Shown piece by piece: positions 1 to 32,534 of a stretch of DNA of 32,534 bases. Under the pieces are notes generated by a model, which saw only the letters and a program-made list of their open reading frames with translations, ran no database searches and had not been told where the DNA came from. The stretch is from Patescibacteria group bacterium (GTDB lineage Bacteria; Patescibacteriota; Minisyncoccia; GCA-002772825), in the NCBI GenBank assembly GCA_024654625.1, contig JANLHB010000006.1, positions 1-32,534 on the forward strand, written 5' to 3'. Every line of letters begins with the position of its first letter. The stretch's first letter is position 1. A program made the position numbers and the translations under genes.

Positions 1-42
1 TATTTTTTCCCTTTCCTCAATCGTTAAATGCTTGTATTTCAT
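1..42 (-). CDS. IS30-family transposase, N-terminus only (runs off window)
   Basis: The first 14 codons on the minus strand, from ATG at 42, read MKYKHLTIEEREKI. This matches the N-terminal helix-turn-helix start typical of IS30-family DDE transposases (K-x-K-H-L-T-x-E-E-R-x-x-I). The rest of the gene lies outside the window, so completeness and activity cannot be judged. Just upstream is an 11-bp perfect inverted repeat (43-76) and a TTGCACTT-containing stretch that probably belongs to the insertion-sequence end. The family call rests only on this short but characteristic peptide. Confidence 0.6.
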   Translation of the reverse strand, partial: MKYKHLTIEEREKI

Positions 43-76
43 AACACTTTGATATTATCTGTTTAATCAAAGTGTT
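43..76. repeat. Inverted repeat in IS30-like element end
   Basis: AACACTTTGAT (43-53) and ATCAAAGTGTT (66-76) are perfect 11-bp arms around a 12-nt loop, directly in front of the transposase ATG. It may fold in the transposase leader or be part of the IS terminal region. The word AGTGTTGCACTT that follows recurs in reverse complement near 26958-26975. Confidence 0.6.
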
Positions 77-112
77 GCACTTACTTGTTGAACTGACCAG
101 TGGCAAATAAGT

Positions 113-232
113 CTATTTGCGTTTTTTGCCGGCCTTTTTAGCCAGCATCTCCTTTTTTACTGTAAGCCTTTTTTTAGTCTTTTTTGAGCGGGAGGCTTTA
201 TTCTTCCCTACTCCTGTAATTCTTTTTGCCAT
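113..232 (-). CDS. 39-aa strongly basic small protein
   Basis: ATG at 232 to TAG at 113 encodes 39 residues starting MAKRITGVGKNK and ending AKKAGKKRK. I count 14 Lys, 4 Arg and one Glu, so nearly half the residues are basic. No signal peptide or hydrophobic stretch is visible. A perfect TATAAT sits 7 nt before the ATG, giving the leaderless layout of the core genes here, which supports a real gene. Composition suggests an RNA- or DNA-binding protein, perhaps ribosome- or nucleoid-associated. I do not recognise a family. It abuts the IS30-like end on its 3' side, so its stop may lie at or near the insertion boundary. Confidence 0.6.
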   Translation of the reverse strand: MAKRITGVGKNKASRSKKTKKRLTVKKEMLAKKAGKKRK

Positions 233-239
233 AGATATG

Positions 240-245
240 ATTATA
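240..245 (-). promoter_or_regulatory. -10 box of 39-aa gene (leaderless layout)
   Basis: TATAAT on the minus strand, 7 nt before the ATG at 232. A transcript starting at the usual distance would begin at or within a base or two of the start codon. No good -35 is seen. Confidence 0.55.
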
Positions 246-362
246 TACTATTTATTTTAAAAAATCTAAATTTCGTCTAGATTGTCCAATATATTCTTGT
301 TGTTATCGTTGAGTTAAAGTTAATAATTCATATTATATCACCGAGGCTTTGTGGTCGCAATC

Positions 363-393
363 AAAAAAACCAGCCCTTTTTTAAGGGGCCGGT
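363..393 (-). terminator. Intrinsic terminator of the 448-aa gene
   Basis: On the minus strand ACCGGCCC pairs with GGGCTGGT (one G-U), followed by seven T. It begins 19 nt after the stop codon of the gene at 412-1758. Confidence 0.8.
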
Positions 394-411
394 GTGTGCA
401 TTTGGTGTTTG

Positions 412-1758
412 TTAGGCCGAGAGAGCCTTACTCTCCTCTACCACTTCTTTTATAAACATCTCTATCTTTTCTGTCTTTGACACCGTCATCTTTAGGTGCT
501 TGCATTTGTCACCTTTTCTCTTCCATATTTGAGTCCGAATTAGCTCTTTGGCTCCGAACTCGACTTTGTCTCTCTCTAAAGCAGAGAAGATGGAAGTATC
601 CATCTCGTCTTTAGGAAAATCATCTATGTCCTCATAGTATCTCCAGAGAATGAGAGCTTCACTGAAGTTGGGCTTCCATATCTCCTCCACGTAAAGGCGG
701 AGAAAGACGTAACGAATGTCTTCTTTTTTGAATCTCGAGGCCATGTTTATTGCGTCATCCACGGTCATCGCCTGCAACTTGGTTGTCTTAAGGAGATTTT
801 CCATGATCTTCTTAGTGACCATGCTAGCGGATGACTCTATGTTGTTGATGAAAAAGGCCAAGTCGTCAAATGACAGGCATTTTGACTTGGGGATTAAGGA
901 CATAGTCTTTGCCATGATGCCGTTCTTTATTCCCAGACAAGTATCTTTTGGATCAAAGAGAGACAGCATCCTATAAGCGCATTCCAAAGATGTGATCTCC
1001 TTCTCTGCAAGAACGAAGGCTTGTTTTACCAGGGCTTCACATCTTGTACTGTTGCCCTCGTCGTATAAGGCATTTAGACGGTGCAGAAGGCCTATTGCTT
1101 CATCGAAAGAATAGACCTTGTCGTTCTCGGCTAACGCTTCTGCTATCCGTTGCCTAATGTCTGACATGGTAAAAGGGGCTCTTATAAGCTCTTTGTATTT
1201 CTCTGCCTCCTCTCTGCTTACGAACTCCGTTGATAATGCAAGACTGTCGACTATTTCTTCGACGACACTTGGGTCGATCAATTCGCGTTGTATACTTCCA
1301 TAGCCAGTATAGTTTTCGCCTCTGAGGACGCCGGCAAGGATTAATAAGTCTCCATGTCCTACCCTTGCCTCCATGACGAGTTTTTCTATGGTCTTGGTCA
1401 ACTGATGTCTCAGCTCTTCTGGGTATGATTCGGAACCAAGCCCGAGCAGAAAAGGAAGATCTTTAGCGTAGACGGTTTTCTTATGAATGTAAATTTTCAC
1501 AAGGGTTCCGCCTGCCCGCTTACTCAACCCTGAGATTATCTTAGCAATATCTCGTGTTTCTTCGGCACTAAGCTCCAAGGTTGCCGCCTTGCGCACGATA
1601 TACTTTATATATCTTGTATTTAAGCGGCGATTTATAAGGCCAGACTTGCGGTAGATACACAGTTTACCTGCCACAGCGCAGAGCTCTTCAAAGCTCTTTG
1701 TCTCCATCACTTCTCTTTTGGTGATGAAAGAAAACAGCAATAAAAATAGGCTTTTCAT
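412..1758 (-). CDS. Hypothetical 448-aa protein with SD site and own terminator
   Basis: I do not recognise this protein. The ATG at 1758 is chosen because AGGAG lies 9 nt upstream; a second Met at residue 18 has no well-spaced SD. The N-terminus has a short hydrophobic run (LFLLLFSFI) followed by basic residues, which could be a signal anchor or simply a buried helix. The remainder is predicted by eye to be alpha-helical, rich in charged residues and short Leu-spaced helices like a helical solenoid, with no Cys/His clusters, Walker motifs or nuclease motifs. The gene is monocistronic: an SD-containing leader in front and a strong terminator behind. This layout is shared with other accessory genes in the window and differs from the core genes. 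Confidence 0.75.
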   Translation of the reverse strand: MKSLFLLLFSFITKREVMETKSFEELCAVAGKLCIYRKSGLINRRLNTRYIKYIVRKAATLELSAEETRDIAKIISGLSKRAGGTLVKIYIHKKTVYAKDLPFLLGLGSESYPEELRHQLTKTIEKLVMEARVGHGDLLILAGVLRGENYTGYGSIQRELIDPSVVEEIVDSLALSTEFVSREEAEKYKELIRAPFTMSDIRQRIAEALAENDKVYSFDEAIGLLHRLNALYDEGNSTRCEALVKQAFVLAEKEITSLECAYRMLSLFDPKDTCLGIKNGIMAKTMSLIPKSKCLSFDDLAFFINNIESSASMVTKKIMENLLKTTKLQAMTVDDAINMASRFKKEDIRYVFLRLYVEEIWKPNFSEALILWRYYEDIDDFPKDEMDTSIFSALERDKVEFGAKELIRTQIWKRKGDKCKHLKMTVSKTEKIEMFIKEVVEESKALSA

Positions 1759-1931
1759 CTCGGCACTCTCCTGTTTAAGGTTTTTGATTCGTTATATTTT
1801 TAAGGAGCCCTGACCCTTTTTGCATGATTAAAGGGATGATAACTTTTGTCAGCTTAATAGATATAAAGTAAATCGTCAATGGTAGCTAATAAGCGACACG
1901 AAGCACAGCCCTTTATGTCGTTTATGTTGTT

Positions 1932-2453
1932 CTAATTAAGCATCCAGATCGAATAATTCAGATACGAAGCAAAGCTAACCCAGAGAAGATATGGCACGAG
2001 GAGATATGTCGCCGGCTTGTAGATTTTGTAAAAGACAATCATCGTCCAGACGATAGCAAGCCAAAGGAAGATAATATCAACGAGCGCCCATCCCGGGCTG
2101 TGCAAACCGAAAAAAATAATTGACCAGACAGCGTTTAAGAAAAGCTGTATGCCAAACACGCCAATCGCAATCTTGATTTCTTTCTTTTTGTATGACGAGG
2201 TCTTCTTGCCCGCCATAGCTTCAGTGTCGGCGGGAGCGTAGGATAACCAGATCAAAAATACCGCAACGCCCATCAGCACATAAAGCGTCGTCCAAACTGG
2301 TCCAAAAATCCACGCCGGAGGATTAAGCGCAGGCTTCACGATCCCTAGATACCAAGTGGGAATTGCAGACGTGGTAAACACCGCGCCAATTGCGCCCGCA
2401 GAAAGCGAAACACCAATTGAGATTATTAACTTAAAGAAATTATTTATTCTCAT
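1932..2453 (-). CDS. tspO: TspO/MBR family membrane protein
   Basis: The 173-aa protein has the five-helix plan and conserved words of the TspO/MBR (translocator/tryptophan-rich sensory) family. These include W-Y-x-x-x-x-K-P-x-x-x-P-P near residues 34-47, F-G-P-V-W-T-x-L-Y around 50-58, L-N-x-x-W-S-x-x-F-F in the fourth helix, and a C-terminal A-x-Y-L-N-x-x-I-W-x-L-N. Family members bind porphyrins and tetrapyrroles in membranes and are linked to stress responses; the ligand here is unknown. A charged loop (about residues 75-92) replaces the usual short loop. The start is set by a TGTTAAAAT extended -10 only 6 nt upstream of the ATG, with no SD. Confidence 0.92.
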   Translation of the reverse strand: MRINNFFKLIISIGVSLSAGAIGAVFTTSAIPTWYLGIVKPALNPPAWIFGPVWTTLYVLMGVAVFLIWLSYAPADTEAMAGKKTSSYKKKEIKIAIGVFGIQLFLNAVWSIIFFGLHSPGWALVDIIFLWLAIVWTMIVFYKIYKPATYLLVPYLLWVSFASYLNYSIWMLN

Positions 2454-2459
2454 AAGTAT

Positions 2460-2465
2460 ATTTTA
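2460..2465 (-). promoter_or_regulatory. -10 box of tspO (leaderless layout)
   Basis: TAAAAT on the minus strand, preceded by TGT (extended -10), 6 nt before the ATG at 2453. Confidence 0.5.
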
Positions 2466-2511
2466 ACAGAGAACTGCCGGGAATGATATTAAAAATTTAA
2501 TGACTGGTGGC

Positions 2512-3180
2512 TTACACCCAATGTATGGGCTTCTCACCTCTGGAAGTAAGATATGTGTTCGTCTTACTGAAGTGCTTACAACCGAAGAAGCCGGAGTGGG
2601 CGGAGAAGGGTGCGCTGCCTTGAGCACTAAGTGCTTCTTGTCGTCTATTATCTTCCCTTTCTCTTCGGCGTATTTCCCCCAGAGGAGGAACACCAACCCC
2701 TCCTTCTCGTCGGAGAGCTTCTTGATGACAGCGTCGGTAAATTCTTCCCAGCCTCTCCCTTTGTGCGAGGCGGGGTTGTTGGCCTCTACCGTCAGGATAG
2801 CATTTAGAAGCAAGACCCCCTGCTTGACCCAATGTTCCAAGTTGCCCGTCTTCGGTATCGGCAGTCCGAGGTCGCTGTTGGAGCTCTTTGTAGATATTCT
2901 TCAGAGAGGGAGGTATATCTACACTGTCCGGCACGGAGAAAGAGAGCCCGTGCGCTTGCCCCTTTCCATGGTAAGGATCTTGCCCAAGGATGACGACCCG
3001 GACTTTGCTAAAAGGGCAAAGGTTAAAGGCGCTAAAGATGGACTTGGACGGAGGGCAGATAGCCTTCGTCTTGCATTCGTCTTTCACAAATTTCGCAATC
3101 TCTTCAAAATATGACTTTTTAAACTCGTCTGCCATCACCTCCTTCCACTCAGGGTCAATTTTTATATCTGTCGGGTTCAT
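2512..3180 (-). pseudogene. ung: Uracil-DNA glycosylase with two compensating frameshifts
   Basis: The N-terminal part matches family 1 UDG: the catalytic GQDPYHG, then QAHGLSFSV and PPSLKNIYKEL. After KEL the frame shifts because of one extra base at 2880/2881. The expected sequence (GNLEHWVKQGVLLLN, then VFLLWG and KAAHPSP) continues in another frame. At 2602-2608 a CTTCTCC heptamer is present once where two tandem copies would restore HPSPFSAHSGFFGC. The last ~30 residues (SGFFGCKHF to RGEKPIHWV) are back in the first frame. The two indels (+1, -7) cancel, so an uninterrupted ORF of ~225 codons exists, but about 90 internal residues, including the HPSP loop, would be nonsense. The likely start is the ATG at 3180 with GGAGG just upstream. 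Either a decaying gene or sequencing/assembly errors. Confidence 0.85.
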
Positions 3181-3199
3181 ATCCTCCACTTTAGCATAT

Positions 3200-3361
3200 T
3201 TACGTAAGCCGGTAGCCTATCCACGCGCCTATTGAGGCGCCGACAGCGCTTAAGAGGACAGATGACATGGAAAGCAGACCCCCTCCCCAGAGCGCCGGTA
3301 TATAACCACCGACAAAAGAGCCGATAAAAAATCCCACCCAGATAAGTGGTCTATCTCTCAT
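3200..3361 (-). CDS. 53-aa Gly-rich small membrane protein
   Basis: ATG at 3361 to TAA at 3200 encodes MRDRPLIWVG followed by two hydrophobic glycine-rich segments (about residues 7-30 and 32-50) and a short polar tail ending YRLT. The G-x-x-x-G and A-x-x-x-A spacings suggest tightly packed helices. A TATAAT box 8 nt before the ATG gives the leaderless layout used by core genes here. There is no SD. Function is unknown. The gene lies between the broken ung and the terminator of the next unknown gene, all on the minus strand. Confidence 0.55.
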   Translation of the reverse strand: MRDRPLIWVGFFIGSFVGGYIPALWGGGLLSMSSVLLSAVGASIGAWIGYRLT

Positions 3362-3369
3362 ATCTTCGC

Positions 3370-3375
3370 ATTATA
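3370..3375 (-). promoter_or_regulatory. -10 box of 53-aa membrane gene
   Basis: TATAAT on the minus strand, 8 nt before the ATG at 3361. Confidence 0.5.
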
Positions 3376-3383
3376 TCGCAAAA

Positions 3384-3424
3384 TAAAATAAAAAACCCGC
3401 CAAGTCGTGTGGACTTGGCGGGTT
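3384..3424 (-). terminator. Strong intrinsic terminator of 75-aa gene
   Basis: Perfect 13-bp stem (arm AACCCGCCAAGTC, 3394-3406) with a 5-nt loop, followed on the minus strand by a T-rich tract. It lies 38 nt after the stop codon of the gene at 3463-3690. Confidence 0.9.
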
Positions 3425-3462
3425 ATAAATTTTGGCGAAGGCAAAAACCTCCATACGCTACT

Positions 3463-3690
3463 TTAAAGATCATCAATCTTTTTTACTGCCTTTGCTATAC
3501 CACCCATTATCTTGGTGGGGTGTGACTCTCTTCCTGCCTGATATCCTCTGTTATACGCTTCTTCAAACCTTGATGAACCAAAAACTACTCGAGGTGCTTC
3601 TCCGTTAGCACCATCTTCAAACCCCTCGTTGCTTGCTCGTTGAGTTAAGACCATATCTATTCCGCTCATTATTCCTCTGAGAATTCCCAT
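3463..3690 (-). CDS. Hypothetical 75-aa protein with SD site
   Basis: ATG at 3690 is preceded by GGGAGGG four bases upstream, a strong SD. The protein starts MGILRGIMSGID, is hydrophilic, and contains EEAYNRGYQAGRES, a Gly/Ala helix motif common in small phage- or plasmid-like proteins but not diagnostic. No signal peptide or membrane helix is visible. Upstream is an extended -10 (TGCTATACT) followed by a 15-bp dyad (TAGAAT-CCT-ATTCTA), which could be an operator. With its own promoter, leader and terminator it is a single-gene unit, like the other SD-type accessory genes. Function unknown. Confidence 0.65.
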   Translation of the reverse strand: MGILRGIMSGIDMVLTQRASNEGFEDGANGEAPRVVFGSSRFEEAYNRGYQAGRESHPTKIMGGIAKAVKKIDDL

Positions 3691-3722
3691 TTATCCCTCC
3701 CTTTTTCTTGTTTTTGTCTTTT

Positions 3723-3737
3723 TAGAATCCTATTCTA
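3723..3737. promoter_or_regulatory. Dyad downstream of extended -10 (possible operator)
   Basis: TAGAAT-CCT-ATTCTA is a perfect 6-bp dyad in the leader of the 75-aa gene, just downstream of an extended -10 (TGCTATACT on the minus strand). The position suits a repressor site or a short leader hairpin. Confidence 0.35.
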
Positions 3738-3816
3738 GGGTAGTATAGCATCATCATATTGTCAAATTTGAAAAACGAACGGGAAAACTAAAGTGGAAAT
3801 GGGGAAATGGAGAGGG

Positions 3817-4039
3817 GGAAATGGGGTCAGCCACCATTCTTTGGTCTTCCAACACCTCTCAGTGTTTGACCAAGCTTAAACTTATCTACCATTTTCCCTA
3901 TCCATATATTATCACCATCAAAAATTTAGACACGAGCATTTGCGTGATTAATTACACGGTAAACATAGTTGCCAATATCAACTCTTTCTATTCGTGGCAT
4001 ATGTAAATTATATCATAAATAGTGGCTGACCCTATTTCC
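3817..4039 (-). mobile_element. RAYT-derived miniature element, copy A
   Basis: About 222 bp bounded by inverted ends (GGAAATGGGGTCAGCCAC at 3817-3834 and its near-complement at 4022-4039). The minus strand starts a peptide MPRIERVDIGNYVYRVIN, the N-terminus of REP-associated Y1 (IS200-like) tyrosine transposases, but a TAA follows after 24 codons (a CAA codon in copy B). The sequence continues to a C-terminal RGVGRPKNGG end, so the catalytic middle of the transposase is missing. Copy B (6675-6896) is the same length with about 10 substitutions. This is a non-autonomous derivative that must have been moved by a full-length transposase elsewhere. Confidence 0.75.
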
Positions 4040-4141
4040 CGCTTATGCCCCAACACCTTTTCCGTTGATCGTTCATGTGTGAAGTATACCAAAACCTGAA
4101 AGGTTCGAATACTCTTAAAAAGTCTATTTAGAAGAATATGG

Positions 4142-4147
4142 TATAAT
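4142..4147 (+). promoter_or_regulatory. -10 box of DKNYY-repeat gene
   Basis: TATAAT preceded by TGG (extended -10), 7 nt before the ATG at 4155. Confidence 0.55.
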
Positions 4148-4154
4148 TCCTTCT

Positions 4155-5270
4155 ATGAGTAAGGTAAATATTCTTAAAATCTTTCTCGTGTTTTTTATAG
4201 TAAGCACTGGTATTTTTGCCTGGCTTTTATTCACAGAGGAGAAGAGCCCCTCTTTACACTTTACGCCGGACGGCCTTCCTTTGCCTCCGGGTGTAGTCCT
4301 TCTCCCCTACGACGGTGATATAACCCTAGGTGGGATAGCCACTACCACCGACAGGAGAGATAAAGACTCGCCCTACAAAAAGATAAACTATGTATATGCG
4401 AAGAAAGACGGTGTGATATATTATGCCGAACCAACGATGCGACTCACAGATATGCCTGTTTATACTGAAGTAGAGGGGGTAGACACAGAGACATTTACCA
4501 TAACAGAGACAGTGCATACACAATTAGGACTCGCGTCTGATAAGGACCATATCTTTTTTGACGGAGAGATAGTAGATGTAGACAAGCCCTCTTTTGAAGT
4601 GCTGACGAATTGGTATTTCAAAGATAAAGACTATATCTATCATGTTGAAAGTTACAAGTATGACTACTCTCTAGTAAGGCTAGAGCGTGACATACCAACA
4701 TTTCGCATATTTGTGACGGGTGGCCCTCGCTCCGACTACACTCTTGATAAAAATGGTGTATATTATGCAGGAGAAAAGATTCCCGATATTGACTCAGACA
4801 CATTCTCCGTCGTCTCTTCCCCTGCTGAGATTGCCCTACTAAACGGAAAAGGCGGCCCGGATTTATCTGGACTTTATATGCGCGATCTTAATAATATTGT
4901 ATACCGAGGGAAGGTGCTTCCTGGGGCAGATGTCGCCAGCTTCAAGCCGATCTTCACAGGGCCATATATTCAAGAATTTGGTAAAGATAAAAGTAATGTA
5001 TATTATGAGAGTTCTCTCGTGACAGGAGCCGACCCTGAGACATTTACCACAGAGACGCGCCAGGTATACGAAGGGTGTCGTTTGGGTATGTATGGAGTTG
5101 ATTCAGGCGCCGTCTATTATAAAGAGATGAAAGTTAATGGCGCGGACCAAGAAACGTTTAAATCTTTGTATGGCGAGTACGGCAAAGACAAAAACAATGT
5201 TTACCTTAGGGGTGTATTGCAAGAGGGCCTCAATCCTCAAACATTCACATTTGATTGCGATTACGGATAG
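4155..5270 (+). CDS. DKNYY-repeat surface protein
   Basis: The 371-aa protein begins with a basic N-terminus and one hydrophobic segment (about residues 8-26), a signal anchor or uncleaved signal peptide. It then carries repeated units of the type D-K-x-x-V-Y-Y-x-G-x-x-x-x-x-x-D-x-x-T-F. Clear copies are DKDHIFFDGE, DKNGVYYAGEKI, DLNNIVYRGK, DKSNVYYESS, DSGAVYYKEM and DKNNVYLRGV. This is the DKNYY family (PF13644), usually extracytoplasmic and of unknown function, likely a beta-repeat fold. TATAAT 7 nt before the ATG suggests a leaderless transcript. It is the only plus-strand gene of the first 20 kb and converges on the next gene across a 19-bp palindrome. Confidence 0.8.
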   Translation: MSKVNILKIFLVFFIVSTGIFAWLLFTEEKSPSLHFTPDGLPLPPGVVLLPYDGDITLGGIATTTDRRDKDSPYKKINYVYAKKDGVIYYAEPTMRLTDMPVYTEVEGVDTETFTITETVHTQLGLASDKDHIFFDGEIVDVDKPSFEVLTNWYFKDKDYIYHVESYKYDYSLVRLERDIPTFRIFVTGGPRSDYTLDKNGVYYAGEKIPDIDSDTFSVVSSPAEIALLNGKGGPDLSGLYMRDLNNIVYRGKVLPGADVASFKPIFTGPYIQEFGKDKSNVYYESSLVTGADPETFTTETRQVYEGCRLGMYGVDSGAVYYKEMKVNGADQETFKSLYGEYGKDKNNVYLRGVLQEGLNPQTFTFDCDYG

Positions 5271-5309
5271 GCTCATTTTTTTGACTCCGTTTAATAGCGA
5301 GGGGAAATG

Positions 5310-5331
5310 GGAAATGGGGTCAGCCACCATT
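5310..5331 (+). repeat. Solo end of RAYT-derived element
   Basis: The 22 bases match the left end of copies A and B (GGAAATGGGGTCAGCCACC and three more bases), but no element body follows. It is a remnant end or a nested fragment. Confidence 0.65.
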
Positions 5332-5384
5332 TTTAAACTTTCCTATACGCTTAATATATTTATAATCTCATACTATCACACACC

Positions 5385-5428
5385 CATAAAACACAAAACA
5401 CGGATTTTTCCGTGTTTTGTGTTTTATG
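5385..5428. terminator. 19-bp perfect palindrome between convergent genes
   Basis: CATAAAACACAAAACACGG (5385-5403) is perfectly complementary to 5410-5428 with a 6-nt loop ATTTTT. It lies between the convergent genes at 4155-5270 and 5463-6032, so a bidirectional terminator is likely. The T-rich arms give only weak U-tracts, so termination is inferred from position. It may instead be part of the REP-like material on either side. Confidence 0.45.
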
Positions 5429-5434
5429 CTCCGC

Positions 5435-5460
5435 GGGAAATGGGGACGGGGACAATATTC
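5435..5460 (+). repeat. REP-like end, variant type
   Basis: GGGAAATGGGGACGGGGAC followed by AATATTC resembles the ends of IS200-like/RAYT-associated repeats but differs from the GGTCAGCCAC type after ATGGGG. It is a second family or a diverged copy. Confidence 0.45.
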
Positions 5461-5462
5461 TC

Positions 5463-6032
5463 TTATTCAAATAAACCCCAGAACCACCTATAAATTCCTG
5501 GAATTGGCGCGTTCTCTTCCGGATTTTCAGTTTCAAGAGTGTACCGCTCTCTAGACGGCGCATCTTCGTACGTATCAAAATATTCTTCTGCGTTATCGGC
5601 GGTCTCTTTTAAGGATGGTGTCGCATCTTCTACAATGTCCACCGAATCACTCACCGTTTTAGGTGAAAATCCTCCAGATATTGCCTGAAACGCCACATCA
5701 AGCCAGTCGGTGATGGTATTCCAAATCCCGGAACGACCCTTCTCTTCTTTTTCTTTTACTTCGGGAATGATGCTTTCATCATCTTCATCGTGCGCAAGTA
5801 TCGTCACCACGCCATGTCCACAGCCATCTGGAGACGGATCAGATACACCATTTAAATCCCCGTGATAATGTACATAATCACAGTTCTCGCCGTGATTTAA
5901 GCTGGCGTCAACCAAAGGCACAACCTGCCCGGCAACCATCGCTTCATGGTCAGCCAAAGCGATACTCGAAACAGCTAGAAATGCCACTACTGCAAAAAAC
6001 GATATATGGAATATGTATTTTATGTTTGTCAT
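5463..6032 (-). CDS. Secreted Cys/His-motif protein
   Basis: The 189-aa protein has a classical signal peptide: basic start, hydrophobic core about residues 9-26, and a likely cleavage after A-L-A before DHEAM. The mature N-terminus holds NCDYVHYHGDLNGVSDPSPD followed by GCGHG. Two Cys and four His within ~35 residues could bind a metal or form a disulfide. The rest is acidic, with a possible amphipathic helix (IWNTITDWLDVAF) and a charged C-terminal half ending in a Trp-rich IYRWFWGLFE. I do not recognise a named family. TATAAT lies 6 nt before the ATG, with no SD. Part of the block between two RAYT mini-elements. Confidence 0.75.
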   Translation of the reverse strand: MTNIKYIFHISFFAVVAFLAVSSIALADHEAMVAGQVVPLVDASLNHGENCDYVHYHGDLNGVSDPSPDGCGHGVVTILAHDEDDESIIPEVKEKEEKGRSGIWNTITDWLDVAFQAISGGFSPKTVSDSVDIVEDATPSLKETADNAEEYFDTYEDAPSRERYTLETENPEENAPIPGIYRWFWGLFE

Positions 6033-6038
6033 GACTTA

Positions 6039-6044
6039 ATTATA
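6039..6044 (-). promoter_or_regulatory. -10 box of secreted Cys/His gene
   Basis: TATAAT on the minus strand, 6 nt before the ATG at 6032. Confidence 0.55.
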
Positions 6045-6257
6045 CTGCCAAAATAATAGAGGTCGCAAGATGAATATGTGGGTAACGAAAATAGAGGCCA
6101 GGCGACACTTTTACATACCTCAACACTTCTTAGTATCCTTATGATTATTTACCTATAGTCCAATTATATTATAAATACAGAAGAAATGTTATTTACCCTT
6201 ACTATAAATATCACTGACTATACATGCGAATATGAACAAATTCCATCCCGCTTATTT

Positions 6258-6605
6258 TTATTTAACTTCACTTTTGGAGACGCTATGGAGTATGGCGTTT
6301 ATGACAGAGAGGACAATTCCGAATATAAGCGCCCACCAGAAGCTATCTATTTCAAACCCAGGGACGACAACCTCGACGAGCATGATAAGGAGAGTATTTA
6401 AGATAAGAAGAAACAGCCCGAGCGTCAGTATGGTGATAGGTAGTGTGAGTACCACCAAGACAGGACGGACAAATCCATTAACCGCCCCTAGTACGATTGC
6501 GATAATTACAGCCGTTATAAAGCCGTCAACATACACTCCACTTAAGAGATATGCTGAGATAAGGATTGCTATTGCCGATATGAGCCAATGAATAAGTATT
6601 TTCAT
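6258..6605 (-). CDS. PF04020-type four-helix membrane protein (phage holin 4_2 superfamily)
   Basis: 115 aa with four hydrophobic segments. It shows the family words of the YvlD/PF04020 proteins: a first helix ending L-L-S-G-V-Y-V-D-G-F, then the A-I-V-L-G-A-V-N-G-F-V-R-P core, L-P-I-T-I-L-T-L-G-L-F-L-L-I-L-N, and a closing helix after F-W-W-A-L-I-F-G. Despite the holin label these are common chromosomal inner-membrane proteins of unknown role, not evidence of a prophage. A GATAAT hexamer lies 8 nt before the ATG at 6605. The 225 bases upstream of its stop (6033-6257) contain no gene I can support. Confidence 0.85.
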   Translation of the reverse strand: MKILIHWLISAIAILISAYLLSGVYVDGFITAVIIAIVLGAVNGFVRPVLVVLTLPITILTLGLFLLILNTLLIMLVEVVVPGFEIDSFWWALIFGIVLSVINAILHSVSKSEVK

Positions 6606-6683
6606 AATGATAAATTATCTAGTAAATACCTGGGTTCTATATATAAATACTAACACAATAAATTGATAAAACGAGAAATGGGG

Positions 6684-6857
6684 TCAGCCACCATTCTTTG
6701 GTCTTCCAATACCCCTCAGTGTTTGACCAAGCTTAAACTTATCTACCATCTTCCCTATCCATATATTATCACCATCAAAAATTTGCACACGAGTATTCGC
6801 GCGATTAATTACATGGTAAACATAGTTGCCAATATCAACTCTTTCTATTCGTGGCAT
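6684..6857 (-). CDS. 57-aa remnant protein joining both ends of a Y1/RAYT transposase
   Basis: ATG at 6857 opens MPRIERVDIGNYVYHVINRA, the usual N-terminus of REP-associated tyrosine transposases, which often begin with a Y-H-V-x-x-R word. It continues through QIFDGDNIWIGKMVDKFKLG to a typical C-terminus RGIGRPKNGG and a TGA inside the left terminal repeat. The HUH and catalytic Tyr region is deleted, so it cannot be an active nuclease. The ORF is intact in this copy and broken in copy A. TATAAT lies 6 nt before the ATG, the same layout as host genes. It may be expressed, for instance as a DNA-end-binding competitor, or be passive. Confidence 0.5.
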   Translation of the reverse strand: MPRIERVDIGNYVYHVINRANTRVQIFDGDNIWIGKMVDKFKLGQTLRGIGRPKNGG

Positions 6858-6863
6858 ATGTAA

Positions 6864-6869
6864 ATTATA
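6864..6869 (-). promoter_or_regulatory. -10 box inside RAYT mini-element
   Basis: TATAAT preceded by TGA (extended -10), 6 nt before the ATG at 6857. It is preserved unchanged in copy A. Confidence 0.5.
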
Positions 6870-6886
6870 TCATAAATAGTGGCTGA

Positions 6887-6993
6887 CCCCATTTCCATTT
6901 CCATTCTGACCCCATTTCCATTTCCCATTTCCCCCTATGACCCATTTCATTTCCATTTCCCATTTCTCATTTCCTCCATTTCCTCATTTCCCT
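6887..6993. repeat. Degenerate CCATTTCC tract next to RAYT copy B
   Basis: About 105 bases of pyrimidine-rich sequence made of variants of CCATTTCC, including a full GACCCCATTTCC and a decayed GACCCATTTC. It reads like piled-up or slipped copies of the element end. A shorter version (3794-3820) lies before copy A. Confidence 0.6.
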
Positions 6994-7020
6994 ACTTTTG
7001 CTAGTGGAATTTATTTTAAT

Positions 7021-7575
7021 TTACGGCAATCTTAAAACTTCATTTGATAAATAAATTAAATGGTTAACAAAAATATTAAACTGCCCTGCTGTATGTAAAT
7101 TTTCAAATTGTTTTTGCTTGTCTTTGTTTAGTTTTATTGACTTTTTATACTCTTCGTTATCTATCATATCTGATTCTTTTTGTATTTTTAGATAATCTCC
7201 GAGTGCAGAATATAGTTCACTTATTAACAATTCTCTTGTGTAGAATCTGCTATTTTGTATTTTATCCCACCGACCTCTCTCTGAAATACACTCAGATACA
7301 TAATCTTCAGCCTCTGTTGATAAAGATGTGTTTATTACAGGGGTTTTTAAGTAATTCATATCCTTAAAAATATATAATCTTCTCTCGTTTATGTTTTTTG
7401 ATCTTCTGAGCTCGAGACTTGTTCCAGACATTATATTTTCTTTGTAATTTACCAACTCCCAGCCATCAAATCCTAATGTATTTAAGTCGCTGTCAGGTAT
7501 CTTATTTCCATCTTTTTTAAAAAAGTTGAAATAAGATACTTGCACATATTCATATTTTTCAAGATTGTATTCCAT
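7021..7575 (-). CDS. Hypothetical 184-aa protein with DUF4177-like N-terminus
   Basis: Residues 7-45 read YEYVQVSYF, then LNTLGFDGWELVNYKE. This resembles the small DUF4177 (PF13783) pattern in which Y-E-Y/V is followed by L-N-x-L-G-x-x-G-W-E-L-V. The C-terminal two thirds are helical, polar, Lys/Glu/Asn-rich and unrecognised. It is more AT-rich than its neighbours, which may mark recent transfer. The ATG at 7575 has neither a clear SD nor a clean -10 at leaderless distance, so the start is uncertain. Its 3' end adjoins the RAYT-derived tract and its 5' side the tRNA-linked repeat. Confidence 0.55.
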   Translation of the reverse strand: MEYNLEKYEYVQVSYFNFFKKDGNKIPDSDLNTLGFDGWELVNYKENIMSGTSLELRRSKNINERRLYIFKDMNYLKTPVINTSLSTEAEDYVSECISERGRWDKIQNSRFYTRELLISELYSALGDYLKIQKESDMIDNEEYKKSIKLNKDKQKQFENLHTAGQFNIFVNHLIYLSNEVLRLP

Positions 7576-7634
7576 GTCAGTATTAATTTTAACTTAAATT
7601 TATCGATAAGACCATATGTAAACGAGTGGGGAAA

Positions 7635-7651
7635 CTCCGCGGGCAGGGATC
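7635..7651 (-). repeat. Copy of the tRNA-Asn 3' end
   Basis: CTCCGCGGGCAGGGATC matches the acceptor/T-arm end of tRNA-Asn (7819-7835) at 16 of 17 bases. The match starts in the T-loop and runs through the discriminator base, the segment that tyrosine integrases typically duplicate. No integrase gene lies in the 167 bases between the copies. Confidence 0.5.
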
Positions 7652-7656
7652 TTTCA

Positions 7657-7772
7657 TTACATGAACGGTACAGGTTTCGCATCTCGCTTCGCCCTAATGG
7701 GCTCGCTACGATATGCTCAACCTCTTCGAATTCTGCACACGAAGCAAACAGTTGCTTTGCTCCACGGAGCTT
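7657..7772. repeat. Structured intergenic repeat, copy 1
   Basis: This stretch aligns with 32310-32415 at the window end over ~105 bases, sharing anchors such as TTACAT, CAGGT, GGCTCG, CCT-TTCGA, GAAGC and CAGTTG. It can fold: AGGTT-tc-GCAT pairs with ATGC-tc-AACCT around a GCCC/GGGC hairpin, followed by an AAGCAA/TTGCTT hairpin. The stems occupy the same places as in copy 2 with different bases. Stop-free reading frames exist but look incidental. Confidence 0.4.
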
Positions 7773-7780
7773 AAAAAATC

Positions 7781-7800
7781 AAAAACCCCCGAAATGGGGG
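7781..7800 (-). terminator. Terminator of tRNA-Asn
   Basis: On the minus strand CCCCC-ATTTC-GGGGG is followed by TTTTTGATTTTTT. It lies 18 nt past the tRNA discriminator base. Confidence 0.75.
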
Positions 7801-7818
7801 GGGTAAGATTTTTACAAG

Positions 7819-8139
7819 CTCCGCGGGTAGGGATCGAACCTACGACCAATTGGTTACATTTATCCTAAAGTTTCCTAAAGGGATGGACTATATCATCACC
7901 CGTTTCAATTAAAATTAAAACTGGGGTGCGAGGCGCTTCGACCGCAACATGCGGGCTACTCCCTTGCGGGATAGTCTCTACACCTTCCCTAAGTCATTTT
8001 CATGACTGGGCTCGGCTCGGGATTACCTTATTTTAAAAAAATTTAGGCTTCCCCGAATTCACCTCGTTTTCATTCCTAAGTTTCCTTAGGAAGCTGCGTT
8101 TGTCCACAGCCAACTGCTCTACCTCTGAGCTACCGCGGA
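7819..8139 (-). tRNA. tRNA-Asn(GUU) interrupted by a group I intron
   Basis: Exon 1 (8139-8106, 34 nt) and exon 2 (7856-7819, 38 nt) join to a normal 72-nt tRNA. It has acceptor TCCGCGG with CCGCGGA, D-stem GCTC with GAGC, anticodon stem GTTGG with CCAAT (one G-U), T-stem GTAGG with CCTAC, and discriminator G as expected for Asn. The loop reads CTGTTAA, placing GTT at positions 34-36. The intron splits the anticodon between U35 and U36. No CCA is encoded. This is the only tRNA gene I see in the window. Confidence 0.93.
7857..8105 (-). ncRNA. 249-nt group I self-splicing intron (IC3-like)
   Basis: Exon end GGCTGT pairs with internal guide GCAGCT (8097-8092), giving the conserved U-G pair at the 5' splice site, and the intron ends in G. 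P2 is a perfect 8-bp TTCCTAAG hairpin with a GAAA loop (8073-8092). The P element holds GAATTCGGGGAAGCCT (8045-8060) and the Q element AATCCCGAGCC (within 8008-8027). A GTCAT-GAAA-ATGAC hairpin (7993-8006) suits P6a. R (TAGAGACTAT, 7971-7980) and S (GATATAGTCC, 7885-7894) form P7. These match the core of bacterial tRNA introns. No homing-endonuclease ORF fits inside, so mobility would need help in trans. Confidence 0.93.
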
Positions 8140-8169
8140 ATGTTTAAAAACCTTTTCAGGTTCTTATTT

Positions 8170-8197
8170 ATTCTACCTTTATTTATTGATTTTGCAA
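8170..8197 (-). promoter_or_regulatory. tRNA-Asn promoter
   Basis: On the minus strand TTGCAA (8192-8197) and TAGAAT (8170-8175) are 16 bp apart. The tRNA 5' end lies ~30 nt downstream after a small AACCT/AGGTT hairpin. Confidence 0.6.
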
Positions 8198-8215
8198 GAA
8201 CATTTCAAACAGAAA

Positions 8216-8234
8216 TCCAAGGGTGCCCATTGGA
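8216..8234. repeat. Imperfect palindrome
   Basis: TCCAAGGG and CCC-A-TTGGA surround TG, with one bulged base. It is a diverged relative of the GTCCAAGGGG palindrome at 19179-19199. Confidence 0.45.
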
Positions 8235-8235
8235 C

Positions 8236-8279
8236 AATTAAACGGCTCAATCCGCCGTGGCTGATTGAGCCGTTTAATT
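8236..8279. repeat. 16-bp palindrome with ACGGCTCA core
   Basis: AATTAAACGGCTCAAT (8236-8251) is perfectly complementary to 8264-8279 with a 12-nt GC-rich loop. It is placed after the FMN reductase stop and before the tRNA promoter. No good U-tract follows, so it may be a weak terminator or a REP-like element. The same arm word recurs near 19167, 20405 and 25511. Confidence 0.65.
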
Positions 8280-8305
8280 TATCTGTTGGTTATTTAGTAG
8301 TCTTT

Positions 8306-8902
8306 TTATTTCTTTTCGCGAGCTATTTTTAATGCGTTTGTCCACCATAGGAGGTCGTCGAAGAATTTGCCTAAATATTCATTTGAAGATTCAAATAATT
8401 CATTTGCAGGCATCTTCCCCGTAAAAACTTGCATCCATTTGTCAGCAGGCAGATGCACAGCGCTCCTAATAGGCGCCATTTGAAGTTCAATAGCGACTTG
8501 TCTTAATTGCTCAACAGATCGCGCCCCGGAAACGCTTCCGTAACTCACAAAGCCGACTGCCTTCCTGCTCCACTCTCCATAGACATAGTCAAGCGCGTTT
8601 TTAAGCACTGCCGGATAACCGTGATTGTATTCCGGACTTATTATGATAAAACCGTCTGCTTCAGCAATTTTTTCCGTCCACTTTTTGACAATTTCATTTT
8701 GATACGGTTCCTTCTTCATAGCTGGCGGTACCGCTTCACTAAAGAACGGCATCGGATAATCGCGTAAGTCTAAGAGCTCCGCTTCCACTCCGTCGCGTTT
8801 TTTAATCTCACTAAATACCCATTCTGCCGGCTTCTCGCTAAAACGACCTTGCCTTGTACTTCCAATTATGACTTTTATTTTTAAACGATGAGCTGTATTC
8901 AT
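8306..8902 (-). CDS. NADPH-dependent FMN reductase family flavoprotein
   Basis: The 198-aa protein has the flavodoxin-like fold of PF03358. It opens with I-I-G-S-T-R-Q-G-R-x-S-E near residue 13, the phosphate loop for FMN, followed by L-L-D-L-R-D-Y-P-M-P. The hallmark S-P-E-Y-N-H-G-Y-P-A-x-L-K-N-A-L-D segment sits around residues 109-125, and G-S-V-S-G-A-R-S in the second half. Such enzymes reduce quinones, azo compounds or flavins with NAD(P)H in the cytoplasm; the substrate here is unknown. It begins 18 nt after the rpoD stop. A TTTAAT hexamer 6 nt before the ATG could drive it separately from the dnaG-rpoD unit. Confidence 0.9.
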   Translation of the reverse strand: MNTAHRLKIKVIIGSTRQGRFSEKPAEWVFSEIKKRDGVEAELLDLRDYPMPFFSEAVPPAMKKEPYQNEIVKKWTEKIAEADGFIIISPEYNHGYPAVLKNALDYVYGEWSRKAVGFVSYGSVSGARSVEQLRQVAIELQMAPIRSAVHLPADKWMQVFTGKMPANELFESSNEYLGKFFDDLLWWTNALKIAREKK

Positions 8903-8920
8903 ATAGTTATTAAAAATTAA

Positions 8921-10156
8921 CTAATAACTTCTTAATTGCTTTATTTTCTCATGCTGGCGAATTTTCTCTATAACCTTTGATTCAATCTGCCTGATACGCT
9001 CTCTGGTAACGCCGAACTCCTTCCCTACTTCTTCCAGAGTGTGGCTCACGCCGTCGTCTAAGCCAAAACGCATCTTCAATATCTTCTGTTCTTTTGGAGA
9101 CAAGTCGGATATTATCTCATCTATCTGGTCTTTCAATATTCTCTGTGAGGTTTCCTGCTCCGGTGATAGTATCTTATCATCAGCTACAAATTCGCTAAGC
9201 GTTGATTTCTCGTCGTCATCTCCTACTGGCGCCTCAAGAGAAAGTGTTCCTTGGGAAATCTTTTTTATATGATGAATTTTACTAACGTCAACGCCCATTT
9301 CTGCCGCCACTTCTTCATCAAGCGGTTCTCTGCCAAGTTCACGGGCCAATTTTCTGGAATTCTGCTTGAATTTAGTGATAGTCTCTATCATATGAACGGG
9401 TATACGGATAGTGCGCGCCTGGTCTGCTAATGCTCTTGTTACTGCTTGCCTTATCCACCATGTCGCATAAGTTGAGAATTTATATCCTTTAGTCCAATCA
9501 AATTTTTCCACTGCTTTGAATAAGCCGATATTCCCTTCTTGAATGAGATCAAGCAGCGTGAGATCAGGACTGCGTCCTACATATTTTTTCGCAATAGAGA
9601 CGACTAATCTTAAGTTTGCTTGAGCAAGCTTTGTTTTTGCTTCTTCGTTTCCTTCCATAGAAGCTTTCGCCAGTTTTCTTTCTTCGTCAGCGTTTAGAAG
9701 CGAAATTTTTCCAATCTCTTTAAGATACATTTGTATAGGATCCAATTGGGAGGAAGATGTCATCGGAAGCATTTTTTTAGGCGCTTTTTTTGATTTTTTC
9801 TCAGGTTTTGGTTCTTCTAAGAGTCCGGTTACGCCCCCCTCAAGGATATCTATTCCTGCTTTTTGAAAATTTTGATACAGTTCGTCTAAGAATATGACAT
9901 CATCTTCTATATGCGGAAATTCTTTTAATATCTCGGCATAGGTAACAAACCCTCTATGAGAGCCTTTTTTTGTAAGATTTTCTATTTTCTTTTCTATGTC
10001 TTCCGCGGATGCTTTCTTTTCTCTTTTTATCGCAGTGATTTTCTTTTTTGCCGGTTTTTTAAGCGCAGAAATTTTCTTTTTCTTTATAACTTTTTTTACC
10101 GCTTTTTTTGTTTTAGCGTTATTCTTTTTTTTAGCTGGTGATTTTTTATTTTTCAT
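8921..10156 (-). CDS. rpoD: RNA polymerase primary sigma factor
   Basis: 411 aa. A Lys/Ala-rich extension (~50 residues) precedes a region 1.1-like segment. It is followed by [11 protein letters not shown] (region 1.2), [11 protein letters not shown] and [18 protein letters not shown] (2.1-2.2), [19 protein letters not shown] (2.3-2.4), region 3 ([14 protein letters not shown]), and region 4 with [15 protein letters not shown] and [18 protein letters not shown]. Region 2.4 is canonical, so ordinary TTGACA/TATAAT promoters are expected, as seen before rpoB. It sits 20 nt after dnaG, the conserved dnaG-rpoD pairing. There is no SD; an AATAAT hexamer lies 6 nt before the ATG. The basic N-terminal tail is long for the family. 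Confidence 0.97.
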
Positions 10157-10176
10157 TTTTTTATTATTTGTAAAAT

Positions 10177-11910
10177 TTATAAAAGTTTTATTAATTTTTG
10201 GAATTCCTCTAGTGATGAAGCAAGATTCTCTTGGTCTCCGATGACCTCAAATTTACGAATTCTATCAGACAATTCTTCCAATTTTTCTTTCAAGCTTTCT
10301 TTCTCAAGGCCGGCTAACAGAATTTCCGCCTCTTTATCCAGTGTCTCAGAATCAGTGTAGGAAAGTTCTGCTTCAAAAGTTAATTTATTATAAGATTTTT
10401 TTATCTGTTCGTCAAGTTCGTTTTCTTCTGTTTTAAGCATCTTTTTCCCCTCTTCTGACAATAAATCAAAGCATTTTACAGCTACCGTGTCTATAATGGC
10501 TTTAAAGTTATTCTCATCTTTTTTTTTCTGCCATAAAATGAGCCCTAAAAGCCTTTCTTCTATTGATTGCCTACGGCTCTTTGGCGCTATTTGGCTCTCT
10601 TTGACTCCAATTTGTGAATGGTGTTTGAAATCCTCTCTTTTATTTTGTTTTAACAATTTTTTTAATTCTTCCATTATCGGCTCTTCTGGAAGACGGATTG
10701 CTTTGGCGACTTCTGACACATAATGCGAACGCTCTATTTCGCTTTTTATCTTCGCAAGAAGAGGAATAATCTTTTTCTCCGTTTCCTTGCGGGCGTCTTT
10801 TATATCCTTAAATTTTGAAATAATCGTATTCAGGTAAAATGTTATAAAAGGCTTTGCATTGGCAACCGCCTCTTCCCAGTGTTCCGGATTTTTTTTTATC
10901 AAGTCGGCAGGATCTTTCTCCGTTATTGATACTATCTTTACTTCAAAGCCCATGGCAAGCGCCATACCGACAGCTCTCTCTGAAGCCGCAAGTCCGGCTT
11001 CATCAGTATCAAAAGATAAAATTAAATTGTCAGCTAGCCTCTTTATGATTTTTAAATGTTCTTCTGAGAGCGCGGTACCTGACGTGGCGACTGTATTCAG
11101 AACGGATGTCTGTTGGCTCATCAGAAGGTCCATCTGCCCCTCCACAAGCACGCAGCTATTTTCTTTTCTTATGGCATTCTTGGCTTTATCAAATCCGTAG
11201 AGAATTCTTGATTTATCAAAAAGCGGAGTCTGGGGGCTGTTTATATATTTGGCATTCGCCATTCCTTGGTTTTCATCTCCAAATATTCTCCCGCTAAATC
11301 CTACGGCTTGCCCCATAGAATTAAAAATCGGAAACATTATCCTTGAACGGAATCTGTCATAAAAGCCTTTAGGCGATTTTATAATCATTCCGGCTTTTTC
11401 TATATCAATATCAGAGAAATTTTTGTTCTTCAAAAATTCATATAAATTCCTCCAACCATCCGGCGCAAAGCCGATACGAGAATTTTTTATAGAATCATCG
11501 CTTAATCCGCGTCCCTTAAGATAAGAATAAGCCTCTGTATTTTTGACAAGCTGGCTTTGATAGAAAGAAACGGAGTTATCAACAATCTTCATTAACGCAT
11601 CTTTTTCATTTTTTTCTTTCGGATTCTCGCTCTTAAGCTCTACTCCGGCGCGAAGAGCGAGCATTTTAAGAGCCTCAAGAAAATCAACTCCCTCTATCTC
11701 CATCACAAAGCTGAAGATATCTCCTCCCCTATTGCAGCCAAAACAATGCCAGCTTTCACGTGTTGGCGAAATAAAGAAAGAGGGAGTTTTTTCATTGTGG
11801 AATGGGCAGACTACTTTGAAGTTAGCGCCCGCTTTATAGAGTTTTATATAAGAACCGATAAGGTCGGTGATAGAAAGACGGGATTTTATTTGATCTACAT
11901 TTGATGACAT
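10177..11910 (-). CDS. dnaG: DNA primase
   Basis: 577 aa, DnaG family, making RNA primers at the replication fork. The CHC2 zinc ribbon has C35, H38, C56 and C59 ([11 protein letters not shown], then HCFGC). The central RNA polymerase domain carries the TOPRIM acidic residues: E257 in LVEGQMDLL and DTD at 301-303 (LSFDTDEAG). A Lys/Glu-rich C-terminal region of ~170 residues corresponds to the DnaB-interacting domain, matching the dnaB gene at 23501. No SD; TATTCT lies 6 nt before the ATG. It heads the dnaG-rpoD transcription unit. Confidence 0.97.
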
Positions 11911-11916
11911 AATAAA

Positions 11917-11922
11917 AGAATA
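11917..11922 (-). promoter_or_regulatory. -10 box of dnaG-rpoD
   Basis: TATTCT on the minus strand, 6 nt before the ATG at 11910. Placement matches the other leaderless starts, but the hexamer is weaker. Confidence 0.4.
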
Positions 11923-12006
11923 AAAAATAAGTATCTAGGCAAATAGTAGCATATATTCGCCTAAGCCTACAAAATGTTTAAGATCAAAGATGAGAAAGTT
12001 TAAATT

Positions 12007-15000
12007 TTAGCTCCCCATCTCTTCCTTATCGCGTGTTTCGTATTCTTTTTCCGGTTTTCTTTCCCCTCTTTTCCTAAAGCCTGTTCCTGCCGGGATAAGG
12101 CGTCCTATCATTACATTCTCTTTTAATCCTATGAGCTTGTCCTCTGCTCCGTTTAAGGCTGAACGCACCAATATCCTTGTAGTATCTTGGAACGATGCTG
12201 ACGATAAGAAGCTTGCGCTTGTAAGCGCTACTTTTTTTATACCCATAAGCTGTTTGATTGACTCGGCTTCTTCTCCTCCTTTCTCTTTCATTTTCTTATT
12301 TTCCTCAATAAGAATATATTTTTCAACTATTTCTCCATCGTTGAATTTAGTATCGCCTTGCTTTTTAATCTTAAATCTTGAGAACATCTTGCTGATAATT
12401 GTTTCAATGTGTTTGCTTGCAATGGCCGCCCCTTGAGAAGAGTAAGTTGTGTCAATCTCAGAAAGTATATAATTCTGAGCCGCTTCTTGTCCTCCGGTTG
12501 AATAAAGCTCGGAAATATCTATCGCCCCGTCTGTGAGAGGAATACCCGGCTTAACCTCTTGCCCTTCTTCTACAATAATATCTCTTCCAAACGGGATAAT
12601 ATAAGATTTCTCATTTTTGCCTGATTTTCCTTTGGCGTCTTTTACCAATATTGTAAGAGTTTTTTCTTCACCTTCTAATGTTATGCCACTGACTATTCCA
12701 TCTTCATGAGATAACACTGCCGGGCTTTTAGGCTTGATCATTTCAAAAACTTCTTCAACGCGAGGTAAACCTTGAGTAATGTCTCCTCGTCCAGCCACTC
12801 CTCCAAGGTGGAAAGTTCTCATAGTAAGCTGAGTGCCCGGCTCGCCGATAGCTTGAGCGGCGACGACTCCTACAGTAGCGCCTATTTCCACTAAATCATT
12901 TCTTCCGAGGTCTCTTCCGTAGCAAAGTTGGCATATTCCTATTGTAGCTTCGCAATTGATAGGAGAACGGACAATAACTTCAGATACACCTCCATTTTCA
13001 ATGAATTTCGCTTCTTCGCTGTTTATTAAATGATTTTTTTTAAATTCGCGCGTCTCTCTATCTACAGTTATTTTAATCGGATTTAATAGAATTCTTCCGT
13101 CAATATAGGTGGAAAGATTTTTATTTTTCTTTATGGCGTCTTCCTTTTTAATAGTGATACCATGTGTTGTTTTGCAGTCATGTTCATTTACTACCACATC
13201 TTGAGCCACATCAACCAGTCTTCTTGTAAGATAGCCCGCTTTTGCCGTCTTCAGAGCTGTGTCGGCAAGACCTTTTCTTGCGCCGTGAGTAGAAATGAAA
13301 TACTCAAGAACAGTAAGTCCCTCTTTATAACTTGAAAGCACAGGGAAATCTATAATCCTTCCGGCAGGGTTAACCACTTGTCCTTTCATACCAATCATCT
13401 GAGCAATCTGCGCCCATGTTCCTCTGGCATTTGAAGTAACCATAACATAAACAGGACCTAATTTATCCAACCCATCAGGCACTAACTTATCAAGGCTATT
13501 TCTTACCCCTTCCCACGTTTCAATAATCTTTTGATAACGCTCATTGTCGGTAAGGAGTCCATCTTTGTATTGGTCCCCGATTAAAGCGACTTTGTTTCTT
13601 GCTTGTTCAACTAATATTTCTTTATCTTTAGGAATTACAAGGTCCTCATAGCCCCAGCTTATACCAGACTTAGTGGCATATTTATATCCGAAATTTTTTA
13701 TCTTATCCAGAATTTTTGGAGTATTATCAGAACCGTATTTAAGGATAAGTTGGTCGGTGATAGATGAAAGTTTCTTCTTGGACATTTCATCATTGATAAA
13801 AGGAAAATCCGTAGGAAGAACACTATTGAACAAGAGTCGTCCTATGGAAGTTTCAAATAATTGCCCTGCAAAGGCTTTATATTTAGGGGTGTCTGTTCCT
13901 GGAAGTTTTATTTTAGCCTTAAGATCCACGTGGCCGAAGTCAAACGCGGTTATAGCGTCGTTTGGACTTGCGAATACTTTTCCTTCTCCTTTTTCTCCGT
14001 CAACGATTTGTGTCATCCAGAAACACCCTAGCACTATATCTTGAGTAGGTTGGACTACAGGCTTGCCGTCCCCCGGATTCAATAGATTTCTAGATGAAAG
14101 CATAATTTCTTTCGCCTCTTTTTGAGCTTTGTCAGACAATGGAACGTGTACAGCCATTTGGTCTCCGTCAAAATCGGCATTAAAAGCGGAACAAACAAGC
14201 GGATGAACTTGAATAGCGTTTCCTTCTATAAGAACAGGCTGAAACGCCTGAATCCCAAGACGATGAAGAGTAGGCGCTCTGTTTAAGAGGACATATTTAT
14301 CTTTAATAATTTCTTCAAGAATAGCCCAAACTTCCGGAGTCTTCTCGTCAATAAGTCTGTTTGCGCCCCTTATATTAAACGCCATTTCTCTTGAGATTAA
14401 TTTTGATATTACAAATGGACGGAAAAGCTCAAGCGCCATATGCTTAGGCAGTCCGCATTGATGCAGATTAAGTTCCGGACCGACAACGATAACGCTTCGT
14501 CCTGAATAATCAACTCTTTTTCCTAGAAGATTTTGCCTGAATCTGCCCTGCTTTCCTCTTAACATATCAGCGAGTGATTTAAGAGGGCGTCTTTGAGCCT
14601 GTGAAATAGCCGTCTTTTGTGATTGCCTTGCAGAATTATCTATAAGCGCATCTACCGCTTCTTGCAGAATTCTTTTTTCATTTCGGCAGATTACATCAGG
14701 AGCTCTTAACTCAATAAGCTTCTTGAGGCGATTGTTTCTGTTTATAACCCGTCTATAAAGATCATTAACGTCAGAAGTGGCGTGCCTTCCTCCATCAAGA
14801 GCCACCATTGGGCGCAAGGCTGGCGGAGTGACAGGTATAACCGTCAAGAACATCCATTCAGGACGCACGCCGGCTTGGTCCATGGCTCTGACTAGTTTTA
14901 ATCTCTTTTGATTTTTTACTTTTTCTGAAGCTGAAGCTGTTTCAAGTTTTGCTTCAATCTCACTGTGAAGCGCTTTTAGGTCTAGGTTTTTGCAGATGTT

Positions 15001-15654
15001 ATAAAGACCCTCCGCGCCTGTCTCCACCTCTAAGAGTTCGCCGTATTTAAGACTTATATTGTGATATTCAACTTCATTTAATACTTTATTTGACTTGATT
15101 GAATCAAGTTCCGCCCTTGCCATAGTCAAGGCGTCTTTAAGAGTATCTTTTTCTTCTCCTTTTGCTTTTTCTTTAACTTTGGATTTATATTCTTTCTCAA
15201 GGTCGTTTCTCAGTTTTGTCTTAGCTTCCTCGTTTACTTTAGTAATAATATATCCGGCAAAATAAATTACTTTTTCAAGATCCGCTATTGAAAGATCCAA
15301 AAGAAGTCCGAGTCTTGAAGGAATGTTTCGTATAAACCAGATATGAGAAACAGGCACTGCTAAAGCGATGTGCCCCATTCTCTCTCTTCTTACTATGGAT
15401 CGCGTTACTTCCACTCCGCATTTTTCGCAGATGATGCCTTTGTAGCGGATGCGCCTATACTTGCCGCAGTAACATTCATAATCCTTTTCCGGTCCGAATA
15501 TTCTCTCATCAAAGAGCCCCTGACGCTCTGAGCGCTGAGTTCTGTAATTTATAGTTTCAGGTTTTGTAACTTCACCGTGAGACCATGAAAGGATCTTCTC
15601 CGGAGAAGCAAGTTTTAACATTATTGAATCAAAATCTGTGACTTTTTTTTCCAT
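12007..15654 (-). CDS. rpoC: RNA polymerase beta' subunit
   Basis: 1215 aa. The N-terminal zinc ribbon has C61, C63, C76 and C79 (CYCGKYRRIR, ICEKCGVEVT). The catalytic loop NADFDGDQMAVH starts at residue 492 and holds the three Mg-binding Asp. Further hallmarks are RPTLHR-like NRAPTLHRLGIQAF, the bridge-helix and trigger-loop region (STHGARKGLADTALKTA and MRTFHLGGVAGRGDITQGLPRVEE), and a second zinc site (CEATIGICQLCYG). It is shorter than E. coli RpoC (1407), lacking large lineage inserts. It begins 5 nt after the rpoB stop with no SD, implying translational coupling. Confidence 0.98.
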   Translation of the reverse strand: MEKKVTDFDSIMLKLASPEKILSWSHGEVTKPETINYRTQRSERQGLFDERIFGPEKDYECYCGKYRRIRYKGIICEKCGVEVTRSIVRRERMGHIALAVPVSHIWFIRNIPSRLGLLLDLSIADLEKVIYFAGYIITKVNEEAKTKLRNDLEKEYKSKVKEKAKGEEKDTLKDALTMARAELDSIKSNKVLNEVEYHNISLKYGELLEVETGAEGLYNICKNLDLKALHSEIEAKLETASASEKVKNQKRLKLVRAMDQAGVRPEWMFLTVIPVTPPALRPMVALDGGRHATSDVNDLYRRVINRNNRLKKLIELRAPDVICRNEKRILQEAVDALIDNSARQSQKTAISQAQRRPLKSLADMLRGKQGRFRQNLLGKRVDYSGRSVIVVGPELNLHQCGLPKHMALELFRPFVISKLISREMAFNIRGANRLIDEKTPEVWAILEEIIKDKYVLLNRAPTLHRLGIQAFQPVLIEGNAIQVHPLVCSAFNADFDGDQMAVHVPLSDKAQKEAKEIMLSSRNLLNPGDGKPVVQPTQDIVLGCFWMTQIVDGEKGEGKVFASPNDAITAFDFGHVDLKAKIKLPGTDTPKYKAFAGQLFETSIGRLLFNSVLPTDFPFINDEMSKKKLSSITDQLILKYGSDNTPKILDKIKNFGYKYATKSGISWGYEDLVIPKDKEILVEQARNKVALIGDQYKDGLLTDNERYQKIIETWEGVRNSLDKLVPDGLDKLGPVYVMVTSNARGTWAQIAQMIGMKGQVVNPAGRIIDFPVLSSYKEGLTVLEYFISTHGARKGLADTALKTAKAGYLTRRLVDVAQDVVVNEHDCKTTHGITIKKEDAIKKNKNLSTYIDGRILLNPIKITVDRETREFKKNHLINSEEAKFIENGGVSEVIVRSPINCEATIGICQLCYGRDLGRNDLVEIGATVGVVAAQAIGEPGTQLTMRTFHLGGVAGRGDITQGLPRVEEVFEMIKPKSPAVLSHEDGIVSGITLEGEEKTLTILVKDAKGKSGKNEKSYIIPFGRDIIVEEGQEVKPGIPLTDGAIDISELYSTGGQEAAQNYILSEIDTTYSSQGAAIASKHIETIISKMFSRFKIKKQGDTKFNDGEIVEKYILIEENKKMKEKGGEEAESIKQLMGIKKVALTSASFLSSASFQDTTRILVRSALNGAEDKLIGLKENVMIGRLIPAGTGFRKRGERKPEKEYETRDKEEMGS

Positions 15655-15659
15655 AAAAT

Positions 15660-18600
15660 TTATTTATTCTCGTTAATTTTTCCTTTTAATTCTACGTCAA
15701 GAGCCAAACCCTTCAATTCGTTTAATAATACGTGAAATGATGCCGGCAGGTTCGGTTCTTTAAATGATTCGCCTTTTACTATGGCGTCATATGCCGCAGA
15801 TCTTCCAATAATGTCATCTGATTTTATAGTAAGCATCTCTTGCAATATGTGAGCGGCTCCGTATCCTTCAAGCGCCCATACTTCCATTTCTCCGAATCTT
15901 TGTCCTCCGCCTTGCGCTTTCCCTCCAAGCGGCTGTTGAGTAATAAGAGAGTATGGTCCGACTGAACGCATATGTATTTTATCTTCAACCATGTGGTGAA
16001 GTTTCATTATATACATATAGCCGACAGTCACGTCATTGGCAAAAGCCTCTCCCGTTCTGCCGTCAAATAGTTTTGTTTTTCCCGTCTCAGGGAGTCCCGC
16101 TTTCTTAAGTTCTTCTTTAATTTCTTCTTCTTTTACGCCATCAAACGGAGTGGTGATAGCCTGGAAGTTGCCTCCGGCGGCCGCCCAGCCTAAATGCGTT
16201 TCAAGTATCTGTCCGAAGTTCATACGGCTTGCAATACCTAATGGGCTCAAGATTATATCAACAGGCGTTCCATCTGCGAGGTAAGGCATCTCTTCCTCAG
16301 GCAAAACTTTGGAAATAACGCCTTTATTTCCATGCCTTCCGGATAGCTTGTCTCCTACCAAAATTTTTCTTATCTGGGCAACTTCAATTTTAATCTGTTT
16401 TATTATACCTGACTCAAGCTTATCTCCTTTTTCTCTGGAGAAGATTCTCACACTGACAACGCGCCCGCGCTTTCCATGCTCAAGCCTGAGCGATGTATCT
16501 TTTACGTCTCGGGCTTTCTCTCCGAAGATGGACCTTAAAAGACGCTCTTCCGGAGTTAGCTCGGTCTCTCCTTTTGGAGTAATTTTACCGACTAAAATAT
16601 CGCCGGCCCTTACTTCGGCCCCGATTCTGACTATTCCGTCTTCATCAAGGTCTTTTAGCTTGTCCTCTCCAACATTTGGAATATCAAAAGTAGTCTGCTC
16701 GGGACCCAGTTTGGTATCACGGACATTTACAGAGAATTCTTCAAGATGAATACTGGACAAAACGTGATCTTTTACCAATTTTTCTGAAATGACAATAGCA
16801 TCTTCATAGTTTGCTCCTCCCCATGAAAGGAAAGCTACCAGGATATTTTGTCCTAAAGCCAGCTGCCCGTCTCTGCTTGATGAGTTGTCGGCAAGAACTT
16901 GCCCGGCCGAGATTTTGTCGCCCATATTGACAATAGGTTTGTGATGGAATGCGGTAAAATCGTTCGTTCTTAGGAAATTTGTCAGTTTGTAGATCCTTTC
17001 TTTCTTGGATTTTTTCTCTTTAATCCTTATCTCGCTTGCGTCAACAAAGCTTACCTCGCCGTCTTCTTTTGCAATAATAAGCCTTCCGGAGTCGCGCGCG
17101 ACTTTCTCTTCAATTCCGGTTGCAACAAGCGGGGCTTGGGTAACGATACAAGGTGTCGCTTGTCTCATCATATTTGAACCCATGAGCGCTCTCGTCGCGT
17201 CATCGTGTTCAAGAAAAGGAACAAGAGATGTGGCTATGCTAAATGCTTGGTTTGGCGCCACATCCACGAAGTCAACTTCTTCTTTTGGGATATATCCGGG
17301 GTTGGTCCGAGACCTTGCTTCCACTTGGTCATCAAGTATTTGCATTGTTTTAGAGTCATAACTAAGCATAGCGTTAGCTATGTTGTATTTAGATTCATCA
17401 TGCGCGTTTAAGTAAACTATCTCTGTAGTTATTTTTCCCTTTACTACTTTTCTATAAGGCGTTTCTATTATCCCGTATTCATTAAGCTTGGCATAACTTG
17501 AAAGGTTAACAACCAAACCAATATTCGGACCTTCCGGTGTCTGGATAGGGCAAATTCTGCCATAGTGCGATGTATGAACGTCTCTAACATCAAGACCCGC
17601 CCTCTCTCTTGTAAGTCCACCCGGACCTAAAGCGGATAATCTTCTAAGATGCTCCACTTCAGAAAGCATATTTTGCTGGCCCATAAATTGTGAAAGCTGA
17701 TTGGTAGCGAAGAATTCTTTCATTACAGCAGAAAATGGCCTAGGGTTTACTATCTGATTTGACATAAGAACTTCTTTGTCCAGCGTAGACATTCTGTCTT
17801 GAATGTTTTTCTTAAGGCGCGCCATGCCTACGCGAAGCCTTTGCTGGAGCATTTCACCGACAGCTCTTATCCTTCTATTTCCTAAGTGGTCTATATCATC
17901 GCTTACCGCTCTTGGATCATTATTCATCTCAATTATTTTTGAGATGATCGCCACCATATCATCAAAAGAAATTACTTTTGATTCATTTTTTATATTATTT
18001 ACGGGGAATCCCAGCCTATAATTAAGCTTATATCGCCCGACTTGAGACAAATCGTAACGAGCCGGACTGAAAATATCTTCAATAAATCCTCTGGCATTTT
18101 CAGGAGTTGTCGGTTCTTCCGGCCTAAGCCTCTTAAACACTTCCATAAAAGCGTCTTCGTCAGTCTTTGTTGTTACGTCTTTTTCCAGTGTATTTTTTAT
18201 GTAAGCGATTTTTCCGGTATCAATTTTGTCAAAATAGGATCCTATCTCTTGATTTGTTTTTTTGTTTTCAACCGCCCTAAGAACTCTTAAGAATGAAGTT
18301 ATCGGGATTTTTCTTTTCCTGTCTATTCTGGCGTAGATTGCTCCGTCAGGATCCGTCTCAATCTCAATCCAAGCTCCTCTGTTTGGGATTATCTTAGCTC
18401 CAAAATATTTATGTCCGCGAAAAATGTTAGATGTAAAATACGCGCCAAAAGAGCGAGCCAACTGAGGCACTATCACCCTCTCAACACCGTTTATTATAAA
18501 AGTGCCATGGTCTGTCATAAGAGGAAGATCGGCAAAAAAGATTTCTTGATCCCTTGTTTCTTTTAGAAATTTGTTGGTAAGTCTGATATTTACCTTAAGG

Positions 18601-18872
18601 GGAGCGCTATAGGTTAAATTTTTGAGTTTTGATTCGTATTCGTTGAATTTAGGTTCACTTACGGAAAAACCGATAAATTCAATGGTAAATTCTTTTTCAG
18701 AATAATCACTAATAGGTGAAAATTCGTCAAAAAGTTCTTTAATTCCCTCTTTTAAAAACCATTCGTATGAAAATGTCTGGACTTCAACAAGGTTAGGCAA
18801 GTCAATAAAAGGTTTCTTGTATCTGGAAAAAAATTTCTTCTCTCCTAAATGCGATGATGGCTTATTATGCAT
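15660..18872 (-). CDS. rpoB: RNA polymerase beta subunit
   Basis: 1070 aa. Recognisable RpoB blocks in order are the N-terminal lobe (PLMTDHGTFIINGVERVIVPQL), the rifampicin region (FFATNQLSQFMGQQNMLSEVEHLRRLSALGPGGL read piecewise), and SHYGRICPIQTPEGPNIGL. These are followed by GSNMMRQATP, SWGGANYEDAIVIS, KLSGRHGNKGVISKVLP and the C-terminal GGQRFGEMEVWALEGYGAAHILQEML. In the rifampicin cluster the usual D-x-x-N-P-L-S-x-x-T-H-K-R-R-L-S-A is replaced by QQNMLSEVEHLRRLSA, with V-E-H-L where most bacteria have T-H-K-R. A consensus promoter lies ~170 nt upstream, so unlike most genes here rpoB has a long leader. Confidence 0.98.
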   Translation of the reverse strand: MHNKPSSHLGEKKFFSRYKKPFIDLPNLVEVQTFSYEWFLKEGIKELFDEFSPISDYSEKEFTIEFIGFSVSEPKFNEYESKLKNLTYSAPLKVNIRLTNKFLKETRDQEIFFADLPLMTDHGTFIINGVERVIVPQLARSFGAYFTSNIFRGHKYFGAKIIPNRGAWIEIETDPDGAIYARIDRKRKIPITSFLRVLRAVENKKTNQEIGSYFDKIDTGKIAYIKNTLEKDVTTKTDEDAFMEVFKRLRPEEPTTPENARGFIEDIFSPARYDLSQVGRYKLNYRLGFPVNNIKNESKVISFDDMVAIISKIIEMNNDPRAVSDDIDHLGNRRIRAVGEMLQQRLRVGMARLKKNIQDRMSTLDKEVLMSNQIVNPRPFSAVMKEFFATNQLSQFMGQQNMLSEVEHLRRLSALGPGGLTRERAGLDVRDVHTSHYGRICPIQTPEGPNIGLVVNLSSYAKLNEYGIIETPYRKVVKGKITTEIVYLNAHDESKYNIANAMLSYDSKTMQILDDQVEARSRTNPGYIPKEEVDFVDVAPNQAFSIATSLVPFLEHDDATRALMGSNMMRQATPCIVTQAPLVATGIEEKVARDSGRLIIAKEDGEVSFVDASEIRIKEKKSKKERIYKLTNFLRTNDFTAFHHKPIVNMGDKISAGQVLADNSSSRDGQLALGQNILVAFLSWGGANYEDAIVISEKLVKDHVLSSIHLEEFSVNVRDTKLGPEQTTFDIPNVGEDKLKDLDEDGIVRIGAEVRAGDILVGKITPKGETELTPEERLLRSIFGEKARDVKDTSLRLEHGKRGRVVSVRIFSREKGDKLESGIIKQIKIEVAQIRKILVGDKLSGRHGNKGVISKVLPEEEMPYLADGTPVDIILSPLGIASRMNFGQILETHLGWAAAGGNFQAITTPFDGVKEEEIKEELKKAGLPETGKTKLFDGRTGEAFANDVTVGYMYIMKLHHMVEDKIHMRSVGPYSLITQQPLGGKAQGGGQRFGEMEVWALEGYGAAHILQEMLTIKSDDIIGRSAAYDAIVKGESFKEPNLPASFHVLLNELKGLALDVELKGKINENK

Positions 18873-18944
18873 AAAATAACAAAAAAATACAAAAACCGCC
18901 CTTCCGCCTCATTCTTCAGGGGATCTTTGCAGATTTCTTCTTAT

Positions 18945-18978
18945 TTAATTAGTTAAATGATAAGTGATCACTAATTAA
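18945..18978. repeat. Hairpin in rpoBC leader
   Basis: TTAATTAGT (18945-18953) pairs with ACTAATTAA (18970-18978). It lies within the predicted rpoB leader and could affect leader stability or elongation. Confidence 0.45.
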
Positions 18979-19043
18979 AGCTATTAATTATATTTCCTCT
19001 GCCCTATTGCTTCAAAAACTCAATCATTTAGATATTAATAACT

Positions 19044-19071
19044 ATTATACACATGCCTCAAAATCTGTCAA
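19044..19071 (-). promoter_or_regulatory. Consensus sigma-70 promoter of rpoB-rpoC
   Basis: Minus strand TTGACA (19066-19071) and TATAAT (19044-19049), both perfect, with a 16-bp spacer. Transcription would start near 19037, leaving a leader of ~165 nt. The leader holds an AT-rich hairpin and a GC-rich stretch followed by T-runs close to the ATG. Confidence 0.75.
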
Positions 19072-19102
19072 ATTTTGTTGCAGTGTTAACAAATAGCGAT
19101 GG

Positions 19103-19146
19103 TAATGTGCACCACTCGGTGGTGCACATTTAGGTAAGATAATTAA
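19103..19146 (+). repeat. 44-bp terminal-type inverted repeat, left
   Basis: Matches the reverse complement of 20413-20456 at 40 of 44 positions. Its outer part is a palindrome with arm AATGTGCACCAC and loop TCG; its inner part reads TTTAGGTAAGATAATTAA. Confidence 0.75.
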
Positions 19147-19231
19147 CTTCGCCAGTTGACGAAGTGAGCCGTTTAATCGTCCAAGGGGTCCCCTTGGACA
19201 GGGTTAATAACCCCTAGTCACTGGTGACTAG
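19146..19231. repeat. Array of four short hairpins
   Basis: In order: ACTTCG/CGAAGT (19146-19165), GTCCAAGGGG/CCCCTTGGAC around one T (19179-19199), GGGTT/AACCC (19201-19213) and CTAGTCAC/GTGACTAG (19214-19231). With the TIR palindrome before and the terminator after, six stem-loops occupy about 170 bases. Confidence 0.65.
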
Positions 19232-19240
19232 TCTATAATA

Positions 19241-19273
19241 AAAACGACCCCGCATGGCGTACTATGCGGGGTC
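19241..19273 (-). terminator. Terminator of AGOG-like gene
   Basis: Perfect 10-bp stem (arm GACCCCGCAT, 19246-19255) with an 8-nt loop, followed on the minus strand by GTTTTTATT. It begins 15 nt after the stop codon. Confidence 0.85.
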
Positions 19274-19288
19274 TTAATCATTTAAATT

Positions 19289-20185
19289 CTACTCTGCACA
19301 TTTTTGCATATAAGCAGGAGGTAGTTGAATAACACCGAGATGTTTATTCGACGAATGATGCCTCGCCCTCTTGAATGGGCCCTTGCAGATATCATACACA
19401 GGACAAAGACCTTTCGTGTCGATATACTTGCAAGTTTTACATCCAAATTTGCCAAGTATCCAAGTGGCATTTGCCGCCCCTTTAATACCCTCGTATTTAC
19501 GGAAGACATCCTTCATAAGTGGCGACAGGATCTTTTCCAGCTGTTGTGCTTTGATACGACCTCTCCCTTCAAGAACTCCTGTTGATGTGCTGATTGCTTG
19601 AACCCAACTATCAACAGGAACAATGTTCTCAAATGAAAGGTCTCTGAACTCTCGCAAGAACATTGAGAGGAGGCAAAATATTTTTCCTTTTGAACCAGGA
19701 AAAATATTTGACACCCCGTGCTCTTTACCGACCTTCCTCAGATTCTTTAAGAGTTCTATCGTATTCTCCACCCCTTCATAAATTTCAAAAGGGTCCCCAT
19801 TAAAGAACCTGTCCAGATGTTGCTTTCGCGTGAGAAAAAACTCGACCTCCTTATGAGGAAGTGCGATCTTATACGTTCTGAAAAGTTGACGCATGCGCCA
19901 AAGAGAAGGACGTATCCCTCTACTAAAGAGCCGAGGATTGCGATCATACATATTGGCAAAGTTCCGATATAGGAACGTGCTACTTGTCCTCTTGTCAGAG
20001 AGAGCGATAAGTGTCAACCAATACAGATGCTCCTTGCTCCCCTCCTCAACTTTCTTTGGAAGAGAAACGTGCTGAGGCCCAAAGACCTTTACAGGATAGA
20101 GAGTGAATATCCCCTTGTTTTCTTGATACCACGTAAAAATCGTTTCGAAGACTTTACGAAACTGAGTCTCGTTCACCCTTATCAC
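19289..20185 (-). CDS. AGOG-like HhH-GPD DNA glycosylase with Cys4 cluster
   Basis: 298 aa. Residues 163-208 read PGSKGKIFCLLSMF, then IVPVDSWVQAISTSTGVL. This fits the HhH-GPD pattern of archaeal 8-oxoguanine glycosylases (AGOG), where a Lys in K-T-x-x-F-x-x-K-M and the Asp of P-V-D-x-x-V are catalytic. Candidates here are K166/K168 and D192. Four Cys (249, 252, 261, 267; C-x2-C-x8-C-x5-C) near the C-terminus could hold an iron-sulfur cluster like endonuclease III, though the spacing differs. The likely role is excision of oxidised bases. The start is GTG at 20185, preceded by AAAGGAGGTGG at good spacing. The gene is monocistronic and framed by 44-bp inverted repeats. The fold assignment is inferred from motifs only. 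Confidence 0.6.
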   Translation of the reverse strand: MIRVNETQFRKVFETIFTWYQENKGIFTLYPVKVFGPQHVSLPKKVEEGSKEHLYWLTLIALSDKRTSSTFLYRNFANMYDRNPRLFSRGIRPSLWRMRQLFRTYKIALPHKEVEFFLTRKQHLDRFFNGDPFEIYEGVENTIELLKNLRKVGKEHGVSNIFPGSKGKIFCLLSMFLREFRDLSFENIVPVDSWVQAISTSTGVLEGRGRIKAQQLEKILSPLMKDVFRKYEGIKGAANATWILGKFGCKTCKYIDTKGLCPVYDICKGPFKRARHHSSNKHLGVIQLPPAYMQKCAE

Positions 20186-20210
20186 TTTTGACCACCTCCT
20201 TTATTATGTT

Positions 20211-20217
20211 TTGTACA
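20211..20217. promoter_or_regulatory. TTGTACA box in leader (possible operator)
   Basis: TTGTACA, inside the palindrome TTGTACAA, just upstream of the SD of the glycosylase gene. The same word recurs at 20266-20272. Confidence 0.35.
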
Positions 20218-20233
20218 AATGTCTTCTGTGGCT

Positions 20234-20272
20234 ATTTTACTTAAACAGTAAAAAAAGTAAAGCTCTTGTACA
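20234..20272 (-). promoter_or_regulatory. Promoter of AGOG-like gene with flanking TTGTACA
   Basis: Minus strand TTTACT (20256-20261) and TAAAAT (20234-20239) with a 16-bp spacer. A second TTGTACA (20266-20272, within CTTGTACAG) lies 4 bp upstream of the -35. Two identical boxes flanking a promoter suggest repression by a dimeric regulator, perhaps damage- or redox-linked. Confidence 0.4.
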
Positions 20273-20412
20273 GTTAACCTTATGGGGTGACATTTATGGT
20301 AAATTGAGGTGACAAAGGTTAATCATCTTAATTTACAAAGGCGAAAAGCCTTTAAGCATATATGGCAAACAAAAATCAAGAGGCGGCGTATCTGCCGTGG
20401 CGGATGAGCCGT

Positions 20413-20456
20413 TTAATTATCTTACCTAAATGTGCACTACCGGAAGGTGCACATTA
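20413..20456 (-). repeat. 44-bp terminal-type inverted repeat, right
   Basis: Inverted partner of 19103-19146. The first 25 bases (20413-20437) are identical; the four differences fall in the palindrome centre. Immediately inside is TGAGCCGTTTAATT, a word shared with the palindrome at 8236-8279. Confidence 0.75.
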
Positions 20457-20477
20457 TAAACTTAACGTTAAGTTTAT
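20456..20477. repeat. 22-bp perfect palindrome
   Basis: ATAAACTTAAC followed by GTTAAGTTTAT is self-complementary without a spacer. It overlaps the stop codon of the winged-helix gene and abuts the right 44-bp repeat. Confidence 0.6.
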
Positions 20478-20868
20478 TTTAGAGTATAAAAAACGCTTCG
20501 GCCTGTTTTGCCGTGTTGGGCCACCTTCCCCTTCTTCTCCAGTTCGTTTAAGTATCGTTCCGCGGTGGAGTCAGACACCTTGAGAATCTTTTCGATATCA
20601 TCGTTTGTCACTTTCTTATTTTCTTGAAAGATTTTGAGAACCTTGTCTTTGTTTTTGTCTTTTTGGATAATTCGTTTTGAAACAACCGAGGTAGTCCTTG
20701 AAGTGGCCTTTGAGATTACTGGAGCGACAGTAGTAGAGGTTCGGTATGTTTTTTCTTATTTTTAGATTTAATTTTTTTCTTTAGAGTTTTGAATCCTTTG
20801 GTAGTCCAGCTTCGGCTGAGGTAAGAACCTAAAGCTATTCCTAAGATGAAATATAAAATATTCTCCAT
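20474..20868 (-). pseudogene. Membrane-anchored winged-helix protein split by an A6 frameshift
   Basis: ATG at 20868 opens MENILYFILGIALGSYLSRS, one membrane helix, then a Lys-rich stretch, and this frame stops at 20716 after 50 codons. At A6 (20749-20754) a -1 shift continues into TYRTSTTVAPVISKATSRTT. It then enters a winged-helix domain: KVLKIFQENKKVTNDDIEKI, LKVSDSTAERYLNELEKKG, KTGRSVFYTLK, stop at 20474. The two halves form a sensible membrane-tethered DNA-binding protein. The shift lies in AAGAAAAAACAT, so it may be a lost A, a sequencing error, or slippage that makes both a short and a long product. TAATAT lies 6 nt before the ATG. Confidence 0.7.
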
Positions 20869-20874
20869 ATATTT

Positions 20875-20880
20875 ATATTA
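20875..20880 (-). promoter_or_regulatory. -10 box of winged-helix gene
   Basis: TAATAT on the minus strand, 6 nt before the ATG at 20868. Confidence 0.4.
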
Positions 20881-20927
20881 ACACGCAACTTTTAAATTAT
20901 TCTAATCAAAACTGTGGAGAAACGAAA

Positions 20928-20973
20928 TGTCTAACACTCGGTGTTGGACACCATACAAAGGAATTTCCTTTGT
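20928..20973. repeat. Two adjacent palindromes upstream of corA
   Basis: TGTCTAACAC/GTGTTGGACA around TCG (20928-20950, one G-U pair) and ACAAAGGAA/TTCCTTTGT around one T (20955-20973). They lie between the divergent winged-helix and corA genes. Confidence 0.6.
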
Positions 20974-21033
20974 CCTTTGTGGTTTGGATTTATATCTCCA
21001 CACCGGCTAGTTAAATAATTTTACTATTTGCGT

Positions 21034-21039
21034 TATAAT
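21034..21039 (+). promoter_or_regulatory. -10 box of corA-cysS
   Basis: TATAAT 9 nt before the ATG at 21049. A transcript from it would have at most a few leader bases. Confidence 0.5.
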
Positions 21040-21048
21040 AATCTCATT

Positions 21049-21963
21049 ATGATGACAACCTATAAGCACAAAAAGCTAACTTGGATAAACTTAGAGTCTC
21101 CGACGAGAGACGATGTTGAAAAAATTATAAACGACTATTCAGTCCCTGTTCTTGTCGCCGATGAACTCATGCGCCCGACACTTCGCCCTAAAGTGGATGT
21201 CTATCCTAATCTTATTTACCTCATACTTCATTTCCCTGTTTACAGCCAAAAGATGCAAGGTTCAGACGGACGCGAGGTGGATTTTATAATAGGAAAGAAT
21301 TTCCTTATAACAAGCCACTATGAGACGATTGACCCTCTTCATGAATTTTCAAAAATGTTTGAAGTGAATTCAATACTGGATAAAAGCAATATGGGCGAAC
21401 ATGCCGGCTTTCTCGTCTTCTATATACTTCGTCAGCTTTATGAATTCTCACTCAGACAGCTTGACCATATAGAGCAAAAAATTGACCAGATAGAAGATAA
21501 TATATTTAATGGCAAAGAGAAAGAAATGGTAAAAAAAATATCAGTTGTAAATCGCGACCTTATAAACTTCCGCCAAGCCATAAGACCGCATAAAGAGATA
21601 CTCTCTTCTTTTGAGTTTGCGGGAACTAATTTCTTCGGCGAATCTTTCGCTTATCACCTAGCTGACATGATTGGTGAATATTATAAAGTGGCAAACCAGC
21701 TAGAAATACAAAAAGAGACGTTAACGGATCTCCATGAGACAAATGACTCGCTCCTTTCTACAAAAACCAATGAAGTGATGAAGTTCCTTACCATTATGGC
21801 TTTTGTCACTTTCCCTCTTTCTCTTTTGGCAGCCATCTTTGGTATGAATACTGACTATCTTCCGCTTGTTGGCATAAGGGGTGATTTTTGGATTGTAATA
21901 GGCGTGATGGGTACTGCCACTATATTTATGTTCGCCTTCTTTAAAAGGAAAGGTTGGATGTAA
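21049..21963 (+). CDS. corA: CorA-family divalent cation (Mg2+) transporter
   Basis: 304 aa from the ATG at 21049. That start is chosen because TATAAT ends 9 nt before it; a TTG further upstream would overlap the promoter, and a second ATG follows immediately. The large N-terminal cytoplasmic domain ends in a long charged helix (QLDHIEQKIDQIEDNIF). Two C-terminal membrane helices follow, with the CorA signature GMN at residues 265-267 (IFGMNTDYLPL), which forms the selectivity loop. Conserved P-x-x-x-x-A before it and a basic C-terminus (FKRKGWM) fit the family. Length is normal. cysS starts 13 nt downstream, so the two are probably co-transcribed. Confidence 0.94.
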   Translation: MMTTYKHKKLTWINLESPTRDDVEKIINDYSVPVLVADELMRPTLRPKVDVYPNLIYLILHFPVYSQKMQGSDGREVDFIIGKNFLITSHYETIDPLHEFSKMFEVNSILDKSNMGEHAGFLVFYILRQLYEFSLRQLDHIEQKIDQIEDNIFNGKEKEMVKKISVVNRDLINFRQAIRPHKEILSSFEFAGTNFFGESFAYHLADMIGEYYKVANQLEIQKETLTDLHETNDSLLSTKTNEVMKFLTIMAFVTFPLSLLAAIFGMNTDYLPLVGIRGDFWIVIGVMGTATIFMFAFFKRKGWM

Positions 21964-21976
21964 TCGTTTTTAAAAG

Positions 21977-23425
21977 ATGCTAAAACTTTACAACACTCTT
22001 CCAAGGAAAAAAGAAGTTTTTAAACCGCTTATTGATAAAAAAGTGGGACTTTATACTTGCGGTCCGACTGTTTATGATTATGCGCATATAGGCAACTTAA
22101 GGACATATATCTTTGAAGATTTGCTTAAGCGAGTCTTGGTGTATAACGGCTATAAAGTTAATCATGTTATGAATTTCACTGACGTGGGGCACTTGGTCTC
22201 TGACGCGGACGAAGGTGAAGATAAGATGACCAAAGCGCTTCGGCGCGAAGGTAAGCCTTTAACACTTGAAGCGATGAAAGAGGTGGGCAGTTTCTATGCC
22301 GATAAGTTTAAAGAAGATACAAAAAGTTTAAATATTATACCGCCTGATATTTATTGCTCCGCTTCAGATCACATACAAGAGCAAATAAGTCTTATAAAAA
22401 AATTAGAAGAGAAAGGTTATGTATACACCACAAGCGACGGAGTCTATTTTGATATTTCAAAGATTAAAGATTACGGCAAGCTCGCCGGTCTATTGAAGGA
22501 TGAGAGTCAATCAGCCAGCGCAGACGAGAAATTCGCAAGGATCGGTATTAATCCGGAGAAGAAGCATTTAAGAGACTTTGCTTTGTGGAAGTTCAACAAA
22601 GATCTAGGCTGGGATAGCCCGTGGGGAAAAGGTTTTCCAGGCTGGCATATAGAATGCTCGGCTATGTCTATGAAATATCTTGGAGAGAGTTTTGATATTC
22701 ACTGTGGCGCGGAAGACCACATAAGAGTGCATCATACGAACGAGATAGCACAATCTGAAGCGGCAACAGGAAAACCATTTGCCAAATATTGGCTACACGG
22801 GGCTTTTCTTAAGTTTGGCGACGCTAAAATGTCTAAGTCGGCCGGCAGTTTTATAACTCTTAAAGATGTAGTAGAACACGGCTACTCCCCTCTTGAATTT
22901 CGGCTACTACTTCTGCAAACTCACTATCACAAACCCATGAAGTTTATTTGGGAATCGCTTTCTCAAGCCAAAAGCGGACTTCTGCGCCTCCGTGAATTTA
23001 CTGAAAGATTAAATGAAGTTTCTGAAGAAAGAGAATTTTCTTCCAATATAAAAGAATTATTAACTAAAATCAGGAAAGAATTTAAGAACGCGATAAACGA
23101 CGATTTGAATTCTCCAGAGGCGCTTGCTATTCTCTTTAATCTTGTGACAGATATAAACAAGCTTATAGATGAGCGCAATCTCTCAAAAAAAGATGCGGAA
23201 AAAGTTTTGGAGTTAGTAGATGACTTTGACGCAGTGTTGGGGCTTGAGCTGGCAAAAAAAGAAAAAGAAGTAATACCGGAAGAAGTGTTAGCGTTCGCTA
23301 TCGCTAGAGAAAAAGCTCGTGAAGATAAAGACTGGCAAAGAGCCGATGAACTGCGAAACGAGATAACCAAACTCGGTTACTCTACAGAAGACACTGTCAA
23401 AGGCCAAAAAATAAAAAAGATATAA
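21977..23425 (+). CDS. cysS: Cysteinyl-tRNA synthetase
   Basis: 482 aa class I synthetase charging tRNA-Cys. The zinc- and Cys-binding segment CGPTVYDYAHIGNLRTY (residues 28-44) contains the HIGH motif as HIGN. GWHIECSAMSMKYLG and DIHCGAEDHIRVHHTNEIAQSEA carry the other zinc ligands (Cys, His). KMSKS appears as DAKMSKSAGSFITL. The helical anticodon-binding domain follows, ending in RADELRNEITKLGYSTEDT. No SD is present, so initiation probably depends on coupling to corA, 13 nt upstream. Confidence 0.97.
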   Translation: MLKLYNTLPRKKEVFKPLIDKKVGLYTCGPTVYDYAHIGNLRTYIFEDLLKRVLVYNGYKVNHVMNFTDVGHLVSDADEGEDKMTKALRREGKPLTLEAMKEVGSFYADKFKEDTKSLNIIPPDIYCSASDHIQEQISLIKKLEEKGYVYTTSDGVYFDISKIKDYGKLAGLLKDESQSASADEKFARIGINPEKKHLRDFALWKFNKDLGWDSPWGKGFPGWHIECSAMSMKYLGESFDIHCGAEDHIRVHHTNEIAQSEAATGKPFAKYWLHGAFLKFGDAKMSKSAGSFITLKDVVEHGYSPLEFRLLLLQTHYHKPMKFIWESLSQAKSGLLRLREFTERLNEVSEEREFSSNIKELLTKIRKEFKNAINDDLNSPEALAILFNLVTDINKLIDERNLSKKDAEKVLELVDDFDAVLGLELAKKEKEVIPEEVLAFAIAREKAREDKDWQRADELRNEITKLGYSTEDTVKGQKIKKI

Positions 23426-23485
23426 CCCCGCCAAAAGTATGATACTAACAGAATATTGTCAATAGTTTTTGATTTATCCTAACTG

Positions 23486-23494
23486 TGTTAAAAT
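23486..23494 (+). promoter_or_regulatory. Extended -10 of dnaB-recR
   Basis: TGTTAAAAT (extended -10 form) ending 6 nt before the ATG at 23501. Confidence 0.5.
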
Positions 23495-23500
23495 CCTACT

Positions 23501-24859
23501 ATGACAAATGAATCTAATACTCAATCAGGCGCCGTCCGTATACCCCCTCATAGTCTTGATGCGGAGAAGTCTGTCCTCGGCTCTATAATGCTTGATAGTG
23601 AAGCTATGCACGATGTGGCTGATCTTCTCTCGGAAGAAGATTTCTATCACGAGAAGAATAAGATAATTTATAGGACAATGTTTGAACTTTTTCAGAATCA
23701 TGATCCGATAGATTTTTTATTCGTATCCAACCGTCTTAAAGAGCAAAAAGTACTGGATGAAATAGGAGGAAATGGCTACCTGACAGATCTCGTTAATTCT
23801 GTACCGTCCGCTTCAAATGCCAAGTACTATGCCGAAATAGTTCATAGGAAAAGAATTCTCCGAGACCTTATCGGCGCTTCCCATCATATATCAGGACTTG
23901 GTTATGATGAAAATGAAGATATTGATATCTTGCTTGATCAAGCCGAGAAGAAGATTTTTGATATATCTCAGACTTCAAACAGTAAAAATTTTGTATCTAT
24001 AAAAGATGCTCTTGATGAAGCATGGGAAAGGATTGATAAACTGCATAAGTCTAAAGACGAAATCCGCGGAATACCTACTGGTTTCCGCGACCTTGATAAT
24101 CTTCTTGCCGGTTTTCAAAAATCAGACCTTATCATTCTTGCCGCCAGGCCTTCTCATGGTAAAACATCTCTTGCCTTAGACTTAGCAAGAGGCGTAGCTA
24201 TAAAGCACAATATCCCTGTCGGAATATTCTCTCTTGAGATGAGTGTTGGGCAATTAGCCGATCGTATGCTTGCTTCTGAAGCGCATGTAGATTCTTGGAA
24301 ACTAAGGACAGGACGCATCACAAGCGAAGATGAATTCATAAGGATACGGGATGCTATGGACAGGCTTTCCAAGGCTCCAATCTTCATAGATGATGACGCC
24401 TCAAATAATATTATAAAGATGAGATCTTCTGCAAGGAGAATTCAAAGTCAGCATGGCTTGGGACTTATCATTGTAGATTATCTCCAACTGATGTCCCCTC
24501 GCAAACATACCGACTCTATGGTCCAGCAGATTACTGAGATATCCCGCTCCCTTAAACAGCTTGCTCGCGAGCTTGATGTGCCCGTCCTTGCCCTTTCTCA
24601 ACTCTCAAGGTCTGTAGAACAGCGCGGAGGAGTGCCCCGTCTCTCTGACTTGCGTGATTCAGGCTCAATAGAACAAGACGCCGATGTCGTGATGTTTATC
24701 TATCGTGAAGATAAATACAGAGAGACCGAGAAGAAAAATATAGCCCAGATTATGATTGAAAAGCATAGAAACGGCCCGACTGGAAGTGTAGAATTATATT
24801 TTAATGAGCAGAAAGTAAGTTTCTCAACAATAGAGAAAGGCGATTTCGGCAGTATATAA
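23501..24859 (+). CDS. dnaB: Replicative DNA helicase
   Basis: 452 aa DnaB. The N-terminal helical domain starts with PPHSLDAEKSVLGSIMLD (residues 16-33). The RecA-like motor has Walker A ARPSHGKTS at 215-223, Walker B in LIIVDYLQLM, H4 loop residues near LKQLARELDVPVLALSQLSR, and the arginine-finger region RGGVPRLSDLRDSGSIEQDAD. No intein interrupts the P-loop. It unwinds DNA at the fork and works with the DnaG encoded at 10177-11910. recR starts 5 nt after the stop. Confidence 0.97.
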   Translation: MTNESNTQSGAVRIPPHSLDAEKSVLGSIMLDSEAMHDVADLLSEEDFYHEKNKIIYRTMFELFQNHDPIDFLFVSNRLKEQKVLDEIGGNGYLTDLVNSVPSASNAKYYAEIVHRKRILRDLIGASHHISGLGYDENEDIDILLDQAEKKIFDISQTSNSKNFVSIKDALDEAWERIDKLHKSKDEIRGIPTGFRDLDNLLAGFQKSDLIILAARPSHGKTSLALDLARGVAIKHNIPVGIFSLEMSVGQLADRMLASEAHVDSWKLRTGRITSEDEFIRIRDAMDRLSKAPIFIDDDASNNIIKMRSSARRIQSQHGLGLIIVDYLQLMSPRKHTDSMVQQITEISRSLKQLARELDVPVLALSQLSRSVEQRGGVPRLSDLRDSGSIEQDADVVMFIYREDKYRETEKKNIAQIMIEKHRNGPTGSVELYFNEQKVSFSTIEKGDFGSI

Positions 24860-24864
24860 AAATA

Positions 24865-25500
24865 ATGTCTCAAAATATATTAGAAAAAATAGCGGAATAT
24901 TTTCTAAAATTTCCGGGTATCGGCCCAAAACAAGCGCGCAGGTTTGCTTACTTTCTATCTGCGACTGATGAGAAATTCGTTAAAGAGCTCTCAACACTTT
25001 TACTGAATTTAAAAAAAAGCGTCAAGAAATGCTCGGAATGCTTTCGTTTTTTTGAACATAAAGAAGACACTGCGGATATATGCAAAATTTGCGCTGACTC
25101 ATCAAGAGACAATTCATTACTTCTTGTAGTAGAGAAAGATGTGGATTTTGAAAATATAGAGAGGGCGCATATCTACAATGGCCTCTACTTTATCCTAGGC
25201 GGAATTATCCCGCTTGCTGAAGCAGAACCTACTTCTAAAATACACGCCAAGGAATTGTTTAATGTAGTGCAGAAGAAAGCTAAACTTCCGGAAGAATCAA
25301 ATCTGCGCGAAATAATAATAGCTACTAGTGCCACTATTGAAGGAGAAAACACTGTTCAATATATCAAAAAGATACTTGAACCTCTTGCCTCTCGCTTTAA
25401 TATCAAGATAAGCGTTCTTGGACGAGGACTCTCTACCGGCACAGAACTTGAATATTCAGACTCAAATACTCTCTCAAGCGCCCTTAAAAATAGAGGATAA
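24865..25500 (+). CDS. recR: Recombination mediator RecR
   Basis: 211 aa. The N-terminal helix-hairpin-helix reads FPGIGPKQARRFAYFL (residues 16-31). The zinc finger uses C56, C59, C73 and C76 (KCSECFRFF, DICKICAD). The TOPRIM domain follows (LLLVVEKDVDFENIE and YFILGGIIPLAEAEP), with the typical T-E-L-E-Y-S/A-D end (GTELEYSD). RecR forms the ring that loads RecA with RecO/RecF. It has no SD and sits 5 nt after dnaB, so it is translationally coupled. Confidence 0.95.
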   Translation: MSQNILEKIAEYFLKFPGIGPKQARRFAYFLSATDEKFVKELSTLLLNLKKSVKKCSECFRFFEHKEDTADICKICADSSRDNSLLLVVEKDVDFENIERAHIYNGLYFILGGIIPLAEAEPTSKIHAKELFNVVQKKAKLPEESNLREIIIATSATIEGENTVQYIKKILEPLASRFNIKISVLGRGLSTGTELEYSDSNTLSSALKNRG

Positions 25501-25539
25501 AATAATAAAAACGGCTCAATTTGAGCCGTTTTTATTATT
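25501..25539. terminator. Bidirectional terminator between recR and rplU
   Basis: A perfect palindrome with 19-bp arms (arm AATAATAAAAACGGCTCAA, one central T) sits directly between the two stop codons. A-rich and T-rich arm ends supply U-tracts on both strands. The stem core ACGGCTCAA is shared with other intergenic palindromes in the window. Confidence 0.9.
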
Positions 25540-25849
25540 TTATCTCTCCTATCTTAACTTTAGAGAAGTGCTGTTTGTGCCCTTTCTTTTTCATCTGGCG
25601 AGTTTTTGATTTATATCGTATGACAGTTACTTTCTTATTTCTTCCATTTCCTTCGTGAGTGGCTTCTATAGATGCTTTCTCTATAAAAGGCGCGCCGATA
25701 GTAATGCCATTGTCGTCGCCCATAAGAAGAACTTCGTTAAAAACAACCTTACTGCCTTTTTCAAGTTCCGGCAATTTCTCCACTTTCAAAACAGACCCTG
25801 ACTCAACAAGATACTGTTTGCCACCCGTTTTTATAACTGCAAATTTCAT
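25535..25849 (-). CDS. rplU: 50S ribosomal protein bL21
   Basis: 104 aa. It starts MKFAVIKTGGKQYLV and follows the bL21 pattern: VEKLPELEKGSKVVFNEVLLMGD, a glycine-rich loop, then VIRYKSKTRQMKKKGHKQHFSKVKIGEI at the C-terminus, where family members have K-R-R-K-x-x-x-K-x-x-G-H-R-Q. Binds 23S rRNA. In most bacteria rpmA (bL27) follows; here the gene stands alone between recR and an SD-type accessory unit. TATAAG lies 5 nt before the ATG. Confidence 0.95.
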   Translation of the reverse strand: MKFAVIKTGGKQYLVESGSVLKVEKLPELEKGSKVVFNEVLLMGDDNGITIGAPFIEKASIEATHEGNGRNKKVTVIRYKSKTRQMKKKGHKQHFSKVKIGEIK

Positions 25850-25950
25850 ATTAGCTTATATCTTATATAATTTACCCGAAAAAGGCAAGCCCATATATTC
25901 GTCTGTTACTGCAAAGACACAAAGGGTCATTTTTTTAGGTGATTTTAGGT

Positions 25951-25988
25951 GAAAATAAAAAGGCGTCGTGATTTCTCACGACGCCTTT
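25951..25988 (-). terminator. Terminator of 260-aa membrane protein gene
   Basis: Perfect 13-bp stem (arm AAAGGCGTCGTGA, 25959-25971) with a 4-nt loop. On the minus strand it is followed by TTTTTATTTTC. Confidence 0.9.
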
Positions 25989-26007
25989 AATCAAAAAGAT
26001 ATCTCCA

Positions 26008-26790
26008 TTACTTCTTTTCTTCTACTGTTCTTGTTTTGGAAAATGCATGATTCAGTATGTTTGCCGTAAGGTACGATATGGCGCCTATGGATATGATGAA
26101 AAACACATATACAAGTAGCGCCTTGTCGGTCGACAAATGGGCATACGAGCCCATATCCGCGTTACCCCAAGAAAAGAATATGCCTCCCCACCAGCCATAT
26201 CTCCAATGAAGCTTCTGCCCGAAAATCGTACCTGCCAGTCCTATTACAATAAGGCCGATTACATATCCGGCAGTTGTTGAATATTTGCCTATTGTCAGCC
26301 CCACGGCTATTGTAAAGACCACGGAGACGAAAATAGCTCCGTAACACAAGAAAAGATCTTTTTTATTACCTTCTCCTTGTTCAATCAAACTGATCAACAG
26401 TATGCCTATAAATGACATCGCAAACATAAGGATAAACTTATACATGCTTTTTTCTTTTATATCAATCTCAGTGCTTTTTTCTCCCCATCCATCTTTCTTG
26501 CCGTAAGAGATGATTCTGTCTGTGCGAGTATAACGCGTGTCTACTGGGAAACCGAAATCCCAGTAAGTGTAGTTTCTGTCGCCTTTGACAGTGTACAGAG
26601 CAATCTCTCCGTTAAAGAGTTTCAATGATTCCTCTGCAGGTATCCCGTCAGGGACACCGCTTGAAAGGATTCTCTTTTCATACGCCACCAGTACTCCGTC
26701 TTCTATCTCTACATATGCATGGCTTTTTTCCAACGCAAAAGACAAAAGAAATGCAACAAGAAGAACCAGCACTAAGATTATCTTTTTCAC
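26008..26790 (-). CDS. Hypothetical secreted/membrane protein, 260 aa, SD type
   Basis: I do not recognise the family. The start is GTG at 26790, with AGGGGG seven bases upstream. A signal peptide (KKIILVLVLLVAFLLSFAL, cleavage near S-H-A) precedes an extracytoplasmic domain of ~90 residues containing TVKGDRNYTYWDFGFPVDTR. About five hydrophobic helices follow from residue ~108, with a Trp-rich stretch between them (LHWRYGWWGGIFFSWG), and a basic/acidic tail. It could be a small sensor or channel-like protein, but nothing in the sequence decides this. Single-gene unit with its own strong terminator. Confidence 0.75.
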   Translation of the reverse strand: MKKIILVLVLLVAFLLSFALEKSHAYVEIEDGVLVAYEKRILSSGVPDGIPAEESLKLFNGEIALYTVKGDRNYTYWDFGFPVDTRYTRTDRIISYGKKDGWGEKSTEIDIKEKSMYKFILMFAMSFIGILLISLIEQGEGNKKDLFLCYGAIFVSVVFTIAVGLTIGKYSTTAGYVIGLIVIGLAGTIFGQKLHWRYGWWGGIFFSWGNADMGSYAHLSTDKALLVYVFFIISIGAISYLTANILNHAFSKTRTVEEKK

Positions 26791-26853
26791 AGAGATACCC
26801 CCTTTTTTTAATTGAGAAGTTTAGTTTTTAAAGGTCTTTATATACTCAGTTTA

Positions 26854-26874
26854 TGTCAACGTGCCACGTTGACA
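26854..26874. repeat. Palindrome upstream of 260-aa gene
   Basis: TGTCAACGT and ACGTTGACA are perfect 9-bp arms around GCC. It lies 64 nt before the GTG start and could act as an operator or as one of the dispersed triloop hairpins. Confidence 0.5.
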
Positions 26875-26960
26875 TCAGTTGAACAAAGTAATAAATCTCC
26901 CGAGATGATACTACACGCACAATGATTAGTCAAATATTTGTCTTGAATTCGCCTCTGAAG

Positions 26961-26979
26961 TGCAACACTAAGTGTTGCA
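26961..26979. repeat. Palindrome with IS30-end-like word
   Basis: TGCAACACT and AGTGTTGCA around one A. The reverse-complement context AGTGTTGCACTT is identical to 12 bases near the IS30-like end at the window start (71-82), so it may be a relic of an insertion end. Confidence 0.45.
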
Positions 26980-27035
26980 AATAATTCATAATCCACCTGA
27001 AAAAATGCGAGCCTTCGGCGGTAGTGGAATAACGC

Positions 27036-28100
27036 CTACTCCTCCACATCCGGCTTATCAAGCATCATATTCTCTACCCCCACCGCTTCACCAGATATAC
27101 GAAGTATATCCTTATCCACTTTCTTGAGTTCTTTACTTGCGGTGTTATAAGCATTTACGCTTGTGGAAAGCGAATTGCCAAGTTTTGCCATATATTGGTC
27201 ATATTTTGAAAGATGACTCCCCAGTTCGCCTACCCGTTTGATAATATCTTTCGCAGTCTCTTCTATCTGCATAGCCTTAAGCCCTTGCAGGACTGTTTGG
27301 AGATAGGCCAGGAATGATGTCGGAGAGACAATAATCACTTTGTACTTGCTTGCCGCGCGCTGGATTAGATTCTCCGTATCGTCCGTCACCATACCAATCT
27401 TATTTACGAGTAAGTCATAGTAGATAGCCTCGTGCGGTATAAACATAAAAGCAAACTCCATTGTCCCCTCTCCTGGGCGAATATATTTTCCTGTCTCTTG
27501 AATACGCATCTTCAGGTCGTTCATAAATACTTTTTCAAGACGCTCTTTCTCAAGCGGATCACGCGCTTCAACTAGGCGATTATAATTTTCAAGGGAGAAT
27601 TTTGAGTCAATAGGGATGATTTTATCTTTCACAAACACTACCGCGTCCACTATCTCGCCATTTTTAAAAGGATACTGCATTTGGTAATTTCCCGGCGGAA
27701 GCACATTTTTCAAAAGTGTCTCTAAGTAATATTCACCGAGGACTCCTCTTTGCTTTGGATTCTTTAATATGTCTTGCAGGTTCTTAAGCTGGTCGGCAAA
27801 GTTTACTACCTGTTTGTTTGTCTCATCAAGCTTTACCAGTCGCTCTGTCACGTCGCGTATTATCTTGGCGCTTTCTCCAAATTGCCTATGGATAGCCTCT
27901 GAAGTATTCTTCGTTGACTCGCTAAGTTTGGTATCAAGGGTGCTTCTTATCTCTCGTAGTTGTTCCTGCATCAAAAGCATGCTGCGGTCGTCTTTCTCGT
28001 TGGCTCCCATCACTTTTTTAAACGATAAAAACCAAGCGATAAGTCCGCCGATTATAGCGCCTGCCACTAAAGAAATTAATATAAAAAGCAATATATTCAT
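27036..28100 (-). CDS. rmuC: DNA recombination protein RmuC
   Basis: 354 aa. An N-terminal membrane helix (residues 3-25) is followed by a coiled-coil (LREIRSTLDTKLSESTKNTSEAI). The RmuC nuclease-like domain then has the family blocks KQRGVLGEYYLETLL, GEIVDAVVFVKDKIIPIDSKF, EFAFMFIPHEAIYYDLL and VIIVSPTSFLAYLQTV. RmuC proteins are linked to limiting inversions at short inverted repeats, which is relevant in a genome segment so rich in palindromes. TATAAT lies 6 nt before the ATG. The gap to the next gene's stop is 14 nt, and the promoter sits in that gap. Confidence 0.93.
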   Translation of the reverse strand: MNILLFILISLVAGAIIGGLIAWFLSFKKVMGANEKDDRSMLLMQEQLREIRSTLDTKLSESTKNTSEAIHRQFGESAKIIRDVTERLVKLDETNKQVVNFADQLKNLQDILKNPKQRGVLGEYYLETLLKNVLPPGNYQMQYPFKNGEIVDAVVFVKDKIIPIDSKFSLENYNRLVEARDPLEKERLEKVFMNDLKMRIQETGKYIRPGEGTMEFAFMFIPHEAIYYDLLVNKIGMVTDDTENLIQRAASKYKVIIVSPTSFLAYLQTVLQGLKAMQIEETAKDIIKRVGELGSHLSKYDQYMAKLGNSLSTSVNAYNTASKELKKVDKDILRISGEAVGVENMMLDKPDVEE

Positions 28101-28106
28101 AAGATT

Positions 28107-28112
28107 ATTATA
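28107..28112 (-). promoter_or_regulatory. -10 box of rmuC
   Basis: TATAAT on the minus strand, 6 nt before the ATG at 28100, inside the 14-nt gap after the preceding gene. Confidence 0.55.
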
Positions 28113-28114
28113 AT

Positions 28115-29062
28115 TTAAACTAAATACTGAGTCGCCAGAAAGACAACGTAAGCCAATATTAACACAAATCCTTCTCTTCTTGAAATAATCGATCGGGAAT
28201 AAGCGAAGAAATTAAACAAGACGAAACCGATAAAAAGAAAAATGACGGCAATAGTAAATCTAAACTCCGGCACAAAATAGATAGGTCTTATGAGCGCCAT
28301 CGTGCCAATGATAAAAGTTGCTGTAAAGGCGATACTGCCAAGGGCATTACCAAGAGTCATTGAAGAGTGATCCATAAATGAAGCCTTTATACCAAAAGCC
28401 AGTTCTGGCAAAGCTGTTCCCGCTGAAATAAAGATAAGCCCGAAAAAAACGAGGGGTAAATTTATGTTTGTAGCAATTATCTTCCCCGACCACACCAAGA
28501 AGAATGAGCTTATCATAAGAAGTAAAATACCTAAGGCAAATTTCCAGAAGTGTTTAAATGTCTTTAATACATTTTCGTGGTTAAATTTAACGCCGTTTAA
28601 AATCTTACTGAAATACTCTTTCTCACCCAAGAGCCTAAAGACATATATAAGGAAGGAGAAAATAAGCACCAGTCCATCGCCTCTTGAGATGATTCCGTCT
28701 GATACGAGAAGAATAGGCAAGAAGGCCAAGAGAGATATCAGCCAGAAATTCTCTCTAGAAATTTTACTTTCAATTTTTATTTCTTTGGAGAATATGGCTA
28801 CTGCGCCTATCACTACCATCACATTTATAATATTAGCGCCGATAATATTGCCGAAAGAGAGTTCCGGCGCGCCTTGAACAGTAGATGATATGCCTATAAA
28901 AAATTCCGGTATGGAAGTGGCAAAACTCATAAGGATAAAAGCGATAGCGTATTCTGAGAGTCCCATTAGTCTTGAGAGGTATGTGAGAGAGCTTACAAGC
29001 ATGGAGCCGGAACGCGCTATAAGAAAGAAAGAGCAGAGAAATATTATTATATATATAAGCAT
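28115..29062 (-). CDS. CaCA-family sodium/calcium-type cation exchanger
   Basis: 315 aa with about ten membrane helices in two homologous halves. Each half carries an alpha-repeat of the Ca2+:cation antiporter family: SFATSIPEFFIGISS then GNIIGANIINV in the first, and GTALPELAFGIKAS then GNALGSIAFTATFI in the second. The Glu in each S/T-x-P-E motif and the G-N-x-x-G-(A/S) turn form the ion-binding site. It is similar in layout to E. coli YrbG. It probably exports Ca2+ against Na+ or H+. It lies between rmuC and a P-type cation ATPase gene, with its own TAAAAT box 6 nt before the ATG. Confidence 0.93.
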   Translation of the reverse strand: MLIYIIIFLCSFFLIARSGSMLVSSLTYLSRLMGLSEYAIAFILMSFATSIPEFFIGISSTVQGAPELSFGNIIGANIINVMVVIGAVAIFSKEIKIESKISRENFWLISLLAFLPILLVSDGIISRGDGLVLIFSFLIYVFRLLGEKEYFSKILNGVKFNHENVLKTFKHFWKFALGILLLMISSFFLVWSGKIIATNINLPLVFFGLIFISAGTALPELAFGIKASFMDHSSMTLGNALGSIAFTATFIIGTMALIRPIYFVPEFRFTIAVIFLFIGFVLFNFFAYSRSIISRREGFVLILAYVVFLATQYLV

Positions 29063-29068
29063 ATTAAA

Positions 29069-29074
29069 ATTTTA
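29069..29074 (-). promoter_or_regulatory. -10 box of CaCA exchanger
   Basis: TAAAAT preceded by TGA (extended -10), 6 nt before the ATG at 29062, within the 20-nt gap after the ATPase stop. Confidence 0.5.
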
Positions 29075-29082
29075 TCATAATC

Positions 29083-31803
29083 CTAAGCGGAAGCCAGTTT
29101 GTGTGATTTTAATTTTCGCGGTATTCCAAATATCAAATATTTAGCAATTTCTATAGATATAAGATTGAAAAGTCCAATACCGAGAATAAGCAATAATTCA
29201 TATCCGGATAGTTTTGTTAGGGAAAGGAGTTTTTGAAGTGGCGGGAAGAATAGTGCTGTAAGTAGAGCGATCGCGCTTGTAAAAAAAGCGAGGACCAAGT
29301 ATTTGTTTGAGAAAATGTCTATCCGCCATATTGGTGCGCTTAAGTTCTTAAGGGAGAAAGTAAAGAAAATTGAGTCTATAGAAAGTCCGGCAAACATTAT
29401 CGTCCTCACTTCTTCTATGGGTAAGCCTAAGGATAAAAGTGTCAAATATAAAACCATAAGGAACGGAGCCGTTACCAAAGATATGGTGAAGATAAGTATT
29501 TTGATATCCTTGGTGAGTATATTACTGCTTGTTTTGTTAATTACTTGTCTTTGCATAAGACCATCTTCTTTTGGCTCAAACGCGAAAGCGAAATTCATAA
29601 ATCCTTCTTCTATAATGTTGGTCCACAGTATCTGGACAGGCAATATTGGCAGAGGTAAACCGGCAGACAAAGACACGCCGACAACAATCAATTCGCTAAA
29701 GCCGGTTGACAGAAGATATGTAACTATTTTTTTCAAATTACTGACGATTCTCCTTCCCTCCTCTATGGCAGAAACTATGATACTAAAGTTATTATCAAGA
29801 AGCACGAGGTCGGAAGCTTCTTTGGCAATCTCTGTACCGGAGCCTAAGGCCACTCCAATATCAGCATTTGAGAGAGCTGGCGCGTCGTTCACTCCGTCTC
29901 CTGTCATAGCTACTATCTCGCCATTTTTCTGCAAGGCCTGAGCTATCCTAAGCTTCTGATACGGAAGAACTCGGGCAAACACAGACACTTCTCCTACAAG
30001 TTTCCTTAATTCTTTTTCATCTAAATTGTCTATTTCAAAGCCTTCCATTGTTCTGCCAGACTTCGTAATTCCGGCCTCTTCGGCAATTTTCTCAGCTGTC
30101 ACTTTGTGGTCGCCGGTTACCATTATCGTTCTTATCCCCGCTTCTCTGGCTATTTTTATAGAATCTTTTACATCTACCCTAATAGGATCATGAAAGGCGA
30201 TGAAGCCAACAAATACAAAGTCGGTGTTTTTAGCTCCACCTTGAGCTTGGGCAGACTTACTCACTTCTTTCATTAGGTCACTACACTCATTAAAATCCTT
30301 CCACTTGCCATCTTTATAAGACACGGCGATAAGGCGCATACCCGCATTTGTCTTTTCCGAATAAGCTTTTTCCAATAAATTTTTCTCGGCTTTTGTCATC
30401 TTTGAAACCTCGCCGTTGTTGTAGACCATATTTGAAATAGCAAGCACTAGCTCGGGAGAACCTTTGAGGTAGATGCGATTATCGTTACCCTTTGCCTTAT
30501 TCATTGAAGCGGAAAATCTGTTCTTTGCGTCAAAAGGTATAAAATCAAGCCTCATAGAATCATCAGAAGATGAATCTGACAGATTTCCAGATTCTATCCG
30601 TGCCAAAAGGATAGCCCTATCCATCGCTTCACCGCGAACCACCCATTCTTCAAAAACAGCTTTTGGATTCTCTATAAAAGCGTCTCCTGAGAGCATCGCC
30701 ATCTCAAGTACGTTTTTTTTATCTGAATCTTTAGAATGGATATCTTTTGAATCAGAGAGCGACGAAAATGTGATAATGTCTGAAACTTGCATTTTCGCTT
30801 GAGTCAGAGTACCTGTCTTATCTGTTAAAATAATAGTCGCGCTTCCCAAGGTTTCCGCTGCTGATAAGTGCTTAACTAGTCCGCCTTTCGTTAATATCCT
30901 CCCCATACTTAAGGCCAATACGACTGTCACAGCTATAGGTAAGCCCTCAGGTATGGCCGCTACAGCTATCGCTACCGAAAGGAGAAACATCTCCGTAAGA
31001 GGTTCTCCTTTTAATAAACCGATAGTAAAAATGATCACAAGAGTAAAAAATATAATTACGCTTAACACTCGCGCTAACTTAGAGATATTTTTTTGAAAAG
31101 GAGTCTGCACTTCTCCTTCGTTTACCATATCGGCAATCTTGCCTATTTCCGTCTTCATCCCCGTCCTTACCACGACAGCTTTTCCCCAGCCTGAAGCGAT
31201 AAGAGTGCCTGACCAGAGCATGTTTGTCATTTCTGGTATTCTTATATCAGGGGCTAAGTTCGATTCTTCCTTTTGCACGGATCCCCATTCCCCTGTAAGA
31301 GCTGACTCATTAGACTCAAGATTCTTTGATTCTATTATCCTTGCATCAGCCGGTATAATATCGCCTGCTTTTACCAAGATAATATCCCCGGGCACAATTT
31401 CGCTTGATGCTATTACCCTCTTTCCTTCATCTCTTAGAACAGTAGCCCATCTTTTCTGAGATGAAGCCAGTTCGGAAAATGTTTTTCCGGCCTTTCCTTC
31501 TTGAAATACGCCGATAGATGTGTTGATAACAGCCGCCGCAAATATAACAAAAGAATCGGCAAATTCCCCAAGGATGACGGCTATAATACCGGCAACGATA
31601 AGCACTAAAGCAAGAGGACTTTTAATTTGAGACCAAAGAAGCTTTATAAAACGAAATCCTTTCGGCGGTTTAAGCGTGTTACTGCCAAAACTTCTCCTAC
31701 TTAGATGCACCTGCTCATCACTAAGGCCTTTTTCTATGTCTGTTTCTAATTCTTCTATTATTTTTTTAAGCTCAATAGCTTGCCATTCTTTTTCCTTCGT
31801 CAT
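29083..31803 (-). CDS. P2-type cation-transporting ATPase (Ca2+-like)
   Basis: 906 aa. In order: the N-terminal cation-ATPase domain (SDEQVHLSRRSFGSNTL), actuator loop A-L-T-G-E-W at 168-173, PEGLP in M4 at 285-289, phosphorylation site DKTGTLT at 328-334, nucleotide-binding region (LKGSPELVL), MVTGDHKVTAEKIAEEAGI, hinge MTGDGVNDAPALSNADIGVA, and six C-terminal helices. P-E-G-L-P and the full-length C-terminal domain favour a SERCA/PMR1-type Ca2+ or Mn2+ pump. The usual T-G-E-S is T-G-E-W here, unusual next to a motif that drives dephosphorylation. TATAAT lies 9 nt before the ATG at 31803. Confidence 0.95.
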   Translation of the reverse strand: MTKEKEWQAIELKKIIEELETDIEKGLSDEQVHLSRRSFGSNTLKPPKGFRFIKLLWSQIKSPLALVLIVAGIIAVILGEFADSFVIFAAAVINTSIGVFQEGKAGKTFSELASSQKRWATVLRDEGKRVIASSEIVPGDIILVKAGDIIPADARIIESKNLESNESALTGEWGSVQKEESNLAPDIRIPEMTNMLWSGTLIASGWGKAVVVRTGMKTEIGKIADMVNEGEVQTPFQKNISKLARVLSVIIFFTLVIIFTIGLLKGEPLTEMFLLSVAIAVAAIPEGLPIAVTVVLALSMGRILTKGGLVKHLSAAETLGSATIILTDKTGTLTQAKMQVSDIITFSSLSDSKDIHSKDSDKKNVLEMAMLSGDAFIENPKAVFEEWVVRGEAMDRAILLARIESGNLSDSSSDDSMRLDFIPFDAKNRFSASMNKAKGNDNRIYLKGSPELVLAISNMVYNNGEVSKMTKAEKNLLEKAYSEKTNAGMRLIAVSYKDGKWKDFNECSDLMKEVSKSAQAQGGAKNTDFVFVGFIAFHDPIRVDVKDSIKIAREAGIRTIMVTGDHKVTAEKIAEEAGITKSGRTMEGFEIDNLDEKELRKLVGEVSVFARVLPYQKLRIAQALQKNGEIVAMTGDGVNDAPALSNADIGVALGSGTEIAKEASDLVLLDNNFSIIVSAIEEGRRIVSNLKKIVTYLLSTGFSELIVVGVSLSAGLPLPILPVQILWTNIIEEGFMNFAFAFEPKEDGLMQRQVINKTSSNILTKDIKILIFTISLVTAPFLMVLYLTLLSLGLPIEEVRTIMFAGLSIDSIFFTFSLKNLSAPIWRIDIFSNKYLVLAFFTSAIALLTALFFPPLQKLLSLTKLSGYELLLILGIGLFNLISIEIAKYLIFGIPRKLKSHKLASA

Positions 31804-31812
31804 ATTGGGGTA

Positions 31813-31818
31813 ATTATA
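31813..31818 (-). promoter_or_regulatory. -10 box of P-type ATPase gene
   Basis: TATAAT preceded by TGT (extended -10), 9 nt before the ATG at 31803. Confidence 0.5.
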
Positions 31819-31878
31819 ACATAAAGATCAAATCCCCTCCTGGTCGTTATACACAAGCCTTTCAAAAAAGTTCAAAAA

Positions 31879-31918
31879 GGTCTCACCTTTTTAGGATACG
31901 CCTATCAAAAGGTGAGTC
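31879..31918. repeat. Hairpin between ATPase and 62-aa gene
   Basis: CTCACCTTTT (31882-31891) and AAAAGGTGAG (31907-31916) are perfect 10-bp arms; after one mismatched pair the stem extends by GG/CC. It lies upstream of the ATPase -10 and downstream of the terminator of the 62-aa gene. Confidence 0.5.
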
Positions 31919-31934
31919 CTTTATGTTTTTAATC

Positions 31935-31970
31935 AAAAAAATCCCGTGGCTTTTAAAAAGCCACGGGATT
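31935..31970 (-). terminator. Terminator of 62-aa gene
   Basis: Nearly perfect stem of about 15 bp (arm AATCCCGTGGCTTTT, 31940-31954) with a minimal loop, followed on the minus strand by TTTTTTGATT. It begins 21 nt after the stop codon. Confidence 0.9.
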
Positions 31971-31991
31971 AAATTCGCTAACTATCTACGA

Positions 31992-32180
31992 CTAACTATC
32001 TGTAATCTCATACCAGCCTGAAGCGGACAGGATAAATCCTAATACCCAAGCCGGAGATACAAGGAGTGCAAAGAAGAAAAAACTTAATATATCGAATGGG
32101 TTATAAGATACCCATAATGCCGATATATCGTGTCGTAGATACCTAGACTCGTTTTTTAGCCTTTCTTTTAGTCTTCTCAT
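31992..32180 (-). CDS. Hypothetical 62-aa membrane protein, SD type
   Basis: ATG at 32180 is preceded by a full AGGAGG five bases upstream. The protein has a basic N-terminal helix (MRRLKERLKNESRYLRHDI), then a hydrophobic segment around residues 30-53 (FDILSFFFFALLVSPAWVLG) and a short polar C-terminus. It is a single-pass, probably inner-membrane protein with a positively charged cytoplasmic end. Function is unknown. It has a dedicated strong terminator and belongs to the SD-type accessory class. Confidence 0.7.
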   Translation of the reverse strand: MRRLKERLKNESRYLRHDISALWVSYNPFDILSFFFFALLVSPAWVLGFILSASGWYEITDS

Positions 32181-32297
32181 ATAATCCTCCTGATATATTG
32201 ATCATATGTTAATACGAATTATAAGAAAGTGCTCTACTTAAACAATAAAACAAACAAAAGAAAAAGCAAGCTTTTGCATCCTTATTTTGATGACTCT

Positions 32298-32408
32298 GCG
32301 GAGAATCGGCTATTACATAGCCAGGTGATTTTCCATTCTCTCGCCTTTAGGCTCGTTCATAAGGAAAATCCTTTCGATTCTCCGCCGGAAGCCGAGCAGT
32401 TGGCTTCC
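32298..32408. repeat. Structured intergenic repeat, copy 2
   Basis: A multi-stem fold can be read directly. The outer stem is GCGGAGAATCG (32298-32308) with 32375-32385. Inside are a GGCTAT/ATAGCC hairpin and a GATTTTCC/GGAAAATC stem capped by GCC/GGC. Outside is a GGAAGCC/GGCTTCC hairpin (32387-32408). It aligns with 7657-7772. The rest of the window end (32409-32534) holds two more hairpins (TATGAT/ATCATA at 32434-32448, CGCACGC/GCGTGCG at 32480-32496) and no gene I can support. Confidence 0.45.
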
Positions 32409-32534
32409 TTAGGTTCAAACTCACTTCGTTCGTTATGATCTAATCATATCCTTTGCGCGAACCTTTTTCGAGAGCTAATCGCACGCTCCGCGTGCGTGGT
32501 GGCTTTAGACCAAGGCGTACGCCCCGATTGCGTG

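Follow-up and report, generated by a model that had tools for sequence, protein, structure and literature searches.

A group I intron interrupts the anticodon of the only tRNA-Asn gene found in a Patescibacteria genome, at a site split in many other bacteria and in phage contigs

Organization of the split tRNA-Asn gene

The window (the whole stretch of DNA analyzed, 32,534 nt) contains at positions 7819–8139, on the minus strand, a tRNA-Asn(GUU) gene interrupted by a group I intron. The following features were identified at this locus:

8106–8139, minus strand: 5′ exon of tRNA-Asn(GUU), tRNA positions 1–35, ending in GGCUGU (U35); ARAGORN on joined exons
7857–8105, minus strand: group I intron of 249 nt, terminal guanosine (omega-G) at 7857; RF00028 match and fold z-score
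7819–7856, minus strand: 3′ exon of tRNA-Asn(GUU), U36 to discriminator G73; CCA not encoded
7785–7804, minus strand: terminator-like hairpin with T run, 14 bases 3′ of the tRNA end; pattern scan, consensus match only

Analysis with cmscan revealed one RF00028 match above the curated cut-off of 50 bits (7864–8115, minus strand; 81.6 bits, E 1.8e-19). This match covers the full model (all 253 positions), confirming the group I assignment proposed in an earlier sequence-only reading of this DNA. The region of the 5′ exon also gave a weak RF00005 match (8082–8139). When the two exons (8139–8106 and 7856–7819) were joined, ARAGORN identified a 72-nt tRNA-Asn(gtt) with a complete cloverleaf; removal of the 249 nt thus restores the tRNA, as had been claimed. 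The placement of the splice site between U35 and U36, within the anticodon loop, also held, since moving the junction by a single base produced another or an undefined anticodon in all eight cases (8/8). ARAGORN reported zero tRNA genes in the whole window, as is to be expected of a tRNA gene with a 249-nt insertion.

The predicted fold of the intron is more stable than expected by chance (z = −5.45; 0 of 200 shuffled sequences equally stable), and the chance expectation for the 3′ exon pattern with the preceding terminal G in the window is 0.00. No endonuclease gene is present within the 249-nt intron. A single weak promoter match before the tRNA (8197–8170) was rejected, the number of matches being no higher than in shuffled sequence.

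The 3′ end of tRNA-Asn is repeated directly over 20 nt (90%; 7632–7651 and 7816–7835), the second copy lying 184 nt downstream of the gene. A genome of the same genus (G001) contains a degenerate additional copy of the 5′ half of tRNA-Asn, upstream. Both may be remnants of an insertion or a partial duplication of sequence at this tRNA gene.

Structure and covariation of the intron

The intron contains the pseudoknotted P3–P7 core with its R and S elements, with helices P4–P6, P7, P8 and P9 arranged as is usual for group I. The pairings were examined by aligning 28 related introns from tRNA-Asn genes, with slid pairings as controls; four sequences with a wrongly assigned guide were left out. 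The structural elements are listed below (percentages, canonical pairs; fractions, pairs with compensatory changes):

8093–8110, minus strand: P1, exon GCUGU (8110–8106) paired with guide GCAGC (8097–8093), U35·G at the splice site
8073–8092, minus strand: P2 hairpin with GAAA tetraloop; 79%, 8/8
8060–8066, minus strand: P3 5′ strand, partner 7935–7929; 98%, 3/7
8016–8057, minus strand: P4–P5; P4 (8057–8052/8021–8016) 99%, 5/6
7982–8016, minus strand: P6/P6a/P6b arm; P6 100%, P6a 89%, P6b alignment unreliable
7972–7976, minus strand: P7 5′ strand (R, GACUA), partner S (UAGUC, 7890–7886); guanosine-binding helix
7960–7971, minus strand: P7.1 hairpin, UCCC-GCAA-GGGA; 94%, 3/4
7942–7954, minus strand: P7.2 hairpin; 80%, 5/5, slid controls change too
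7897–7928, minus strand: P8 hairpin; 92%, 4/5
7862–7884, minus strand: P9 hairpin with GAAA loop; outer stem 69%, RF00028 alignment

Covariation in the 28 relatives supports P2, P3, P4, P7.1 and P8, with P3, P4, P7.1 and P8 standing out clearly from the slid controls. P7 is invariant (100% canonical) and hence uninformative by itself; it is also present in the RF00028 alignment. The alignment was too poor to count pairs in P6b and in the interior of P9. The P1 loop is only 8 nt long.

Relative to the RF00028 consensus, the intron has an additional segment of ~34 nt comprising P7.1 and P7.2. Both hairpins follow P7 and precede the 3′ strand of P3, as in subgroup IA, of which such hairpins are the mark; the tRNA introns of Azoarcus and Synechococcus belong to subgroup IC3. 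This arrangement suggests that the core is IA-like and not IC3. The same P7.1/P7.2 pair is found in many CPR relatives, and the corresponding region looks different in the cyanobacterial, Saccharibacteria, Clostridia and proteobacterial forms.

tRNA genes of the genome and an intron-free site within the genus

The assembly (831,245 bases in 47 contigs) contains one group I match, with zero group I introns outside tRNA-Asn. Apart from the split gene, 36 tRNA genes scored above the Rfam cut-off, and ARAGORN, run on the retrieved loci, assigned them to 19 amino acids, Asn being the sole one absent. A second intact tRNA-Asn gene, which would have spoken against the sequence-only reading, was not found in the 47 contigs with Rfam, ARAGORN or a 3′-half pattern (which matched the split copy only), although a copy in an assembly gap is conceivable. 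Since no Asn gene occurs among the 36 others, splicing is presumably essential, in line with the prediction that expression of this tRNA would depend on it.

The same genome also encodes a tRNA-Ile(UAU) (G000 C24:52640–52713), alongside just two tRNAs with a CAU anticodon, and may therefore read AUA by the UAU anticodon and not by a lysidine-modified tRNA-Ile2. Elsewhere in the window (2463–3189, minus strand), homology to uracil-DNA glycosylase extends across two overlapping frames (2512–3189 and 2463–2840, with PF03167 on the second), which suggests a frameshift or a sequencing error.

The sequence-only reading had proposed a search for intron-less relatives with the same flanks, and one was identified: genome G001 carries an intact, intron-free tRNA-Asn gene (contig C56; RF00005, 70.4 bits) immediately downstream of a gene sharing 82% identity with the FMN-reductase-like neighbor in the window. 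The presence of the intron at this locus therefore varies within the genus, and a tree fits either its gain or its loss. The tRNA-Asn genes of G001 and the window differ mainly in the anticodon stem, a pattern that would be compatible with co-conversion of the flanking exon sequence during homing. G001 contains group I introns at other loci, three of them within about 900 bases of a 23S rRNA gene (L042, C40, 960–1877) and one beyond this cluster (L043, 806–997).

Distribution of introns at U35/U36

The 3′ exon with its preceding terminal G was used as a search pattern, and the matches were then paired with a 5′ half. The pattern occurred in at least 115 stretches in a collection of one genome per species and in 114 in a viral collection (IMG/VR). 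At least 160 split tRNA genes were extracted, a number that includes near-identical copies (distinct introns, at least 139). At least 133 of them are tRNA-Asn(GUU) genes cut at U35/U36, and the rest are mostly tRNA-Lys genes. Among the matches listed, the CPR hosts include Magasanikbacteria, Uhrbacteria, Nealsonbacteria, Buchananbacteria, Falkowbacteria, Doudnabacteria, Saccharibacteria, Kaiserbacteria and Peregrinibacteria; the other hosts include the cyanobacteria Microcoleus, Tychonema and Hormoscilla, as well as Clostridia, Omnitrophota and phage contigs. Examples of the split genes scored above the RF00028 cut-off (Saccharibacteria 93.6, Buchananbacteria 93.0, a viral contig 92.4, Falkowbacteria 82.0 and Microcoleus 76.5 bits). 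Those from Clostridium and Sphingomonas and one viral example fell below it, and were recognized by their tRNA halves and guide alone. A search for similar introns on plasmids yielded none.

Within the phylum of the window, 380 genomes were sampled and a group I match was obtained in 181. One genome of this phylum, G054, has an intron that agrees in length and ORF with the one in a Doudnabacteria genome, which points to Patescibacteria as the phylum. The split-Asn pattern was present in at least 34 and the intact-Asn pattern in at least 66 of the 380, both numbers being lower bounds because the patterns miss many variants. The earlier view of Asn as an unusual host is contradicted by these numbers. 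None of the 380 genomes contained both patterns, which indicates that intron-bearing sole copies are the rule.

On two IMG/VR contigs (L207 and L238), introns of split tRNA-Asn and tRNA-Lys genes encode a PD-(D/E)XK-like endonuclease (PF11645 for L207, E 3.7e-25). A split tRNA-Asn gene of a Diapherotrites archaeon (L055) harbors a LAGLIDADG gene; this intron may be of the archaeal type and not group I.

Guide pairing and proposed splicing pathway

Comparison of short unique introns at U35/U36 revealed that the guide base opposite anticodon position 34 changes with the host gene. Opposite G34 (Asn) it is C in 68 of 70 introns; opposite C34 (Lys CUU), G in 5 of 5; and opposite U34 (Lys UUU and few others), A in 6 and G in 4 of 12. 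That the guide base tracks base 34 supports the view that each ribozyme acts on its own host gene.

The position, fold and guide pairing of the intron can be read directly from the DNA, and the following splicing pathway would be consistent with them: (i) the precursor RNA folds the P3–P9 core and a guanosine docks in P7; (ii) GCUGU at the end of the 5′ exon pairs with the guide GCAGC, U35 forming a U·G wobble; (iii) the exogenous G cleaves 3′ of U35; and (iv) U35 attacks after the terminal G of the intron (7857), so that the ligated exons would form the anticodon GUU.

HNH endonuclease genes in related introns

Related introns of ~510–710 nt mostly contain an ORF of about 100–137 aa (~105 aa), which starts 5–50 nt past the 5′ splice site and ahead of the guide, i.e. 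in the P1 loop. The carriers, introns of 513–710 nt, include L130 (Falkowbacteria), L095 (Doudnabacteria), L307, L308, L138 and L087. The predicted proteins share the conserved pattern C-x2-C ... FHH ... C-x2-CH, as in HNH nucleases, and matched Pfam HNH with E values of 5e-4 to 8e-4 (20.0 and 20.7 bits, below the curated cut-off of 21.4). Four of these introns (L130, L095, L307 and L308) interrupt the same gene at the same bond as the window intron, show ~70% ribozyme identity to it and are related to it in the tree. They differ from it in the P1 loop, which carries an HNH gene of 100–137 aa, whereas that of the window intron has 8 nt. The observation that no endonuclease is encoded is therefore correct for the window copy, but does not extend to its family.

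In a tree of 28 ribozymes the window intron falls into a set of nine (support 100/99), six of which carry the HNH gene; the most plausible interpretation is a mobile lineage in which the window copy lacks the endonuclease. This copy probably lost the gene, although the tree, in which endonuclease presence switches eight times or more, fits gain as well as loss. The P1-loop endonuclease is the presumed driver of homing, whose targets would be tRNA-Asn genes without the intron. As regards the features of a homing intron, the window copy lacks its own endonuclease gene, and the intron-free allele at the same locus is present in a close relative. The HNH gene was also sought as a free-standing copy in the genome of the window, in a search run without a positive control, and none was found.

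Discussion

Taken as a whole, the comparisons leave little doubt that the anticodon of this genome's apparently only tRNA-Asn is interrupted by a group I intron, presumed to be self-splicing, which belongs to a widespread lineage at U35/U36. A different reading would make it the relic of a group I intron in a tRNA gene that is itself being lost, with Asn codons served by another tRNA gene elsewhere. A missing gene is conceivable in an assembly of 47 contigs, but the exons make a perfect tRNA, P3, P4, P7 and the guide are intact, a second tRNA-Asn was not found in the assembly, and split and intact genes never occurred in one genome among the 380 sampled; decay is accordingly regarded as highly improbable. 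It also seems unlikely that splicing requires a protein (a host splicing factor or maturase) and would fail with naked RNA. Some group I introns do rely on host proteins in vivo (PMC3984707), but the full group I core, the guide and the terminal G are all present here, and protein help would leave the group I classification unchanged.

A separate proposal concerns descent and is compatible with the self-splicing tRNA-Asn intron favored above: an IA-like lineage may have entered tRNA-Asn from phage introns, separately from the IC3 tRNA introns. The odds for it are slightly less than even. In its favor are the P7.1 and P7.2 hairpins that separate P7 from the 3′ strand of P3, the split tRNA-Asn genes on IMG/VR contigs and a stretch of ~31 nt around R and P7.1 that is 94–97% identical to sequences of Vibrio, Klebsiella and Edwardsiella phages, several of these sequences carrying an HNH endonuclease annotation. 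Yet the similarity to phages covers few nucleotides, which are under functional constraint, the IA-like character was judged from the hairpins, and the IMG/VR contigs may include host DNA.

Group I introns in bacterial tRNA genes have long been known, their hosts being cyanobacterial tRNA-Leu(UAA) and tRNA-fMet, tRNA-Ile(CAU) of Azoarcus and others, and tRNA-Arg(CCU) (PMC3984707, PMC8450103). Like these, the window intron is a small ribozyme in the anticodon loop, with U as the base at its 5′ splice site, and its guide pairs with the anticodon stem-loop; it differs in its host (tRNA-Asn(GUU)), its site (U35/U36) and its IA-like hairpins, as against IC3 in Azoarcus and Synechococcus. The cyanobacterial tRNA "group I introns" of 22–49 nt (PMC5733544) are far below ribozyme size and were set aside as not comparable. 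Some CPR tRNAs were reported in 2021 to contain group I introns and to be difficult to detect (PMC8172020), and a 2025 preprint concerns group I introns in tRNA genes of Patescibacteria, i.e. in the same phylum and class of host gene as the window intron (Nakagawa et al., bioRxiv 10.1101/2025.07.03.662931, cited in PMC12641178). A description of tRNA-Asn(GUU) split at U35/U36 was not found in the published, mainly open-access papers searched.

The window intron thus adds one more case to a familiar class of elements and is not an oddity, since its site is common to many bacteria and phage contigs. Of most interest are the breadth of the U35/U36 site, the HNH gene in the P1 loop and the IA-like structure. 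Tentatively, and with the balance still against it, these might reflect a single widespread and undescribed IA-like family at U35/U36 of tRNA-Asn(GUU) (and tRNA-Lys), moved by the P1-loop HNH endonuclease among CPR bacteria and phages, and routinely occupying the only tRNA-Asn of its host. Standard tRNA finders miss such split genes, as ARAGORN did here, so many CPR genomes will seem to be without tRNA-Asn. An essential tRNA made solely via a ribozyme would be a clear-cut example of a host made dependent on a selfish RNA, and a lineage at one bond, with and without the endonuclease, would be suited to testing how homing introns settle after the loss of mobility.
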